NCBI RefSeq assembly: GCF_000488255.1 | Contig: NZ_KI530745.1 | Location: 310,001-374,000 of the forward strand | Length of the DNA stretch: 64,000 bases | Reading direction: 5' to 3' | Source of the DNA: Acinetobacter indicus CIP 110367 | GTDB lineage: Bacteria > Pseudomonadota > Gammaproteobacteria > Pseudomonadales > Moraxellaceae | Shown here: positions 1 through 64,000 of the stretch, piece by piece | Layout of the letters: the number at the start of each line of letters is the position of its first letter | Position numbering within the stretch: the first letter of the stretch is position 1 | Made by a program: the position numbers and the translations under genes | The notes under the pieces: generated by a model | What the model saw: only the letters and a program-made list of their open reading frames with translations | Database searches by the model: none | What the model was told of the DNA's origin: nothing

Positions 1-258
1 GGCCACACCGGCAATATTACCGGTACCAATGGTGGCAGAAAGTGCGGTCATGAGGGAGGCGAATTGGGAAATATCGCCGGAATGTTTGTCCGGGTGTTTG
101 CCAAAAACCTGTTTAAAGGCCAACGGCAGCATCCGGAATTGCCAGAACAGCAGGCGGAAGGTCAGGAATATCCCGGTACCGACAATCAGCACCAGCATAT
201 ATGGGCCCCAGACCCAGCCACTAAGGGTTTCCATGAGTGTTTGTAAATCTTGCATCAT
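1..258 (-). CDS. AGCS-family sodium:alanine/glycine symporter, N-terminal part
   Basis: Only the first 86 codons lie in the window; the gene runs off the left edge. The product starts MMQDLQTLMETLSGWVWGPY and contains the family's N-terminal pattern: a W-x-WGP helix start, a LxVGTGIFLTFR first membrane helix and, at about residues 70-84, the SATIGTGNIAGVA loop. AGCS proteins are inner-membrane Na+/H+-coupled carriers for alanine or glycine. Either of two adjacent ATGs (258 or 255) could start it. It is divergent from the CycA-type permease. The about 310-bp spacer carries an 8-bp inverted repeat that could regulate both amino-acid carriers. Confidence 0.85.
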   Translation of the reverse strand, partial: MMQDLQTLMETLSGWVWGPYMLVLIVGTGIFLTFRLLFWQFRMLPLAFKQVFGKHPDKHSGDISQFASLMTALSATIGTGNIAGVA

Positions 259-383
259 TGTTTCTTCTTATGTCTCAAAATAGATATTTTGTTTTCTATA
301 TAAGCAATTGATATGCCATGCTCATCCTGAGCAAGAGATATAGTTGCGTGCTGCATTTTTATTTGTTACACAGAATTTATGTT

Positions 384-414
384 TTGACAAGAAAATTGAT
401 ATAAACCTTGTCAA
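384..414. promoter_or_regulatory. Inverted repeat between divergent amino-acid carriers
   Basis: Perfect 8-bp arms TTGACAAG (384-391) and CTTGTCAA (407-414) with a 15-base AT-rich spacer. It sits between the AGCS symporter and the CycA-type permease, about 125 bp upstream of one start and 155 bp upstream of the other. Its position suggests an operator, but no binding protein is identified. Confidence 0.4.
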
Positions 415-569
415 TCCTCCCTTTGGATAAATTGATAACTTTTTGTTATAAGAAAAATAAATTAAATTTAATTATTCCGCAGAAAATATAGATGAAGCGG
501 CATTTCTTTTTGTTTTCTGATTTCTTTTACGTTAGTTTGTCGTGGTTAACACTGAAGTTGAATTCAATA

Positions 570-1973
570 ATGTCGTATCAAAATACAAATTCGTCACAAG
601 AAAAAGGCGATCTGCAGCGAAGCTTATCTAACCGGCATTTACAGCTGATTGCCATTGGTGGCGCCATTGGAACAGGATTGTTCATGGGCTCAGGCAAAAC
701 CATCAGCCTGGCCGGGCCATCGATCCTGATTATTTATATGATTATTGGTTTTATGGTGTTCTGCGTGATGCGGGCGCTGGGCGAACTGTTGCTGTCCAAT
801 CTGCAATATAAATCCTTTATTGATTTCAGCACCGACCTGATTGGCCCGTGGGCCGGCTATTTCGTCGGCTGGACCTACTGGCTGTGCTGGATCACCATCG
901 GCATTGCAGACCTGTCGGCGATTATTTATTACCTGCAATTCTTTAATGGCGGGATGCCGTTTACGCCTGAAGAAGGGGTGATGATCAGTATTGCAGCTAT
1001 TGTCTTCATTATGGGCTTGAACCTGGTGACGGTGAAGCTGTTTGGTGAAATGGAGTTCTGGTTTGCACTGATTAAAATTATTGCCATTATTGTGCTGATT
1101 GCAGTCGGTTTATGGATGATTTTTACCGGCTTTACCTCAGATGCCGGCGCAGTCGCATCCTTTACGCATATCTGGAGTCATGGCGGCTTGTTCCCGACAG
1201 GTACTATGGGCTTCCTGGCCGGTTTCCAGATTGCGATTTTCGCCTTTGTTGGGGTAGAACTGGTCGGTACCACAGCGGCTGAAACCAAAGATCCGGAGAA
1301 AAACCTGCCGAAAGCGGTGAACTCGATTCCGGTACGTATCATCATTTTCTATGTATTGGCCTTATTAATTGTGATGTCGGTAACGCCATGGAACCAGATT
1401 GATCCGAATATCTCGCCGTTTGTCAACTTGTTCAGTCAGGCGGGTATTGCGGCCGCGGCGATTATCATGAACCTGGTGGTGCTGTCTTCGGTGATGTCGT
1501 CGATGAACAGTGGCGTATTCTCGACCAGCCGGATGCTGTTTGGTCTGTCACGTGAGCAGCAGGGTCCTAAAGCTTTTGGCCGTTTAAATAAACGTGCAGT
1601 ACCAGCCAATGCGTTGTATTTCTCGGCGGTGTGTCTGCTGTTGGGTGCGGCGTTACAATACTTTGTACCCGATACCGTGAAAGCCTTTACGTTGGCGACC
1701 ACGCTTTCGACCATTCTGTTTATTTGCGTCTGGCTGATTATTATCTGGAGCTATATTGTCTATTACAAAACCCGTCCGGAACTGCATGCCCAGTCGACTT
1801 TTAAATTGCCGGGTGGCCTGTTTACCTGCTGGATGGTGATCATCTTCTTTATTAGTATGATCTATGTGCTGTCTCTGGAGTCAGATACCTTGCAAGCCTT
1901 AATGATCAGTCCGATCTGGTTTGTGATTCTGCTGATTGGCTATTTCGGTTTCTATAAGCCAAAACAGAAATAA
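570..1973 (+). CDS. cycA: D-serine/D-alanine/glycine-type amino acid permease (CycA-like)
   Basis: A 467-residue APC-superfamily inner-membrane permease with about 12 hydrophobic segments. The N-terminus reads NRHLQLIAIGGAIGTGLFMG and continues through a GKTISLAGPS loop, followed by MRALGELLLSN, GPWAGYFVGWTYW, VGVELVGTTAAETKDPEKNLP and SGVFSTSRMLFGL. These are all hallmarks of E. coli CycA, which imports D-Ser, D-Ala, Gly and the drug D-cycloserine. I prefer the ATG at 570 because it gives the usual CycA length; an in-frame ATG at 492 would add 26 residues that look unlike the family. It is monocistronic with its own terminator. Exact substrate preference is inferred. Confidence 0.85.
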   Translation: MSYQNTNSSQEKGDLQRSLSNRHLQLIAIGGAIGTGLFMGSGKTISLAGPSILIIYMIIGFMVFCVMRALGELLLSNLQYKSFIDFSTDLIGPWAGYFVGWTYWLCWITIGIADLSAIIYYLQFFNGGMPFTPEEGVMISIAAIVFIMGLNLVTVKLFGEMEFWFALIKIIAIIVLIAVGLWMIFTGFTSDAGAVASFTHIWSHGGLFPTGTMGFLAGFQIAIFAFVGVELVGTTAAETKDPEKNLPKAVNSIPVRIIIFYVLALLIVMSVTPWNQIDPNISPFVNLFSQAGIAAAAIIMNLVVLSSVMSSMNSGVFSTSRMLFGLSREQQGPKAFGRLNKRAVPANALYFSAVCLLLGAALQYFVPDTVKAFTLATTLSTILFICVWLIIIWSYIVYYKTRPELHAQSTFKLPGGLFTCWMVIIFFISMIYVLSLESDTLQALMISPIWFVILLIGYFGFYKPKQK

Positions 1974-1987
1974 GCCATTGCACAACA

Positions 1988-2018
1988 AAAAACGTCAGTG
2001 TCCAACTGGCGTTTTTTT
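1988..2018 (+). terminator. Rho-independent terminator after cycA
   Basis: Stem AAACGTCAGT / AACTGGCGTTT with a short loop and a run of seven T. It lies 15 bp after the permease stop codon. Confidence 0.8.
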
Positions 2019-2050
2019 ATGGCACAGGCTAATCTCTAGCGTTTAACACT

Positions 2051-2078
2051 TTGGTCACAGCAGTGATCGCGTTATACT
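2051..2078 (+). promoter_or_regulatory. Sigma70-like promoter for lptM-lysA-dapF
   Basis: A -35 TTGGTC (2051-2056), a 16-bp spacer and a -10 TATACT (2073-2078), about 29 bp upstream of the lptM start codon. It is placed between the cycA terminator and the operon. Confidence 0.5.
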
Positions 2079-2106
2079 TCATGGAAAATTTTAAATAGGT
2101 GGTCAG

Positions 2107-2337
2107 ATGCGTTCTGTCATTTGCTGCATCAGTTTATTGACAGCCAGTTTTGTACTGGTCGGTTGTGGTCAATCGGGAGCTTTACAGTTGCCGAGTGATC
2201 CAAATTACGACAAACGTGCCAAATATCTGTTATATCCCAATGTCGATTCAGAGCAACATCCTGAAGAGCCGACACCTGCACCGGTACAGCAACAGTTTGC
2301 TGCACCTGTAGCTTCGAATTCCACGACGACACCTTAA
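2107..2337 (+). CDS. lptM: LptM/YifL-type small lipoprotein
   Basis: A 76-residue protein with a lipoprotein signal peptide: a basic start, a hydrophobic stretch and the lipobox LVGC with Cys20. A short, proline-rich, probably disordered tail follows. Size, lipobox and position directly before lysA-dapF-xerC match E. coli yifL (lptM) next to dapF-xerC. LptM binds the LptDE translocon of the outer membrane and aids its oxidative maturation. It is separated from lysA by 22 bp and probably shares its promoter. The assignment rests mainly on size, lipobox and synteny, because the mature part is weakly conserved. Confidence 0.75.
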   Translation: MRSVICCISLLTASFVLVGCGQSGALQLPSDPNYDKRAKYLLYPNVDSEQHPEEPTPAPVQQQFAAPVASNSTTTP

Positions 2338-2359
2338 CGTTCATAGAAAGGATACATTC

Positions 2360-3604
2360 ATGAGTTTCACCCGCATCAATGGGGTTTTGCACGCCGAACA
2401 ATGTTCTTTACAACAGCTGGCGCAGCAATTTGGCACACCACTTTATGTTTATTCAAAAGCAACCTTTGAAAAGCATTATTTAGATATGGATCGTGCTTTT
2501 GGCTTTATCGACCATCAAATCTGTTTTGCGGTCAAGTCAAACTCCAATATTGCGGTGCTGAATGTATTGGCCAAGCTCGGTGCGGGTTTTGATATCGTGA
2601 CCGGCGGCGAGCTGGCGCGCGTGTTGAAAGCCGGTGGCGATGCTTCGAAAATTGTATTCTCAGGTTTAGGCAAAACCGAAGCTGACATTAAAAAAGCACT
2701 GGAAGTGGGCATTGCCTGCTTTAACGTTGAATCCTATGCAGAGCTGGATCGGATTCAGAAAGTGGCGGCTGAACTGAAGGTTAAAGCGCCAATTTCTTTA
2801 CGTGTGAATCCGGATGTCGATGCCAAAACCCATCCTTATATTTCAACCGGTTTAAAAGAAAACAAATTCGGTATTCCATCAGATAGTGTATTTGATACCT
2901 ATCAATATGCAGCATCGTTACCTAATCTGGACATTGTCGGGATTGACTGTCATATCGGTTCACAACTGACCGAAACCCAGCCTTTTGTTGATGCGCTGGA
3001 TCGGGTCATGCTGATGATCGAGCAGCTGAAACAGATGGGCATCACACTCAAACACATTGATATTGGTGGTGGCTTGGGCGTGACCTATAAAGATGAAACT
3101 CCGCCATCGGTTGAAGAATATGCCAATGCACTGCGCCCGGCTTTAGAAAAACTGGGCCTGAAAGTGTATATGGAACCGGGCCGGAGTATTTCCGCCAATG
3201 CCGGTGTGCTGCTGACCAAAGTCGATTTACTCAAACCGACCAATCACCGTAATTTCGCAATTATTGATGCGGCAATGAATGACCTGATTCGTCCTGCTTT
3301 ATATGAAGCGTGGATGGACATTCAGCCGGTGACGCCACGTACCGATGTCGAAACCCAACAGTGGGATGTAGTCGGTGCCATCTGTGAAACAGGTGATTTC
3401 CTTGGTAAAGAGCGTGATCTTGCCATTCAGGAAAACGATGTACTGGCAGTGCTGGGTGCCGGCGCTTATGGTTTTGTGATGAGCTCCAACTACAACAGCC
3501 GTGGCCGTGCTGCAGAAGTGATGGTCGATGGTGATCAGGCACATCTGATTCGTGAACGTGAAACTATTGAATCACTCTGGGAACGTGAGCGTTTATTGCC
3601 TTAA
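2360..3604 (+). CDS. lysA: Diaminopimelate decarboxylase
   Basis: A 414-residue cytoplasmic PLP enzyme that converts meso-diaminopimelate to L-lysine, the last step of lysine synthesis. Visible motifs are the PLP lysine in CFAVKSNSN (about residue 58), DIVTGGEL, HIGSQLTE, the phosphate-binding HIDIGGGLG, EPGRSISANAG and the active-site GAICETGDFLG near the C-terminus. A ribosome site (AAAGGA) precedes the ATG. It lies 13 bp upstream of dapF, whose product makes its substrate, so lptM-lysA-dapF looks like one transcript. Confidence 0.97.
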   Translation: MSFTRINGVLHAEQCSLQQLAQQFGTPLYVYSKATFEKHYLDMDRAFGFIDHQICFAVKSNSNIAVLNVLAKLGAGFDIVTGGELARVLKAGGDASKIVFSGLGKTEADIKKALEVGIACFNVESYAELDRIQKVAAELKVKAPISLRVNPDVDAKTHPYISTGLKENKFGIPSDSVFDTYQYAASLPNLDIVGIDCHIGSQLTETQPFVDALDRVMLMIEQLKQMGITLKHIDIGGGLGVTYKDETPPSVEEYANALRPALEKLGLKVYMEPGRSISANAGVLLTKVDLLKPTNHRNFAIIDAAMNDLIRPALYEAWMDIQPVTPRTDVETQQWDVVGAICETGDFLGKERDLAIQENDVLAVLGAGAYGFVMSSNYNSRGRAAEVMVDGDQAHLIRERETIESLWERERLLP

Positions 3605-3617
3605 GGAGTAAATCAGG

Positions 3618-4463
3618 ATGTTTTTAGAATTTACCAAGATGCATGGTCTGGGCAATGACTTTATGGTGGTTGATTTAATCAGCCAGCGCGCCTATTTCGA
3701 TAGTCTGACCATTCAGCGTCTGGCCGACCGTCACTTTGGTGTCGGGTTTGACCAGTTGCTGGTGGTTGAGCCACCTGATGTTCCGAATGCCGATTTTAAA
3801 TACCGTATTTTTAATGCCGATGGCTCAGAAGTCGAGCAGTGTGGTAATGGCGTACGCTGTTTTGCGCGTTTTGTGCATGAGCGCCAGCTGACCAGCAAAA
3901 CCAAAATCAAGGTGCAAACCAAAGCCGGGATTGTTGAGCCGGAACTGGGTCAAAATGGCTGGGTGCGGGTAAATATGGGGCAGCCGAAATTCCTGCCGCA
4001 AGAAATTCCGTTTATTGCCGATGAACCGGATAACTTATATGACCTGATGCTGGCCAATGAAGAGAAGCTGAGCATTGATGTGGTCAATATGGGTAATCCA
4101 CATGCTGTGACCATTGTGCAGGATATTCTGACGGCTGATGTCGCACGTTTAGGTCCACAAATTGAATCGCATGAGCGTTTCCCGCAGCGCGTGAACGCCG
4201 GTTTTATGCAAATTCTGGATGAACAGCATGCCCGTTTACGTGTGTTTGAACGTGGTGTCGGTGAAACGCTGGCCTGCGGTACGGGCGCGTGTGCAGCAGC
4301 AGTTTCAGGCATGCGCCGTGGCTTACTGGCCAGCAAAGTTGAAATTGAACTGGCGGGTGGCAAGTTACAGATCGAATGGAAAGAAGGCGATGTGGTCTGG
4401 ATGACCGGTCCAACTGCCAATGTCTATGAAGGCCGTCTGGATTTACGTTATTTCCAGGGCTAA
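3618..4463 (+). CDS. dapF: Diaminopimelate epimerase
   Basis: A 281-residue cytoplasmic, cofactor-independent racemase converting LL- to meso-diaminopimelate for lysine and peptidoglycan. It has the N-terminal KMHGLGNDF signature. The two catalytic cysteines are in [12 protein letters not shown]-type context (about residue 75: [10 protein letters not shown]) and [11 protein letters not shown] (about residue 222). A strong ribosome site (AAGGAG) sits upstream. It is followed by a good terminator, so it ends the lysA operon. Confidence 0.97.
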
Positions 4464-4481
4464 TCTGACCATTTCCTATAC

Positions 4482-4513
4482 AAAAGCACCGTTCTATTCA
4501 CGGTGCTTTTTTA
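4482..4513 (+). terminator. Rho-independent terminator after dapF
   Basis: Perfect 10-bp stem AAAAGCACCG / CGGTGCTTTT with a 9-base loop and a T run. Confidence 0.9.
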
Positions 4514-4546
4514 TGTTAGGATGATTTGAGTTTTGCCTGCAGAGCC

Positions 4547-5095
4547 ATGATGATGCATAAACTTGTTTTTCTGCCGGGTGCCTCAGGTAGTCAGCAATTC
4601 TGGCAGCCGTTAATGGCCCGGTTGCCAGCATCGGCCCGGAAAACCGTGATTGCTTATCCCGGTTTTGATGGGGTAGAAGCCGATGCCAGCATTCAGAGTC
4701 TGGCCGATCTGAAAACGCGGGTGATCAGTCAGATTGAAGAGGACAGCATTCTGATTGCCCAGTCGATGGGCGGAGTGTTGGCCATAGCCGCTGCATTGCA
4801 GCAGCCGAATAGACTTCGGGCCTTGGTGTTAATGGCTACTTCGGGCGGACTGGATTTAACTCCGTTTCAGGCCAAAGACTGGCGTGAGATTGAACCCCTG
4901 CAATGGGCCAAGCTGCCGCAGTGGTTTGTGGAAGATCAGACCTATTATCATCCGGAACAATTGGCCAGTATTGATCTGCCGGTGTTATTGCTTTGGGCCG
5001 ATCAGGATGAATTGAGTCCGGTTGCCGTTGGTGAGTTTCTGGCCCGGCAGTTGCCGAATGCCCGATTGGTGATTATGCCCGATGCTGATCACTGA
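4547..5095 (+). pseudogene. Alpha/beta hydrolase with an in-frame stop after the catalytic His
   Basis: The open frame encodes 182 residues of a small alpha/beta hydrolase. It has an oxyanion LPGASGSQQFW, a nucleophile elbow AQSMGG (Ser about residue 72), an acid in LWADQDELSP and a histidine in MPDADH. A TGA (5093-5095) follows that histidine at once. The same frame then continues for 26 sense codons to a TAA at 5174-5176, reading FASSQAERVAGEINRFL and onward, the final helix expected in this fold. A TGG-to-TGA change is the simplest cause. All three catalytic residues are retained, so a truncated protein might still fold poorly or work weakly. The start is one of three tandem ATGs (4547-4555). 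It lies between dapF and xerC; substrate unknown. Confidence 0.75.
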
Positions 5096-5210
5096 TTTGC
5101 ATCCTCGCAGGCTGAACGTGTCGCCGGGGAGATCAACCGTTTTTTACACGACTATTTTTGCAAAGCTACTTTTTAAAAGACAATTTTTTACCAGAACATA
5201 GGATGGTGTG

Positions 5211-6137
5211 ATGAAGTTAAGTGCTGAACAGTTACTGGAGATGTGGCTGAAACAACGCGAAATCCAGCATCAGTCGGCACATACTTTGCATGCTTATGCA
5301 CGTGATGTTGGTGATTTCCTTCATTTTTGTCAGCAGAAAAACATGCCGCTGGCCGATGTGGAAACCGCTGACTTGCGTGAGTTTTTGGCGCATAAGGTCG
5401 AAGCGCAGCAGTTGAGTTCCAGCAGTTTGCAGCGCATGTTGTCTTCTATTCGCCAGTTTATGAAATGGGCTGAACAGGGGGGGTATTTGGCGTTTAATCC
5501 GGCTGATGATTTTCAGTTAAAACGTCAGCCACGTCCTTTGCCGGGCATGGTCGATATTGAAACGGTACAGCAGATTTTAGATCAGCCAGAGCCGGAGTCA
5601 GAGCGGCAAAAACAGCTCTGGATTCGTGATAAAGCGATTTTGGAGCTGCTGTATTCCAGTGGATTGCGTCTGGCGGAAGTGCAGGGCTTAAGAATTAAAG
5701 ATCTGGATTTTAACCGGCAGTTATTGCGGATTACCGGTAAGGGCAATAAAACCCGGGTGGTACCGTTTGGTTCTAAAGCCAAAGGCAGTGTGATGCGCTG
5801 GCTACAGATTTATCCGCTGTGGCAGGGTGATTTTGTCCCGGATGCGCAGCTGTTTATTACGGAAAAAGGACAACCACTCGGTGCGCGGCAAATTGAAAAC
5901 CGGGTCAAATTGCAGGCCCAGCGTGCTGGTGTCAATGTCGATTTGCATCCGCACTTATTGCGACATTGTTTTGCCAGTCACATGTTATCCAATAGCCGCG
6001 ATTTGCGTGCGGTGCAGGAGATGTTGGGGCACAGTAATTTGACCACCACACAAATTTATACCCATGTCGATTTTGATCATTTGGCGCAGGTTTATGATCA
6101 GGCTCATCCAAGGGCGCAGCGCAAAGAGCAGGGCTGA
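5211..6137 (+). CDS. xerC: Tyrosine recombinase XerC
   Basis: A 308-residue site-specific recombinase that acts with XerD at dif to resolve chromosome dimers. The N-terminal SAM-like DNA-binding domain spans about residues 1-105. The catalytic domain shows the Arg in SSGLRLAEVQGL, the Lys in TGKGNKTRVVPFG, the HLLRH box, the LGHSNLTTTQIYTH box and the nucleophile Tyr. The linkage dapF-(gene)-xerC is also found in enterobacteria. I take ATG 5211 over GTG 5208 because AGGA lies 7 bp before it. It has no terminator of its own that I can see. Confidence 0.95.
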   Translation: MKLSAEQLLEMWLKQREIQHQSAHTLHAYARDVGDFLHFCQQKNMPLADVETADLREFLAHKVEAQQLSSSSLQRMLSSIRQFMKWAEQGGYLAFNPADDFQLKRQPRPLPGMVDIETVQQILDQPEPESERQKQLWIRDKAILELLYSSGLRLAEVQGLRIKDLDFNRQLLRITGKGNKTRVVPFGSKAKGSVMRWLQIYPLWQGDFVPDAQLFITEKGQPLGARQIENRVKLQAQRAGVNVDLHPHLLRHCFASHMLSNSRDLRAVQEMLGHSNLTTTQIYTHVDFDHLAQVYDQAHPRAQRKEQG

Positions 6138-6351
6138 ATTGAGGTGGGTGAAAAGGACTTTCAATTCACGGGTGAAAGACTAGAATAGAGGTGTCAGGCA
6201 TGAGCATGTGCCACCATTGTAGAATAAAAATAAAGGTGGAGATGGCGTATAAAGAGGGTTAATTTTTGACTCGAGTAATATTCAGAACGAGCACAAAAAT
6301 TCCAAGGACCCAACCTGATTGATGATTTGGGAAAAATGTAAAGGCATAGAT

Positions 6352-6723
6352 ATGATTTCGGATATTCAACAAAAATATGAACAGCTGAGTCCGGCGCAAA
6401 AAGAAATTTTTGCCGGTTATGGTTTAAGACAGGTGAAACACTTTGTGGAAATTAACCTGCCAGCCATGCAGGCTATTTTACCTGAACAGGCCGTGATTCA
6501 AGGCATTAACGCACAAGGTAAGGTGCAGGCGGTTCATACGGAAACAGGTCAAGGCTATTTATGGATTTCCGATCGTCAGTGGCAGGAAAGCCAGCAATTG
6601 ACCCAAACCGTCGATGCAACTGAAGATTTTATGCAGGTCTGGAAAGTGTTTAATCTGGCTGAATATGACCTGATTGATTTAAGCCACGTGCACCGCGACT
6701 TTTTGGATGGTCAGCAGGCTTAA
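6352..6723 (+). CDS. Small cytoplasmic protein of unknown function
   Basis: A 123-residue soluble acidic protein that I do not recognise. It begins MISDIQQKYEQLSPAQKEIF and has no signal peptide, membrane helix or catalytic motif visible. The first third looks helical; the middle (residues about 50-85) is likely beta-rich. The ATG at 6352 has AAGG 8 bp upstream; upstream in-frame TTG/ATG codons at 6319-6322 lack a ribosome site. It is isolated between xerC and the convergent Lrp-type gene, with a hairpin just after the stop. Confidence 0.7.
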   Translation: MISDIQQKYEQLSPAQKEIFAGYGLRQVKHFVEINLPAMQAILPEQAVIQGINAQGKVQAVHTETGQGYLWISDRQWQESQQLTQTVDATEDFMQVWKVFNLAEYDLIDLSHVHRDFLDGQQA

Positions 6724-6739
6724 ACATAAGCACTACGTG

Positions 6740-6774
6740 CAGCATAGCAAGAGAAGGTTATCTTGCGTGCTGCA
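6740..6774. repeat. Hairpin sharing a motif with position 331-354
   Basis: After the unknown gene, CAGCA-TA-GCAAGA pairs with TCTTGC-G-TGCTG around an 8-base loop. The outer words GCAAGAGA and TTGCGTGCTGCA recur together at 331-354 in the AGCS/cycA spacer. It may work as a transcription end or may be a dispersed element; it has no T run. Confidence 0.35.
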
Positions 6775-6805
6775 ACTTAACAATCTTCAAAATCGCCGGC
6801 TAGGC

Positions 6806-7300
6806 TTATAAATCTTCCAGCGGCAGCTGAAAACTCTGTTTAATAATTTGACTTGGCAAATCGGTTTTGACACTGGTGATGCCATTTTTTTTGGTTAAAT
6901 GGGTGGACTGAAATTTACGATAACTTTCTAAATCGGGCACCACCACTTTCAGCATGGCATCGCATTCCCCCAAAATAATATAGCACTCCATCACCTGCGG
7001 TAATTCTTTCATCGCCTCAATGAAGGTATCAATAGTTTCGGCATCCTGCCCGACCAGCCAGATCCGGGAAAATAAAATCAGTTGAAACCCAATCTTATGC
7101 GGGTCCACCACCGTAGTGTAATTCTGGATTACTCCGGCTTCTTCTAAAATTTTCACCCGTCTTAAGCAGGAGGACGGCGACAGGCCAATTTCACGGGCCA
7201 AATCGTTATTCTGAATGCGGCCATTGTTCTGTAAAGCTCGAATGATATTTTTGTCGATGCGATCCAGATTTATTCGAACAGACTTTGGATATTGCTTCAT
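6806..7300 (-). CDS. Lrp/AsnC-family transcriptional regulator
   Basis: A 164-residue DNA-binding regulator. The N-terminal winged helix-turn-helix starts LDRIDKNIIRALQNNGRIQN and includes a recognition-helix region GLSPSSCLRRVKILEEAGVI. The RAM ligand/oligomerisation domain with VMECYIILGECDAMLKV follows. Such proteins sense amino acids. It is divergent from a LysE-family exporter, with a 113-bp AT-rich spacer. This arrangement is typical of an amino-acid-responsive regulator controlling its neighbouring exporter, which is my inference here. Confidence 0.9.
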   Translation of the reverse strand: MKQYPKSVRINLDRIDKNIIRALQNNGRIQNNDLAREIGLSPSSCLRRVKILEEAGVIQNYTTVVDPHKIGFQLILFSRIWLVGQDAETIDTFIEAMKELPQVMECYIILGECDAMLKVVVPDLESYRKFQSTHLTKKNGITSVKTDLPSQIIKQSFQLPLEDL

Positions 7301-7413
7301 AAATTAGAAGATAATTTGAAAAATTATTTAAATTATAGAATATTTGAAATCCTATTTTATAGCGTTTCGCAGATACTAATTTTCACTTTCTCAAGTACGA
7401 CGGGAAAAAGGAA

Positions 7414-8019
7414 ATGTCTGTATGGGTACTTTTTGCATTGACTGTGTTGCCGCTGATTTTTACGCCGGGGCCGGATATGTTATTCATTTTGTCGCAAGTG
7501 ATGGGTAAAGATGCAAAAGCAGGCATGATGGCCACAGTCGGCGTGTGTAGTGGTTATCTGGTGCATTCGATTCTGGTGGCGTTGGGAATTGCCGCGATTA
7601 TTGTGTCCTTTCCGCTATTATTTGAAGCGATTCGCTGGTTAGGTATCGCATATTTGCTGTATTTGGCGGTGGGTTTATTCAAGTCGGTATTGAGCAAGAA
7701 AAAGCTGGCGATTGAAAGTCGCAGCAGCAGTCATCCGGTGCGCAAAGGATTTTTTACGGCACTGTTGAATCCGAAAGGCATGCTGATTTACTTTGCGATT
7801 TTGCCGCAGTTTATTGATAAAACTGGAAATACCGTTACTCAAGGCTTGTTATTGTCCTGCATTTTTATTGGGCTAATTTTTATTGTGTACTGCGCGTTAA
7901 GTCTGATCTTTGCCAAAATCACCCAGAAAACCCAGCTGGATGAACGTAAACAGAAGTGGATTGATGGTACATCTGGTGGTTTACTGGCGCTGGCGGCCAG
8001 CTGGTTAATGGTCAATTAA
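7414..8019 (+). CDS. LysE/RhtB-family amino acid exporter
   Basis: A 201-residue inner-membrane protein with about six hydrophobic helices. It carries the family's TPGPDMLFILSQ motif near residue 17 and the GFFTALLNPKGMLIYFAILPQF segment split around residues 110-130. RhtB-type proteins export amino acids such as homoserine, threonine or lysine by proton antiport. AAAAGGAAA precedes the ATG. It has its own terminator and is probably controlled by the divergent Lrp-type regulator. The substrate cannot be read from sequence. Confidence 0.9.
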   Translation: MSVWVLFALTVLPLIFTPGPDMLFILSQVMGKDAKAGMMATVGVCSGYLVHSILVALGIAAIIVSFPLLFEAIRWLGIAYLLYLAVGLFKSVLSKKKLAIESRSSSHPVRKGFFTALLNPKGMLIYFAILPQFIDKTGNTVTQGLLLSCIFIGLIFIVYCALSLIFAKITQKTQLDERKQKWIDGTSGGLLALAASWLMVN

Positions 8020-8033
8020 GCTGTGAAATTTAG

Positions 8034-8066
8034 AAAAAGCATGTCCTAGGTCGACATGCTTTTTTA
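8034..8066 (+). terminator. Rho-independent terminator after the LysE-family gene
   Basis: Stem AAAAGCATGTC / GACATGCTTTT with a 7-base loop and a T run. Confidence 0.9.
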
Positions 8067-8519
8067 TATGGAGAGCGTGAAAAAGAGAATTGTTACAAAA
8101 ACAGAAATGAACCGATGGTCATCTTAGACCAAAGTCTCACATGGGATACAAACTGCTATCCTAAATGACATCAAAATAGCCAGGTTTCGGTCTGCTATGG
8201 TAAAAAATGAATAATAATTCATTTTATTGTGCTGGCTGGTTAATCAGAACAACTGATGTGATACATAAGATAAAAAGATAATATAAATCAATGGTTAAAA
8301 TATGGCTTAATCTGGCTGAAATATAGCTGGGTTAAGCTGGATGAAAAAAGTATGAACGCAACGTTCAGCTATTTTTACGCATTTTTACAGCTTCTTGGGC
8401 AATTGTGACTTGACCGAAATGCCAAACCCATTGCAAGATAAGACACCTACAAAAATTTAAGTGAAGAGTTATCTTAACTTTTCTCATCTTTTACATTTAC
8501 TAAAACAGCCGAGGATTAC
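8067..8519. other. Non-coding leader region upstream of etfBA
   Basis: About 450 bp with no plausible gene. It contains several small inverted repeats: GGATA/TATCC near 8142-8159, the symmetric GCTTAA...TTAAGC element at 8305-8337, and the palindrome at 8353-8367. It ends in the etfB ribosome site. The length and repeats suggest regulated transcription of etfBA. Confidence 0.5.
8353..8367. promoter_or_regulatory. Palindromic operator candidate upstream of etfBA
   Basis: TGAACG (8353-8358) and CGTTCA (8362-8367) form perfect 6-bp arms around a 3-base centre. The site is 153 bp upstream of etfB. The symmetry and size resemble TetR-type operators, but the protein is unknown. Confidence 0.4.
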
Positions 8520-9269
8520 ATGAAGGCTCTTGTTGCTGTAAAACGTGTGGTTGATGCCAACGTTAAAGTTCGCGTTAAACCGGACAATAGTGGGGTTGAC
8601 CTTACTAACGTTAAAATGTCAATTAACCCATTCTGTGAAATCGCCGTGGAAGAAGCGGTTCGTCTAAAAGAAAAAGGAACAGTTTCAGAAATCGTTGTTG
8701 TTTCTATCGGTCCTAAAGAAGCGCAGGAACAAATCCGTTCTGCTATGGCGCTTGGTGCTGACCGCGGTATTTTAGTTGAAACTGCAGATGAAATTGGCGC
8801 ACTTGAAGTGGCTAAAATTTTAAAAGGTGTTGTTGAGCAAGAGCAGCCACAACTGATCCTTTTAGGTAAACAGGCAATCGATGATGACTCAAACCAGGTG
8901 GGTCAGATGTTGGGTGCTTTACTGGGCGCAGGTCAAGGTACATTCGCTTCTGAAGTGAAAGTAGACGGCGACAAAGTACAAGTGACACGTGAAATCGATG
9001 GCGGTTTACAAACTGTTGAATTATCACTGCCAGCAATCATCACGACTGACTTGCGTTTGAATGAGCCACGTTATGCGGCACTTCCAAACATTATGAAAGC
9101 GCGTAAAAAACCGCTGGATACCAAGTCTCCTGCAGATTACGGTGTATCAGCCGGGACTAAACTGAAAACTGTAAAAGTTGAGTCACCAGCTGAACGTAAA
9201 GCGGGCGTACAAGTGAAGTCTGTAGATGAGCTTGTTGAAAAATTAAAAAATGAAGCGAAAGTGATCTAA
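8520..9269 (+). CDS. etfB: Electron transfer flavoprotein beta subunit
   Basis: A 249-residue subunit beginning [20 protein letters not shown]. It includes the family segment [18 protein letters not shown] and the signature stretch [28 protein letters not shown] split over residues about 175-200. The EtfAB heterodimer takes electrons from acyl-CoA dehydrogenases and other flavin dehydrogenases and passes them to ETF:quinone oxidoreductase. It precedes etfA by 18 bp in one operon. Confidence 0.97.
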
Positions 9270-9287
9270 TACAGAAGGATATAAATC

Positions 9288-10220
9288 ATGAGTATTTTAG
9301 TTATCGCTGAGCACGACAACAAAGCACTAAATGGTGCAACGTTAAACGTTGTGGCTGCAGCTCAAAAAATCGGTGGTGATATCACTGTATTGGTTGCTGG
9401 TTCTGGCGCGCAAGCAGTTGCTGATCAGGCAGCTAAAGTTGCGGGCGTGAGCAAAGTATTACTGGCTGATGATGCTGCCTATGCAAATCAGCTGGCTGAA
9501 AATGTCGCAAAACTGGTTGCTGAATTGGGTAAAGGCTATAGCCATATCCTTGCAGCATCTACAACAACAGGTAAAAACATTTTACCTCGCGCTGCAGCAT
9601 TGCTGGATGTCAGCATGATTACTGACATTATTGCAGTAGATAGTCCAAATACATTCAAGCGTCCAATTTATGCCGGTAACGCGATTGCAACTGTTGAATC
9701 TTCAGAAGCAATTGTTGTCGGTACTGTACGTGGTACAGCATTTGATGCGGTTGCTGCGGAAGGTGGTTCAGCTGCGGTTGAAGCTGCGGCATCTACAGGC
9801 GATGCAGGTATTTCTAAGTTTGTGAACGAAGAAATCGTGAAATCTGAACGTCCTGAATTAACAGCTGCACGTATTGTAGTATCAGGTGGTCGTGGTGTAG
9901 GTTCAGGTGAGAACTATCACAAAGTACTTGATCCACTGGCAGACAAGCTAGGTGCAGCACAAGGTGCATCTCGTGCAGCGGTTGATGCGGGCTTCGTTCC
10001 AAACGATATGCAGGTTGGTCAAACAGGTAAAATCGTTGCCCCTGATCTGTACATCGCTGTGGGTATCTCAGGTGCGATCCAGCACTTGGCCGGTATGAAA
10101 GATTCTAAAGTGATCGTTGCGATCAACAAAGATGAAGAAGCACCAATTAATGCAGTAGCTGACTACTGGTTAGTAGGTGACTTGAACACTGTAGTTCCAG
10201 AATTGGTTTCTAAAATCTAA
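9288..10220 (+). CDS. etfA: Electron transfer flavoprotein alpha subunit
   Basis: A 310-residue FAD-binding partner of EtfB. The N-terminal domain has the pattern ILVIAEHDN, with [20 protein letters not shown] near residues 88-107. The C-terminal FAD-binding domain contains [36 protein letters not shown] (split) and [11 protein letters not shown]. It is co-transcribed with etfB and closed by a terminator. It carries electrons from fatty-acid and amino-acid oxidation in the cytoplasm. Confidence 0.97.
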
Positions 10221-10240
10221 TTCCTGAACTTCGGTTAAAA

Positions 10241-10302
10241 AGACGCTCTTGCGCAAGCAGTAAAAGTTTTTACTTTGCTGTTTTGTTCAGGGGCGTTTTT
10301 TA
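10241..10302 (+). terminator. Terminator after etfA
   Basis: Nested hairpin: outer ACGCT...GGCGT arms, inner CAGTAAAA / TTTTACT-type stem, then a T run. It lies 20 bp after the etfA stop. Confidence 0.65.
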
Positions 10303-10395
10303 TTCTGTAATTTTTTATCGGAATTCATCAAAATTTAACATTTTTAGTATTGTTAAATTCAATAAACAGCAGAAGAGTCTAAAAATTATGCTAGT

Positions 10396-11097
10396 ATGCC
10401 GGTTTTTGAAATCTTTGATTTCGTCAGCCGGAGTCTCCCATTGAGTTTTGATACCCGATTGTCCAATCAAGTCTTTATCTTATTTCTGCTGTGTCTAGGT
10501 TTGCCATTCCTGGTCGATTTGCATCTGCCACTTTTAGATGGTCAGCTCGTGCGTGGCGTTGAAAATGTTCAGGCTTTCTTATTATTGTTCTGTGCAATAT
10601 TCAGTTATTTTTATATCCGTCCTTTTGATTTGGCGGATGGACAAAAGCAGTTCTGGTTATGGGCAATTTGCTGGTGGCTATTGTTGTTTGGCCGCAGTAT
10701 CAGCTGGGGGCGAGATTATTTTCCGGAAGTGCCGAAAGTGTATTTCAGAGCGATTTCAATTGTGCTGATTGCGCCTGTGGTGTTTATGCTGTTCTCTCGT
10801 CATTTGCGTGCCGAAATTGTGCGTAAATTTAAGTCGGTATCCTTGCCGCTCTGGGTTTTAATTTTGAGTGTAGTCGGTCTAATTGCCGCAGATTCTATCG
10901 AACATGGCCGTGCCATCAGCTTTATTTTCCTGCACGATGTGGCTTATAAAGATTTTATGGAAGAAATGTATGAATTCCCGTTAATCCTGGGCTTATTCAT
11001 GATGACTCTGCATATTATGAAGCAGGATAAACCGCCAGTGGTGGCCGAGCCAGTATATCTGGAGCTGGATGATCACGAAGCGGTGGCCAAGAACTAA
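10396..11097 (+). CDS. Multi-pass membrane protein of unknown function
   Basis: A protein of up to 233 residues with about six hydrophobic helices and a charged cytoplasmic tail ending in acidic residues. I do not recognise a family. Notable segments are WWLLLFGRSISWGRDYF and DSIEHGRAISFIFLHDVAYKDFMEE, with conserved-looking Arg, Asp, Glu and His near membrane boundaries. The start is uncertain: ATG 10396 has no ribosome site, while an in-frame TTG at 10441 has GGAG 7 bp before it, giving 218 residues. It is monocistronic with its own terminator. Confidence 0.7.
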   Translation: MPVFEIFDFVSRSLPLSFDTRLSNQVFILFLLCLGLPFLVDLHLPLLDGQLVRGVENVQAFLLLFCAIFSYFYIRPFDLADGQKQFWLWAICWWLLLFGRSISWGRDYFPEVPKVYFRAISIVLIAPVVFMLFSRHLRAEIVRKFKSVSLPLWVLILSVVGLIAADSIEHGRAISFIFLHDVAYKDFMEEMYEFPLILGLFMMTLHIMKQDKPPVVAEPVYLELDDHEAVAKN

Positions 11098-11125
11098 GTC
11101 GGTTTCACATCATGCTCTCAAATAT

Positions 11126-11158
11126 AAATCATGCCTTGTCCGAGGCATGATTTTTTTA
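11126..11158 (+). terminator. Rho-independent terminator after the membrane protein
   Basis: Stem AAATCATGCCT / AGGCATGATTT with a short loop and a T run. Confidence 0.9.
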
Positions 11159-11420
11159 TGTCTTTTATTTCAAAAAAGAAGATTGCTTGATCCAAGGCCA
11201 ATTTTGTCGCAAAGCGTATATTTTATGCATAGCGCAATATTGATCAAATGAGCAGAAATGCCATGTGGCGCGATGGATTTCACAGCTGGATATGCTGATA
11301 AAAGTAGCTGCAAGACCGATTGGCAAAAATAGCTTAAAAATGTACCAAAAACTCATCTTTAAACATTAGAAAATTAACAAGATTAAGATGAACAGGATGA
11401 CACAAAAATAGGACTATTTA

Positions 11421-11429
11421 TGCTATAAT
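11421..11429 (+). promoter_or_regulatory. Extended -10 promoter for gyrA
   Basis: TGCTATAAT is a perfect extended -10 element (TGnTATAAT), about 107 bp upstream of the gyrA start. No good -35 hexamer is seen at 16-18 bp, which is common for extended -10 promoters. It predicts an untranslated leader of about 100 bases. Confidence 0.55.
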
Positions 11430-11535
11430 TCCCAGCTAAATTTTCGTTTTTTAACTCAAGTTTTGAGTTAAATTTTTTGCCAAATTTACGATATAAAATG
11501 CGGGCAGAAATCTGCTTGTATAACAAGGAGTATGC

Positions 11536-14499
11536 ATGAGCGTATCGGAAATTAGACCGATTGCCATTGAGGATGAACTCAAGCATTCATATCTCGATTA
11601 TGCAATGAGCGTGATTGTGTCACGGGCATTGCCAGATGTACGAGATGGTTTAAAACCTGTTCATCGTCGTGTGCTTTATGCAATGCACGAATTGGGCAAT
11701 GACTACAACAAAGCCTACAAAAAGTCTGCCCGTGTTGTGGGTGATGTGATCGGTAAATACCATCCACACGGCGATTCCGCAGTCTATGAAACCATCGTTC
11801 GTATGGCGCAAGACTTCAGTCTGCGTTATCAACTGGTGGATGGTCAGGGTAACTTCGGTTCGATTGATGGCGATAGTGCGGCCGCAATGCGTTATACCGA
11901 AGTACGTATGACCAAGCTGGCCCATGAACTCCTGGCCGATCTGGAAAAAGATACCGTAGATTGGGTCGATAACTACGATGGCTCGGAGCGTATTCCTGAC
12001 GTTCTGCCAACCCGTATTCCAAACCTGCTGGTGAATGGTTCTGCCGGTATTGCCGTCGGTATGGCGACCAATATGGCACCGCATAACCTTACCGAAGTGA
12101 TTAATGCCTGCCTGGCCTATGCCGATAATCCGAATATCAGCATTGAAGGCCTGATGGAACACATCAGTGGTCCAGACTTCCCGACAGGCGGCATCATTTA
12201 CGGTAAATCGGGCATTGTCGATGCTTACCGTACCGGTAAAGGCCGTTTGCATATCCGTGGTAAATATCATTTTGAAGAAGACCAGAAATCTGGTCGTACC
12301 ACCATTGTCTTTACTGAAATTCCGTATCAGGTTAACAAAGCCAAAACCATTGAGCGTATTGCTGAACTGGTTAAAGAGAAAAAACTGGAAGGAATCTCGG
12401 AGTTACGTGACGAGTCCGATAAAGACGGTATGCGCATTGCGATTGACTTGAAACGTGGTGAGAACGCCGAAGTCATCGTCAATAACCTGTTCCTGAACAC
12501 GCAGCTGGAAAACTCGTTCAGTATCAACATGGTCTGCCTCGACAACGGCCAGCCAAAACTGATGAACCTGAAAGACATCATTGCTGCGTTTATCCGTCAC
12601 CGCCAGGAAGTGGTGACTCGCCGTACCATGTATGAACTGCGCAAAGCACGTGAACGCGGTCATATCTTGGAAGGTCTGACCGTTGCTTTGGCGAATATTG
12701 ATGCCATCATCGAAACCATTAAAACTTCTGCCAACCCGGCCGAAGCGCGTGAGCGTTTACAGGCTGGCGAATGGGCCGCTGGTGGTGTGGTGGCATTGCT
12801 GGAAAAAGCCGGTTCCGTGTCTATTCGCCCGGATGAAATTGAAGGTGAAGATTTAAGCCGTCCATTTGGTTTGGATGGAGATGTTTATCGTCTTTCTCCA
12901 GCGCAGGTCGGTGCGATTCTGGAACTGCGTTTACACCGCTTAACCGGTCTGGAACAAGACAAGTTACATGCAGAATATTCTGAAATTCTGGCGCAAATCG
13001 CTGAATACACTGCTATTTTAAATGACTTTAATTTATTGATGGCGGTGATTCGTGAAGAGCTGGCGCTGTTATTGCAGCAATATGGCGATGCACGTCGCAC
13101 TGAAATTGTTGAATCCCGCATCGACTTCTCGCGTGAAGATTTAATTCCTGAAGAGCAGGTGGTGTTAACCGTTTCACAATCCGGTTATGCCAAGACTCAG
13201 CCATTGTCCGATTATCAGGCTCAGCGCCGTGGTGGTCGTGGTAAGTCTGCCACAAGCATGAAAGAAGATGATTATATCCAGCATCTGATTGTCACCTCGA
13301 ACCACGCGACCGTACTGTGCTTTACCGATGTCGGTAAGGTCTATCGCCTGAAAGTATTTGAAGTGCCACAAGCTTCACGTGGTTCGAAAGGCCGTCCAAT
13401 GGTCAACCTGTTGCCATTAGATGCCAATGAAACCATTACCGCGATTCTGCCAGTAATTGATGCACCGAAGAAATTCAAAGAGCGTCTGGCCGATTTCCGT
13501 AGTTTTGTGAAAGCCAACTCAGTACAATTACAGCAAAATCAAGTAATTGCTAGCCATTATGTCGAACTTGAAGCCGCATTTGCAGAACTGGCAGATGGTG
13601 ATGATCTGTCGGATGCCTTGCGTGTTCAGTTAAAGCAGCTGGGCCTAGAGCTGTCAGCCACAGACCTGGATGATGAAATTGTTGCAGAATTTGCCGAGCA
13701 GGCTGAAAATCTGCGCAAAAACTTCTATGTGTTTATGGCAACAGCGTCTGGTACGGTTAAACGTGTCGAGCTGGAGCAGTTCAGCAATGTGCGTTCTAAC
13801 GGTTTACGTGCCATTGAACTGAACGAAGAAGACACCCTGATTGGCGTGGCGATTACCGATGGCGAGCAGCAGATCATGCTGTTCTCGAATGAAGGTAAGG
13901 CAATCCGTTTTGCTGAAACTGATGTTCGTGCCATGGGCCGTTCAGCCAAAGGTGTGCGTGGTATGCGTGTCACCATTGGTGCAGCTCAAGCGGAAGAGGC
14001 CGAAGACGATACAGCCGATAGCGAAGATGATGCAACCGATAGCAATTTTGTTAGCCGGATTGTGTCGCTGGTCGTGGTGCCAGAAACCGGTGAAGTGCTG
14101 TGTGCATCCGCCAATGGTTATGGTAAACGTACTCCGGTCGATGACTTCCCGACCAAAAAACGGGGCGGTAAGGGTGTAATTGCGATCAAGACCTCTGAAC
14201 GTAACGGTGAACTGGTCGGTGCGGTGGCCATTGATGCCTCGAAAGAATTGATGCTGATTTCGGATGGCGGTACGCTGGTACGTACCCGTGCTTCGGAAGT
14301 GGCAGAAACTGGTCGTAATGCGCAAGGTGTACGTTTAATCCGTTTAGGTGAAAATGAAACCTTGGTGGGTGTAGAAGCGATTGAAGCCGTGGAAGAAGAT
14401 GAATTTTCTGAAGATTTAGCTGATGAAAATACAGCTTTAGATACGGTAGAGACCGATGCAGTAGCTGCTGAGCAGGATGAAAAACCGGCTGAAGAATAA
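11536..14499 (+). CDS. gyrA: DNA gyrase subunit A, enlarged C-terminal domain
   Basis: A 987-residue type II topoisomerase subunit that cuts and rejoins DNA and, with GyrB, introduces negative supercoils. The breakage-reunion domain includes the QRDR ([14 protein letters not shown], Ser81 and Glu85, the quinolone-sensitive residues) and the catalytic Tyr in AMRYTEVRM (about residue 120). The GyrA box QRRGGRGKS is near residue 560. The C-terminal beta-pinwheel is interrupted by about 87 charged, helix-prone residues (about 642-728). It also has an acidic insert (about 819-834), and it ends in an acidic tail. From memory, Acinetobacter GyrA is closer to 900 residues. AAGGAG precedes the ATG. 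Confidence 0.97.
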
Positions 14500-14512
14500 T
14501 TTTTCTTCTCAT

Positions 14513-14541
14513 GAAAAGGACGCTTCGGCGTCCTTTTTTAC
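14513..14541 (+). terminator. Rho-independent terminator after gyrA
   Basis: Ten-base arms AAAAGGACGC / GCGTCCTTTT closed by a TTCG tetraloop, followed by T residues. Confidence 0.93.
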
Positions 14542-14567
14542 ACAGTACCGTACAGGAATAACCCGAT

Positions 14568-14999
14568 ATGCAGCTTAAATTATGGATGGGCTTGAGTGTT
14601 CTGGCTTTGGCCGGATGTGATCAGCTGGGTCAAAAAGCCATGGACGCCATTCCAAATCCGAGTCCGCAGCAGGAACAGGTGGCACAGGCGGCCTATGACA
14701 ATTTACGTGATGGCGAGTTCGAGCAGTTTCTGAATCATCTCGAGCCAGAACTCAAAAGCCATTTTCAGGACAATCAGAAAGTCATGAAACGCTTTGCCAA
14801 GGTGATTCCAAAAGACGAGTATAAGTCGCGTACCCTGATGACCAAAAGTATTGAAACCGGTAGCAATCAGCCGGGGCAGTACAAGATTAGCTATGAATAT
14901 GCGTATCCAAAAAATCTGGTGCAATATGACGTCAGCTTTGACCAGCCGGGCGGTAGCAGTAAAATCCGCAACTTGAATATTCAGGTATTTGGTGAGTGA
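14568..14999 (+). CDS. Lipoprotein of unknown function
   Basis: A 143-residue predicted lipoprotein: a short signal peptide with lipobox LAGC (Cys at residue 16) and then a soluble domain. The region QVAQAAYDNLRDGEFEQFL followed by a predominantly beta C-terminal half resembles small NTF2-like/DUF4019-like lipoproteins that handle a Tyr- and Lys-rich surface. That resemblance is an impression, not a match. It is expressed from its own unit between gyrA and serC. Function unknown. Confidence 0.8.
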   Translation: MQLKLWMGLSVLALAGCDQLGQKAMDAIPNPSPQQEQVAQAAYDNLRDGEFEQFLNHLEPELKSHFQDNQKVMKRFAKVIPKDEYKSRTLMTKSIETGSNQPGQYKISYEYAYPKNLVQYDVSFDQPGGSSKIRNLNIQVFGE

Positions 15000-15294
15000 G
15001 TGCACTCTTAATCGCTACATTTTACTGCGCTTGACCAGATCACTGCCTATTACTGCATATATGCTTAAGATCAGCGCAAATTACATTTAATCAAGAGAAA
15101 AAGGTCATCCACATTGGGCCAGATATAGAGATGAATAGGCTTCCAATCTGCTGGAAAAGTTAAAATTATCTTGTGAATCTATATTGATTTTTCGACTGTA
15201 TCTGCGTGCCAAGATTGAAATAATTTTGTGCAAGCCCGAGCAAGATGTGGTTAAATGCCTATTTTATTGTGTTTCACCTTGACAAGGAAAAATC

Positions 15295-16374
15295 ATGCGC
15301 GCGTACAACTTCTGTGCTGGCCCTGCTGCATTACCCACTGCCGTATTAGAAAAAGCTCAAGCAGAAATGCTGGACTGGCACGGCAAAGGCCTTTCGATCA
15401 TGGAAATGAGCCATCGTAGCAAAGATTATGTTGCGGTTGCAGAAAAAGCAGAAGCCGATTTACGCAAACTCATGAACATTCCTGAGAACTATAAAGTACT
15501 GTTCTTGCAGGGTGGGGCATCCTTACAATTCTCGGCAATTCCATTAAACCTGCTCGGTAAAAATGACAAGGCCGATTATATCCATACCGGTATCTGGTCT
15601 GAAAAAGCATTAAAAGAAGCACAGCGTTATGGCGATATTCATGTCGTGAACGCAGGTATTCAGATTGATGGTAAACATGCGATTAGCGCGCAAAGCGAGT
15701 GGGATTTATCTGCAGATGCAGCTTATGTGCATTATGCCGACAATGAAACCATTGGTGGTCTGCAATTTGCCAGCATTCCTGAAACCGACAAGCCGTTGGT
15801 GTGTGACTATTCATCTAGCATTCTGTCTGCACCGCTAGATGTTAGCAAGTTTGGTTTAATTTATGCGGGTGCACAGAAAAATATTGGCCCGGCAGGTTTA
15901 ACCCTGGTGATTATCCGTGAAGATTTACTGGATCAGGCCAAGCCGGAAATTCCAAGCATCCTGAAATATTCAGATCAGGCGAAAAATGGTTCAATGGTGA
16001 ATACGCCATCGACCTATGCCTGGTATTTATCCGGTCTGGTTTTTGAATGGTTACTGGAAAATGGTGGGGTTGATGCCATGCATCAGACCAACCTTGAAAA
16101 AGCCAAACTGCTGTATGGTTATATCGATTCAAGCGATTTCTACGCCAACCCGATTGTTGAAGCCAACCGTTCGATCATGAACGTACCATTTACGCTGGCC
16201 AATGCCGATCTGGAAAAACAGTTCCTGCAAGAAGCGGAAGCCAATCATCTGTTGAATCTGGCTGGTCACCGTTCAGTTGGTGGTATGCGTGCCAGCATTT
16301 ATAATGCCGTGCCACTTGAAGGTGTTCAGGCACTGGTTAACTTTATGGATGACTTTGCCAAACGCAACGGCTAA
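15295..16374 (+). CDS. serC: Phosphoserine aminotransferase
   Basis: A 359-residue class V PLP aminotransferase acting in serine synthesis (3-phosphohydroxypyruvate to phosphoserine) and in pyridoxal phosphate synthesis. It begins MRAYNFCAGPAALP and has GKGLSIMEMSHRSK, LFLQGGASLQFS, the PLP lysine in YAGAQKNIGPAGL (about residue 195) and GHRSVGGMRASIYNA near the end. The ribosome site AAGGAAA is well placed. Monocistronic, with a terminator. Confidence 0.97.
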   Translation: MRAYNFCAGPAALPTAVLEKAQAEMLDWHGKGLSIMEMSHRSKDYVAVAEKAEADLRKLMNIPENYKVLFLQGGASLQFSAIPLNLLGKNDKADYIHTGIWSEKALKEAQRYGDIHVVNAGIQIDGKHAISAQSEWDLSADAAYVHYADNETIGGLQFASIPETDKPLVCDYSSSILSAPLDVSKFGLIYAGAQKNIGPAGLTLVIIREDLLDQAKPEIPSILKYSDQAKNGSMVNTPSTYAWYLSGLVFEWLLENGGVDAMHQTNLEKAKLLYGYIDSSDFYANPIVEANRSIMNVPFTLANADLEKQFLQEAEANHLLNLAGHRSVGGMRASIYNAVPLEGVQALVNFMDDFAKRNG

Positions 16375-16387
16375 TCCAGCGTATACG

Positions 16388-16419
16388 AAAAAGCCCATCA
16401 TCAGGATGGGCTTTTTTTA
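16388..16419 (+). terminator. Rho-independent terminator after serC
   Basis: Stem AAAAGCCCATC / GATGGGCTTTT with a T run, 14 bp after the stop. Confidence 0.9.
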
Positions 16420-16430
16420 TGGAATACGGA

Positions 16431-16571
16431 TTAAAAAATAAATTGATGCAGCAGGTAGGCAGAAATCATCATGCCCAGAACAAAAAACAGGCAGGACATT
16501 TTATCCAGACGATAACGCTGACCCATTTGATGTTCAACAGATTGTAAGTTTTCTTCTTGCACGATTTTCAT
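16431..16571 (-). CDS. 46-residue single-span membrane protein
   Basis: A short open frame encoding a 46-residue peptide: a polar N-terminus MKIVQEENLQSVEHQMGQRY, a basic LDK, then one hydrophobic helix (about residues 26-46) running to the C-terminus. Its stop is 12 bp from the convergent serC terminator, which would also serve it. GGAA lies 11 bases before the ATG, which is weak. No family recognised. The clear soluble/hydrophobic division and the stop near the terminator favour a real gene. Confidence 0.5.
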   Translation of the reverse strand: MKIVQEENLQSVEHQMGQRYRLDKMSCLFFVLGMMISAYLLHQFIF

Positions 16572-16910
16572 AGATATTATATTCCAGTGATCTATTTATC
16601 GTTGATACTTTCGATTTGTCACATATTATTAACATAAAAAATTGGTTAAATAAAGTACTAAATACATTTTCCTTAATAAACTTTTCAGCCGATTTAAAAT
16701 CAGAACATCATCTCTTCATTCTGTTGACCGGATTTATTCAATATTCAATTTTTAAACAGATTTAATCTAAGTCTATGAAAATCAATAGAGATTAAATAAT
16801 AAGCTTTAAAATTTAAAACTGTGGATAAATAAGTGATTTTTGAATTTAAAATAGTGATATTTAGAATAAAACTGTGGATAAAATATAATCAAATAAATTC
16901 AAAAGATACA
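16572..16910. other. AT-rich spacer with two perfect DnaA boxes
   Basis: About 340 bp of very AT-rich DNA without genes. A 16-bp direct repeat at 16814-16829 and 16867-16882 each contains TGTGGATAA (16820-16828 and 16873-16881), the exact reverse complement of the consensus DnaA box TTATCCACA. A one-mismatch box in the opposite orientation, TTATCCAGA, lies at 16501-16509. The boxes are 53 bp apart, close to five helical turns. Confidence 0.6.
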
Positions 16911-16960
16911 AAAAAGACCTGCTTCAAGCTGAAAGCTCATATTGAAGCAGGTCTTTCTTT
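16911..16960 (-). terminator. Bidirectional hairpin terminator after the 310-residue unknown gene
   Basis: Perfect 15-bp arms AAAGACCTGCTTCAA / TTGAAGCAGGTCTTT with a 14-base loop and T-rich ends on both strands. It is placed just downstream of the minus-strand stop at 16970. Confidence 0.85.
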
Positions 16961-16969
16961 AAATATAAA

Positions 16970-17902
16970 TTATTGTTTTTTCGCGTAAATACTGACCTGA
17001 ATCCAGATATTGCCGCGAATGAACTGGCCAATTTCAAAATCAGCAAACTTGGGTTCTTTGGTCGCAATACGGATTAAAGTGGCTGGCTGGTTGTCTTCAT
17101 GAATCAGGCAGACATCATACAGGGTGTAATCCTGATTCATAAACTGTGCTTGGGTTTTACCGACCACATTGCCTTGGAACCAGGCTTCATCTTCCTGTCC
17201 TAAGACTTCGCCATATAAATAGGCCACCATTTTGGAGAAATTCACGGTCACCGGGGCTTTATCTTCTTCAGATTTTGGCTCCCAGGCGTCAATCTGTTCC
17301 TGTAAATTGGCTGGGGCAACGCCATTATTGGCCGCCAGAATATCATTTAAGGCACGGTGATGTTTAATCGAGGCCGGATCATCAACAATCAGCTGCTCAT
17401 CTTCTGCCACGGCTTCTAGCTCGTAAGCCCAACCATTCAGATGCGCGATATAAGTCTGGTCTTTTTGGTACTGGTGATGATTGACGCTATACAGACTGTC
17501 AAAGGCATAGACCGTGGTGTTTTCACCCAGATTCAATCCCAAAACTGCCTGGGTATTGGAAGGGCAGCTAATGATCCGTTCAATGGTCACCGGGGTTTTA
17601 TACGGGCTTTCAAAGCATGGAAAGGCTGTTTTAACCGCTTTCGGCTGATTGGCCTCTACGGCAATGACCTGCGCCAGTTGAATCGGCTGTTTGACCGGGC
17701 CCTGAATCAGCCAGGTGCTGTCATCCATATCACATTCTTGTGTGCATAGCCCCATTGGCATGATGGGTGCATCCAGTGCCTGACCTAACCATTTGGGAAC
17801 ATCAACATTCGGCTGATCGGTGAGCAGCGTCCAATGCTCTACATGGCTGCCAAAACTTTGATCTTCAATGGTAATAATGTCTGGTCTGTTCTGATTTTTC
17901 AT
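16970..17902 (-). CDS. Cytoplasmic protein of unknown function, about 310 residues
   Basis: A soluble acidic protein with no signal peptide or membrane span and no family I recognise. It has several tryptophans and cysteines (CTQECDMDD near residue 54, FPCFESPYK near residue 98) and a proline- and glutamate-rich middle. Its C-terminal half has FSKMVAYLYGEVLGQEDEAW and a probable OB-like beta region ending FEIGQFIRGNIWIQVSIY. ATG 17902 is preferred to the GTG at 17908. It stands alone between two terminators. Function cannot be assigned. Confidence 0.75.
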   Translation of the reverse strand: MKNQNRPDIITIEDQSFGSHVEHWTLLTDQPNVDVPKWLGQALDAPIMPMGLCTQECDMDDSTWLIQGPVKQPIQLAQVIAVEANQPKAVKTAFPCFESPYKTPVTIERIISCPSNTQAVLGLNLGENTTVYAFDSLYSVNHHQYQKDQTYIAHLNGWAYELEAVAEDEQLIVDDPASIKHHRALNDILAANNGVAPANLQEQIDAWEPKSEEDKAPVTVNFSKMVAYLYGEVLGQEDEAWFQGNVVGKTQAQFMNQDYTLYDVCLIHEDNQPATLIRIATKEPKFADFEIGQFIRGNIWIQVSIYAKKQ

Positions 17903-18166
17903 AAGCACGTTAAGAGAATGTCGAGTGGCCTTAATCTATTTAATCGAGGGTGTTTTAAATTTTTCAAGTCTGGGCGCCGATTTCTCCTTTGAAAATGCCC
18001 GAAATGATGAGAAAAGTCAAAAGATGTGCTCAGGCAGTTCAAGCAAAATCAGCTGATCCAGCGAGTTATTACTCCAGCAGCATCTTCGAGAAAAAGCCTG
18101 TATTTCCCACCGCGGCGTTGAGTGAATTTTGCTACACTAGGGGCATCAAAATTGCCGGAATTGAAA

Positions 18167-18634
18167 GTGCTGCCATTTAAGCTGTGGGTGGATGCCGATG
18201 CCTTACCAAGAATTTTAAAAGATGTGATTATCCGGGCTTCAGACCGTTATCAGCTCGAAGTAATTTTTGTGGCCAATCAGAATGTGGGTATTACCCCATC
18301 GGTGCGGATTAAATCCTTGCAGGTCATGAGCGGGGCGGATGCGGCCGATCAGGAAATTGTTGAGCGAATGCAGGCCAATGATATTGTGGTGACTCAGGAT
18401 ATTCCACTGGCAGCGCAGGTGATTGAAAAGGGCGGTATTGCGATTCATCCACGTGGTGAAATCTATACCACCGCCAATGTTAAAGCGCGGCTGCATTTAC
18501 GTGATTTTATGGATACCTTGCGCGGCGCTGGCGTGCAGACCGGTGGGCCACCGCCAATTTCCGAACGCGATAAACGTGAATTTTCCAGCAGTCTGGATCA
18601 GACCATTCAAAAACAAAAACGTAAAACCGGCTGA
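18167..18634 (+). CDS. YaiI/YqxD family protein (UPF0178)
   Basis: A 155-residue NYN/PIN-like fold protein. Family hallmarks are [76 protein letters not shown] and ERDKREF. The acidic residues (Asp-Asp at WVDAD and TQDIP) fit a metal-dependent nuclease-like site, but the function is not established. I choose GTG 18167, with GGAA 6 bp before it; longer frames to 18122 add residues not seen in the family. Followed 5 bp later by an EamA transporter, so they may be co-transcribed. Confidence 0.9.
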
Positions 18635-18639
18635 ATTAC

Positions 18640-19563
18640 ATGCCCTCAAAAAATAATATTGCCCTGACTTATATGCTGCTGGTGTTTATCTGGGCCTCGA
18701 CACCGCTGGCGATTGTCTGGAGTGTGTCGGATCTACATATGCTGTGGGCGCTGGCTTTACGTTTTTTTATTGCCTTGCCGCTGGCCTTTATCTTTTTGTT
18801 GCTGCTCAAAGTGCGTTTTCCGGTTGATCAGACGGCATTGCACAGTTATGTGGCGGGTTCCTGCAGCCTGTTTGGTTCCCAGATTTTTACCTATCTGGCC
18901 ACCAGCTATTTAAGTTCGGGCATGATTGCACTGATGTTTGGTCTGGCGCCGATTATTGCCGGCCTGATCGGGCGTTTTGCCTTTCAGCAGCGTCTGAAAA
19001 AACTGCAATGGTTCGGGATGCTGGTTGCGGTGCTGGGACTGGGCATTATCTGTTTGGGCGGAGAAAACCAGCATGTACAGCCGGTCGGGATTGGCCTGAT
19101 GCTGCTGAGCGTGCTGATTTATGCCATGTCCATTTTCTGGGTCAAAAAAGTGAATGCCAAGGTGGAACCTGTGGCACAGGCCACCGGATCAATCCTGGTT
19201 TCAACCTTGATGGCAATTTTGATGTTGCCGTTGATCTGGCCTTATGCACCGACTGAAATTCCGGAAACCAAGGCTTTATTCTCTTTACTGTATACCGTGG
19301 TGATGGCCTCACTGATTGCCATGTTCTGTTATTTTAAGCTGGTACAGAATATTCAGGCGACCACATTGTCACTGACCACTGTCATGACCCCAATGCTGGC
19401 CTTATTAATTGGCGCATTCCTGAATCAGGAGGCTTTGAGCTTGACGGTGCTGATGGGAGCCTTGGTCTTATTGTTTGGCTTGTTCTTATATTTTTTCCAT
19501 GATTTACGTGCTAGCCGCACGTTGGCACGTAAACAGGCACATCCTGAAACTTATTTAGATTGA
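18640..19563 (+). CDS. EamA-family (DMT superfamily) transporter
   Basis: A 307-residue inner-membrane protein of ten predicted helices made of two EamA repeats (about residues 10-140 and 150-285). It has the typical start LVFIWASTPLAIVWS and ALALRFFIALPLAF, and the second-half motif TTLSLTTVMTPMLALLIGA. Members export metabolites or amino acids; the substrate is unknown. It follows the YaiI-type gene by 5 bp. Its last 13 bp overlap the convergent PilZ-type gene. Confidence 0.9.
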   Translation: MPSKNNIALTYMLLVFIWASTPLAIVWSVSDLHMLWALALRFFIALPLAFIFLLLLKVRFPVDQTALHSYVAGSCSLFGSQIFTYLATSYLSSGMIALMFGLAPIIAGLIGRFAFQQRLKKLQWFGMLVAVLGLGIICLGGENQHVQPVGIGLMLLSVLIYAMSIFWVKKVNAKVEPVAQATGSILVSTLMAILMLPLIWPYAPTEIPETKALFSLLYTVVMASLIAMFCYFKLVQNIQATTLSLTTVMTPMLALLIGAFLNQEALSLTVLMGALVLLFGLFLYFFHDLRASRTLARKQAHPETYLD

Positions 19564-20117
19564 CACTGCTGGATGACTTCGGTCAGTTTGCTGCGGTCTT
19601 GCGGGTGTAAAGTAATAAAATAGGCGCCGGTACGATAGCGGCCATTATCTTCGGCATTGCTATAGACCACCTGGGCGGTTGCAGCAATATGAAAGAAGTT
19701 TTCCGGATGACTTAAGGTCACGTGAATATAGCGGCCATCGGCAATTTCACGCTCGCTGTAGAAGCTTAAACCGCTTTCGGAAAAGTTGACCTGTTCTGGT
19801 ACAGGTAACATGCTTTGTACAATTGCATCGTATAAAGAACCGGTAATCAGGTTTAATTTTTGGTTGAATAAGGATAAGATTCGAGCAATTTGTTGATCTT
19901 TTTCAGATAATTGTTCTAATTCGTAGTTAAGCGCATGATCAAATTGATCTAATTCAGCGAGTAGTAGAAAATAACGCGGCAACATAAAATTAGGATCGTA
20001 AGGATCATTAAGAGCAACTTGATCAGAAATAAGCTGATAGTTGATTCTCAACGCAGCATCGATACGTGACATCACGCGACGTTCATTTTGAGCGTTTTGA
20101 TGCTGTAAATTTTCCAT
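19551..20117 (-). CDS. PilZ-type protein with a helical insertion
   Basis: A 188-residue cytoplasmic protein. RxxxR (Arg14/Arg18 in RRVMSR) and NxSxxG (Asn111-Gly116, NFSESG) are the two c-di-GMP-binding motifs of PilZ domains. Here about 92 residues separate them rather than roughly 25. The extra part (about residues 25-105) is rich in Leu, Glu and Gln and likely helical. Beta strands follow to the end. It is divergent from lolC, whose start lies only 2-26 bp away. A PilZ gene next to lolCD-comEC is also known in Pseudomonas, as I recall. Ligand binding is inferred. Confidence 0.7.
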   Translation of the reverse strand: MENLQHQNAQNERRVMSRIDAALRINYQLISDQVALNDPYDPNFMLPRYFLLLAELDQFDHALNYELEQLSEKDQQIARILSLFNQKLNLITGSLYDAIVQSMLPVPEQVNFSESGLSFYSEREIADGRYIHVTLSHPENFFHIAATAQVVYSNAEDNGRYRTGAYFITLHPQDRSKLTEVIQQCQSK

Positions 20118-20142
20118 AATGTATTACCTCGGACTAGATGGT

Positions 20143-21378
20143 ATGTTTAAACCAATCTCGCTATATATAGGGTTGAGATATACGCGCGCTCGGCGCAGTA
20201 ATCACTTTATTTCTTTTATTGCTCTGGTTTCAATGATCGGTCTCACTTTAGGTGTTGCTGTTCTGATTACAGTGTTATCTGTGATGAACGGATTTGACCG
20301 TGAATTGAAGAACCGGGTCTTGGGGATGATTCCGCAAGCGACTGTTTCATCTACCCAGATTTTAACAGATTGGCCTGAACTTGCAAAAAAAGTTGAGCAA
20401 CATGAGCACGTTACAGGTGCTGCACCGTTTACCCAATTACAGGGGATGTTGACCGCACACGGTCAGGTTTCCGGCATTATGGTGACCGGTATCGAGCCGG
20501 AATATGAGAAGAAAGTTTCGATTATTCATCAGCATATGGTGGAAGGCAGCATTGATAACCTGAAAAAAGGCGAGTTTGGGATTGTGCTGGGCAAGCAAAT
20601 GACCGATGCCTTGGGCCTCAGTTTAAATGACAGTATTACTTTGGTCTTGCCTGAAGCAACGCCGTCGCCGGCCGGTGTGGTGCCACGTTTTAAACGTTTT
20701 ACCATTGTGGGGATTTTCAGCATTGGTGCTGAAGTTGATTCGATGATGGGCTATATCGCCCTGAATGATGCTTCGACCTTGTTACGTCTGCCGGATGGCG
20801 CACAAGGCGTACGCATGAAGCTGGACGATATTTTTGCCGCACCTATCGTTGCCAACGACATTGTGAGTGAACTGCCAGCCAATTTCTATGCTTCGGACTG
20901 GACCTATACCCATGGCAACCTGTTTAGTGCGATTCAGATGGAAAAGGCCATGGTCAGCCTGTTACTGTTCCTAATCGTACTGGTCGCAGCCTTTAATATT
21001 GTCTCTTCTCTGGTGATGGTAGTGACTGACAAAAAAGCTGATATCGCAATTTTACGGACCTTAGGTGCATCTCCGGGCACAATTACCCGAATCTTTATGG
21101 TGCAAGGTACTGTGATTGGCGTGATCGGGACAGTCTCCGGTGCGATTCTCGGGATTATTTTTGCCTCCAGCATTAGTGGTTTTATTGCCTGGCTGAACAA
21201 TGTGTTAGGCTTAAATCTGTTTGATGCCTATTTCATTAACTACTTACCATCGCATTTAAGATGGCAAGATGTCGTGGTTATTGTCAGTCTGTCTTTAATT
21301 TTAAGTTTCCTGGCCACAATTTATCCGGCGTTACGCGCGGCGAAAATTCAACCTGCAGAGGCGCTTCGTTATGAATAA
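20143..21378 (+). CDS. lolC: Lipoprotein-releasing ABC transporter permease LolC/E
   Basis: A 411-residue inner-membrane subunit with the FtsX/MacB topology: one N-terminal helix, a large periplasmic domain (about residues 45-270) and three C-terminal helices. Motifs include ISLYIGLRYTRAR, TLGVAVLITVLSVMNGFDREL, MQLEKAM-like coupling region QMEKAMVSLLLFLIVLVAAF, TDKKADIAILRTLGASP and a C-terminal AAKIQPAEALRYE. It extracts outer-membrane lipoproteins for LolA. ATG 20143 fits LolC starts; ATG 20119 would add eight residues. It overlaps lolD by 8 bp. No separate lolE is next to it, so it probably forms a homodimer. Confidence 0.93.
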   Translation: MFKPISLYIGLRYTRARRSNHFISFIALVSMIGLTLGVAVLITVLSVMNGFDRELKNRVLGMIPQATVSSTQILTDWPELAKKVEQHEHVTGAAPFTQLQGMLTAHGQVSGIMVTGIEPEYEKKVSIIHQHMVEGSIDNLKKGEFGIVLGKQMTDALGLSLNDSITLVLPEATPSPAGVVPRFKRFTIVGIFSIGAEVDSMMGYIALNDASTLLRLPDGAQGVRMKLDDIFAAPIVANDIVSELPANFYASDWTYTHGNLFSAIQMEKAMVSLLLFLIVLVAAFNIVSSLVMVVTDKKADIAILRTLGASPGTITRIFMVQGTVIGVIGTVSGAILGIIFASSISGFIAWLNNVLGLNLFDAYFINYLPSHLRWQDVVVIVSLSLILSFLATIYPALRAAKIQPAEALRYE

Positions 21379-22054
21379 AACTGTACTAGAAGCCAAACAG
21401 GTCACTAAACATTTTACTGATGGCAAAACCACAGTAGATGTGCTGCGCGGCCTCGATTTAAAAATCGAACAGGGACAATTTGTGTCGATTGTCGGCGCCA
21501 GTGGTTCAGGTAAAAGTACCTTGCTGCACGTCCTTGGCGGGCTTGATCGTCCAAGTCAGGGCGAGGTTTATTTAAATGGCCAGCGCTTTGACAATTTAGG
21601 CGAAGCTGAGCGTGGTTATTTGCGTAACCAATATCTGGGCTTTGTTTATCAGTTCCACCATTTGCTACCTGAATTTAGTGCGCTGGAAAATGTGGCAATG
21701 CCCTTGATGCTGCGTAAGGAAAGCAACTTTAAAGAAGTCAAACAGCAGGCCGAATATCTGCTGGATCGGGTGGGCTTATCGCATCGATTGACCCATAAAC
21801 CGGGTGAACTGTCGGGTGGTGAACGTCAGCGTGTGGCCTTGGCGCGTGCCATTGTCACCAAGCCGGCAGTCATGCTGGCTGATGAACCGACCGGGAACCT
21901 GGACCGTAAAACCGCCATCAAGATTTTTGAGCTGTTACGCGAGCTGCGCCGTGAGTTTAATATGGCCATGCTAATTGTGACCCATGATGAAGAGCTGGCC
22001 AAATCGGCCGATACCATTTTGCATATGCAGGATGGCATCTGGGTACCCGACTAA
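21371..22054 (+). CDS. lolD: Lipoprotein-releasing ABC transporter ATPase LolD
   Basis: A 227-residue ATPase of the Lol system. It shows Walker A GASGSGKST, Q-loop in FVYQFHHLLPEFSALENV, signature LSGGERQRVALARA, Walker B VMLADEPTGNLD and the H-loop IVTHDEE. It overlaps lolC by 8 bp, indicating translational coupling. It energises the release of outer-membrane lipoproteins such as Pal, LptM and others in this window. Confidence 0.97.
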   Translation: MNKTVLEAKQVTKHFTDGKTTVDVLRGLDLKIEQGQFVSIVGASGSGKSTLLHVLGGLDRPSQGEVYLNGQRFDNLGEAERGYLRNQYLGFVYQFHHLLPEFSALENVAMPLMLRKESNFKEVKQQAEYLLDRVGLSHRLTHKPGELSGGERQRVALARAIVTKPAVMLADEPTGNLDRKTAIKIFELLRELRREFNMAMLIVTHDEELAKSADTILHMQDGIWVPD

Positions 22055-22082
22055 AACCCGATTATCAGATCAATGACCCTTG

Positions 22083-22102
22083 AAGCCCACTCCGGTGGGC
22101 TT
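22083..22102 (+). terminator. Hairpin after lolD, at the comEC start
   Basis: AAGCCCAC / GTGGGCTT with a TCCG loop, 29 bp after the lolD stop. The T run is only three. It overlaps the longest possible comEC frame, which argues for a comEC start at 22104 or 22140. Confidence 0.5.
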
Positions 22103-22139
22103 TATGCTTGCTCAAAATAAAAATAAGACAGAAAACGAC

Positions 22140-24542
22140 ATGTTCAAAATCATGGGTGCCGGCTGGATTGTAGGTATTGCCTGTATGGGCAAAACGCTAT
22201 GGCCGATGCTGGATTTCCCACTCTGGTTGTCAGGCCTGTTACTGATTATCCTGCTTTTACAGCAAATAGCTGCTTTACATTGGTCCCATCTGGGCATCCA
22301 ATTGATTAATACCTGTGTGGCATTTGTCATTACATTTTTGTTGGGGCTGAATTTTGCCCAAAACCAGTTGCAAGAGCGGTTGATATTTCGTGAACTGACC
22401 CGCCAGCCGGCAGAGGTGGTGGTCTATGTCCAGCAAATCAATCAGCTGGGTAGCAGCCAGCTCCGGCAACCGGTTCAGGTGCTGAACCGGCATAGCCAGC
22501 CGGTGCAATGGCTGGCCTTGCTGCCGGCTGAACAGGAACTACAGCTGGGGCGTTATTATCGTTTACAGGGGCAGACCTTGCCGGCGCACAGTTTTGCCGT
22601 TCCGGGTGCGTTTGATGTAGAGCAGTGGTATCTCCAGCAAAATATCATGAGCGGCTTTCAGGTCCAGTCGATTGTGGAACTGACTGAATCGGAACTGTAT
22701 CGGCTGGGATTTGGGGCACATTTAAGACAGCATCAGCAACTCTGGCCGCAATTTAAATTGTGGATCGAAACACAGCGTTTACAGATTCGTGACTTTATCC
22801 AGCAGCAGGCATTGCAGCATCCCGGCTTAATACTGGCACTGCTGACTGGCGATAAAAGTTTACTCGATGAAGCCACCGAGCAGCAGTTTCAGCGTTTCGG
22901 GATGAGTCATTTGCTGGCGATTTCCGGGCCGCATGTGCTGATTTTTGCCGCCATGCTGTGTTTTGTGCTGCAGCGCCTGGTCACTCGCTATTGGCCCGAA
23001 TTATATGCGCAATTGCCCCGAAGTTATCTGCTGTTGCTGCCGTTTATGGGCTGTGTATTTGTATATTGTGCCTATGTTGGGTTTGAAATTCCTGCGCTCA
23101 GGACTTTACTGATTTGTCTGGTGGCAGGCGCCTGCCTGTTGCTAAAGCAGCCGATACAGCCGCTGTCTTTGCTGATTGGTAGTGCTTCGTTATTGCTGCT
23201 GCTTGATCCGTTAAGTGTGCTGTCGGCGGCATTCTGGCTGTCTTATGGCGCCTGCTTTGTGCTGTTAAGGATTTACCAGACCCTCCGGCAACAACCGGTG
23301 CATCCGCAGCAGACGTTGATGCAGAAATTGTGGCAGGGCTTCCGGCTGTTATTTGAATCGCAATGGAAAATTTTTATTGCGCTGTTTCCGCTGATGATCA
23401 TCTTCTTCAAGCAGATTGCCTGGATTGCGCCGCTGAGTAATCTATTGGCCATTCCCTGGATCGGTCTGGTGACTGTACCGCTGGATATTCTGGCCGGTTT
23501 AAGTTTTTATCTGGCGGAACCGCTGAGCCAGTTGCTGTTTCAGCTCAATGACTTGGCGCTAAGTCTGTTATTGGGTTGTTTGCAGTTGCTGGATTTGCTG
23601 TTTGTGCCGCAACTGATTCCGGTTGCGCTGAGCCCACCGATGCTGCTGAGTCTGGTGCTGGGACTGATGATTTTATTTCTTCCCGCAGGTCTAGTGCCTA
23701 AAGCCTGGTCAGCGCTGTGCTTGTTGCCTTTGCTGTTTCAGGATCAGTTTTCTCGGCAGGTGGAACTTACTGTGCTGGATGTTGGGCAGGGGCAGGCAAT
23801 CTTTTTACGCTATCGTGAACACAGCATGATGATTGATATGGGCGGTCATTATGATGAACAGAAATGGAGTATCGGCCGGCAGATTATCCAGCCCTTTTTA
23901 AGTGTCAAAGGCGTGCAGCAGTTAGATTATTTATGGTTGACCCATCTGGATCAGGATCATAGCGGCGCTTATCAGACCTTAAAGCCACAGTTACAGGTGC
24001 AACAGGTCTATGCCAATGCTCAGCTTGAAGTAAATCCTCATAGCCATTTTGACTATTGCCAGCAAGGACAGCAATGGCAGTGGCAGCCGGGCATCCAGAT
24101 ACAGGTACTCTCTCCGAAACCGGAGCAGTTAAATCCTGTAGAACAGCAGAAAAATGAAAGTTCCTGTGTGCTGCTGGTCGAGTTTGCACAGGCTCAGCCT
24201 TATTCTCGCTTTTTATTGATGGGTGATGCAGGCTGGCCGACTGAATATCAGTTATTACAGGATTATCCGGATTTAAAAGTGGATGTGCTGGTGCTTGGCC
24301 ATCATGGTAGCCGGCACAGTTCATCTTACCAGTTTTTAAAACAGCTGGAGCCTAAACTGGCAATTGCATCGGCGGGGCTGAATAACCGTTATGGCCATCC
24401 GAGCACGCAAGTAAAAGCGCGACTGAACGCCTTAAAAATTCCCTTATGGCAGACCGCGCAGCAGGGTAGCATCCAGTTTTATCCCACTGAGAATGAGGTG
24501 CTACCGTACCGGCATACGCGGGTCTGGCTGCGGCGCGATTAA
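22140..24542 (+). CDS. comEC: DNA internalisation competence protein ComEC/Rec2
   Basis: An inner-membrane channel that passes single-stranded DNA into the cytoplasm during natural transformation. Order of domains: N-terminal helices, an OB-like soluble segment (about residues 90-190), the Competence membrane domain with LLTGDKSLLDE, FGMSHLLAISGPHV and GCVFVYCAYVGFEIPALR, and a C-terminal metallo-beta-lactamase-like domain. That last domain has VLDVGQGQA, the metal motif THLDQDHSG and LGHHGSRHSSS. The start is uncertain (22104 or 22140; about 800 residues). Its TAA interlocks with the convergent acyltransferase stop in the sequence TTAA. Confidence 0.93.
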   Translation: MFKIMGAGWIVGIACMGKTLWPMLDFPLWLSGLLLIILLLQQIAALHWSHLGIQLINTCVAFVITFLLGLNFAQNQLQERLIFRELTRQPAEVVVYVQQINQLGSSQLRQPVQVLNRHSQPVQWLALLPAEQELQLGRYYRLQGQTLPAHSFAVPGAFDVEQWYLQQNIMSGFQVQSIVELTESELYRLGFGAHLRQHQQLWPQFKLWIETQRLQIRDFIQQQALQHPGLILALLTGDKSLLDEATEQQFQRFGMSHLLAISGPHVLIFAAMLCFVLQRLVTRYWPELYAQLPRSYLLLLPFMGCVFVYCAYVGFEIPALRTLLICLVAGACLLLKQPIQPLSLLIGSASLLLLLDPLSVLSAAFWLSYGACFVLLRIYQTLRQQPVHPQQTLMQKLWQGFRLLFESQWKIFIALFPLMIIFFKQIAWIAPLSNLLAIPWIGLVTVPLDILAGLSFYLAEPLSQLLFQLNDLALSLLLGCLQLLDLLFVPQLIPVALSPPMLLSLVLGLMILFLPAGLVPKAWSALCLLPLLFQDQFSRQVELTVLDVGQGQAIFLRYREHSMMIDMGGHYDEQKWSIGRQIIQPFLSVKGVQQLDYLWLTHLDQDHSGAYQTLKPQLQVQQVYANAQLEVNPHSHFDYCQQGQQWQWQPGIQIQVLSPKPEQLNPVEQQKNESSCVLLVEFAQAQPYSRFLLMGDAGWPTEYQLLQDYPDLKVDVLVLGHHGSRHSSSYQFLKQLEPKLAIASAGLNNRYGHPSTQVKARLNALKIPLWQTAQQGSIQFYPTENEVLPYRHTRVWLRRD

Positions 24543-25483
24543 GCGGAATTGACCTGTTTGGTATTTTGAATTAACGCCAAGGCTTCATCCGTAGGAATAT
24601 CATAAATTCGTCTTAAGGCTGGATGTGCCTTAAAGCGTTTATAACTCCAGTGATAATGTTCCGGATGCTGGGCAACTAGCTGTTCAATCTTCTGGTGAAT
24701 CATTGCGGTGCCTTCATTGGCAGAACAGTCGTAGAGCCGTGCGTCCATGGCTTCAATGAAAATATCAAAACCTTGCTGTTCATTGCGCAGTGCATACAGA
24801 AACAGGGCAGCGGCTTTAGTTTTTTGAATCAGCTTGGCGCTCAGGTTGCTGGATTCAAGTGGCAGACCAAAATAGTGAATCATTACACCCCCCAAATGCG
24901 GGGTGTGGTCCGGCAGAATTACCGTGGTTCCGCCTTGTTTCAGTGCCTTAAAAATCTGACGAATACCGCTGTCATTGGTCGGCACCAGATTGGCCTGTTC
25001 ACGGCTGCGAGCGTTACGGACAAACTCATCAGCCGATGGATTTTTCACCGGTTTATACATGATGGTCATTTCGGTGTGCTGCGCCACCCAGGCATTCATG
25101 ATTTCCCAGGTGCCAAAATGCGGCACAATCAGTACCACGCCTTTTTGCGCAGCCAGTGCCTCATGTAACAGCTGTTCGCCATGCACCTGATGAATGCGGG
25201 AAATATTCTTGTGGTTTTCTGCGCCCCAGATATTAAAAAACTCAAAATAAGAGGTGAGTTCATTGCGAATGGCCTGACGCGCCAGCTGTTCACGCTGGGT
25301 CGTATCTAAATGCGGCAGGGCAATATTTAAATTGAGGCGAATGACCTGAGAGGTCTTGCTGAGCTGAAAGACATTCAAAAATGCCGCCAACACGCGGGCC
25401 GCCCAACGTGAAAGGCTGAGGGGTTGTCGACTGACAAAATGAAGTAAACGAGAGATAGTCGTTGGGGCGAGTTTATCAGTCAT
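24539..25483 (-). CDS. LpxL/LpxM-family lipid A acyltransferase
   Basis: A 314-residue inner-membrane-associated acyltransferase that adds secondary acyl chains to lipid A from acyl-ACP. The catalytic HX4E is PHFGTWE (about residue 122). Also visible are MYKPVKNPSADEFVRNARSR, PDHTPHLGGVMIHYFG and the C-terminal HYHWSYKRFK. The hydrophobic N-terminal segment is weak. It stands alone in the minus orientation, overlapping comEC by 4 bp at the stop codons. Whether it is the LpxL or LpxM type cannot be told from the sequence alone. Confidence 0.9.
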   Translation of the reverse strand: MTDKLAPTTISRLLHFVSRQPLSLSRWAARVLAAFLNVFQLSKTSQVIRLNLNIALPHLDTTQREQLARQAIRNELTSYFEFFNIWGAENHKNISRIHQVHGEQLLHEALAAQKGVVLIVPHFGTWEIMNAWVAQHTEMTIMYKPVKNPSADEFVRNARSREQANLVPTNDSGIRQIFKALKQGGTTVILPDHTPHLGGVMIHYFGLPLESSNLSAKLIQKTKAAALFLYALRNEQQGFDIFIEAMDARLYDCSANEGTAMIHQKIEQLVAQHPEHYHWSYKRFKAHPALRRIYDIPTDEALALIQNTKQVNSA

Positions 25484-25613
25484 TCAGTATAGTGAAATCT
25501 AAAGAAAAGGTTAAAAATGAAAATATTATAGGGGAAAACATTCAATTTAGACAGCAATCAGTTTTTCGGCGTATATAATGGAGGAAAATTAACTCGAGTT
25601 TTGGATTGTTTTT

Positions 25614-26639
25614 ATGTCCGATTGGCCGCCTAAACCAGAAAATGAAATCAAGAATAGCCATCCACCCACAGCACAACAACCGACAGGAAACGAATGGAAG
25701 TTACTGGAAAAAGCGGTTTTAGCCTCTGTTGAAGAACAGCGCCGCGCCAGACGCTGGGGAATTTTCTTTAAGTTCCTGACCTTTGCCTATATTTTTATTC
25801 TGCTGGTGATTATGGGTAAAAGCTGTAGCAATAATTCTGCTACGGCCGTGACCAGCAGTTCGCATATTGCCGTGGTCGATATTGTGGGCACCATCGCAGC
25901 GGATAAACAGAGCGTCAATAGTGAAAATACCATTAAATCACTGCGTAAAGCCTATGAAGCAAGCGGCAGTAAGGCGGTGGTGCTAAATATTAATTCACCG
26001 GGCGGATCACCGGTTCAGTCCGATGAAATCTGGCAGGAAATCCAGTATTTAAAACAGCAGCATCAGGATAAAAAACTGTATGCGGTGATTGGCGATACCG
26101 GCGCTTCAGGCGCTTATTATATTGCTTCAGCTGCCGATGAAATTATTGCCAATCCATCCAGTCTGGTTGGCTCGATTGGGGTGATTATGCCGAATTATGG
26201 CGTTAGTGGCTTAATGCAAAAGCTGGGTGTTGAAGATCGCACCATGACCTCCGGTGAAAATAAGGCGCTGCTGTCGATGACACAACCGGTGGATCCGGCA
26301 CAAAAAGCCCATGTTCAGGGTGTGCTGGATAATGTGCATGCGCATTTCATTACTGCAGTCAAACAGGGCCGTGGCAACAAGTTAAAAGCCAATGATCCAA
26401 CCTTGTTTTCCGGTTTATTCTGGACCGGTGATCAGGCGTTGAAACTGGGTATTATTGACCGTCTGGGCAGTATGAATACGTTAAAACGTGAATTAAAAGT
26501 CGACAAAACCGTCAACTATACCATTGAATATAATCCGCTGGATTCGATGCTGGGTCGTATGGGCACTGCGGTGGGTCAGGGGATGGCCAGCGCTGTATCG
26601 CAGCAGATTCAATCTGAACAAAGTACCAAATTACAATGA
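25614..26639 (+). CDS. S49-family signal-peptide peptidase (SppA-like)
   Basis: A 341-residue membrane-anchored serine peptidase. A polar cytoplasmic N-terminus precedes one helix at about residues 50-70 (FLTFAYIFILLVIMGKSC). The S49 domain then has VVDIVGTIA, VLNINSPGGSPVQSDEIW and the Ser nucleophile region GDTGASGAYYIASAADEI, followed by SLVGSIGVI. At 341 residues it matches the short SppA/SohB-like form rather than the 600-residue E. coli SppA. It degrades leftover signal peptides. It shares ATGA with the following hydrolase. Confidence 0.9.
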   Translation: MSDWPPKPENEIKNSHPPTAQQPTGNEWKLLEKAVLASVEEQRRARRWGIFFKFLTFAYIFILLVIMGKSCSNNSATAVTSSSHIAVVDIVGTIAADKQSVNSENTIKSLRKAYEASGSKAVVLNINSPGGSPVQSDEIWQEIQYLKQQHQDKKLYAVIGDTGASGAYYIASAADEIIANPSSLVGSIGVIMPNYGVSGLMQKLGVEDRTMTSGENKALLSMTQPVDPAQKAHVQGVLDNVHAHFITAVKQGRGNKLKANDPTLFSGLFWTGDQALKLGIIDRLGSMNTLKRELKVDKTVNYTIEYNPLDSMLGRMGTAVGQGMASAVSQQIQSEQSTKLQ

Positions 26640-27439
26640 AACCATTAATCCATTTTGCTCACGCCAATGGCGTACCGTCACGGGTCTATCAAAAACTGTT
26701 TCAGCATCTGCAAGATGATTATGACGTGATTGATGTGCCTTTGCTCGGGCCAGATAAACGTTATCCAATCGATAATCACTGGAACAGTCTGACCCAGCAG
26801 GTGATTGACAGTATTGTGCGGCAGGCACAAGGCCGCAAGGTGATTGCACTGGGTCATTCACTTGGTTCGGTGCTGAGCTTTCAGGCCGCGCAGCAACGCC
26901 CGGAACTGTTTTCCCAGCTGATCATGCTGGATCCGCCAATGATCATGGGTAAAGAAGCCTTAGTGATGCATGTAGCGAAACTGTTGAAGCTGAAAGCCCT
27001 CGATAAAATGTCACCGGCGGGATTGTCTAAACGCCGCCGTGATCATTGGGAGTCACGTCAGCAGGCGGCCGAGCTGCTCAGACCCAAAGGCTTTTATCAA
27101 GATTTTGATCCGGACTGTTTTCAGGCTTATATCGACCATGCACTGACAGAAGATCCTGTACGTGGTGGGGTGACGCTTACCATTCCTAAAATGGATGAAG
27201 TACAGATTTTCCGTACCAATCCATCTTTATGGTGGTTGCCACAGGCCAAGCTGAAGGTGCCGGCACAACTGGTGGTGGCCGAGAAAGGTCCGTTTCTGGC
27301 CCGCAAGTTTCCACAGCAAATTGAGAAGAAATTCGGGATTCCTTTTCATGTTGCGCCGGGCGGTCATATGTTCCCACTGGAACAGCCTGAGCAAGTGGCA
27401 CAGATGATTAAATCCTTATTACAGGATCAGGCACCTTAA
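26636..27439 (+). CDS. Alpha/beta hydrolase
   Basis: A 267-residue cytoplasmic hydrolase. Motifs are HFAHANGVPSRVYQ (oxyanion region), the nucleophile elbow ALGHSLGSVLSF (Ser about residue 80), and the C-terminal GGHMFPLEQPEQVA with the catalytic His. Its start codon overlaps the S49 peptidase stop by 4 bp, so the two are translationally coupled. The substrate is unknown, and coupling to a peptidase does not reveal it. Ends at a bidirectional terminator shared with purN. Confidence 0.88.
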   Translation: MKPLIHFAHANGVPSRVYQKLFQHLQDDYDVIDVPLLGPDKRYPIDNHWNSLTQQVIDSIVRQAQGRKVIALGHSLGSVLSFQAAQQRPELFSQLIMLDPPMIMGKEALVMHVAKLLKLKALDKMSPAGLSKRRRDHWESRQQAAELLRPKGFYQDFDPDCFQAYIDHALTEDPVRGGVTLTIPKMDEVQIFRTNPSLWWLPQAKLKVPAQLVVAEKGPFLARKFPQQIEKKFGIPFHVAPGGHMFPLEQPEQVAQMIKSLLQDQAP

Positions 27440-27466
27440 GATTACTTTTGGGAAAAATCAGGTCAT

Positions 27467-27498
27467 AAAAAAACGCATCCGAGGATGCGTTTTTTTAT
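27467..27498. terminator. Bidirectional terminator between the hydrolase and purN
   Basis: AAAAAAACGCATCC / GGATGCGTTTTTTT: perfect arms with A and T runs on both sides. It serves the plus-strand hydrolase and the minus-strand purMN unit. Confidence 0.93.
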
Positions 27499-27515
27499 AG
27501 ATATTACTTTTTATT

Positions 27516-28145
27516 TTAGCGCTGACAGAACTGTAGCGGTTGCGCTAACACCTGACCACGATACAGCACCGCGTTTGGTGTGTGCTGCAGCGTACCACTA
27601 CAAATCCATTCCACCACTTGCGGATAAATCAGATGTTCCAGCACATGCACACGATTGGCCAAGCTTTCCACGCTGTCCTGATGCGATACAGTAAGTACCC
27701 CTTGGGCCAGCGCCTGACCGGCATCCAGCTCGGCAGTCACATAATGTACCGTACAGCCATGATAGACATCACCCGTGTTTAACACCCGTTGATGAGTATG
27801 CATGCCTTTGTAATGCGGCAGCAGAGAAGGGTGAATGTTCAGCATTTTCCCTTCCCAGGCTTTAACAAACTTGGCGCTTAAAATGCGCATAAAGCCTGCC
27901 AGCACCACCAGATCAACCTCCCAGTCTAAAAGCTGTTGATGCATCACATCATCAAAACTTTCACGGTCTGGGTATTGCTTGTGTTCAATTACCGCAGTGG
28001 CAATACCGGCTTTTTGGGCACGTTCCAGCGCATAGGCTCCAGGTTTGTTGGAAATGACCCCGACAATTTGTCCCGAAAGACGGGCATCAATCAGGGCCTG
28101 TAAGTTCGATCCACTGCCTGAAACAAGTACAGCAATTTTCAACAT
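27516..28145 (-). CDS. purN: Phosphoribosylglycinamide formyltransferase
   Basis: A 209-residue purine enzyme that formylates GAR using 10-formyl-THF (third step). It begins MLKIAVLVSGSGSNLQALID and contains NIHPSLLPHYKGMHTHQ, with the catalytic Asn-His, and the Asp in VTAELDAGQ. ATG 28145 matches the family start; the TTG six bases upstream is unlikely. It follows purM by 6 bp in the same operon, the usual order purM-purN. Confidence 0.97.
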   Translation of the reverse strand: MLKIAVLVSGSGSNLQALIDARLSGQIVGVISNKPGAYALERAQKAGIATAVIEHKQYPDRESFDDVMHQQLLDWEVDLVVLAGFMRILSAKFVKAWEGKMLNIHPSLLPHYKGMHTHQRVLNTGDVYHGCTVHYVTAELDAGQALAQGVLTVSHQDSVESLANRVHVLEHLIYPQVVEWICSGTLQHTPNAVLYRGQVLAQPLQFCQR

Positions 28146-28151
28146 AGACAA

Positions 28152-29222
28152 TTACGCAAAAATCACACGGATTTTTTCGTCAGCACCTTCAACAGATTCT
28201 GCATTGTCAACAATGTGACCCATTGCCCAAGCTTTTTCGCCCAACTGGTTCAGCAATTCAACAGTTTTGTCAGCATCCGCTGCATCCACTGCCAATACCA
28301 TACCAACGCCACAGTTAAAGGTACGGTACATTTCGAATTGTTCAACACCGCCTTCTTTTTGCAGCAGTTTGAACAGTTCTGGCCATTCCCAAGAGGATTC
28401 GTTAATTACCGCTTGCGCACCATTTGGCAGAACGCGTGGTAAGTTACCAGGTAAACCGCCACCGGTGATGTGCGCCATTGCGTGAACATCAACAGATTTA
28501 AGTAATTCAAGAATAGGTTTGACATAAATACGGGTTGGCTCCATCGCTGCATCTGCCAGCGGACGGCCATCTACGATTTGAGTCAGGTCAACGTTTTTCA
28601 CGTCCAGAATTTTACGAAGCAGAGAATAGCCGTTTGAGTGTGCACCTGAAGACGCAACACCAATCAGAACATCACCCGCTTTGACTTTAGAGCCATCAAT
28701 AATTTTGCTTTGCTCAACCACGCCTACGCAGAAACCTGCAAGGTCATAATCTTCGCCTTCATACATGCCTGGCATTTCAGCAGTTTCACCGCCAACCAGT
28801 GCACAGCCCGCAAGCTCACAACCTTGACCGATCCCGGTAACTACATTGGCTGCAACATCAACGTTTAAGTGACCCGTTGCATAGTAGTCGAGGAAGAACA
28901 GTGGTTCTGCGCCACAAACCAGCAGGTCGTTCACACACATGGCCACCAGATCCTGACCAATAGTGTCATGACGGTTTAAATTAAGGGCTAAACGTAATTT
29001 TGTACCAACACCGTCTGTGCCTGATACGAGAACAGGTTCTTCATAACCTTTAGGAATTTTACAAAGTGCGCCAAAGCCGCCTAATCCGCCCATCACTTCA
29101 GGACGAGTGGTGCGTTTCGCAACAGATTTAATTCGATCGACTAACGCGTCACCGGCTTCGATGTCGACACCAGCATCTTTATAGCTTAAACCAGGGGTAG
29201 GGTTAGAAGTTGAGTTGCTCAT
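28152..29222 (-). CDS. purM: Phosphoribosylformylglycinamidine cyclo-ligase (AIR synthetase)
   Basis: A 356-residue enzyme of purine synthesis that closes the imidazole ring (FGAM to AIR, ATP-dependent). Motifs are [65 protein letters not shown] and [16 protein letters not shown]. First gene of a purM-purN unit, divergent from perM-hda. The order purN-purM-perM-hda is also typical of Pseudomonas. Confidence 0.97.
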
Positions 29223-29358
29223 AATGAAGTCTCCGCATTCGCGCGGGGGATTATAACCCGAATATACGAAACTCTTATGTTATTTATGCGCTAAAATGAT
29301 ATCTTTATTAAAATATTTTACTTTATATAACGATTACACTGCAAAAAGGCGAGATTCT

Positions 29359-30582
29359 ATGGCAGATCGTACTTTACGTCGCATTTTTATCCTTGCCGGG
29401 ATAGCTTTAATTTTTTGGATTTTATATTTACTCAAGCCGGTCGTTATTCCATTTATTGTCGCCTTTCTTGTGGCTTATCTGTTCAGTCCACTGGTTGATA
29501 CTTTATATCGGGTTGGGGTGCCGCGCTGGTTATCCATCAGCATCGTTTTTGTCGGAATCGGGATTCTACTGACCGTGGCAGTCTGGTACATCATTCCGCT
29601 GGTCTGGAAACAGCTGATGATTGCCCGCGACAGTATTCCGGTCGGAATTAACTGGATCAATACCACCTTTTTGCCTTGGATTTCTGAAACCTTTAATGTC
29701 GATGAGATGGAAATTGATACCACGCATATGTCAACCATTATCATGGACTATGTGCAGACCAATTACAGCGCCGACAGCATTCAGGCCATGATTTTACGGG
29801 TGGCGCAGTCCGGTCTGAACTTTATCCAGATTGGCGGGACCATTGTTTTAATTCCAATTATTGCCTTCTATTTTCTGCTCGACTGGGACCGTATGCTGGA
29901 CAGTCTGCGCCGTTTAATTCCACGTCCGTATGAGCGCAGCACCCTGCATATTGTGAATGAATGCCATAACGTATTAGGCGCGTTTGTCAAAGGTCAGTTC
30001 CTGGTGATGATCCTCCTAGGTGTGGTCTATGCCACCGGTCTGCAACTGATTGGTCTGGACGTTGGCCTGATTATCGGGATGGTGGCAGGTCTGGCAAGTA
30101 TCATCCCATATTTAGGTTTTGCGGTCGGGATTATTGCTGCGGTCATTGCCACCTTATTGCAGTTTGGTATCGACTGGATGCAACTGTTCTTGGTGCTGGT
30201 GGTGTTTATGATTGGTCAGGCGGTAGAAGGCTATGTACTGCAACCATTTTTACTGGGCGATAAAATCGGACTGTCACCGGTAGCTGTGGTGTTTGCCGTA
30301 CTGGCCGGTGCGCAACTGGCCGGTTTCCTCGGGATGCTAATTGCCTTGCCGGTTGCCGCGGTAATTGTGGTCTTGCTACGTCATGCCCGGGATTGTTATG
30401 AACGCAGTCAGTGGTATGGACAGTCGACGGCCATCATTCATCATGACCAGCAAACGGGCAGTATCAGCATAGAAACTGATCAGGTGGATGTCGATATTGA
30501 TCTTGAGAAAGATCAGACAAAGCCACTGCAACAGACTGAAAAATCGAGTAAGATGAATCCTCTTGATCCTAAAGATGTTTAA
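29359..30582 (+). CDS. AI-2E/PerM-family transporter
   Basis: A 407-residue inner-membrane protein with about eight helices. The start region is LRRIFILAGIALIFWILYLL, then PFIVAFLVAYLFSPLVD, VLIPIIAFYFLLDWDRM, GLASIIPYLGFAVGI and EGYVLQPFLLGDKIGLSPVAVV. These fit the AI-2E transporter (PerM) family. Members have been linked to autoinducer-2 export or Na+/H+ antiport; the substrate here is unknown. ATG 29359 has AAGGCGAG upstream. A charged Asp-rich tail follows the last helix. hda follows 18 bp later. Confidence 0.9.
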   Translation: MADRTLRRIFILAGIALIFWILYLLKPVVIPFIVAFLVAYLFSPLVDTLYRVGVPRWLSISIVFVGIGILLTVAVWYIIPLVWKQLMIARDSIPVGINWINTTFLPWISETFNVDEMEIDTTHMSTIIMDYVQTNYSADSIQAMILRVAQSGLNFIQIGGTIVLIPIIAFYFLLDWDRMLDSLRRLIPRPYERSTLHIVNECHNVLGAFVKGQFLVMILLGVVYATGLQLIGLDVGLIIGMVAGLASIIPYLGFAVGIIAAVIATLLQFGIDWMQLFLVLVVFMIGQAVEGYVLQPFLLGDKIGLSPVAVVFAVLAGAQLAGFLGMLIALPVAAVIVVLLRHARDCYERSQWYGQSTAIIHHDQQTGSISIETDQVDVDIDLEKDQTKPLQQTEKSSKMNPLDPKDV

Positions 30583-30600
30583 CGAAGGCCTATTCTGTAT

Positions 30601-31305
30601 ATGCGTCAACTGCAGCTTGATATAGAACCTCAACTCGATGCCCGAATCAGTGATTTTTCTGGTCCGGGCTGGGGCCATGTAATTGACGCAGTGCGACAGT
30701 TGCATGCGGGTCTGGTCAACCGTTTTTATGTTTATGGCGGTGCCGGTACCGGCAAGAGCCATCTGCTTTCGGCGATTTGCGATTCTTATCAGGAAATTGG
30801 CAAATCCGCGATTAAAGTCTCTTTGCTGGAACTTCTGGATGCCCCGACCGAAGCCATTACCTCTTTAGATCATTTTGATCTGGTCTGTCTGGATGATATT
30901 GAAGCGATTAGCGGCGTGCCGCATTGGCAGCGCGCGGTATTTCATTTAATCAATTACAGCAATGAAATGGGCGGGCAATTGGTGTTTTCATCACGTTTTG
31001 CCCCGATTGAACTGAAACTGGAATTGCCCGATTTACAGTCCCGTTTAACTCAGGCTGTGAGTGTGAAAGTGCCGACTGGCAGCCTGTTTGCCGACCGTCA
31101 GGCTTTGGTAACTTCGGTGCTGCAACGTAAAGGTATTCAGATTGATCAGCAGATTATTGACTACTTGCTGTTACATGGTCCGCAGCAGACTTCAATGTTG
31201 TTACAAAGCCTGCAACAACTGATTCAGCTGCTAAAAGGCGAAAAAACCAAACTGAGCGGTGCGAATTTGCGTCAGATCTACGCATTAATTGACGAATATC
31301 GGTAA
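30601..31305 (+). CDS. hda: DnaA-related replication regulator Hda
   Basis: A 234-residue AAA+ protein homologous to the middle of DnaA. The N-terminal QLQLDI is a sliding-clamp-binding motif. Walker A is GGAGTGKSH (about residue 48) and Walker B is LVCLDDIEAI. Also visible are SRFAPIELKLELPDLQSRL (sensor/box VII-like region) and a C-terminal lid. With the DNA-loaded clamp, Hda stimulates ATP hydrolysis by DnaA and prevents re-initiation. It follows perM closely and is probably co-transcribed. The pair of DnaA boxes at 16.8 kb is a possible related site. Confidence 0.93.
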   Translation: MRQLQLDIEPQLDARISDFSGPGWGHVIDAVRQLHAGLVNRFYVYGGAGTGKSHLLSAICDSYQEIGKSAIKVSLLELLDAPTEAITSLDHFDLVCLDDIEAISGVPHWQRAVFHLINYSNEMGGQLVFSSRFAPIELKLELPDLQSRLTQAVSVKVPTGSLFADRQALVTSVLQRKGIQIDQQIIDYLLLHGPQQTSMLLQSLQQLIQLLKGEKTKLSGANLRQIYALIDEYR

Positions 31306-31365
31306 AATACAAAAAAACTTGAGTAATTACTCTAGCTATGACAAATTACACTCAAAATAAGTCTT

Positions 31366-31386
31366 AGTTGCAAGGAAGCTGCAACT
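31366..31386. promoter_or_regulatory. Small perfect inverted repeat before the first CSLREA gene
   Basis: AGTTGCA (31366-31372) and TGCAACT (31380-31386) around a 7-base centre, 40 bp upstream of the start codon. It may be an operator, or a leader hairpin. No T run follows, so it is not a clear terminator for hda. Confidence 0.35.
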
Positions 31387-31425
31387 TAAAAATAAAAATG
31401 AATAAATAGGTTAAGGAGTAAGCTT

Positions 31426-33234
31426 ATGCTCAAGCGGAGCATCGGCATTGGTATGCTGTTTATTGCGGGACATGCTTATAGTAGCAATATTGTTGTCACC
31501 ATCACTGAAGATATTCAAGCCAATGATAAAGAATGTTCACTGCGCGAAGCAGTCGAGTATATTAATTTGGGGTTGCCGGAAGAAGGCCATAATGGCTGCG
31601 GTGGCGAAAATTCCTCCAATGTCATTCTGTTAGAAAAATACGCCGTTTATAAACTTAATCAGCAGTTAAAAATCACCCAACCCTTAAGCATTAAAACCAC
31701 CTATGACACCGGCCTGAAAGAAAACAATATCAAAGGCCTGAACAATGCCATTATCGAAATGGCCGGTAATGAACGTATTTTTCATATTGAAAGTAGTGAT
31801 GATAAACGTATTCAGGTCAACCTGAGCGAAGTCAGTCTGCAAGGCTGTGGCAACGACAGTTGCCGTCCCAATCAGGGCGGCCTGATTCTGAACCATGAAT
31901 ACCTGGTGCTGGATTATGTCAAGCTGAGTCAGGGTCGAGCCAACCAGGGCGGCGCCATCTATAATCTGGCTGAAGTGGGAGAGAATATCGCGCCAGCCTT
32001 TATTGAAATTAAAAACAGTTTAATCCAGCACAACCATGCCACCGAAGGTGGCGCCATCTATAGCCGACTGCCAAGCTTCCGGATTTATGCAGCGGTGTTT
32101 AGCGACAACAAAACCAGCGATCTGGCATCTGCCAACCTCTACACCCAGTTACCTACAGAAGATGTCGAAAATCTCAAGCTGCTGGCCGCTGCCAATACCA
32201 TCAGCAGTACGACCTTTAACCGCAATGAAGGCTATGTGCTGAACCTGAGAGACAATATCGGGGTCAATAACGTCACTTTAATGGGCAATAGCGCAGGGGT
32301 ACGTTTAGAAGCCCCGGCAGGAAAAGGCTATATTGCCAACAGTATTCTGCTGGCCAATCCACATCCTGTGACGGCGCAGTCTGCTAACTGTAGCAAAGAG
32401 GCAGCCGATCAAAGCGTGCTGCAAAACAATCTGGTCTCTGAAGAATGTGGAACGGGCGATGCCAATTACCCGAACCAGATCTGGCAGGGTAGCCATATTT
32501 TTAGCGGGAATATCCTGGAAGGTGCCTGTAAAGTGCTGAGCGAAGATGAGGATGCCTTATTCTGCCCGTATCAGGTCAAAGAAGAGCAGTTCCTGGGCTA
32601 TATTCGCCCACGTATTTTACTGAATTACCAAGCTCTGGCTGACTCTCCAATCGTCAACAAAGGCTATGCACAAGTGGGCACCACTGAGCAGGTTACTTGT
32701 GCCTCGGCAGATCAGCGCGGGGTGAACCGAGCTTCGGATAATACCTTGTGTGACCGTGGTGCAATTGAAATTACCGTACCTGATGCCTCAGGTCTCATTG
32801 GTCGGGATATTCTAGCCGGTGAAATTGCCGAAATGTCGGTCAGCGATTTAATTGGTGATAGTGATCTGGTACCAGCCGAGTTCTGTGATAGCCTGTTTAG
32901 CAGCAATCCGACCGGGAAAGCCTGGCAAGCCGGCTGTGTGCAGATTGAGCAGACCCAGACCAGTTCCAAAGGCCAACTGACAATTGATGAGCAGGGCAAG
33001 ATTATTTATACCCCGGATTCTGCTTGGCATGGCGCAGATGTTTTTAAAATTAAACTGGTGACCAGCAGTACACGTTTTAATACCACCAAACCGTATGTAG
33101 AAATTCGTGTACAAGTGATTCAGGCACCTGAAAACCACATGGATAGTGACAAAATTAAAACATCTGGCGGAGCAGTGGCTGGCTATGGCGTGCTCATGTT
33201 GATGTTATTGGCAGCTTGGCGCCGTAAAAAATAA
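31426..33234 (+). CDS. Secreted CSLREA-domain beta-helix protein with GlyGly-CTERM-like tail
   Basis: A 602-residue exported protein. A signal peptide (about residues 1-21) is followed by NIVVTITEDIQANDKECSLREAV, split around the CSLREA motif (about 35-42). A long stretch rich in Asn, Gly and short hydrophobics then looks like a right-handed beta-helix (IYNLAEVG, GGAIYSRLP, NTISSTTFNRN). A region with GKIIYTPDSAWHGADVFKIKL resembles an Ig/cadherin-like repeat. The end SGGAVAGYGVLMLMLLAAW then RRKK is a Gly-Gly, helix, basic sorting tail like those cut by rhombosortase. A good AAGGAG site precedes the ATG. A paralogue follows 15 bp later. Confidence 0.8.
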   Translation: MLKRSIGIGMLFIAGHAYSSNIVVTITEDIQANDKECSLREAVEYINLGLPEEGHNGCGGENSSNVILLEKYAVYKLNQQLKITQPLSIKTTYDTGLKENNIKGLNNAIIEMAGNERIFHIESSDDKRIQVNLSEVSLQGCGNDSCRPNQGGLILNHEYLVLDYVKLSQGRANQGGAIYNLAEVGENIAPAFIEIKNSLIQHNHATEGGAIYSRLPSFRIYAAVFSDNKTSDLASANLYTQLPTEDVENLKLLAAANTISSTTFNRNEGYVLNLRDNIGVNNVTLMGNSAGVRLEAPAGKGYIANSILLANPHPVTAQSANCSKEAADQSVLQNNLVSEECGTGDANYPNQIWQGSHIFSGNILEGACKVLSEDEDALFCPYQVKEEQFLGYIRPRILLNYQALADSPIVNKGYAQVGTTEQVTCASADQRGVNRASDNTLCDRGAIEITVPDASGLIGRDILAGEIAEMSVSDLIGDSDLVPAEFCDSLFSSNPTGKAWQAGCVQIEQTQTSSKGQLTIDEQGKIIYTPDSAWHGADVFKIKLVTSSTRFNTTKPYVEIRVQVIQAPENHMDSDKIKTSGGAVAGYGVLMLMLLAAWRRKK

Positions 33235-33249
33235 AAACAGGGAAAGGGA

Positions 33250-35682
33250 ATGAAAAATTATAAAAAAGCACTCTTGGGAGTCATGATTGTCAGTGCCATG
33301 TCATTAATGGCCGCAGAAGACCGTACTATTTATGTCACCACATTTGCCGATGAAAATGGTGAAAACCCGGATAAATGTTCGCTACGTGAAGCCTTGGTGG
33401 CGGCCAAACAGAACAAAGCCTTTGGGGGCTGTAGTGTCGGCAATACCAACTATATTGCAGTGGATTATATCCGTCTGCAAGCGGGTGAATACAAGTTAAA
33501 TGCTGAATTACGCCCGCAGTCCAATGTGCGGATTATGGGCGCAACACCGCTTGATTACAGCAAGAAAGATCCTATTACCCACCGTTATCCGGCGCTGATA
33601 TCGCATCAGACCATTATTAACGGCCAGGGGCTGCATCGTATTGTTAATACGCTCGACAGTCAGGCCAATGTCATGTTTGACGATCTGACCCTTAAAAATG
33701 GCTATAGCGATGGGCTGGGCGGGGCTTTACTGGTTGCCGGACCGTTGACCTTGACCAATACCGCAATTCTGGATTCGCAGGCAGCGCGGGGTGGTGCACT
33801 GTATATTGCTGCCCATAATCAGGAACAGCCAATTACGGTGGTGAATAGCCTGATTCAGGGGAACAGCGCCAGTGTCGGCAGTGTGCTGGCGATGGACTGT
33901 ACGGCAAATCTAGCAGATACCCAGGCCAATATCACCATTCAGCAAAGCAGTGTCATTCAAAATGGCAACAGCAACAGCCTGAGTAGCTTTGATTTTTGTG
34001 GCAAGCCGCGTCTGACTTTAACCAATACCACAGTGGCTAAAAATAAAGCGAACTTAACGCAGGGGCATATTTTTAACCTGGCCAATGGCCCGGAGCACCG
34101 CCTCAGTACGCAATCGGTCTTCAGTTTAAATAACAATACCATTGTCGAAAATGAGGCCGTCAGCACCTTCTATTATGATGATTCAGGCATCAAAGTGTTA
34201 AGATTTAATGTCCTGGCATTTAATACGGGAAAATCATGCCGTTATGCGTTGAATAATGGCAATTTAACCGAGCGGCAACCGAATATCAGCTCATCACGCA
34301 ATGCGCTAATTTTCCCGAATGCACAAAGTGTAGAGCAGGGGGTATGTGACCTGCCGGAAACGCTCGCGAGCACAGAAGAAAACTCAATGAGCTCGGTGAA
34401 TCTGAGTGGCAAGCAGTTAAGTGATGTGCTCTATCCAATGCAGCCGGCTTCAGCCTACAACTTATTCCTGCCGTTATATTATCCAAAAAATCTGGACAAT
34501 GATGCGGACCTGGTCAATGTCGAAGGATTTGGCTGTGAAGTGTCAGATCAGCGTGGTTTACAGCGTGTGACTGATGGCACCCTGATTTTAGATCCAGAAC
34601 AGAAAAACAGCTGTGAAATTGGTTCGGTTGAACTCATGCGTATGACCGCAGCAGATATTGTCAATCTGAAAAACGTGTCGCATGTGACCTTGTTTGACAG
34701 CTATCAGCAGGAGATTGACCGTTTAAAAGCGCTGGTTCAGGCACCAGAGAAAAATAAAGAGCTGTTGGCCCAACATCAGGCAGATCTGCAAAACTATGAA
34801 AATTTGCTTAAATTTTCCAAGGAAAAACAGAAATATCGGACTATTTATATCGATCCATTTGCATTAGCCCTCAAGCATGATGAACCAAATGCCGATGGTA
34901 GCGTGGCACAGTTGCTGGAACTAAAACCGGAACACTTTAATATCAGTATAGAAGTCTATGGCATTGGCGGTGGTTTAGAAGATGCGGCCTTTGACCGCAG
35001 TAAACTGCTGCATGATCCAAACCTGAAATGCGAATGGGATGCCGATGTGAAACGGATTCTATTCTATCGTGTCGATGATCAGGTGACTCAGAATATTGAT
35101 TCTGCCTATTGTGCCTACACCATTACTTCGGTGACGGATCCAAGTGTTCAGTCGAGTGGTTTGCTTGAGGCAAAATTCATGAACATCAAACCGATTGCCA
35201 AAGCCGACCGCTACACCATTGAATACGGTTCGGATTTGAAAATTAATGTCAATCCGCTGGAAAATGACAGTGATGATGGTGATGGACCTGTCAATACACT
35301 GCTGTCTGGACAAAATAAACCGGCCTTTTATACCGATAGCAATGGACTTGAATTGCCAATCCGTTTAACCAATGTACCTTCAAGTGTACTGGTCACGGCA
35401 GACCGGAGTGGTCCATGTCCAGGGGATTATGTGCGTGAAACTTGTTATGGCGGAAACCTGCAGATTCAGGTGCGTAACAGCTATAGCCCGTTTGATTATG
35501 AGCTGAAATACACAGTATTTGATGCTGAACAGGAGCTGTCTAATGAGGCGACCATCAGCCTGATCAATACCGCGAAAAACAGCAATACTGAAGGAAGCGG
35601 TGGTGGAAGTCTAGGGCTTGCTGGATTATTTGGTTTATTGGGCATGGCGGTATATCGTGTACGCCGTCAGTTTAAATCATAA
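33250..35682 (+). CDS. Secreted CSLREA-domain protein, second copy, with GlyGly-CTERM tail
   Basis: An 810-residue paralogue of the preceding gene with the same plan: a signal peptide ending near AAED (about residue 20), PDKCSLREALVAAK (about 37-50), beta-helix-like repeats (about 100-420) and a DQRGLQRVTDGT segment (compare DQRGVNRASDNT in the first copy). It has an extra coiled-coil insertion at about 478-530 (SYQQEIDRLKALVQ). A strand domain with NPLENDSDDGDGP follows. The tail GSGGGSLGLAGLFGLLGMAV then YRVRR is a textbook GlyGly-CTERM. AAAGGGA precedes the start. Likely surface-exposed or released; function unknown. Confidence 0.82.
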   Translation: MKNYKKALLGVMIVSAMSLMAAEDRTIYVTTFADENGENPDKCSLREALVAAKQNKAFGGCSVGNTNYIAVDYIRLQAGEYKLNAELRPQSNVRIMGATPLDYSKKDPITHRYPALISHQTIINGQGLHRIVNTLDSQANVMFDDLTLKNGYSDGLGGALLVAGPLTLTNTAILDSQAARGGALYIAAHNQEQPITVVNSLIQGNSASVGSVLAMDCTANLADTQANITIQQSSVIQNGNSNSLSSFDFCGKPRLTLTNTTVAKNKANLTQGHIFNLANGPEHRLSTQSVFSLNNNTIVENEAVSTFYYDDSGIKVLRFNVLAFNTGKSCRYALNNGNLTERQPNISSSRNALIFPNAQSVEQGVCDLPETLASTEENSMSSVNLSGKQLSDVLYPMQPASAYNLFLPLYYPKNLDNDADLVNVEGFGCEVSDQRGLQRVTDGTLILDPEQKNSCEIGSVELMRMTAADIVNLKNVSHVTLFDSYQQEIDRLKALVQAPEKNKELLAQHQADLQNYENLLKFSKEKQKYRTIYIDPFALALKHDEPNADGSVAQLLELKPEHFNISIEVYGIGGGLEDAAFDRSKLLHDPNLKCEWDADVKRILFYRVDDQVTQNIDSAYCAYTITSVTDPSVQSSGLLEAKFMNIKPIAKADRYTIEYGSDLKINVNPLENDSDDGDGPVNTLLSGQNKPAFYTDSNGLELPIRLTNVPSSVLVTADRSGPCPGDYVRETCYGGNLQIQVRNSYSPFDYELKYTVFDAEQELSNEATISLINTAKNSNTEGSGGGSLGLAGLFGLLGMAVYRVRRQFKS

Positions 35683-35699
35683 ATCATAAATCATAAATC
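35674..35699 (+). repeat. Short tandem heptamer repeat at the stop codon
   Basis: Three copies of AAATCAT plus a partial fourth, spanning the stop codon of the second CSLREA gene. Copy-number change here would not alter the protein beyond its last residues. Confidence 0.8.
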
Positions 35700-35708
35700 C
35701 AGTGAATG

Positions 35709-35738
35709 TAAAAAAGCCTCTGATAAGAGGCTTTTTTA
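35709..35738 (+). terminator. Rho-independent terminator after the CSLREA pair
   Basis: AAAAGCCTCT / AGAGGCTTTTTT with a GATA-type short loop. It ends the two-gene unit. Confidence 0.9.
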
Positions 35739-35773
35739 TGGACCAGCACTGGGTTGATGTGTGGCTTAATCGC

Positions 35774-36172
35774 TTAGTATTCTGTCGGCGTGATATATTT
35801 ATTGATATATTCTTCACGAATCAGCACGCGTTCTTCAGGCGTGGCCTTCTGCATTCTTTGGCCGAGTTCCTTGCGTTCCTGGGTACTCATTTTTTGCCAG
35901 GTTTCACGCATTTTCTGCTTTTCTGCATCGGGTAGCTGAATAAACCAGTCCATACGCTGTTGCAAAGAAGCACTTTTATCGGACGGCAGTTCTTTTAAAT
36001 TCTGATAACGTTTGATTAAGGCCAATTGTTCTTCATCTGAGAGGGTTTCCCAGCTTTCAACAATTTTTGTGTCTGCATCTTTGGAGAAAATCCAGAAACG
36101 CTCAAAGCCTGCAAAGCTGGTTTGCAAAAAGCCCAGCGCACAGAAGGCGAATGCTAAACGTTTAGCTGCCAT
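35774..36172 (-). CDS. DUF3106-like exported protein
   Basis: A 132-residue protein with a signal peptide (MAAKRLAFAFCALGFLQTSFA, cut near residue 21) and a helical mature part. It has repeated W-x-x-L/M segments: SWETLSDEEQLALIKRYQNL, RMDWFIQLPDAEKQ and TWQKMSTQERKELGQRMQ. This repeated pattern is that of DUF3106. It is the third gene of a sigma factor - DUF3619 - DUF3106 unit, overlapping the previous gene by 11 bp. A GTG at 36190 could add six residues. A periplasmic helical protein in such an operon may sense or buffer stress, which is inference. Confidence 0.78.
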   Translation of the reverse strand: MAAKRLAFAFCALGFLQTSFAGFERFWIFSKDADTKIVESWETLSDEEQLALIKRYQNLKELPSDKSASLQQRMDWFIQLPDAEKQKMRETWQKMSTQERKELGQRMQKATPEERVLIREEYINKYITPTEY

Positions 36173-36482
36173 GTTGAACTTTATCCTCACCCAGCACCAA
36201 TAACATTTCTAGATCTTCCATCATTTGTGGTGAAAGTTTTGGCGTAGCCACCACCTGATTTTGCGGTTGTGCGGTCATTTCTACCGAATTTGGTAAAATG
36301 ACGAACCCTGCAATGGCAGCCGCAAGTGCAAAACCGGACATTTTCCACAGGCCATAGCGTGATGTCTGCTGGTCCTGAATCTGATCCAGAACATGATTCA
36401 TCACCACAGCTTTGTCTTTGTGGTGGTGGGCGAGTCCATCAAGTTTGGAAGTCACTTGTTTTAAGAAATCATCTTGTTTCAT
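36162..36482 (-). CDS. DUF3619-like membrane protein, probable anti-sigma factor
   Basis: A 106-residue protein with a cytoplasmic helical N-terminus (MKQDDFLKQVTSKLDGLAHH), one membrane helix at about residues 49-67 (FALAAAIAGFVILPNSV) and a short periplasmic tail. It overlaps the upstream sigma-factor gene by 4 bp and the downstream DUF3106 gene by 11 bp. A small single-span protein coupled to an ECF-like sigma gene is the usual architecture of an anti-sigma factor. I see no zinc-binding HxxxCxxC motif, so it would be a non-ZAS type. Confidence 0.7.
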   Translation of the reverse strand: MKQDDFLKQVTSKLDGLAHHHKDKAVVMNHVLDQIQDQQTSRYGLWKMSGFALAAAIAGFVILPNSVEMTAQPQNQVVATPKLSPQMMEDLEMLLVLGEDKVQHGS

Positions 36483-37114
36483 TCTGATGATCCTCCCAGA
36501 TATGGATTCATATGTGCCAGAGTCTGGCGTAAAGCCTGAATAGCACGATGATAATGGGTTTTTACACTGCCTTCAGAACAATTCATAATCTGGGCAGTGG
36601 TCTGAGTATCGAACCCTTCCCAGGCCCGCAGCATAAACGCTTGTTGCTGACGCACCGGAAGTTTGGCGATTGCCTCCTGAATTTCTTCAGCAGTCATGGC
36701 TTGGTCCAAAAACTCAGCAGGATTGAGTGCACGTTCATCGACCAGATCATTTTGTTCGACATCATCGTCATCCAGGCTGACTTTGCGGAAAAATGAAAAG
36801 GGTTGTGCACGACGGGCTTCTTTACGTCGCCAGTCCTGTAATTTGTTATTTAAAATGGTGTAGAACAGCGGATACCACTCATCTGTGCTTTTATCGGCAT
36901 AGGATTTGTGCAGGGAAATAAAGGCTTCCTGAACCAGATCCATCGCGATGCCATGCTGTCCCTGAGTGGCACTTTCCATCATCACTAAGGCGCGCCCGGT
37001 GACCTCGTGCATAAAAGTTTTCAGGCGTTGTTCAGCCGTACTCTTCAGAGTACTCAAACTTTCAGGTTGAGACTTTTTGGGTGCTAAATCCATAGAGATG
37101 GAAAATCCTGTCAT
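36479..37114 (-). CDS. ECF-type RNA polymerase sigma factor
   Basis: A 211-residue sigma-70 family protein with an N-terminal extension. Region 2 is around TGRALVMMESATQGQHGIAM, followed by DLVQEAFISLHK and WYPLFYTILNNKLQDWRRKE. The acidic linker DDDDVEQNDLVDE follows. Region 4 is IQEAIAKLPVRQQQAFMLRA, with a helix-turn-helix at AQIMNCSEGSVKTHYHRAIQAL. It heads a three-gene unit and lies just downstream of a perfect 15-bp inverted repeat. ECF sigmas switch on envelope or stress genes and usually their own operon; the targets here are unknown. Confidence 0.88.
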   Translation of the reverse strand: MTGFSISMDLAPKKSQPESLSTLKSTAEQRLKTFMHEVTGRALVMMESATQGQHGIAMDLVQEAFISLHKSYADKSTDEWYPLFYTILNNKLQDWRRKEARRAQPFSFFRKVSLDDDDVEQNDLVDERALNPAEFLDQAMTAEEIQEAIAKLPVRQQQAFMLRAWEGFDTQTTAQIMNCSEGSVKTHYHRAIQALRQTLAHMNPYLGGSSE

Positions 37115-37123
37115 TGGATACCC

Positions 37124-37170
37124 ACCATTATTTTTAACTTCATGGCACTATTAACGTTAAAAATAATGGT
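37124..37170. promoter_or_regulatory. Perfect 15-bp inverted repeat upstream of the sigma-factor operon
   Basis: ACCATTATTTTTAAC (37124-37138) and GTTAAAAATAATGGT (37156-37170) are exact reverse complements separated by 17 bases. The near arm ends 9 bp from the sigma-gene ATG, so in mRNA a 15-bp stem would crowd the ribosome site. As DNA it could be an operator. A weaker similar half-site lies at about 37187-37198. Confidence 0.65.
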
Positions 37171-37252
37171 TCGGTTGACATTACAAGTTATTATTTTTCT
37201 AGTGTAATCTATTTTTTTAATAGGGCCAGCCTATTTAATATAAATTAACGTA

Positions 37253-38029
37253 TTAGAGTCGTTGACGTACCATTTCAAAAAAACAGACTGAACCGGCAAT
37301 CGCGACATTTAAGGATTCCTGTCCGCCCGGTTGTGGAATGGTAACGGCTTCGGCATGTGCCAATGCATAATCCGATACACCTTGACCTTCATTACCGAGA
37401 ATCCATACGCATGGCTGGCTTAAGTCTTTGGCATACAGGCTGGTGGAACGGTGTGAGCTGGTGACATAGACCGGAATTTTAAACTGTTCCAGAATCTCAT
37501 CGAGCTGGATATTTTCAAAGGTCTGCAAAGAAAAATGCGCACCCATCCCGGCACGTAATACCCGTGGTGACCATAACGAGGCGGAGCCTTTGGTGCAGAC
37601 AATTTGCTGGATGCCGGCTGCAGCAGCCGAGCGTAGCAGGGTGCCGACATTGCCCGGGTCCTGGACATTTTCCAAGATTAAGGTATCGGCCTGATAGTCA
37701 AGCGCCTGACTGGAACTTGGCAAATCGACAATAGCCAGACAGGCAAGGGTGGTGCCCAAGGTACTTAAATCTTTATATAAAGACTCGCCAATTACAAACA
37801 CCGTACCCTGATACTGGTCCAGAATATCGTTCAGATCAGGATGTTTCAGGGCATTTTCGGTGGTGAAAATCGCGTTAATTTTCCGGTTTTGTTCTAACCA
37901 TGCCAGACAAAGGTGCGAACCTTCAAGCACAGTCTGACCTTGTTTTTTACGGTAGCTGTTTTGTTCAATCAAGCCACGTAGGTGCTTAATTTTAGGATTA
38001 TCTTTCGATTCGAGAAATAAGGTAGGCAT
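37253..38029 (-). CDS. TrmH/SpoU-family RNA 2'-O-methyltransferase
   Basis: A 258-residue SPOUT methyltransferase. The N-terminal substrate-binding domain includes SKDNPKIKHLRGL and GQTVLEGSHLCLAWLEQN. The catalytic knot has LILENVQDPGNVGTLLRSAAAAG (split), WILGNEGQGVS and VTIPQPGGQESLNVAIAGSV, the three SpoU motifs binding SAM. It methylates ribose in rRNA or tRNA; the exact target is unknown. ATG 38029 has GGATG 6 bp upstream. A stable hairpin lies between it and fbp. Confidence 0.9.
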   Translation of the reverse strand: MPTLFLESKDNPKIKHLRGLIEQNSYRKKQGQTVLEGSHLCLAWLEQNRKINAIFTTENALKHPDLNDILDQYQGTVFVIGESLYKDLSTLGTTLACLAIVDLPSSSQALDYQADTLILENVQDPGNVGTLLRSAAAAGIQQIVCTKGSASLWSPRVLRAGMGAHFSLQTFENIQLDEILEQFKIPVYVTSSHRSTSLYAKDLSQPCVWILGNEGQGVSDYALAHAEAVTIPQPGGQESLNVAIAGSVCFFEMVRQRL

Positions 38030-38040
38030 GGAGAACATCC

Positions 38041-38068
38041 ACACCTGTGAGCACAGACCCACAGGTGT
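38041..38068. promoter_or_regulatory. Hairpin between fbp and the methyltransferase gene
   Basis: ACACCTGTG (38041-38049) and CACAGGTGT (38060-38068), perfect 9-bp arms with a 10-base loop. On the minus strand it ends immediately before the ribosome site of the methyltransferase. With no T run it is not a standard terminator. It could end fbp transcription weakly or mask translation. Confidence 0.45.
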
Positions 38069-38081
38069 TAATCAGAAAAAA

Positions 38082-39056
38082 TTAAGCGTGGTAGCCAGTA
38101 ACAAGATCAACTTCGTTTTTAGAACCAATGATCACTGGTACACGTTGATGCAGATCGGTCGGTTCAATTTCCAGAATACGTACACGACCTGTTGTCGACG
38201 CACCACCGGCTTGTTCCATGAGCATACTCATCGGGTTGGCTTCATACATTAAACGTAAACGGCCAGCTTTTTTCGGGTCTTTCAGGTCATATGGATACAT
38301 GAAAATCCCGCTACGGCACAGAATACGGTGAATATCACCTACCATACAGGCCACCCAGCGCATGTTAAAATCTTTTTCACGCGGACCGGTTTTACCGGCT
38401 AGCAGTTCATCAATATAACGTTGAACGGGTGCTTCCCAATGACGCTGGTTAGAGGCATTAATTGCATATTCTTTGGTATCCGCTGCCACCTGGATATTTT
38501 CCGAAGTCAGCAGGAATTCCTGAGCTTCCGGGTCGAAGGTAAAGAATACTACACCTGCACCGACGGTTAAGGCCATCATGGTTGATGGGCCATACAGTAC
38601 ATAACCGGCAGCAACTTGGTGAACACCGGCCTGCATGAAATCAGCTGCTTGGGTCACTGCATTTTTTGCCGGAAGAATCGAGAAAATGGTGCCGACACAC
38701 ATATTGATGTCGATGTTGCTTGAACCATCTAGCGGATCGAACAGCACTAAATATTGGCCATTTTCCTGTGCCGGAGTGAATTCATCCAGTTCTTCTGAGG
38801 CTAAACCGCCCACATTGGGATGTTTCTGTAAGGCATCAATCAGGTAATCATTGGAAATGACATCGAGTTTCTTTTGCTCTTCGCCTTGCACGTTCTCATT
38901 TTGTGCACTGCCCAGAACCCCAGCCAAGGCGCCTTTTTGTAAAGCCTGATCAATGGTTTTGCAGGTATTGGCAATTGTCTCAATCACCTGTGCAAGTTCA
39001 GGGGTTAAATTTCCGCTTTGTTGTTGTAGAAATTGGGACAGGGTGCGATAAGACAT
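38082..39056 (-). CDS. fbp: Fructose-1,6-bisphosphatase, class I
   Basis: A 324-residue gluconeogenic enzyme hydrolysing fructose-1,6-bisphosphate. Motifs are [31 protein letters not shown], the metal site [24 protein letters not shown] (split, about residues 105-128), [11 protein letters not shown], and [33 protein letters not shown] (split). Acinetobacter lacks a complete Embden-Meyerhof pathway, so Fbp fits growth on acetate or amino acids. Confidence 0.96.
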
Positions 39057-39244
39057 AATAGGAAAACTCCGAATAAGAATCGATCGGGCATGATCAAAAA
39101 AGCTTTGTCCGATATTTTAGATGAGAACAGCTTAAAAGAAAAATTAAACTCAACTATTTGACGTGATTTTGCCCTTGCAAGTCTGCTAGAAAGTGCTATG
39201 TTGATGTGAAGGAACAGAATCAACCAGTATATAGGAGCACACAT

Positions 39245-39442
39245 ATGACAACGTTAAAGTTTGATGCGACTCCAACCCCAAGCGAAGGCATTAGTTTAGA
39301 TGAAATTAGCGCCGACAAGGTTAAAGAGGCCTGGAAGGGGTATGAAGCAAAACCAGAGTACAAGAAATTTAACAAGCACGACATGATTGAGTCGATGCAA
39401 CCCGCCAAAGATGAAGAAGATGCACAGGCAGATGCACCTTAA
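39245..39442 (+). CDS. Small acidic cytoplasmic protein, unknown function
   Basis: A 65-residue acidic protein beginning MTTLKFDATPTPSEG and containing ISLDEISADKVKEAWKGYEA. Its charged C-terminal tail is probably disordered. No domain recognised. ATG 39245 has AGGAG 8 bp before it, so the frame's upstream ATG at 39206 is rejected. It has its own strong terminator, which suggests a real and possibly abundant small protein. Confidence 0.75.
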   Translation: MTTLKFDATPTPSEGISLDEISADKVKEAWKGYEAKPEYKKFNKHDMIESMQPAKDEEDAQADAP

Positions 39443-39476
39443 ATAGAATTTGACTCAGCTCTTGTGTTTGAGTATT

Positions 39477-39506
39477 AAAAAAGCGCCCGATGGAGCGCTT
39501 TTTTAT
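39477..39506 (+). terminator. Rho-independent terminator after the small acidic gene
   Basis: AAAAAAGCGC / GCGCTTTTTT with an 8-base loop. It can also end the minus-strand tol-pal transcript. Confidence 0.88.
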
Positions 39507-39535
39507 ATTGAGCAACTCTGCTCAATGGTGCAATC

Positions 39536-40105
39536 TTAACGCAGTAAAGGTGGTACCGCTTCGTAGTTGATTTCAACACGGCGGTTTTCTTTCCAGGCAC
39601 TTTCATCATGACCTGGGTTAACCGGCATTTCTTTACCATAGCTGACCGGTTCTAATTGACCCGGATTCACGCCCGTGGTGACCAGGAAGCTTTCAACCGC
39701 TTTGGCACGACGCTCACCAAGGGCCATGTTGTATTCACGGGTACCACGTTCATCGGTATGACCTGTAAGCGCGACTTTCGAGTTGGCATTGGCCATCAGG
39801 AATTGTGCATGTGCCTGTAGGGTTTGTAGGTCTTCATTCGACAGTTCGCTGCTGTCATAGTCAAAGTGCACCACACGTTTTGCCAAGAATGCTTTATTGG
39901 CTTCAGTTACACCTTTGGCAGATGCACCGGCCAGGTTTTGTGCATTCAAGGCTGCATCATCACTTAAGCCTTGTGTATTGACCGTGGTTGAAGAGGTCGG
40001 TGTTTGTCCTGCTTGAACATCGGTTGCAGGCTTACGGTTGGCACAGCCAGTCATCACCAGCGCTGAGGCCAGTACAGGCAATACAAATAATTTTACTGCG
40101 TTCAT
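39536..40105 (-). CDS. pal: Peptidoglycan-associated lipoprotein Pal
   Basis: A 189-residue outer-membrane lipoprotein. The signal peptide ends in lipobox VMTGC (Cys about 22), then a linker and the OmpA-like domain with VHFDYDSSELSNEDLQTL. The peptidoglycan-binding TGHTDERGTREYNMALGERRA follows. It binds peptidoglycan and TolB and completes the Tol-Pal system. ATG 40105 has GGAG 6 bp before it. It is the last gene of the tol cluster, 35 bp after tolB. Confidence 0.97.
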   Translation of the reverse strand: MNAVKLFVLPVLASALVMTGCANRKPATDVQAGQTPTSSTTVNTQGLSDDAALNAQNLAGASAKGVTEANKAFLAKRVVHFDYDSSELSNEDLQTLQAHAQFLMANANSKVALTGHTDERGTREYNMALGERRAKAVESFLVTTGVNPGQLEPVSYGKEMPVNPGHDESAWKENRRVEINYEAVPPLLR

Positions 40106-40140
40106 TTTCATCTCCATGAAACTTGGTTGTTCAGTTGCTC

Positions 40141-41427
40141 TTATTTTGGTGCCCAAGCCGGTTCACGCACTTCACCTTGTTCACTTGGCAAATTCATACG
40201 GAAACGACCATCTAAAGACATAATAGACAGCAGGCCACGCGCACCTTCACGGGTTGCATAGACCACCATCTGTCCATTCGGTGAGAAGCTTGGAGATTCA
40301 TCCAGGCTGGTTGGGGTGAGAATATTGGTAATGCCGGTATTAATGTCCTGAATCGCAACTTTATAATTGCTGCCACTTGGACGATGAACCAGCGCCAGTT
40401 TTTTACCATCGGCACTTAAAGTACCACGCGCATTAAATGCGCCGCGGAAGGTCAGACGTTTGCTGCTGCCGGTATTTAGGTCATAGCGATAGATTTGCGC
40501 TGAGCCGCCACGATCTGAAGTAAAAATAAACGATTTACCATCGGGTGCGTAGCGTGCTTCTGTATCAATGGCGCTGTCATTGGTCATGCGCTTGAGTTGA
40601 CGCGTGCCCAGATCCATCTCGTAAATTTCCGGATTGCCGTGCATTGAAGCAGTAAACAGCATGCGTGAACCATCTGGAGAGAAGCTTGGTGCGCCATTTA
40701 AGCCACGGAAGCTGGCCAGTTTTTCACGTGAACCGGTAGATAAATCCTGAACATAAATCGCAGGGCGTTTGGTTTCAAAGGACACGTAGGCAATTTTCTT
40801 GGCATCTGGCGTCCAGGCCGGCGACAAGATTGGATCGCGTGAAGTCAGAATGGTTCTTGGCTGTTCACCATCGGTGTCGGCAATTTGCAGGGTATAGCGC
40901 TGCTCCGGAGTGGCCGGATTTCGCAAGACATAGGCAATACGACCACTGAAATCGCCTTTAATACCGGTCAGTGCTTCATAGATGGTGTCACTGATCATAT
41001 GTGCAGCCTGACGGGTACGTGAAGCCGGTACAGTCAGTAATTCGTTTAATAAATACTGCTGCTTTTGCACATCATACAGCTGATAGTGAATTTCAAAGCC
41101 ACCATCTGCAGTTGGCTTGCTGGTACCAGTCACTACATAAGGTACACCGGCGGCCTGCCAGGCAGCGGCATTTGGACTATTATTTGCTGCACTTGCCGGC
41201 AAGTTTTTCGATGAGCTGGTGAATTTACCGGAACGGTTCAGGTCATTTTCAACAATCGGGTAAATGCTTTGATCATTACTAAACGGAATGATGGCAATTT
41301 TTGGGGCTTCTGCAGGCGCTTTGGCAATTTCCAGATGCAGCTGGGCATGAGTTTGAGAGACCATTATTGGACCCAAGGCGGTAAAAATTGCCAAGCAAAG
41401 TAGATGTTTAGGCTTCATTTCCATCAT
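40141..41427 (-). CDS. tolB: Tol-Pal system periplasmic protein TolB
   Basis: A 428-residue periplasmic protein. A signal peptide (about residues 1-28, ending THAQ) leads to an N-terminal alpha/beta domain. A six-bladed beta-propeller follows, with repeated [53 protein letters not shown] and [14 protein letters not shown]. The propeller binds Pal and its N-terminus binds TolA. Start choice among three near ATGs is uncertain by up to three residues. Confidence 0.96.
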
Positions 41428-41581
41428 TCGCTATTTACTCAAAACATAATTCTTGTTGATGTGATTGTTCTACATAATGCCATGCTTATTTGAGATTTAA
41501 AGCAGAGAATTATGACCAAACTGTTATAACACTGTGAAAAGTGAATAAAATTTTGTCGCTTGTTGTGCAGTGTAACTGAAA

Positions 41582-41614
41582 AATAACAGGCCATCCCGGC
41601 TTTTGACAGGATGG
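41582..41614 (-). terminator. Hairpin after tolA
   Basis: CCATCC (41591-41596) and GGATGG (41609-41614) in the 196-bp tolA-tolB gap, followed on the minus strand by a T-rich stretch. Weak: it may only attenuate transcription into tolB. Confidence 0.4.
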
Positions 41615-41623
41615 TGAGTCAGC

Positions 41624-42811
41624 TTATTTGGCAGTAAAGCTTGAGGTGAAACTGCGTGCTTCACGGCGTGCATCCGGGTCCGAAGGCATTGGATATGGTG
41701 CAGCAGCACGTACCGCGGCCTCGACACTGGCTTTCATGTCCGGATCACTGGAGTTCACAATCACCGAGGCTACCGAACCGCTGTCGGTCAGCGTAACCCG
41801 TGCCGTGGCAGTTTTGCCAGAAGAGCCGACCGGAATATCCCAGGCCCGACGGATCTTGTTTTCAAAATCGCGTTTGGCTGTAGAGGCAATCCGTTTGGCT
41901 TCAGCTTTCTTTTGTGCCGCTTCTTCGGCCGCCTGTTTGGCCGCCGAAGCTTTGGCTTCTGCTTCAGCACGGGCTTTGGCCTCTGCATCCGCTTTTGCTT
42001 TCGCAGCTGCATCGGCTTTGGCTTTTTCAGCTGCTTCGGCTTTGCGTTTGGCCTCCGCTTCAGCCTTGGCTTTGGCTGCTGCTTCTGCTTTGGCCTTATT
42101 CGCAGCCTCGGCTTTGCGTTTGGCTTCAGCATCGGCTTTGCGTTTCGCCTCTGCATCTGCCTTCGCCTTGGCTGCCGCATCCGCCTTGGCCTTATCTGCC
42201 GCTTCGGCTTTACGTTTGGCTTCCGCTTCCGCCTTACGACGTGCATCAAGTTTGGCTTTTTCTGCGGCTTCTGCCTTACGCAGGGCTTCAGCTTCGCTAC
42301 GGCGTTTGGCTTCTGCCTCGGCTTTGGCCTGTGCAGTGGCCTTGGCTTTTTCAGCGGCTTGGGCTTTACGTTCAGCTTCAGCCTTGGCGCGCTGGGCCTG
42401 TTGTGCCTGTAATTTTTCTGCTTCCGCTTGTGCACGTGCTTCCAGGCGTTTTTGCTGTTCGGCCTGTTGCTGTGCTGCGGTATTGCTGGCCTGAGCTTTG
42501 GCTGGTTCTGGTTGCGGCAGAGGTGGCGGTGCGACCGGAATTACCGGGGCATCTTCAACCGGAGTCGCGGTTTGCTGAATCTCGGCTTCCACATTTTCAT
42601 GTGCAGTTTCAGCAAACTCGGTTTCTTCACGGGTAACAGGGGGTAAATCTTCCGGTTTAATCAGCACGGTCCGAATCTGTTTGGGTGGTTCCGGTGGCTG
42701 GCTCATGCCCAGATAAAGTAAACCCACCACGGCAATGACATGCACGCCGAGCGTGAAGCCAATGGCCAGTGCTTTTTGCTGAAACGGTGGTTTTTGCAAT
42801 CTTTTCATCAT
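41624..42811 (-). CDS. tolA: Tol-Pal system protein TolA
   Basis: A 395-residue inner-membrane protein spanning the periplasm. One membrane helix (about residues 14-32, AIGFTLGVHVIAVVGLLYLG) is followed by a Pro/Glu-rich hinge. A long Ala/Lys/Glu-rich helical domain of imperfect repeats (KAEAEAKRKAEAA type, about 110-300) comes next. The C-terminal domain has AKRDFENKIRRAWDIPVGSSG and ends SFTSSFTAK. It couples TolQR energy to TolB/Pal. Large antisense frames here are caused by its repetitive codons. It abuts tolR directly. Confidence 0.95.
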   Translation of the reverse strand: MMKRLQKPPFQQKALAIGFTLGVHVIAVVGLLYLGMSQPPEPPKQIRTVLIKPEDLPPVTREETEFAETAHENVEAEIQQTATPVEDAPVIPVAPPPLPQPEPAKAQASNTAAQQQAEQQKRLEARAQAEAEKLQAQQAQRAKAEAERKAQAAEKAKATAQAKAEAEAKRRSEAEALRKAEAAEKAKLDARRKAEAEAKRKAEAADKAKADAAAKAKADAEAKRKADAEAKRKAEAANKAKAEAAAKAKAEAEAKRKAEAAEKAKADAAAKAKADAEAKARAEAEAKASAAKQAAEEAAQKKAEAKRIASTAKRDFENKIRRAWDIPVGSSGKTATARVTLTDSGSVASVIVNSSDPDMKASVEAAVRAAAPYPMPSDPDARREARSFTSSFTAK

Positions 42812-43264
42812 TTACTTTAATGGCTCAGTCAGTAAGCCAACTTGAGTTAAACCGGCGTCCTGAAGGCTGCTCATCAGGGCCATGACTTCGCCATACGCAC
42901 GAGATTTTTCACCTTCAATCACCACATGCAGTTCTTTATTTTCTGCTTGCGCCTGTTGCTGTGCTTCACTTAATACGGCAGTCAGTTCACTGAGTGTTAG
43001 CGGCTGACTGGAGTTTTGGGCTTTGTATTTCAGAAAATACTGGCCGTCTTTGTCCAGACTGACCACAGCTGGCGCATCTTTGGATTCAATCGGATTGCCA
43101 TTGGCCTGCGGCAAATCGACATTGATACCGCTGGTAATCATTGGGGCAGTGACCATAAAAATGACCAGCAGCACCAACATCACGTCGATGTAAGGCACTA
43201 CGTTCATATCACTTTTTAAGGGCTTTTTAATACGCTCGAAGCGTCCGGAACGTTGAATGGCCAT
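42812..43264 (-). CDS. tolR: Tol-Pal system protein TolR
   Basis: A 150-residue ExbD/TolR-family protein. The single membrane helix has the essential acidic residue in VPYIDVMLVLLVIFMVTAPM, and a periplasmic domain follows (SLDKDGQYFLKYK, SRAYGEVMALMSSLQDAGL). With TolQ it makes the proton-driven motor. Its start overlaps the tolQ stop by one base (TAATG). Confidence 0.96.
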   Translation of the reverse strand: MAIQRSGRFERIKKPLKSDMNVVPYIDVMLVLLVIFMVTAPMITSGINVDLPQANGNPIESKDAPAVVSLDKDGQYFLKYKAQNSSQPLTLSELTAVLSEAQQQAQAENKELHVVIEGEKSRAYGEVMALMSSLQDAGLTQVGLLTEPLK

Positions 43265-43962
43265 TAGTCATGTTCCCGTGCTGAACCCAAAGACTGACGT
43301 TGTAATAAGGCCACCATTTCTTCAGCAAACAAGGCACGGTCTGAATAGAGGCTTTCACCTTTGGCGGTGTAATGGTTAAAGGCCAGGACTGCTGGAATTG
43401 CGGCAAATAAACCAATTGCGGTGGCAATCAGCGCTTCGGCAATCCCCGGTGCAACTGTAGCCAGTGTTACCTGATCGACATCGGCCAGGCCAATAAAGGC
43501 ATTCATAATGCCCCACACGGTTCCAAATAAACCAATATACGGTGCCACAGAGCCAATGCTGGCCAGCGCGCCTAAGCCTTGTTCCAGTTGGCCTTGGTCA
43601 CGGCTTAAACCGACACGTAAAATACGTTCGGTACCTTCTAGACTTTGTGCAGTCGGGGCATGACGTTTTTTCAATTTGAGAAATTCACCCAGACCCTGAT
43701 AGAAAATATCTTCCAGGCCGGTGCGTTTGGAATTGAGTTGGGCGTTGTTATATAGCGTATTTAATTCAGCACCAGACCAGAAGATTTTCTGGAAATGATC
43801 ATCATCAGCCTGGGCTTTTTTATAACTGAGATGTAACTTGGCGATCAGATACCAACTATACAAGGAGGCCAGTAACAGCACCAACATGACCAGTTGTACC
43901 ACAGGGCTTGCCTGCAAAATAAGATCAGAGACTTGTAGAGATGATTCTAATTGTGTTGCCAT
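43264..43962 (-). CDS. tolQ: Tol-Pal system protein TolQ
   Basis: A 232-residue MotA/TolQ/ExbB-family inner-membrane protein with three helices, at about 20-40, 135-155 and 170-190. Signature segments are ALASIGSVAPYIGLFGTVWGIMNAFIGL (split) and LATVAPGIAEALIATAIGLFAAIPAV (split). It forms the proton channel with TolR. It follows ybgC by 22 bp in the standard ybgC-tolQRAB-pal order. Confidence 0.96.
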   Translation of the reverse strand: MATQLESSLQVSDLILQASPVVQLVMLVLLLASLYSWYLIAKLHLSYKKAQADDDHFQKIFWSGAELNTLYNNAQLNSKRTGLEDIFYQGLGEFLKLKKRHAPTAQSLEGTERILRVGLSRDQGQLEQGLGALASIGSVAPYIGLFGTVWGIMNAFIGLADVDQVTLATVAPGIAEALIATAIGLFAAIPAVLAFNHYTAKGESLYSDRALFAEEMVALLQRQSLGSAREHD

Positions 43963-43984
43963 AGTTACGTAGTGCCATAAGTTT

Positions 43985-44398
43985 TTAGTCTTGGTCCTGT
44001 CCTAGCTCTTTTAGAATCAGGCCACGAATTTCATCCGGAAGGCGACGTGGACGCATTTCAGAACTTAAACATGCCAATTCCACCTCACCAGAAGCAAGCA
44101 TGATTTCACCACGATAAATATTTTGTTGCAATACAAATGACGTTGCTTTACACGAAACAACACTTGCTGTAACAGTAATCAGATCATCCATTAAGATTGG
44201 ACGCATATATTTGACATTAATTTTATGCACGACAAAGTTATAGTCGTTTTGATGCCAATAATGATCGACGCCGGAAGCACGCAGCCATTCGGTCCGGGTG
44301 CGCTCCATGAAACGAATATGATTGGCATGGTATACAATCCCGCCTGCATCGGTGTCTTCCATATAGATACGAATTTGAAATTCAAACTTATTCGCCAT
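43985..44398 (-). CDS. ybgC: Tol-Pal-associated acyl-CoA thioesterase YbgC
   Basis: A 137-residue hot-dog-fold thioesterase. The 4-hydroxybenzoyl-CoA-thioesterase-like signature is YMEDTDAGGIVYHANHIRFMERTRTEWL (split; catalytic Asp about residue 17). It hydrolyses acyl-CoA and is associated with phospholipid enzymes. First gene of the tol-pal cluster. About 300 bp lies upstream without a clear gene. Confidence 0.95.
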   Translation of the reverse strand: MANKFEFQIRIYMEDTDAGGIVYHANHIRFMERTRTEWLRASGVDHYWHQNDYNFVVHKINVKYMRPILMDDLITVTASVVSCKATSFVLQQNIYRGEIMLASGEVELACLSSEMRPRRLPDEIRGLILKELGQDQD

Positions 44399-44694
44399 GA
44401 TACTGTTCCATTACAATTTTCAGTTTTGGTCTGGAAGGGCCGTACAGAACTGGATTGAAGTTGTCTGAGGTTCTGTCAAATGCCCGACTGGGTTGGCTTT
44501 GCAGTTTAGCATAATGACTTTTTGCTCCTATGGCACAAGGTGTCAAATCCAGTGGCAAAGGTATAAAGAATGTAGAGCCAAGATTGGATATTTATCGTTC
44601 GGTACAGGTTGAATTAGGTGAATTGGCACGTGATTTATGCTTTTTTTTGCCATACCGCCTGTGCTTGACTATTGGCAATTTTGATAGCGCGGTT
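44399..44694. other. Intergenic region upstream of ybgC
   Basis: About 300 bp between ybgC and the interrupted membrane-protein gene. It should contain the tol-pal promoter. TTGACA hexamers occur on the minus strand near 44476 and 44548, but I find no well-spaced -10. A 72-codon plus-strand frame (44530-44748) lacks a ribosome site and enters the antisense of the neighbour. No other structure seen. Confidence 0.5.
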
Positions 44695-45345
44695 TTAGGC
44701 ACTGTCCGGATGACTGAGGTACAGCCGCTCCACCGCATAATCGCGTAGATGCAAGGCGAAATAGCTGCTGATCACGAAAGTTCGCTCAAACTGCTGAGGC
44801 TGCTTATTGGCAAAATATTGCCGTAGCTAAAGTAAGCCATACCAGATCAGACTAAGAAAGAACGCAGCCACAGATAAGACAATCCCTACAGCGTCTTGCA
44901 GCAGATAACAGCCAATTCCGCCCAGCACAGCCACTAATGTCAGAATCAGGGCAAGCTTCTGTTTCGGTTTTACTGAAGTGGGTGGTTGGGTATAGGTTTC
45001 AATAAAGGGGTTAAGTTCTTCAGAAAAATACAGGCTAATCCAGTGGATGACACATAGCTGATCAAAAGGGATGGCATCAATGGACCAGTGCCCATGCCGA
45101 TGCAGATCGATCTGTTCAATGCCGGCTCGATCTGCATCAATGATTTTGCCGCGTTCATTTTTAAAGTCGAAGCTCAGCCAGGGACTGAGATTGCCTTGCA
45201 AAAGCTGGTTCAGATAGTTCAGTTCAGATTCACTGAAAAACTGTAATGGTTTGCTATAAGGTAGGGGCCGGATTGGCTGCAATTGCTCTATCAGCTCATC
45301 AAAATGCCGCTGAAGGTGTTGAATTAGTTGTTGTTCGGTCATCAT
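44695..45345 (-). pseudogene. Membrane protein gene interrupted by an in-frame TAG
   Basis: The frame from ATG 45345 gives 172 residues: a polar N-terminal domain (MMTEQQLIQHLQRHFDELIE; WLSFDFKNERGKIID; IEQIDLHRHGHWSIDAIPFD) and then two membrane helices (LALILTLVAVLGGIGCYLL; IVLSVAAFFLSLIWYGLL). A TAG (44827-44829) follows. The same frame then has 43 more sense codons, to TAA at 44695-44697. They read LRQYFANKQPQQFERTFVIS and onward, with normal composition for a cytoplasmic tail. A CAG-to-TAG change would explain it. Family not recognised; an intact protein would have 216 residues. It lies between ruvB and ybgC. Confidence 0.65.
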
Positions 45346-45428
45346 TATTGTTGTTCGAGTATGTATTCAAGTTGTTATTTATCAAAGACCTTCATCATCT
45401 CATAAGCAATGAAGGTCAGGCATTGCTG

Positions 45429-46430
45429 TTATTTCGGTTCCGGCGGGGTCATGCCAAACTGCAAATAAGCCATATTGGTGGCAATCCGGCCACGTGCAGT
45501 ACGCATCACATAACCTTGCTGAATCAGATAAGGCTCAATCACATCTTCCAAGGTGCCTGAATCTTCTGCCATGGCTGCGGCCAGTGCTTCGACACCGGCA
45601 GGTCCGCCATCAAAACGTTCCAGTAACATTGACAGATAGCGACGGTCTAAGGTGTCCAGGCCATCTTTATCGACATTGAGCATATCCAGAGCGCGCTGGG
45701 CCATTGCATGGGTGACTTCGCCGGTGCCTTTGACCTGGGCATAGTCACGTACCCGGCGCAACAAGCGGTTGGCAATACGCGGTGTGCCGCGGGAACGGCG
45801 GGCAATTTCTGCCGCGCCTTCTTCGGTCATCGGGACATCCATTAAACTGGCAGAACGTTTTACGATATGGGTCAGATCTTCCACCGAGTAGAATTCTAAA
45901 CGCTGCACAATCCCGAAACGGTCACGCAGCGGCGAAGTGAGCAGACCGGCCCGCGTGGTGGCGGCGACCAGAGTAAATGCCGGCAAGTCCAGTTTGATCG
46001 AACGCGCTGCCGGGCCTTCACCAATCATGATGTCCAGCTGGTAATCTTCCATCGCCGGATAGAGGATTTCTTCAATCACTGGTGACAGGCGATGAATTTC
46101 ATCAATAAACAGTACATCGCCTTCTTCAAGGTTGGTCAGCATGGCTGCCAAGTCACCGGCACGTTCAAGCACAGGCCCCGAAGTCGATTTCAGGTTGCCG
46201 CCCATTTCACGGGCAATGATATTGGCTAGGGTGGTTTTACCTAAGCCCGGTGGGCCGAAAATCAGGGTATGATCGAGGGCTTCGCCGCGGCCGCGCGCTG
46301 CACCAATAAAGATTTCCATTTGTTCACGCACCACCGGTTGACCGATGTAGTCATCGAGGGAGGTGGGGCGGATGGCGCGATCAATTTGATCTTCGGGTTT
46401 TTCAGAACCACTGATAAGACGGTCTTGCAT
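45429..46430 (-). CDS. ruvB: Holliday junction helicase RuvB
   Basis: A 333-residue AAA+ motor that drives branch migration with RuvA. Motifs are [11 protein letters not shown], Walker [17 protein letters not shown], Walker [13 protein letters not shown], sensor [18 protein letters not shown] and a C-terminal winged helix with [16 protein letters not shown] and [16 protein letters not shown]. It is downstream of ruvA but separated by an unusually long 297-bp spacer, so it may have its own promoter. Confidence 0.97.
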
Positions 46431-46727
46431 ATATTATGTAAACTTCAGGTAAATACAGTTTAATGGGGCAGACGTCAAAAGCGCTTTTTGACGGATGTTC
46501 CAAGAAAATTAAATTTCGGGAATAACCTGCGGTTGGCCTTACCTTGCGAAATATATTTCTCATTCGGCAAAAGTAAGCAAAACCATCGTCATTCGCAAAA
46601 CTCGTCAAAAGATGATTCGTCTCGACTATATCGCAGAAACATTTTTATGCAAATGCTTCCTGCCTGAAACAGTTGCGAATGACATTTTCGCGTATCTCAT
46701 GCTGGCCTTGAGATGAAATAGAGCTAT
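46431..46727. repeat. ruvA-ruvB spacer with inverted repeats
   Basis: No gene. It holds a near-palindrome CGTCAAAAGCGCTTTTTGACG-type element at 46473-46493. An 11-bp perfect inverted repeat GTCATTCGCAA (46588-46598) / TTGCGAATGAC (46673-46683) encloses 74 bases. ruvA and ruvB are usually almost contiguous, so this may be an inserted non-coding element. Confidence 0.45.
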
Positions 46728-47330
46728 CTATTTGTTCATCGATTTTAACGCTGCCCGGATAATGTCGCTGGCTTCAGTAAAGTCACCTTTGGCTGCGCTA
46801 ACCAGTTTTTGTGCTTCCTGTGGTTTGTAGCCTAAGGATTGTAACGCAGCTTCGGCTTCGGCCACGGCAGAGTTGCCCATAAACTGGATTTGTGCGCTGC
46901 TGGTGTTGCTTGGTGCATTGCCGGCAGCCATCGCTTTAAAACGGTCACGCAATTCAATCATCAGTCGTTCAGCGGTTTTTTTGCCGACACCCGGTACTTT
47001 GACCAAGGTGTTAATATCTTCATGTTCAACCGTGTGAATCAGCATATCGACGCTTAAGGTTGACAGAATGCCGAGAGCCATTTTCGGACCAACACCGTTG
47101 ACCTTTAATAAAGTACGGAAAATGGTTTTTTCCTGCGCATCCAGAAAACCATATAGCAATTGAGCATCTTCACGGACTGCTAAATGGGTCCATAAGGTGA
47201 CTTTCTGGCCTTTTTGTAATTGGCAAAATGTAGACAGTGGCGTATCGACTTCATAGCCCACACCATTGACATTTAATAAGACCGTAGGGGCTTCGAGGGC
47301 AAACACCTCACCAATCAGACATCCAATCAT
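46728..47330 (-). CDS. ruvA: Holliday junction protein RuvA
   Basis: A 200-residue protein that tetramerises on four-way DNA junctions and loads RuvB. It begins MIGCLIGEVFALEAPTVLL and has LYGFLDAQEKTIFRTLLKVNGVGPKMALGI (split), with two helix-hairpin-helix motifs (VNGVGPKMAL and VPGVGKKTAERLMIEL). The C-terminal RuvB-binding domain ends IIRAALKSMNK. Confidence 0.97.
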   Translation of the reverse strand: MIGCLIGEVFALEAPTVLLNVNGVGYEVDTPLSTFCQLQKGQKVTLWTHLAVREDAQLLYGFLDAQEKTIFRTLLKVNGVGPKMALGILSTLSVDMLIHTVEHEDINTLVKVPGVGKKTAERLMIELRDRFKAMAAGNAPSNTSSAQIQFMGNSAVAEAEAALQSLGYKPQEAQKLVSAAKGDFTEASDIIRAALKSMNK

Positions 47331-47483
47331 TCAGTTTATTCACTTCTATTCGGTTAAATTTTTCAGTTCCGAGCCTGTCGTCTGCATCTTGAAGTCATCT
47401 ACATTGTTGTGATGCTCTGCGATATGCAGCCGATGGGCCGGGGTGTTGCACAAGCAATGTCAGCACGCACAAAAGTATAAAGC

Positions 47484-47507
47484 AGTTTTGGAGGTTCTCC
47501 CAAAACG
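47484..47507 (-). terminator. Hairpin after dgt
   Basis: GTTTTGGAG / CTCCCAAAAC (one bulge) starting 12 bp after the minus-strand dgt stop. The following T content is modest, so confidence is low. Confidence 0.35.
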
Positions 47508-47518
47508 GCAGGCTGTAC

Positions 47519-48859
47519 TTAAAAGAATCCGGCTTTATTGCCTTGTAATTCCTGCGCCAGGTTATACGCCTGATGATCCGAGAATTTTGAGATAATATCC
47601 AGCACCTGCATGATATTGTCATAGTGATCTGGACCAAAATGGGCACCGGAACGCTGCAAAATCGCCATCAGCCGCTGCTCTTTAAAGCTTAAGGTTTTAT
47701 GCGGTGTGGTCAGCGGAATAAAGGCATCCAGAATACTTTGCAGGCTCTGATGGGCAATAATTTCCAGACCGGCTTTTTGCGGATGTTCAAAAATTTTATC
47801 ACGCGCCAGTTCTTTGGCCCGGTTAATGCCAATTTCAATATCGGCCGAGCAATATTGCAGTAAGGTCCCTTTCAGCTGGCCCGAAAGAATCTGGTCATGC
47901 TGCTTGGCAAAGGCACTGGTGACTTCATCGACCAGACGTTTCATGACCCGGCCACGTAGCGCGGCAATTTTCTGCTGCCAGGTGGTGCTGTCCAAAGACA
48001 GTTCTTCCGGCATGCCATAATCGCCAATCAGGTTCAGGAAAATCGGCTCGACTTCATCATAGCTGAGCATGTTCAGGATGATGCCATCTTCCAGATCAAT
48101 CAGCGCATAGCAGATGTCATCTGCGGCTTCGAGTAAATAGGTCAGCGGATGGCGGCAATAACGATAAGGTCCGATTTCAATCAGGCCGAGCTGTTCGGCA
48201 ATCTGTTTCAGAATGTCTTTTTCTGCCTGATAGCAGCCGAATTTGGCGCGCTGACTGGCTGGACGATTGCCCTGCGAGGCCATGGTTTTCGACAGCCACG
48301 GATATTTTAAATAGGCACCCAAGGTGGCATAGGTCAGACGCATACCACCATCATGCGGATGATAGTCAATTTTGGTCAGCAGGCGCAGGCCTTGGGCATT
48401 ACCTTCAAACTGGCGTACATCGGCTTCCTGTTCCGGACTTAGGTCCTTTAAAAAGTCGGTATGCGAGGCATCATCAAACCATTCACGAATGGCATATTCA
48501 CCGGCATGACCAAAAGGCGGATTGCCAATATCATGCGCCAGACAGGCAGCCTGAATAATCGCGCCGACATCGGCCGGGGTAATCCACGGAGGCAGTTGAT
48601 CCTTGATTTTTTCTGCTGCCAGCATCCCCAGTGAACGGCCAATACAGGACACTTCCAGCGAATGGGTCAGGCGGGTATGAATACCATCATGTTGGGTAAG
48701 CGGATGGACCTGGGTTTTGCGGTTCAGCTGCCGGAAACTCTGCGAGAAAATAATACGGTCATAATCTTTATGAAACGGGCTACGCGCCTGTTCAGTACTT
48801 TGCTTTTTACTACCAATCCGAACTGTCGAAAGCAGTTCTAACCAACGCATCTGTGTCAT
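47519..48859 (-). CDS. dgt: dGTP triphosphohydrolase-like HD protein
   Basis: A 446-residue HD-domain nucleotide hydrolase that splits dGTP to deoxyguanosine and triphosphate. Signatures are DYDRIIFSQSFRQLNRKTQVHP, the first metal His in THSLEVSCIGRSLG, CLAHDIGNPPFGHAGEYAIREWF (HD and the phosphate His; split), and ADDICYALIDLEDG. It may control dNTP pools or phage. Length fits the family. Followed 188 bp later by ruvA in the same direction. Confidence 0.92.
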   Translation of the reverse strand: MTQMRWLELLSTVRIGSKKQSTEQARSPFHKDYDRIIFSQSFRQLNRKTQVHPLTQHDGIHTRLTHSLEVSCIGRSLGMLAAEKIKDQLPPWITPADVGAIIQAACLAHDIGNPPFGHAGEYAIREWFDDASHTDFLKDLSPEQEADVRQFEGNAQGLRLLTKIDYHPHDGGMRLTYATLGAYLKYPWLSKTMASQGNRPASQRAKFGCYQAEKDILKQIAEQLGLIEIGPYRYCRHPLTYLLEAADDICYALIDLEDGIILNMLSYDEVEPIFLNLIGDYGMPEELSLDSTTWQQKIAALRGRVMKRLVDEVTSAFAKQHDQILSGQLKGTLLQYCSADIEIGINRAKELARDKIFEHPQKAGLEIIAHQSLQSILDAFIPLTTPHKTLSFKEQRLMAILQRSGAHFGPDHYDNIMQVLDIISKFSDHQAYNLAQELQGNKAGFF

Positions 48860-49011
48860 TTATCATTATTCAATTATTTACTGCTTTGCATCATGCCAAA
48901 AAACCAAGCCCAGTACTAGAGTGAGGCGACATGAATTGTCATGGGAATGAAAAGCAGAAAAAATCTTGCTCCTCAATATAGACAAGTGATTCAAACAATA
49001 TGAAACGGCCA

Positions 49012-49043
49012 TAAAAAAACAGGCCAAATGAGCCTGCTTTTTC
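49012..49043 (-). terminator. Terminator after the symporter pair
   Basis: On the minus strand AAGCAGGC...GCCTG then seven T. It lies 15 bp after the stop of the small accessory gene and closes the two-gene unit. Confidence 0.8.
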
Positions 49044-49057
49044 ATGAAGAGTTAAAA

Positions 49058-49189
49058 TTACACCAGCCCTTCACCAGTTTCCTTGGCTTGTTGTGCATCT
49101 TTATAGACATTCAAGCAAATTGTGAACAAGACCAGGCTTGCGATCAACGGCCAAAAAAGTACATATAGGGTCAATAATTGACTAGTCAT
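49058..49189 (-). CDS. 43-residue symporter-associated membrane peptide
   Basis: A small protein beginning MTSQLLTLYVLFWPLIASLV with one membrane helix (about 5-27) and a charged tail KDAQQAKETGEGLV. GGAG lies 7 bp before its ATG, and it starts 11 bp after the sodium:solute symporter stop. A terminator follows. Small single-helix partners encoded beside SSS symporters are known (for example YjcH with ActP and YhdT with PanF), which supports a subunit role. Confidence 0.75.
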   Translation of the reverse strand: MTSQLLTLYVLFWPLIASLVLFTICLNVYKDAQQAKETGEGLV

Positions 49190-49200
49190 CTGAAATCTCC

Positions 49201-50838
49201 TTATTTACTTTTCTCAGATAGCTGGTGAAATTCAATCACCATCTTGTTGATTTGTTTAAAATCAAATCGTTCTTTACTGTAGACCAAGGTCAGAACAGTA
49301 CAGACCAGAGCACTACTGCCATAAGCAGTCAGTGAACTTAATAAGGTGCCGTATTCACGCAAGAAGCCGATGGTCCATGGCATGAAGCCAATACTGGCCA
49401 AGATACCCACCACCAAACCGACTTTTTTGCCGAAGAAACCAAAGGTCATCAGACCCAGCACCACACCAATACCCAGGGTTGCAAGTAGCTCAAAGCCAAG
49501 CGCAATCAAGCCCTGGATTGGAATCCATTCAAAACGGACAATCAGGAAGCTGACGAAGGCGAGCCCGACCGACCAGTTAAACGCACGAGAATTCACTTTG
49601 TCCCAATACAGGCTGACAATTACCGGAAATACAATAGACCCCCAAAGTGCACCCACAAAAATCAGCATTGATAAAATGTCAAATTTTAAAGTGGCGATAA
49701 TGATCCCAAGCATGGTGGCGACAATCATGGTTATACGACCAATAAACAGCATTTTCTTGGGATTAGGTTGGTTTTTGGCAATCTGTTTTCCATAAATGTC
49801 AGTCATCACAATCGCAGATAACGCAGACAGATCCGAGTCAGCCGTTGAAGACAGCGCACCGATCACCATGATAAATAACAGGGCCACCATAAATGGAGAG
49901 AGATACGTCGCTGCCATTTGTGGAATCAGGTTATTCAAGTTGCCATCAATCGGTTGAATTCCGGCAAACAAGGCCAGTAAGCCGAGCATCCCCAACCCGA
50001 TCACAATCGCGGCATAACCAATCGTCGCCGTAATAAAACTGGGTTTAATCAAGTCTTCCCGTACCGCAAATAAACGCTGGGCAATGGTCTGGTTACCGAT
50101 GGCATACGCCAGGACTGCGACGAAGAAAGGCGCACCTTGTTCTAGAAATGCAGTTTTAGAGAAGAAATCGAGCTGTTCAGGCTGCAGGTTGTGAATACCC
50201 GTTTGAAACAGGGACGGTCCGCCCAAAGTGAAGAACAGCGTTGGGATAATGATCACCGCCGCCACGATCATCGCCACCAGCTGGCCAAAATCGGTAAATA
50301 CAGAGGAACGGAAGCCAGACCAGAGGGTATAAGACAGCACACCAATCCCGGTGATCAAGACGCCATGTACAAAGCTTAGGGGAGATAAAATTTCGACCAA
50401 GGCACCTGCTGCAGTAAAATTCACCATCAAACTGATGACACTTCCCACAATATTGGAACCTGCCAAAATCATCTGGCTCTGGTTGCCATGGCGGGCATGC
50501 ATAATTTCTGCCAGCGTATGTGCATTGGGTGCCAACTCACGAAAGCGCTTACCAAAAGGATAAATAAACAAAATCATCAGCGCGCCCCAGAGGCCGTAGT
50601 GCAAGGCACCGGAAACGCCGTATTTATAACCTGAAGAGGCAGCTGCATAGAATGACGCTGCCCAAATCCAAGTTGCGGTCATGCTGGCCGCAGACATACC
50701 AAAGCCAATAGAACCATTCGAGACCATATAGCCATCGACATTTTCATTTTTTTGTTTAATACGTAACGACAGTAGAAAGGTAATGCCGTAAAAAAGCACC
50801 ATCAATAGTACAGTGGTTGTACTAGTGAATTGAAACAT
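49201..50838 (-). CDS. Sodium:solute symporter (SSS family)
   Basis: A 545-residue inner-membrane carrier with about 13-15 helices. It has VDGYMVSNGSIGFGMSAASM, ATWIWAASFYAAASSGYKYG, an ALWSGFRSSVFTDFGQLV-type segment (TLWSGFRSSVFTDFGQ), FAVAVLAYAIGNQTIAQRLFAVRE (split) and GALSSTADSDLSALSAIVMTDIYGK (split). These resemble the urea/DUR3-like and related branch of SSS transporters. Substrate uncertain. AAGGAG precedes the ATG. It forms a unit with the 43-residue peptide. Confidence 0.88.
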   Translation of the reverse strand: MFQFTSTTTVLLMVLFYGITFLLSLRIKQKNENVDGYMVSNGSIGFGMSAASMTATWIWAASFYAAASSGYKYGVSGALHYGLWGALMILFIYPFGKRFRELAPNAHTLAEIMHARHGNQSQMILAGSNIVGSVISLMVNFTAAGALVEILSPLSFVHGVLITGIGVLSYTLWSGFRSSVFTDFGQLVAMIVAAVIIIPTLFFTLGGPSLFQTGIHNLQPEQLDFFSKTAFLEQGAPFFVAVLAYAIGNQTIAQRLFAVREDLIKPSFITATIGYAAIVIGLGMLGLLALFAGIQPIDGNLNNLIPQMAATYLSPFMVALLFIMVIGALSSTADSDLSALSAIVMTDIYGKQIAKNQPNPKKMLFIGRITMIVATMLGIIIATLKFDILSMLIFVGALWGSIVFPVIVSLYWDKVNSRAFNWSVGLAFVSFLIVRFEWIPIQGLIALGFELLATLGIGVVLGLMTFGFFGKKVGLVVGILASIGFMPWTIGFLREYGTLLSSLTAYGSSALVCTVLTLVYSKERFDFKQINKMVIEFHQLSEKSK

Positions 50839-52127
50839 AATTACTCCTTAAGCGAGGCACCTTTATTTTAAAAAACAAATCTTTTGGTGACGGACTAAGG
50901 CTCTAAAACAGGCAGAGCATAAAGCTGCAGAAAATGAGAAATCTGGTGTTTAAATATCTAGCCGATATTTGATCCACAGCATAAAAAGATGTACGTAGGT
51001 GAGTCCAAAAATGGACCTTGCCTCAGCAATTGAGCTAGAGCTTAACATAAAACCATCAAATTCACTGATGAAGTCAGTGGGAAGTAAGGTTTTTTACTGA
51101 TATAGGGGTGGTTTTTAAATAAAAAACTATGATTTTGCAGGGTCAAATATATGAATATTTTTTAGGAATTACAGTAATTTATAGATTGGATTAAAACTTA
51201 TTGAAGTTTGCATTAATTTAAAATGTTAAAAAAAGTAACAAAACTTAAAAAATACATATTTTTTCGATTTTTACTTGCTACTCAAAGCTTATATTTTAAA
51301 CCAATTTTTGTAGAATGAATTGGATAAAATTTATTTTAAATGTTATTTCTTCATATTATTGATAAGTGTTTTTTATGAAAGATAAGTAATCATTTATCAA
51401 ATAGATGCAAAAATAATTTTAGGATGGATATTTATATATGGCTTTTTTCTTGAGAATGGCTATATATTAACTACTAAATTATCCCTGATATTAGGGAGTG
51501 AAATACATAATGGAAAAAACTCTTGTGACATATTCGGGGTATGAGATTATAAGGGTTGGATTTCCTTATTTTTATTCTTTCTTTTAGGTGAATAACTTAA
51601 GTTGAACTCAAGAGAATACAGGACGAAAAATATTAGAAATATTGAACGTAAAAATCCCATCTAAGAGGGGTGAAGTCTCAGGGTTCAAGGTTCACAAAGG
51701 CAAAGACCAAAGAGATCCTGAGCGGATGACAGCAACGCTCTCTTCGGGTGGATATGGGTACTCAGCTTTCAGGATGATTAATTCGTACAAAAAATTTAAT
51801 TTCTGGTTCTGCAGCAGGCTATTCAGACAATCTAGGACTAGCTTTCATCATGCTTATAGAACTGTTGAAAAATAAGACAATTTTCCTGAGTAGAACTATT
51901 CTTAAAAAAAAATTAATTTTTCTATTACAATTTATGTTAAGATTTTCGGCTAAATTCAATTCTTTTGCCTGATAATAAAAGTATTATTTTAAAAATATCA
52001 AATATTTTAGTACGAGTTTTCTTGTTTCCTCTATAGCTGATTGGCTCATTTCACAGTAGAATATGCGCTCTCTTCAAGTCACATTGTGGCGAGGTCCAAA
52101 AGATCTGCCCGTGGAGCCAAAATCAGC
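50839..52127. other. Long AT-rich intergenic region before purL
   Basis: The longest gap in the window, about 1.3 kb, between the divergent symporter and purL. It is mostly AT-rich with no convincing gene. The section 51640-51780 is clearly less AT-rich and has a nested stem pattern (separate entry). A GATAA...TTATC inverted repeat lies near 51381-51398. A 77-codon frame at 51642-51875 starts with TTG, lacks a ribosome site and covers the structured part. Confidence 0.6.
51656..51758 (+). ncRNA. Candidate structured RNA in the purL/symporter gap
   Basis: A nested set of helices can be drawn. P1a is CCCAT (51656-51660) with ATGGG (51754-51758). P1b is AAGAG (51663-51667) with CTCTT (51740-51744). 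P2 is a 9-bp stem 51677-51685 with 51714-51722 (CTCAGG/CCTGAG core, two G-U), capped by GGTT/GACC (51689-51692 with 51705-51708). A short GCG/CGC stem (51722-51724 with 51736-51738) partly competes with P2. It does not match a riboswitch consensus I know. It could be a leader element of purL or an independent small RNA. Confidence 0.35.
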
Positions 52128-55100
52128 ATGTTTATCGTGGCCGGTGCACCTGCACATTCTTCTTTTAAGAAAACTCAACTATTATCACGTTTATCGTCAA
52201 TTAGTTCTGTTCAATCTTTCGATAGCCAATGGATCTATCTGTTTGACCAAGCGCTCAACGAGCAGCAGCAACAATCAGCTTTAGAGCTGTTAAATGATGG
52301 CGCATCTTTTGAATTACGTCAGCCTGCCAGTGACGAAGTCCAAATTTTAGTGACCCCACGTGTCGGTACCATTTCGCCGTGGTCATCCAAAGCGACGGAT
52401 ATTTTTGCCAACTGTAATATTCCAGTGCACCGTATGGAGCGCGGATTGCTGTTTATCCTAAAAGGTGTAAAAGCGCTTTCTAAAGAAGCATTACAGATCT
52501 TGCATGACCGCATGACCGAAAGCGTGTTTACTGACATTGCAGATGCAGCCGCACTGTTCGTGGAAACCGCGCCAAAACCGTTAAACTCGATTGATATTCT
52601 GGGTCAGGGCAAAGAAGCACTGGTTAAAGCCAACAATGAATTTGGTTTTGCACTGTCTGAAGATGAAATTGATTATCTGACTGAAGCTTTCACCAAACTG
52701 GGCCGTAACCCGAACGACATCGAACTGATGATGTTTGCGCAAGCCAACTCTGAGCATTGCCGTCATAAAATCTTCGGTTCAGAATGGACCATTGATGGTG
52801 AAGTTCAGCCGTTATCTTTGTTCCAGATGATCAAAAACACCTATAAAGAATCACCAACCGATGTATTGTCAGCATATAAAGACAACGCATCGGTGATTGT
52901 AGGTTTTGATACCCAGCGTTTCTACCCAACGCAAGAAGAAAACGGTCAATACGTTTATAAATACAAGAGCCAGGCGGCTCACATCCTGATGAAGGTGGAA
53001 ACCCATAACCACCCAACCGCAATTGCTCCATTTGCTGGTGCGGCAACCGGTTCAGGTGGTGAAATCCGTGATGAAGGCGCAACCGGTCGTGGTGGTAAGC
53101 CTAAAGCAGGTTTAACTGGTTTCACCACATCGAACCTGAACATTCCAGGCTTTGAACAGCCATGGGAAGATAACTACGGCAAACCATCACGTATGGCCTC
53201 TCCGCTGCAAATCATGATTGAAGGTCCACTCGGTGGTGCGGCGTTTAACAACGAATTCGGTCGTCCTGCCTTAAATGGTTACTTCCGTACCTTTGAACAA
53301 AACGTCAATGGCGAAGTCAAAGGCTTCCATAAGCCAATTATGATTGCCGGTGGTTACGGTAACATCCGTCCGGATCATGTCGAAAAAGATGCAATTCAAC
53401 CGGGCGATCTTCTGATCGTGCTTGGTGGTCCAGCCATGCTGATCGGTTTAGGTGGTGGTGCAGCGTCTTCTGTAGACAGCGGTACCATGGGTGAGAGCCT
53501 GGACTTCGCTTCTGTACAACGTGAAAACCCGGAAATGGAACGCCGTTGCCAGGAAGTAATTGATACCTGCTGGCGCATGGAAGATGAAAACCCAATCGTA
53601 TCGGTGCATGACGTTGGTGCGGGCGGTATTTCAAACGCAATGCCAGAACTGGTCAACGATCATGAGCTCGGTGCGGTACTGGATTTACGTAAGATTCCAT
53701 CGCTTGAGCCAGGCATGTCGCCAATGGAAATCTGGTCTAACGAAGCACAAGAGCGTTATGTACTGGCAATCCGTCCAGAATCTCTAGCGTTGTTTGAATC
53801 GATCTGTGCGCGTGAACGTTGTCCGTTTGCGGTACTGGGTGAAGCGACTGAAGCGCGTCATTTAACCGTTGAAGATCCACTTTTTGGCAACAAGCCAGTG
53901 GATATGCCAATGCAGGTGATGCTGGGCGGTACACCACGTATGAGCCGTTCATATGAAAGCATCGAGCGTAAAGGCGATGATTTTGATGCAGCTCAAGTGA
54001 CAGATCTGAAAGATGCGATTTACCGTGTCCTGAAAAACCCGACCGTTGCCTCTAAATCGTTCCTGATCACCATTGGTGACCGTTCGATTACCGGTATGGT
54101 GGCACGTGATCAGATGGTTGGCCCATGGCAAGTGCCTGTAGCGGATGCTGCAGTAACAACCACAAGCCTGGTGGGTTATACCGGTGAAGCGATGGCCATG
54201 GGTGAACGTCCACCAGTGGCATTATTGAACCCGGCAGCGTCTGCACGTTTAGCGGTAGCTGAAGCGATCAGCAACCTGATGTCTGCAAAAATTGACCAGA
54301 TTGGCGATATTAAACTGTCTGCGAACTGGATGGCAGCAGCAGGACAAAAAGGTGAAGATCAGGCACTGTTCGAAGGCGTAAAAGCGATTGGTATGGAAAT
54401 GTGTCCAGCACTGGGCATTGCCATTCCAGTTGGTAAAGACTCACTGTCTATGCGTACCACCTGGAATGACGAAGGTGAAGACAAATCTGTCACTTCGCCA
54501 ATGTCAGGCGTGATCACTGCATTTGCACCTGTGACTGATGTGCGTAAGACATTAACACCAGAACTGAAAAATTTTGAATCTGTACTGGTACGTATCGACC
54601 TGTCTAAAGGCCAATTCCGTCTGGGTGGTTCGATCCTGGCGCAAGTGTACAAAGCGATTGGTTCAGTGACACCAGATGTCGACAGCTTCGATGACTTCAA
54701 AGCCTTCTTCGCATTGGTACAAGACTGGAACAACCGCGGCCTGATTAAAGCCTACCACGACATCGGTGATGGTGGTTTATTAGCGACTGTTGCAGAGATG
54801 ATGTTTGCGTCACGCTTGGGTGTGGCACTGGAAGAGCAATCAGTTGCAGGTCTATTTGCTGAAGAAATTGGTGCGGTGCTGCAAATCGCCAAAGCAGATT
54901 GGGAAGCATTACAAGCTGAAGTTGCAGCGTCGACATTGAAAGATGCAATTACGGTTGTCGGTACAGTCAACAACTCTGACCAGTTGGCCGTAAACGGTTT
55001 GGTGCTGGAACGTACTGACCTGCAACAGGCATGGGCAGAAGTGTCTTATCAGATCCAGCGTTTACGTGACAACGTTGAAAATGCCGATCAGGAATTTGCC

Positions 55101-55961
55101 TTAATTGCCGATAAAGCCCATCAAGGGATTATCGCGCAGCCAACTTATGACCTGAACGAGCCAGTTGAAGCACCGTACATCAACACCCGTCGTCCAAATA
55201 TGGCGATTCTGCGTGAGCAGGGTGTTAACGGTCATGTCGAAATGGCGGCTGCGTTTGATAAAGTCGGTTTCAACACCGTTGACGTACACATGAGTGACTT
55301 GCTGGCGGGTCGTATCAGCCTGGATGACTTTGAAGGTCTAGTGACTTGTGGTGGCTTCTCTTACGGTGACGTTTTAGGTGCCGGCGGTGGCTGGGCAAAA
55401 TCGGTGCTGTTTAATGCCAAACTGCGTGATCAGTTCGAGAAATTCTTTAACCGTCAAGAAACTTTCAGTGTGGGTATCTGTAACGGCTGTCAAATGCTGT
55501 CACAACTAGCACCACTGATTCCGGGTGCAGAGCATTGGCCACGTTTCCATCGCAATACCTCTGAAGTGTTTGAAGCGCGTACTGTGAACGTGCGTGTAGA
55601 AAAATCAAACTCGATTCTGTTTGATGGCATGGAAGGTTCAATTCTGCCAATCGCGGTTGCGCATGGTGAAGGCCGTGCTGTGGCTAGCGCTGAAGACTTT
55701 GCCGCATTAAATGCGGGTAACCAGATCAGCCTGCGTTATGTCGACAGTCAGGGCAATGTGACCCAGCACTATCCACTGAACCCGAACGGTTCTCCAGAAG
55801 GGATTACCGGTGTGACCTCTAAAGATGGTCGTGCCACGATTATGATGCCGCACCCGGAGCGTAACTTCCGTGCCGTACAACATTCCTGGAAACCTGAAGA
55901 ATGGACTGAAGATGGTGCATGGTTACGTATGTTCCGTAACGCACGTAAATTCATTGGTTAA
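52128..55961 (+). CDS. purL: Phosphoribosylformylglycinamidine synthase
   Basis: A 1277-residue single-chain enzyme that makes FGAM from FGAR, glutamine and ATP in purine synthesis. The N-terminal domain is about 1-150. The linker and AIRS-like halves include [66 protein letters not shown] and [14 protein letters not shown]. The glutaminase domain has the catalytic Cys in [11 protein letters not shown] (about residue 1115) and [16 protein letters not shown] 52128 fits the family; the longer frame from TTG 52041 does not. A terminator follows. Confidence 0.97.
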
Positions 55962-55974
55962 TTGACCTTATTTT

Positions 55975-56002
55975 GAAAAGCCACCTACGGGTGGCTTTTT
56001 TA
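55975..56002 (+). terminator. Rho-independent terminator after purL
   Basis: AAAAGCCACC / GGTGGCTTTTTT with a TACG-type loop, 14 bp after the stop. Confidence 0.92.
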
Positions 56003-56087
56003 TCGGCGTTTCATCCCAAAATGGGGATAGCTGATTTTGCCCGGCACCGTACAATAAACAGCATAATTATAAAAGTGGATAACAAAA

Positions 56088-56954
56088 ATGCAGATGCGAA
56101 CGGTCATTCCTATTTTTACCAGCTTGATTATGCTGAACGGTTGTGGTGGTGAGAGTGCCAAGATTCAGGAGTCTGTCACGTATGCTCAGCCGCTGCATTC
56201 CAGTTTAACCCAGTCCCAGTCTGGTACGCAGCCACAAGGCGAAAAGTGGTCAGTTTCAGGTCAGGTATTTGATGCCAGCGGGCAGCCTGTTGCTCAAGCC
56301 AAAATCTATGTGCAGCTGGGCGAACACAACTATTATGCCCATTCTCAGGCTGATGGCCGCTATACCTTATATCTGCCTCGTGAATATGATTATCCCGATC
56401 ATATTGCCGGCACGGTCTGGATGGAGGGCTATCAACCGGAAATCCTGTTGCTGTCCTATCAGAACCAGCATTTATATATTGATCAGCATAGTCATCTGGT
56501 TCAGCTCAAGCCTTTAACCGAAGCGCATGTGGTGTTTCAGCAGGGGCTACATTTAATTCATCTGGGTGATGATTCACTGGTGAAAAACCCGGAAACCCGA
56601 ATTCAGACCGCGCCACAAGGACTGGTCTGGAGTGATGGTTTTCAGTATACGCAGGCACTGCAAAAACAGTATAACCAGCTCTGTATCCAGTTGTATGGCA
56701 AGGGTATTCAGAGCCAGTATGCCAATCAGGATAAAATTTCCATCTCCAGAAAAAATGACCTGCGTTTAAGTATTACCCAATTGCTGTCGGACAGTCCGAG
56801 TTCGGGCGCCTATAGTGCCAATGAGCACTGTTTTCCGTTAAGGCATTTTCAGGTGAATGATCATATTCAGGTGCAAATTAAGTCACATACCCTGGACACC
56901 GATCAGGATAATTTCGAGATGCTGAATATTGTAGGCGTCTTAAGAAAAATTTAA
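56088..56954 (+). CDS. Lipoprotein with a carboxypeptidase-regulatory-like domain
   Basis: A 288-residue predicted lipoprotein: signal peptide with lipobox LNGC (Cys about residue 19), a Gln/Ser-rich linker, then WSVSGQVFDASGQPVAQAKIYV and ADGRYTLYLPREYDYPDHI. This is the repeat pattern of a carboxypeptidase-regulatory-like (CarboxypepD_reg) beta-sandwich. The C-terminal 130 residues contain IHLGDDSLVKNPETR and two cysteines and are not recognised. The ATG has only a weak ribosome site. Surface or periplasmic role unknown; isolated after the purL terminator. Confidence 0.8.
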   Translation: MQMRTVIPIFTSLIMLNGCGGESAKIQESVTYAQPLHSSLTQSQSGTQPQGEKWSVSGQVFDASGQPVAQAKIYVQLGEHNYYAHSQADGRYTLYLPREYDYPDHIAGTVWMEGYQPEILLLSYQNQHLYIDQHSHLVQLKPLTEAHVVFQQGLHLIHLGDDSLVKNPETRIQTAPQGLVWSDGFQYTQALQKQYNQLCIQLYGKGIQSQYANQDKISISRKNDLRLSITQLLSDSPSSGAYSANEHCFPLRHFQVNDHIQVQIKSHTLDTDQDNFEMLNIVGVLRKI

Positions 56955-57041
56955 AGTAGATTACCTTGCTGAGATAAATAATGAGCTCAATGGAATAGCC
57001 TAAGCAAATAAAGGATCTGATCGATTTCGAAGATTCAATAA

Positions 57042-57203
57042 TTCTCGCTAATCCATCGCTATGTTTCATCCAAAGCCATAGCTAAAGCTGGACAATTGTT
57101 TGGAATCAGTACTGTATCTATTCAAAACAGATGTAGCGCTATTCAGGATTTAGGTCATTTCTTGCAAACAGCAGATGACAACAGGCCAGTCAATACGGTA
57201 TGA
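57042..57203 (+). pseudogene. Possible decayed coding fragment
   Basis: An open stretch of 53 codons without a start codon of its own, preceded by TAA (57039-57041). The reading HRYVSSKAIAKAGQLFGIST and onward to QDLGHFLQTADDNRP has a protein-like, helix-rich composition. It ends at TGA 57201-57203, just ahead of the NIF3-like gene. It could be a remnant of a lost gene; chance cannot be excluded at this length. Confidence 0.3.
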
Positions 57204-57229
57204 AAGATAGATCAATACCGGGAGTGACT

Positions 57230-57547
57230 ATGCTAAAACTGATTTTTTATGTGCCTGAATCGCATCTGGAAGCCACCAAAGCTGCTGTATTTAAAGCCGG
57301 TGGTGGGGGAATCGGCGATTATGAACACTGTGCCTGGCAGGTGCTGGGCACCGGGCAATTTAAACCCTTACGTGGCGCAGACCCGTATATTGGGGAAGTC
57401 GGCACGCTTGAAAAAGTAGAGGAATGGCGGGTGGAAATTATTGTACCGGAAGATAACGCAGCAAATGTAGCCCGTGCCTTAAAAGATAGCCATCCTTATG
57501 AAGAACCGGCATTCGAGTTTATTCAGATGATAGATGTGCAGTTTTAA
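57230..57547 (+). CDS. NIF3/YqfO-like small protein
   Basis: A 105-residue protein of the NIF3-like (YqfO CutA1-like) domain type. Motifs are KLIFYVPESHLEATKAAVFKAGGGGIGDYEHCAWQ (split), TGQFKPLRGADPYIGEVG and the C-terminal DSHPYEEPAFEFIQM. The stand-alone domain is common in Gammaproteobacteria; its biochemical role is unsettled. GGGAG is 6 bp before ATG 57230. Two hairpins follow the gene. Confidence 0.88.
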   Translation: MLKLIFYVPESHLEATKAAVFKAGGGGIGDYEHCAWQVLGTGQFKPLRGADPYIGEVGTLEKVEEWRVEIIVPEDNAANVARALKDSHPYEEPAFEFIQMIDVQF

Positions 57548-57576
57548 TTATTGAATATTGGAATATCTGACAGAGA

Positions 57577-57602
57577 GGGAGAGCCTTTTAATCAGCTCTC
57601 CC
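57577..57602. terminator. Perfect hairpin after the NIF3-like gene
   Basis: GGGAGAGC / GCTCTCCC, 8-bp arms with a 10-base loop, but no T run. It is probably part of a double hairpin with the next terminator. Confidence 0.4.
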
Positions 57603-57611
57603 TTGTGCAGC

Positions 57612-57649
57612 AGTCCCGCTTCTCTCTTAAAGAAAAGTGGGACTTTTTA
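57612..57649. terminator. Terminator between the NIF3-like gene and the nitroreductase
   Basis: AGTCCCgCTT...AAGtGGGACT stem followed by five T on the plus strand. It also lies 9 bp after the convergent nitroreductase stop, so it could serve both. Confidence 0.75.
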
Positions 57650-57657
57650 CATCTTGT

Positions 57658-58449
57658 TTAAACTTTCTGAATAAACAACTCCCGGTCAAACCGGTATTGC
57701 GGGAAGAACACGCCATCTTTCGCACGTTCACCGGCAGCAATTACCATCACCACATATTGCTGTTCATTCAGCTTTAAGATTTTACGCACCATTGGCTCAT
57801 CAAAACCTTCCATCATACAGCTGTCAAAGCCATAAGCGCGTAAGGCCAGCACCAGATTTTCACAGGCCAAAGCGGTAGTTTTCGAGGCCCACAGTTTGGC
57901 ATCGGCCGGATGAAATGCCGACACTGGCAATTGCTTGTCCAAGCTACGTGCCACTTTAAAGGCCACTTTTTTGAAATGACCGAAGGCATTGAAATAGCCA
58001 GTTTTATAATTATAGGGAATAAATTTATAGTATTTTTTTACCGGGGCTGGCGCTTCAGGAAACGGGAACTCGGAAATATTGAGTTTGGCCATTTCATCAA
58101 TGCGGTCGGTGCGTGCTACACAAACAATCAGCTCGGCCGCAGTTCTGGCTGCTAGCTGACTCAGACAGGCTTTGACCAGCTGCTTTTTCTTGGCCGGATT
58201 CTGGACCACATAAAAGGTCCACGGCTGTAAATTGGAGGAGTTCGGTGCCAGTAAGGCTAAATCCAGGCAGGCATCTAAAATATCCGCTGGAATGGGCTTG
58301 TCTGTAAATTTACGTACTGAACGGCGACTGGTGATGACTTTACGAAAGTTTTCGACATCAATATCTTGTGGTGCCGGTTCGTAATAGCGTTTTTTCTCGG
58401 TTGAAGATGATGCAGAGTTTAAAGATGAGGGATCTGACGAATTTGACAT
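57658..58449 (-). CDS. Nitroreductase-family FMN oxidoreductase
   Basis: A 263-residue flavoenzyme. It has an FMN-binding N-terminal motif VITSRRSVRKFTDKPIP, LALLAPNSSNLQPWTFYVVQ and AADAKLWASKTTALACENLVLALRAYG (split), with a C-terminal MVIAAGERAKDGVFFPQ. A Ser-rich N-terminal extension precedes the domain. It reduces nitro compounds or quinones with NAD(P)H; the natural substrate is unknown. The start could also be 58458; neither has a strong ribosome site. Confidence 0.87.
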   Translation of the reverse strand: MSNSSDPSSLNSASSSTEKKRYYEPAPQDIDVENFRKVITSRRSVRKFTDKPIPADILDACLDLALLAPNSSNLQPWTFYVVQNPAKKKQLVKACLSQLAARTAAELIVCVARTDRIDEMAKLNISEFPFPEAPAPVKKYYKFIPYNYKTGYFNAFGHFKKVAFKVARSLDKQLPVSAFHPADAKLWASKTTALACENLVLALRAYGFDSCMMEGFDEPMVRKILKLNEQQYVVMVIAAGERAKDGVFFPQYRFDRELFIQKV

Positions 58450-58543
58450 GGGAACCATCACAAAAGAAATAAAAGAAAGAGAAAACAGCTAAACCATAAA
58501 AACGTAGGTACAGTGACTGCACCTACGTTGATGAGCATAATAC

Positions 58544-59344
58544 TTAATGAAACTGGGTAAAGTCAGGTTTACGTTTTTGCATAAAAGCCTGTACAGCTTC
58601 CATCATTTCCGGTGAGCCGACCCGTTTCATAAAGATTTCCGCTTCATGATCAATACAGTCAATAATTTCATCCAAATTGTGTTTCATTAGCGCTTTGGTA
58701 TGTTTGAGAGAGGCCAGTGGCAAGGCTGCCAAAATGTGCGCCTGTTGCTGGGCAGTGGCATATACATCCTCTTCAATACTATTGACCAGACCGGCGTTTA
58801 GCGCTTTGTCGCTGTTAAACTTCTGAGCAGTTAGCAGCAGCTCTGCGGCTTTATGGAAACCGGCCTGCTGTACCAGCAGTTTGCTGGACGCACCTTCTGG
58901 GGACAGGCCGAGGCTCACAAATGGAATCTGGAACAGGGCAGTGTTGTCGCTATAGACTAAATCTGCATGTAATAACAGCGTGACCCCAATGCCAATGGCT
59001 ACACCACGCACCGCAGCAATTAGCGGTTTGGAAAAACGTGCAGCAGCTTTTAGCAATACAAAGGGTGGCGTATCTCCAGCTTTGCCTTGCAATGGTGTTT
59101 GAATAAACTTCATGAAGTCCTGCATGTCGTTACCGGCACTGAAATCAGCATCGGCTCCGCGTAAAATTACTACGCGGACGTCTTTATTCTGATCGGCTTC
59201 GTCCAGTGCCTGCGCAATCCAGAGATACAGTTCACCATACAGGGCATTTTTGGCTTCCGGGCGCTGAATGGCTAAGGTCAGTACGCCATTGTCTAAATTC
59301 GCATTCAAATGTGGATGGGGTTGTTGAATACAGCTCAGTGTCAT
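58544..59344 (-). CDS. Enoyl-CoA hydratase/isomerase family protein
   Basis: A 266-residue crotonase-fold enzyme. Visible are LAIQRPEAKNALYGELYLW, the CoA/oxyanion region RGADADFSAGNDMQDF, AAVRGVAIGIGVTLLLHADLVY (split) and FVSLGLSPEGASSKLLVQQAG. Ser and Pro in place of a glutamate-rich second motif suggest an isomerase-like (PaaG-like) rather than classical hydratase activity. Likely beta-oxidation or aromatic-acid catabolism. Stands alone, divergent from nadM. Confidence 0.88.
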   Translation of the reverse strand: MTLSCIQQPHPHLNANLDNGVLTLAIQRPEAKNALYGELYLWIAQALDEADQNKDVRVVILRGADADFSAGNDMQDFMKFIQTPLQGKAGDTPPFVLLKAAARFSKPLIAAVRGVAIGIGVTLLLHADLVYSDNTALFQIPFVSLGLSPEGASSKLLVQQAGFHKAAELLLTAQKFNSDKALNAGLVNSIEEDVYATAQQQAHILAALPLASLKHTKALMKHNLDEIIDCIDHEAEIFMKRVGSPEMMEAVQAFMQKRKPDFTQFH

Positions 59345-59444
59345 CGTACTATCCTTGCTTTCAATTAATTTGAATTTATGGGCTTATTATGGCGAAAATT
59401 ATTGTTGACGCCACAACTGGTGAGTTCATAAAAGTTGATGTGCT

Positions 59445-60014
59445 ATGAATTATAAATTTGATTATCTTGTGTTTATTGGCCGCTTCCAGCCTTTTCATCT
59501 GGCACATATGCAGACCATTTTAATCGCGCTGGAGCAAAGTGAAAACGTGATTTTGGCACTGGGCTCTGCACAAGATGAACGCAATATCAAAAATCCGTTT
59601 ACTGCCGCTGAACGCCAGCAGATGATTCTGTCCAACTTTAGCCCAGAGCAGCAGCAGCGGGTCAAATTTGTGCATGTGGTCGATGTATATAACGATGAAA
59701 AATGGCAGAAACTGGTGAAAATGCTGGTGGCCACGGTGGCCGGACCAGAAGCCAAAGTCGGTTTAATTGGCCATTTTAAAGATGAGTCTTCCTATTATCT
59801 GCAATTTTTCCCGGAGTGGGAGATGGTCGAGCTTGACAGTCTGGAAGGTGCCATGTCTGCCACGCCGGTACGTGAAGCCTATTTTCGTGGAGAAATCTGG
59901 ACCGATGCCTTCCCGCCGGGCACAATCAAATTTTTACAGAATTTTCAGCACACGCCGGTTTATCAACAATTACAAGACAAATATCATGCGCAAGACCGTA
60001 GTAATCTCACCTAA
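59445..60014 (+). CDS. nadM: NMN/nicotinate-nucleotide adenylyltransferase NadM-type
   Basis: A 189-residue nucleotidyltransferase. The nucleotide-binding signature is GRFQPFHLAHMQTILIALEQ (HxxH at about 18-21), and the second motif SATPVREAYFRG is near residue 138, with GTIKFL in the tail. It matches the archaeal-type NadM also used by Acinetobacter and Francisella to join AMP to NMN in NAD synthesis or salvage. No ribosome site is visible. A 19-codon frame (ATG 59389) ends overlapping the start as ATGA, which could couple translation. Confidence 0.85.
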   Translation: MNYKFDYLVFIGRFQPFHLAHMQTILIALEQSENVILALGSAQDERNIKNPFTAAERQQMILSNFSPEQQQRVKFVHVVDVYNDEKWQKLVKMLVATVAGPEAKVGLIGHFKDESSYYLQFFPEWEMVELDSLEGAMSATPVREAYFRGEIWTDAFPPGTIKFLQNFQHTPVYQQLQDKYHAQDRSNLT

Positions 60015-60077
60015 GCTCGCCGGCTCCATCTTGTTAACGAGATAAAGCAAGCCAGCTGTGTAGCAAGGAGATAAGCG

Positions 60078-60662
60078 ATGAACTTGAACCCGTCACATGT
60101 AGCAAGGTCAAAGACCAAATGCTTACTGGGTGCGGCTATTATGCTGTTGGGTATCAGCCCGGCCTATGCCGAGCGCTGGACCTTGACCCCAAAAAGTGAA
60201 GTTGGTTTTGAGATTAAGTCCATGGGCGTGCAACTGGTCGGAGGGCAGTTTAAAGAGGTGCAGTCAGTCATGCATTTTGATCCAAAAGCACCGCAGCAGG
60301 CCTCAACCCAATTTGTGCTAAATGTGGACAGTCTGCAGCTGAGTAAACCGTCTTTAAGACATATGATTCTGGGCGAGGACTTATTCCATGCCCAAAAATA
60401 TAAAACCGTCAGTTTTAAAAGCACGCGTTTTACTGCTTTAGGTCCTGATCAATATCGTATTGCCGGTAATTTAACCCTACGCGGCGTGACGCGTCCGGTT
60501 GTTTTTCATACCAGTTTAAAACCGAATACAGGAAACCCGAAATTGCTGGATGTGCAATCATCAACCCAAATTCAGCGTAGTGATTTCGGTATGAAAAAGG
60601 CGATGGGTGGTGTTGGAGAAAAGGTCAATATTCAGCTTAAAGGTCAGTGGCGTGTTCAATAA
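60078..60662 (+). CDS. YceI-family periplasmic protein
   Basis: A 194-residue secreted protein with a long N-terminal segment and signal peptide (LLGAAIMLLGISPAYA, cut near residue 31), followed by the YceI lipocalin-like domain. Motifs are WTLTPKSEVGFEIKSMG, FDPKAPQQASTQFVLN, MILGEDLFHAQKYKTVSFKS and ITGNLTLRGVTRPV-type RIAGNLTLRGVTRPVVF. YceI proteins bind polyisoprenoids. A strong ribosome site AAGGAGATAA precedes the ATG. Confidence 0.93.
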   Translation: MNLNPSHVARSKTKCLLGAAIMLLGISPAYAERWTLTPKSEVGFEIKSMGVQLVGGQFKEVQSVMHFDPKAPQQASTQFVLNVDSLQLSKPSLRHMILGEDLFHAQKYKTVSFKSTRFTALGPDQYRIAGNLTLRGVTRPVVFHTSLKPNTGNPKLLDVQSSTQIQRSDFGMKKAMGGVGEKVNIQLKGQWRVQ

Positions 60663-60692
60663 TGAGATAACAATAGACGTGATGAGTGAATT

Positions 60693-60722
60693 AAAAGCCT
60701 GAGCTTGTATCAGGCTTTTTTC
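60693..60722 (+). terminator. Rho-independent terminator after the yceI-type gene
   Basis: AAAAGCCTGA / TCAGGCTTTTTT with a 7-base loop. It can also end the convergent peroxiredoxin transcript. Confidence 0.9.
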
Positions 60723-60737
60723 CGATCCAGCAATTGT

Positions 60738-61199
60738 TTAACTGTTGGCTTGTAAGGTTTTTAAATCTTCCAGTACCTGCTCGGCATGTCCTGCAGCCTT
60801 GACTTTACGGTATTCCCTGACCAGCTGGCCATTATGGAAAATAAAGGTAGAGCGCTCAATCCCCATGACTTTTTTGCCATACATATTTTTTTCTTTAATC
60901 ACATCAAAATGCTGGCACAGCACTTCCTCCTTATCACTGATCAGATCAATCGTCAGGTTCTGTTTGGCGGTAAAGTTCTGATGCGCTTTCACCGAATCAC
61001 GCGACACGCCAAGAATGGTCGCACCCAATGCCTCAAACTGATCTTTCAGGCCAGAAAAATCTACCGCCTGCGTGGTACAGCCTGGAGTGGAATCCTTTGG
61101 ATAAAAATACACAATTAACCACTCAGCCTGTAGTTCAGCCAGATTGATTTCCGCCGTGGTGGTCGGAAAGGTCTGATTTGGTAAGTTCAAGTCGCTCAT
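60738..61199 (-). CDS. bcp: Thioredoxin-dependent peroxiredoxin (Bcp/PrxQ)
   Basis: A 153-residue peroxiredoxin reducing hydrogen and organic peroxides. The peroxidatic Cys is in YFYPKDSTPGCTTQAVDF (about residue 41). The usual resolving Cys five residues later is replaced by Val, so it should act as a 1-Cys form or use Cys in EVLCQHFDV. Other PrxQ features are ILGVSRDSVKAHQNF and GIERSTFIFHNG. Single gene, ribosome site AAAGGA upstream. Confidence 0.93.
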   Translation of the reverse strand: MSDLNLPNQTFPTTTAEINLAELQAEWLIVYFYPKDSTPGCTTQAVDFSGLKDQFEALGATILGVSRDSVKAHQNFTAKQNLTIDLISDKEEVLCQHFDVIKEKNMYGKKVMGIERSTFIFHNGQLVREYRKVKAAGHAEQVLEDLKTLQANS

Positions 61200-61310
61200 G
61201 ACATCGTCCTTTTACATTGTGTCAGTTTTTAAATTGCCTCTATCATACCGAATTTCCTGCGTTTTCTCACAAATTACCGGTAGAGAAAAGTGAACGCAGC
61301 AAACCGGGCA

Positions 61311-61336
61311 AAAAAAAGCCTGCAATGGATGCAGGC
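61311..61336 (-). terminator. Terminator after the small exported Cys-containing protein
   Basis: GCCTGCA / TGCAGGC with a 5-base loop, followed on the minus strand by eight T. It lies 19 bp after the stop at 61356. Confidence 0.88.
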
Positions 61337-61355
61337 CTCTGGAGGAACTATATGA

Positions 61356-61769
61356 TTATTTCTTTTGCTGCGCTTGCGCGGCTTTCATGGCTTCTTCAGT
61401 TAAGGTTTTTAATTTACCGGTTAACTGAGGACCAAAACATGCCTGTAAGTCTTTGTTTTGTTTTTGGACAAAAGCAAGGGTACTTGGGCTTTTCTTCTGG
61501 TTAATGGTACTTTGGATTTCCCATTTTTGTGCATTGGTCAGCTTGCCATCGGCTTCAACCGCACAGGTACAGTATTTGCTGACTTCAGCAGCGCTTAACT
61601 TTTTACCTTTTGCAGTTTCTTCTTTACAAACATTAATCAGCGCCGATTTTACATTGGTGCTTTTATATGCCTGTTGCAATTTGTCTGTGTTGGCCTGAGC
61701 AGATGTTGCGAATACGGCTACAGTAGACACAATCGCAGAAAGGATAATGTTTGATTTTAAATTCTTCAT
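61356..61769 (-). CDS. Small exported protein with conserved cysteines, unknown function
   Basis: A 137-residue protein with a signal peptide (NIILSAIVSTVAVFATSAQA, cut near residue 26). Its helical mature part has four cysteines (VCKEETA, KYCTCAVEAD, LQACFGPQ), suggesting two disulfides. Charged Lys/Gln-rich ends follow. ATG 61769 has AAGGTAG 6 bp before it. It comes 16 bp after queC on the same strand but looks functionally unrelated. No domain recognised. Confidence 0.8.
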   Translation of the reverse strand: MKNLKSNIILSAIVSTVAVFATSAQANTDKLQQAYKSTNVKSALINVCKEETAKGKKLSAAEVSKYCTCAVEADGKLTNAQKWEIQSTINQKKSPSTLAFVQKQNKDLQACFGPQLTGKLKTLTEEAMKAAQAQQKK

Positions 61770-61785
61770 AGATTCTACCTTGTCA

Positions 61786-62454
61786 TTACGGTATATAACG
61801 TGTCGGATCAGCCACACCTGCGTCTAGGAAACCCTGTTTACGTAAACGACAGCTATCGCATTTTCCACAAGCACGTCCTTGGTCATCTGCCTGGTAGCAA
61901 GACACCGTTTGACTATAGTCTACGCCATGATCAAGACCTAAGCGAATGATATTTGCTTTGGATAAATGTAACAAAGGTGTTTCAAATTTGAGTGGTTTTC
62001 CTTCTACGCCCACTTTGGTGGCCAGACGCGCCATATTGGCAAAAGCCTCAATAAACTCAGGACGACAGTCCGGATAACCCGAATAATCCACCGCGTTAAT
62101 ACCAATAACAATGGCTTCTGCATCAAATACTTCCGCTGCTGCCAGTGCATAAGACAGGAAGATGGTGTTACGTGCTGGCACATAAGTCACCGGAATACCA
62201 TCCTGTTCCTGCTCGGGTACCTCAATATTATGATCGGTCAGGGCAGAGCCACCTAAGTTACCTAAATCAATATTAATGACACGATGTTCTACACCTGCAC
62301 GCTGGGTTAAGGCTTTGGCAGCGTCCAGTTCAGTGGTTGAACGCTGGCCATAACGAAAACTGAGGGCGATACATTCATAACGCGCTTGCGCCCACGCTAA
62401 ACAGGTTGTTGAGTCTAAACCACCAGATAACAATACAATGGCACGAGGGCGCAT
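61786..62454 (-). CDS. queC: 7-cyano-7-deazaguanine synthase QueC
   Basis: A 222-residue PP-loop ATPase converting 7-carboxy-7-deazaguanine to preQ0 in queuosine synthesis. The P-loop is [16 protein letters not shown]. Also present are [25 protein letters not shown] and the zinc site [22 protein letters not shown] (split). ATG 62454 has GGAG 7 bp before it. Downstream of queE by about 100 bp on the same strand. Confidence 0.97.
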
Positions 62455-62552
62455 CAGAATCTCCAAAATAATAAAAAGCAATTTGAGCTGTGTATAAAGC
62501 TTTGCGTTTCGCAGCTTAATTTTGCAAACAGAGCAATTATACAGCAGCCTGA

Positions 62553-63263
62553 TTAACGACCAGTTTCATCATTCCACAGCAGTTTGTGTAACTGTAGCTG
62601 AAAACGAACAGGGAGATGGTCTTCTAAAATCCATTGGGCCAAATCACGGGCCAGTTGCGGCATGCGTGCGGCACCATTTTCAACTTCAAAGGCAGGGGAA
62701 AACCAGACGGTGCTGACTTTTTTATGCAGTTGATACAACTCCAGCTGCTGCTTCGACCATTCATAATCTTCACGGTTACAAATCACAAACTTGATTTGAT
62801 CGTGCGCAGTCAAATAGTCCAGATTCGAAAGCAAATTCCGTGCAACTTCCCCCGAGGTTGGGGTTTTTAAATCTAAAACTTTGGAAACACGCGGGTCTAC
62901 CTTAGATACATCTAAAGCACCGCTGGTTTCCAGAGACACTTCACAGCCTAAATCTGCTAATCGCTGCATTAAAGGCAGGGCATTCGGCTGTGCCAGCGGT
63001 TCACCGCCCGTCACGCAGACATACGGTGTGTTAAAGTCCAGCGTGGTCTGAATAATCGCTTCAAGTGACTGACGTTCGCCGCCTTCAAAAGAATAGGTGG
63101 TATCGCAATAAGTACAGCGCAGCGGACAACCGGTTAAACGGATAAATACGGTAGGCAGCCCTGAGGTATTGGCTTCGCCTTGTAATGAATAGAAGATCTC
63201 CGTGATGCGTAAACCCGCAGACGGATCAGAAACAGGAATAGCGGAAGATCGAAGCGTACTCAT
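62553..63263 (-). CDS. queE: 7-carboxy-7-deazaguanine synthase QueE
   Basis: A 236-residue radical-SAM enzyme making CDG from CPH4 in queuosine synthesis. It has [18 protein letters not shown], the iron-sulfur motif [18 protein letters not shown] (CxxxCxxC), [11 protein letters not shown] and a C-terminal [13 protein letters not shown]. Followed by queC; together they make preQ0 for tRNA modification. queD is not in the window. Confidence 0.97.
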
Positions 63264-63288
63264 AACAAATTAACCACCGGGTAGAAAA

Positions 63289-63324
63289 ACAAAAATCTCT
63301 ACGATCATTGCTAACCGTAGAGAT
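63289..63324 (-). terminator. Terminator after dapD
   Basis: ATCTCTACG (63295-63303) / CGTAGAGAT (63316-63324) followed by T5GT5 on the minus strand. A second small hairpin GGAGC-GATA-GCTCC (63328-63341) lies closer to the dapD stop. Confidence 0.85.
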
Positions 63325-63358
63325 GAGGAGCGATAGCTCCGCTTAAACTAAAGAAAAA

Positions 63359-64000
63359 TTAGTCTTCGCGTAATAAATCGTTCAGGCTGGTTTTCGCACG
63401 TGTTTGCGCGTCAACTTTTTTCACGATAATGGCAGCATATAAGCTGTATGTGCCGCATTTAGATGGCAGGCTGCCAGAAACAACTACAGAACCGGCAGGA
63501 ACACGGCCGTAGTGGATTTCGCCAGTTTCACGGTCATAAATCTTGGTAGATTGACCAATGTAAACGCCCATTGAAATCACAGAACCTTCTTCAACAATCA
63601 CGCCTTCCACGATTTCAGAGCGTGCGCCGATGAAGCAGTTATCTTCAATAATGGTCGGATTGGCTTGGAGTGGCTCAAGTACACCACCAATACCGACACC
63701 ACCAGACAAGTGTACATTTTTACCAATTTGTGCACATGAACCGACAGTGGCCCAAGTGTCTACCATAGTGCCTTCATCTACATATGCACCAATGTTGACA
63801 TAAGATGGCATCAGCACCACATTTTTTGCCTGGAACGAACCTTTACGTGCAACTGCAGGGGGTACTACGCGTACGCCAGCCGCTTTAAACTGTTCTTCAG
63901 TCCAGCCTTTGAATTTGGTGTCGACTTTGTCATAGAAACGAAGATCACATGACTCAATTGGTTTGTTGTCGTTCAGTTTAAAAGATAACAAAACGGCTTT
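63359..64000 (-). CDS. dapD: Tetrahydrodipicolinate N-succinyltransferase, C-terminal part
   Basis: The C-terminal 213 codons; the gene continues past the right edge. It is a left-handed beta-helix acyltransferase of the lysine pathway (adds succinyl from succinyl-CoA). Visible hexapeptide-repeat segments are [58 protein letters not shown] and [20 protein letters not shown]. The tail [18 protein letters not shown] is typical. It is the upstream pathway partner of lysA and dapF at 2.4-4.5 kb but lies far away. Confidence 0.96.

Follow-up and report, generated by a model that had tools for sequence, protein, structure and literature searches.

RbtA and its paralogous partner in Acinetobacter indicus: a candidate two-part surface scaffold served by rhombosortase

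Two adjacent genes lie 15 bases apart on the + strand of the window, a stretch of 64,000 nucleotides from Acinetobacter indicus CIP 110367 (contig NZ_KI530745.1). The genes, here called ORF1 and ORF2, are listed in Table 1 with their likely ribosome-binding sites and the domains of their products. Real promoter and terminator sites were not in excess over shuffled sequence in a scan of both (10 against a mean of 9.9 and 6 against 6.0, respectively).

Table 1. Coordinates of the gene pair and its features, in positions of the window
Feature	Position	Strand	Basis
Likely ribosome-binding site of rbtA, AAGGAG	31413..31418	+	sequence, candidate site
ORF1, rbtA (rhombotarget A), 602 aa	31426..33234	+	TIGR04212 match; PDB 9cdu/9cdv by sequence
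Beta-helix domain of RbtA incl. DQRG/choice-of-anchor Q region (about residues 19-450)	31480..32775	+	AlphaFold model pLDDT 87.1; Z 51.7 to 9cdu_C
CSLREA motif of RbtA (residues 37-42)	31534..31551	+	profile and sequence
Ig-like C-terminal domain of RbtA (about residues 455-568)	32788..33129	+	Big_9 partial match, model strands
GlyGly-CTERM tail of RbtA	33163..33231	+	TIGR03501 19.1 bits (match 33163-33228); C-terminal helix 584-601
Purine-rich likely ribosome-binding stretch of ORF2, inside the 15-base gap	33239..33249	+	sequence, candidate site
ORF2, partner of RbtA, 810 aa, without curated name	33250..35682	+	CSLREA 41.6 bits, no equivalog
Beta-helix domain of ORF2 (about residues 25-462)	33322..34635	+	model pLDDT 88.2, pTM 0.83; Z 35.3 to 9cdu_C
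CSLREA motif of ORF2 (residues 43-48)	33376..33393	+	profile and sequence
Helical hairpin of ORF2 (residues 478-525)	34681..34824	+	predicted model
Predicted Ig/cadherin-like part of ORF2 (about residues 541-775)	34870..35574	+	model, structural matches
GlyGly-CTERM tail of ORF2	35599..35679	+	TIGR03501 18.6 bits (match 35599-35664); helix 790-809

ORF1 is a member of the rhombotarget A (RbtA) family, since it matches TIGR04212 at 741.2 bits (cut-off 295) over residues 1-600 and model positions 1-604 of 605. The beta-helix of A. baumannii RbtA has been crystallised (PDB 9CDU and 9CDV; available part of PMC12643943). ORF1 matches these entries by sequence with an E of 2.8e-79 and shares 37-38% identity with the crystallised protein across the beta-helix. 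That ORF1 is an RbtA with a known crystal structure was unknown to the first-pass annotation. ORF2 gave no match to the RbtA equivalog TIGR04212 at E <= 1 and none to PDB sequences up to E 0.1. The direct BLASTP comparison of ORF1 and ORF2 is marginal (E 0.001); the profile-profile comparison is clear, with a probability of 99.8 and E 1e-29 over 379 columns, and the model of ORF2 superposes on the RbtA crystal structure 9cdu_C with an rmsd of 2.5 over 364 aligned residues. ORF2 is a paralogue of RbtA, and the earlier description of two adjacent paralogues at these positions is borne out by both the profile and the structure match.

The two proteins are laid out alike. Each starts with a stretch resembling a signal peptide, followed by a CSLREA cap and a predicted beta-helix, and each ends in Ig-like parts and a GlyGly-CTERM tail. 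CSLREA_Nterm (TIGR04214, cut-off 25) is exceeded in ORF1 (33.4 bits) as well as in ORF2, and no other CSLREA match exists in the genome at E <= 0.001. A DQRG segment is found at residue 429 of ORF1 and 433 of ORF2. Thus the CSLREA motif, the DQRG segment, the beta-helix bodies and the tail helices proposed for both proteins were all recovered, the last two in both predicted models. The coiled coil proposed as an addition to one of them was right as to a helical segment, which ORF2 has, and its predicted form is a helical hairpin of residues 478-497 and 503-525. This hairpin and a longer Ig-like part distinguish ORF2 from rhombotarget A, with which it shares the beta-helix fold. In addition, choice-of-anchor Q (NF041518, cut-off 25) is above cut-off in RbtA only (30.7, against 18.9 in ORF2). 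The partial Big_9 match of RbtA falls just below cut-off (22.8 vs 23.6 bits), and the Cadherin_4 and Big_9 matches of ORF2 are below cut-off only; from the Ig-like structural matches of its C-terminal part (Z about 7-8.5) no family membership was assigned.

The Gly-Gly, helix and basic tail of both proteins had been proposed as a substrate of rhombosortase. In the whole-genome scan with TIGR03501 both tails are above the cut-off of 15.5 bits; no match in that scan, these two included, reaches E <= 0.001, and hmmscan gave the ORF2 tail only 11.2 bits and did not list the ORF1 tail apart from the RbtA model. A third match in the genome scores exactly 15.5 bits; its frame is rich in leucine, and it was taken as chance. 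The enzyme itself is present: rhombosortase (TIGR03902) was found at 146 bits against a cut-off of 84, the second rhomboid scoring 43.7. The type II secretion system (T2SS) was read from the secretin GspD alone, which matches at 544.7 bits (cut-off 351.35). Of the two outcomes by which the first-pass annotation would have been refuted, a genome without rhombosortase and models without a beta-helix or sorting tail, neither was obtained.

The distribution of the pair was surveyed in 249 Moraxellaceae genomes, including 91 of Acinetobacter, which are related by descent, so that the counts are not independent trials. ORF2-like matches occur in 104 genomes, and every one of these has a match to the RbtA model. 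No convincing singleton of either gene was found among the 249; G015 and G075 were rejected as RbtA-only genomes because the matches are weak (E 8e-5 and 6e-5), that of G015, in a frame of 1245 aa, covering model positions 515-548. The pair and a rhombosortase over cut-off are both present in 101 genomes and both missing from 143, and five have one without the other. Three of these five are pair genomes (G007, which is 99% complete, G018 and G030, with pair or fusion and no rhombosortase match over cut-off), and two have rhombosortase without the pair: G113, which has no GlyGly tail over cut-off, and G003, whose only GlyGly match looks like chance. The GlyGly matches in G003, G018, G030, G113 and G227 were rejected as substrates, as they looked like internal helices, matches in short frames or low-scoring ones. 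G009 has one GlyGly match that looks like a genuine third substrate. Within Acinetobacter the pair is found in 74 of 91 genomes, all 74 with rhombosortase, which is absent from 16 of the 17 pairless ones. A strong match to the GspD model (E <= 1e-117) was obtained in 103 of the 104 pair genomes, G026 having the pair and no secretin match, and the pair is absent from all 12 Acinetobacter in which no GspD match exceeds the cut-off. The pair and rhombosortase are kept or lost together across genomes.

An RbtA-like ORF precedes the ORF2-like gene in all 80 named loci; in 78 of them the gap is -71 to +33 bases. In 15 of the 17 pairless Acinetobacter the site is cleanly empty, with the usual downstream genes coming directly after hda. 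The flanks fetched for the 17 showed no remnant of either gene at 1e-3. On a FastTree tree of hda+perM (97 rows, with L201 and L169 as long branches) the pairless label needs five changes, three of them forced by well-supported branches. Distances of RbtA and of ORF2 correlate at 0.948, and those of each with hda+perM at 0.72 and 0.75; the residual correlation of the two, 0.797, was reached by none of 2000 permutations (76 of the 80 loci). Joint transfer of the operon can be a source of this correlation. A rhombosortase motif was not seen in the 80 locus flanks, by a motif scan that misses two of nine known rhombosortases.

Our data suggest that RbtA and ORF2 probably form an obligate two-part surface scaffold served by rhombosortase and the T2SS. 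Both proteins would be made from one transcript and exported by Sec, and a C-terminal helix would hold them in the inner membrane. The rhombosortase of the genome would then cut them at the glycine motif, a lipid-linked C-terminus would probably be added as for VesB of Vibrio cholerae, and the T2SS would carry them to the cell surface and vesicles. At the surface they may touch and work as an obligate pair, each a beta-helix borne on an Ig-like stalk. T2SS dependence has been reported for relatives (parts of PMC4713064 and PMC9245377); in A. nosocomialis a pair of proteins, which we take to be the counterparts of RbtA and ORF2, is listed as T2SS-dependent and secreted (PMC4713064, in part), a listing unknown to the first-pass annotation, and both adjacent locus tags are lower in vesicles of LOS-less A. 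baumannii (PMC11395390, in part). As regards the two-part surface or released complex proposed earlier, the pairing has gained support, as the genes strictly co-occur, are lost jointly and are fused in some genomes, and the physical complex is what we propose on top of it.

It could also be that the two are independent substrates of one export route, duplication paralogues that merely share an operon, with their own ligands and no complex. A shared operon and rhombosortase already account for co-occurrence and joint loss, and the strong divergence between the two and their different C-terminal parts agree with separate roles. However, no genome of the survey holds one member convincingly by itself, and where the genes are fused, in two families, neither half is shortened and the order is unchanged; we consider independence unlikely. 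As to the function of such a pair, a binding or structural scaffold, as in adhesion and cell-cell or matrix contact, is more likely than an enzyme because the beta-helix bodies are without conserved charged residues. Among columns conserved at 95%, none of 45 is charged in ORF2 (72 sequences) and one of 46 in RbtA (R396; 66 sequences), so that a conserved charged active-site cluster of the PL6 type was found in neither beta-helix. Some conserved beta-helix enzymes work with few conserved residues, and the structural matches that follow RbtA itself are largely polysaccharide-active beta-helices (PL6 alginate lyases, Pel9A and phage depolymerases, Z about 18-25). Any right-handed beta-helix is expected to give such matches, however, and no PL6 family model was among the Pfam matches of ORF1 and ORF2. 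That the two degrade capsule or matrix as polysaccharide lyases or depolymerases is improbable, more so than independence.

An additional dimension is given by relatives in which the pair is a single ORF of 1380-1509 aa in the same order (12 genomes of two families, three of g3 and nine of f43). Here the RbtA tail continues directly into the signal peptide of the partner, as helix, basic loop and helix. It was observed that the helix, the basic loop and a signal-peptide-like helix ending in Ala are kept in all 12 over long branches. L074, L222 and L218 were read by eye, since automatic hairpin scoring put the cut of the first two in the wrong place and could not handle the long spacer of the third. 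On a quick tree with SH-aLRT support only, in which letter make-up varies among many rows, at least two fusion or fission changes are needed. On this tree the fused state was thus gained or lost repeatedly; this would favour a fixed stoichiometry and a heteromeric surface complex. We see roughly even chances that rhombosortase doubles as a polyprotein processor: the internal GlyGly-type helix and the next signal-peptide helix would form a membrane hairpin, rhombosortase would cut one arm and signal peptidase the other, and two surface proteins in an exact 1:1 ratio would result, with the hairpin discarded. Alternatively the chain may stay uncut at the hairpin, or the second protein may be started inside the gene, and the fusion would then be uninformative on rhombosortase. 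In-frame ATG codons, which the three g3 genes have within the first helix and L218 near the second, fit this reading. So do the absence of GG from the internal tail in two of the 12 fusions (L073 and L223) and from the C-terminal tail in five, and the lack of a detectable rhombosortase in two of the three g3 genomes, the part of the 12 fusion genomes that this search covered. On the other hand, a neutral linker would not need the hairpin parts that all 12 have kept, and by eye no convincing ribosome-binding site precedes the g3 internal ATGs. An uncut chain or internal start is accordingly a possibility that we rate somewhat below even.

RbtA, the GlyGly tails and T2SS dependence were already known, and the obligate status of the partner and the hairpin form appear to be new within the literature searched. 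Nothing on fused genes was found in that literature (journal articles open to us, with the available parts of PMC3237569 and PMC13393428; preprints and most subscription papers lie outside this scope). Cleavage at the glycine motif with C-terminal modification has been shown for VesB only, according to the available part of PMC6219818; the mass reported at its glycine end is of the glycerophosphoethanolamine type. With VesB and other V. cholerae GlyGly-CTERM proteins (PMC6219818 and PMC13393428, in part) the pair has in common the signal peptide, an Ig-like part ahead of the tail, the GlyGly-CTERM, rhombosortase and the T2SS; VesB is a serine protease, whereas RbtA and ORF2 are beta-helices that always come as a pair, joined in some relatives into one chain with an internal tail.

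The A. baumannii RbtA is a surface target for designed binders and has no assigned function. If RbtA always works with ORF2, studies of a single gene and targeting of a single protein would miss half. Acinetobacter has two GlyGly-CTERM proteins per genome by a count of 2011, the laboratory strain A. baylyi ADP1 included; the pair would then be the whole job of rhombosortase, so that a strain deleted for the protease would reveal what the pair does. Whether rhombosortase can cut at an internal site has a natural test in the fused hairpin form. FbcH, the cytochrome b/c1 precursor of Bradyrhizobium, is a bacterial polyprotein that signal peptidase splits at an internal signal peptide. The fused form would resemble it in this respect and differ in that the first product would also lose its C-terminal helix to an intramembrane protease. 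Among other CSLREA proteins of the order, those of four genomes (G521, G426, G364 and G269), with no partner found within the fetched stretches, occur as single ORFs of 607-740 aa, whereas here the CSLREA proteins are paired.

ORF1 belongs to an established family, rhombotarget A (RbtA): it scores 741 bits against TIGR04212 (cut-off 295) and its sequence matches the A. baumannii RbtA crystal structures 9cdu/9cdv (E 2.8e-79). ORF2 is the obligate, unnamed partner of RbtA. No equivalog model matched it in a profile search, though a CSLREA domain is present, and a sequence search of the PDB gave no relative at E values up to 0.1. The two genes run in the same direction, spaced by 15 bases, in a 3.2 Mb genome whose closest named relatives on the hda and perM tree are A. 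sp. A2 and A. towneri. They are preceded by hda and perM. Beyond ORF2, and oriented towards the pair, come a DUF3106 gene, a 106-aa ORF and an ECF sigma factor. This cluster is conserved, and it abuts hda where the pair is absent.

Features of the gene pair, its flank and two loci of other genomes
Feature	Location	Strand	Character
ORF1 (rbtA)	window 31426-33234	+	TIGR04212
ORF2 (partner)	window 33250-35682	+	CSLREA domain
DUF3106 gene, 106-aa ORF, ECF sigma factor	window 35774-37114	-	conserved cluster
Rhombosortase of G113 (Acinetobacter)	L181:1335-2123		over cut-off
Protease of G009 (same family)	L172:448-1584		trypsin-like, 378 aa

Haft and Varghese list two GlyGly-CTERM proteins in each of 5 tabulated Acinetobacter genomes (PMC3237569). 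M215_02250/02255 of A. nosocomialis are reported among the proteins secreted in a T2SS-dependent manner, annotated there as GlyGly-CTERM and rhombosortase (PMC4713064). We suspect that the second of these loci is the partner and not the protease, because a motif scan of 80 loci, two A. nosocomialis loci included, revealed no rhombosortase-like motif near the pair. T2SS dependence is also reported for a CSLREA protein of A. baumannii UPAB1 (PMC9245377). A1S_2601 and A1S_2602 have been labelled pertactin-family potential virulence factors (PMC7667040), and A1S_2602 is given as rbtA (PMC8792954). An lpxD mutant is reported to have less RbtA in its vesicles (-3.99), and less of the protein encoded by the following locus tag (-3.36; PMC11395390). 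The position of its tag suggests that the latter is the ORF2 orthologue. The name under which it is annotated, which points the same way, is an old name of the GlyGly-CTERM model.

The first-pass annotation had supposed that rhombosortase cuts the tails of both proteins, and had proposed a search for this protease and for type II secretion genes. The genome has one rhombosortase that passes the cut-off (146 bits against 84), located on a different contig, and a GspD (544.7 bits). A second rhomboid reaches 43.7 bits against the rhombosortase model. The only credible GlyGly-CTERM (GG) tails in this genome are those of RbtA and ORF2; the GlyGly-CTERM model gave no match in it at default E-value, because it spans just 22 positions.

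When 249 Moraxellaceae genomes were searched, ORF2 was matched in 104, the RbtA model in 106 at E <= 0.001 (84 of them over cut-off), rhombosortase over cut-off in 103 and GspD over cut-off in 202, all these being counts of related genomes. Both genes occur in 104 genomes, and an RbtA-model match without ORF2 was seen only in G015 and G075, both weak. The RbtA and ORF2 models match each other's genes too; adjacency was confirmed in 80 named loci and 15 retrieved regions (12 separate pairs, 3 fused) and was judged by eye from match tables for the 20 pair genomes with an RbtA match under cut-off. The pair and rhombosortase are found together in 101 genomes and neither is found in 143, leaving three with the pair but no rhombosortase over cut-off (G007, G018, G030) and two with the reverse (G003, G113). 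Within Acinetobacter the pair is present in 74 of 91 genomes; rhombosortase is present in all 74 and absent from 16 of the 17 pairless ones. No Acinetobacter lacking a GspD over cut-off (12 genomes) has the pair, and five have GspD without the pair. A strong GspD-model match occurs in 103 of the 104 pair genomes, with none in G026.

The pairless state requires five changes on the hda and perM tree, three of them forced by well-supported branches. In 15 of the 17 pairless Acinetobacter, hda is directly followed by the DUF3106 gene (14) or a spoU-like gene (1); other ORFs come next in G113 and G101. No remnants of the pair were detected in the stretches retrieved from pairless Acinetobacter by tblastn at 1e-3. 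The G113 rhombosortase, found with neither the pair nor a GG tail over cut-off, is either an orphan or acts on substrates that escape recognition. The G009 protease, from a genus close to Acinetobacter, bears a GlyGly-CTERM tail of 19.9 bits and is probably a third, VesB-like rhombosortase substrate.

The partner is preceded by an RbtA-like ORF in all 80 named loci, which come from Acinetobacter and Alkanindiges. The gap is -71 to +33 bases in 78; of the other two, L135 has a partner ORF that reaches the contig end and L151 has short ORFs with 668 between them. An hda gene on the same strand precedes the pair in 79 loci, the L155 contig beginning within rbtA. The hda-rbtA gap is about 280-380 bases in loci of the A. 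calcoaceticus-baumannii complex and a few others (L134, L138, L145-L147, L153, L156-L158, L163, also L100, L101, L135) and mostly 50-180 elsewhere; the long form could hold an extra control region. The pair changes much faster than its neighbours (median distances 0.98 and 1.07 for rbtA and partner versus 0.26). Computed over 76 of the 80 loci, the rbtA and partner distances move in step (r 0.948), and the residual correlation after hda and perM, 0.797, was reached in 0 of 2000 permutations. Joint transfer of the operon could produce the same correlation.

AlphaFold2 models were built for ORF2 (input the window and 71 of the 80 named loci; pLDDT 88.2, pTM 0.83) and RbtA (window and 65 of 80; pLDDT 87.1, pTM 0.85). 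The RbtA model fits 9cdu_C with Z 51.7 and the ORF2 model with Z 35.3 (364 residues aligned at 27% identity); the next-best match of ORF2 is much lower, at Z 25.2. Direct BLASTP between the two proteins is barely detectable (E 0.001) and profile comparison is clear; the structural fit and the profiles thus bear out the earlier claim that they are paralogues. In its predicted model ORF2 differs by an added helical hairpin (478-525), and its Ig/cadherin-like part ahead of the tail is longer. Export of a reporter by the T2SS in V. cholerae is reported to require both the GG tail and an Ig fold preceding it (PMC13393428), which the Ig-like parts of RbtA and ORF2 fit. In the beta-helix bodies (residues 55-425) the columns conserved at 95% are Gly- and Asn-rich and almost without charge (0 of 45 charged in ORF2; 1 of 46, R396, in RbtA), which favours binding or a structural function over catalysis. 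Running against this preference, most of the structural matches ranked below RbtA are polysaccharide-active enzymes.

In L077, L081-L083, L085 and L086, from other genera, the rbtA stop overlaps or abuts the partner start (ATGA or TGATG type). Translational coupling is likely there, and such an arrangement would need little more to give a fusion. Of all the findings, the fused hairpin form is the least expected. In one Moraxellaceae genus (G002, G018, G030) the pair is a single ORF (1509, 1486 and 1484 aa); its locus is unchanged, and an FBPase-like gene follows it. With the RbtA model, 44 of 390 genomes across the order gave a match, two over cut-off, and further long frames appeared; in family f43 all nine matching genomes have one ORF of 1380-1501 aa. 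Each f43 half fits its expected partner best: the first-half profile scores 335 over 541 columns against RbtA and 254 over 441 against ORF2, and the second half 361 over 669 against ORF2 and 196 over 384 against RbtA.

At the junctions, judged by eye in three cases, the RbtA tail (often xEPxSGxTxS..GG) is followed by a hydrophobic helix, a basic loop and a second helix, which closes in a signal-peptidase-like Ala site immediately before the second module. GG is kept in the internal tail of 10 of the 12 fused ORFs and in the C-terminal tail of 7; tails without it have AGS- or GTGS-like letters. From these features the fused gene may be read as a natural polyprotein, in which the basic loop would do double duty, closing the GlyGly-CTERM tail on the cytoplasmic side and opening the signal peptide that follows. 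Two points count against this reading: no rhombosortase was found in G018 and G030, also when the G002 protein served as the query, these assemblies being drafts (94% and 91% complete), and internal translation starts within the fused genes are possible. On the tree of both halves two changes between the fused and split states are needed, both forced by well-supported branches.
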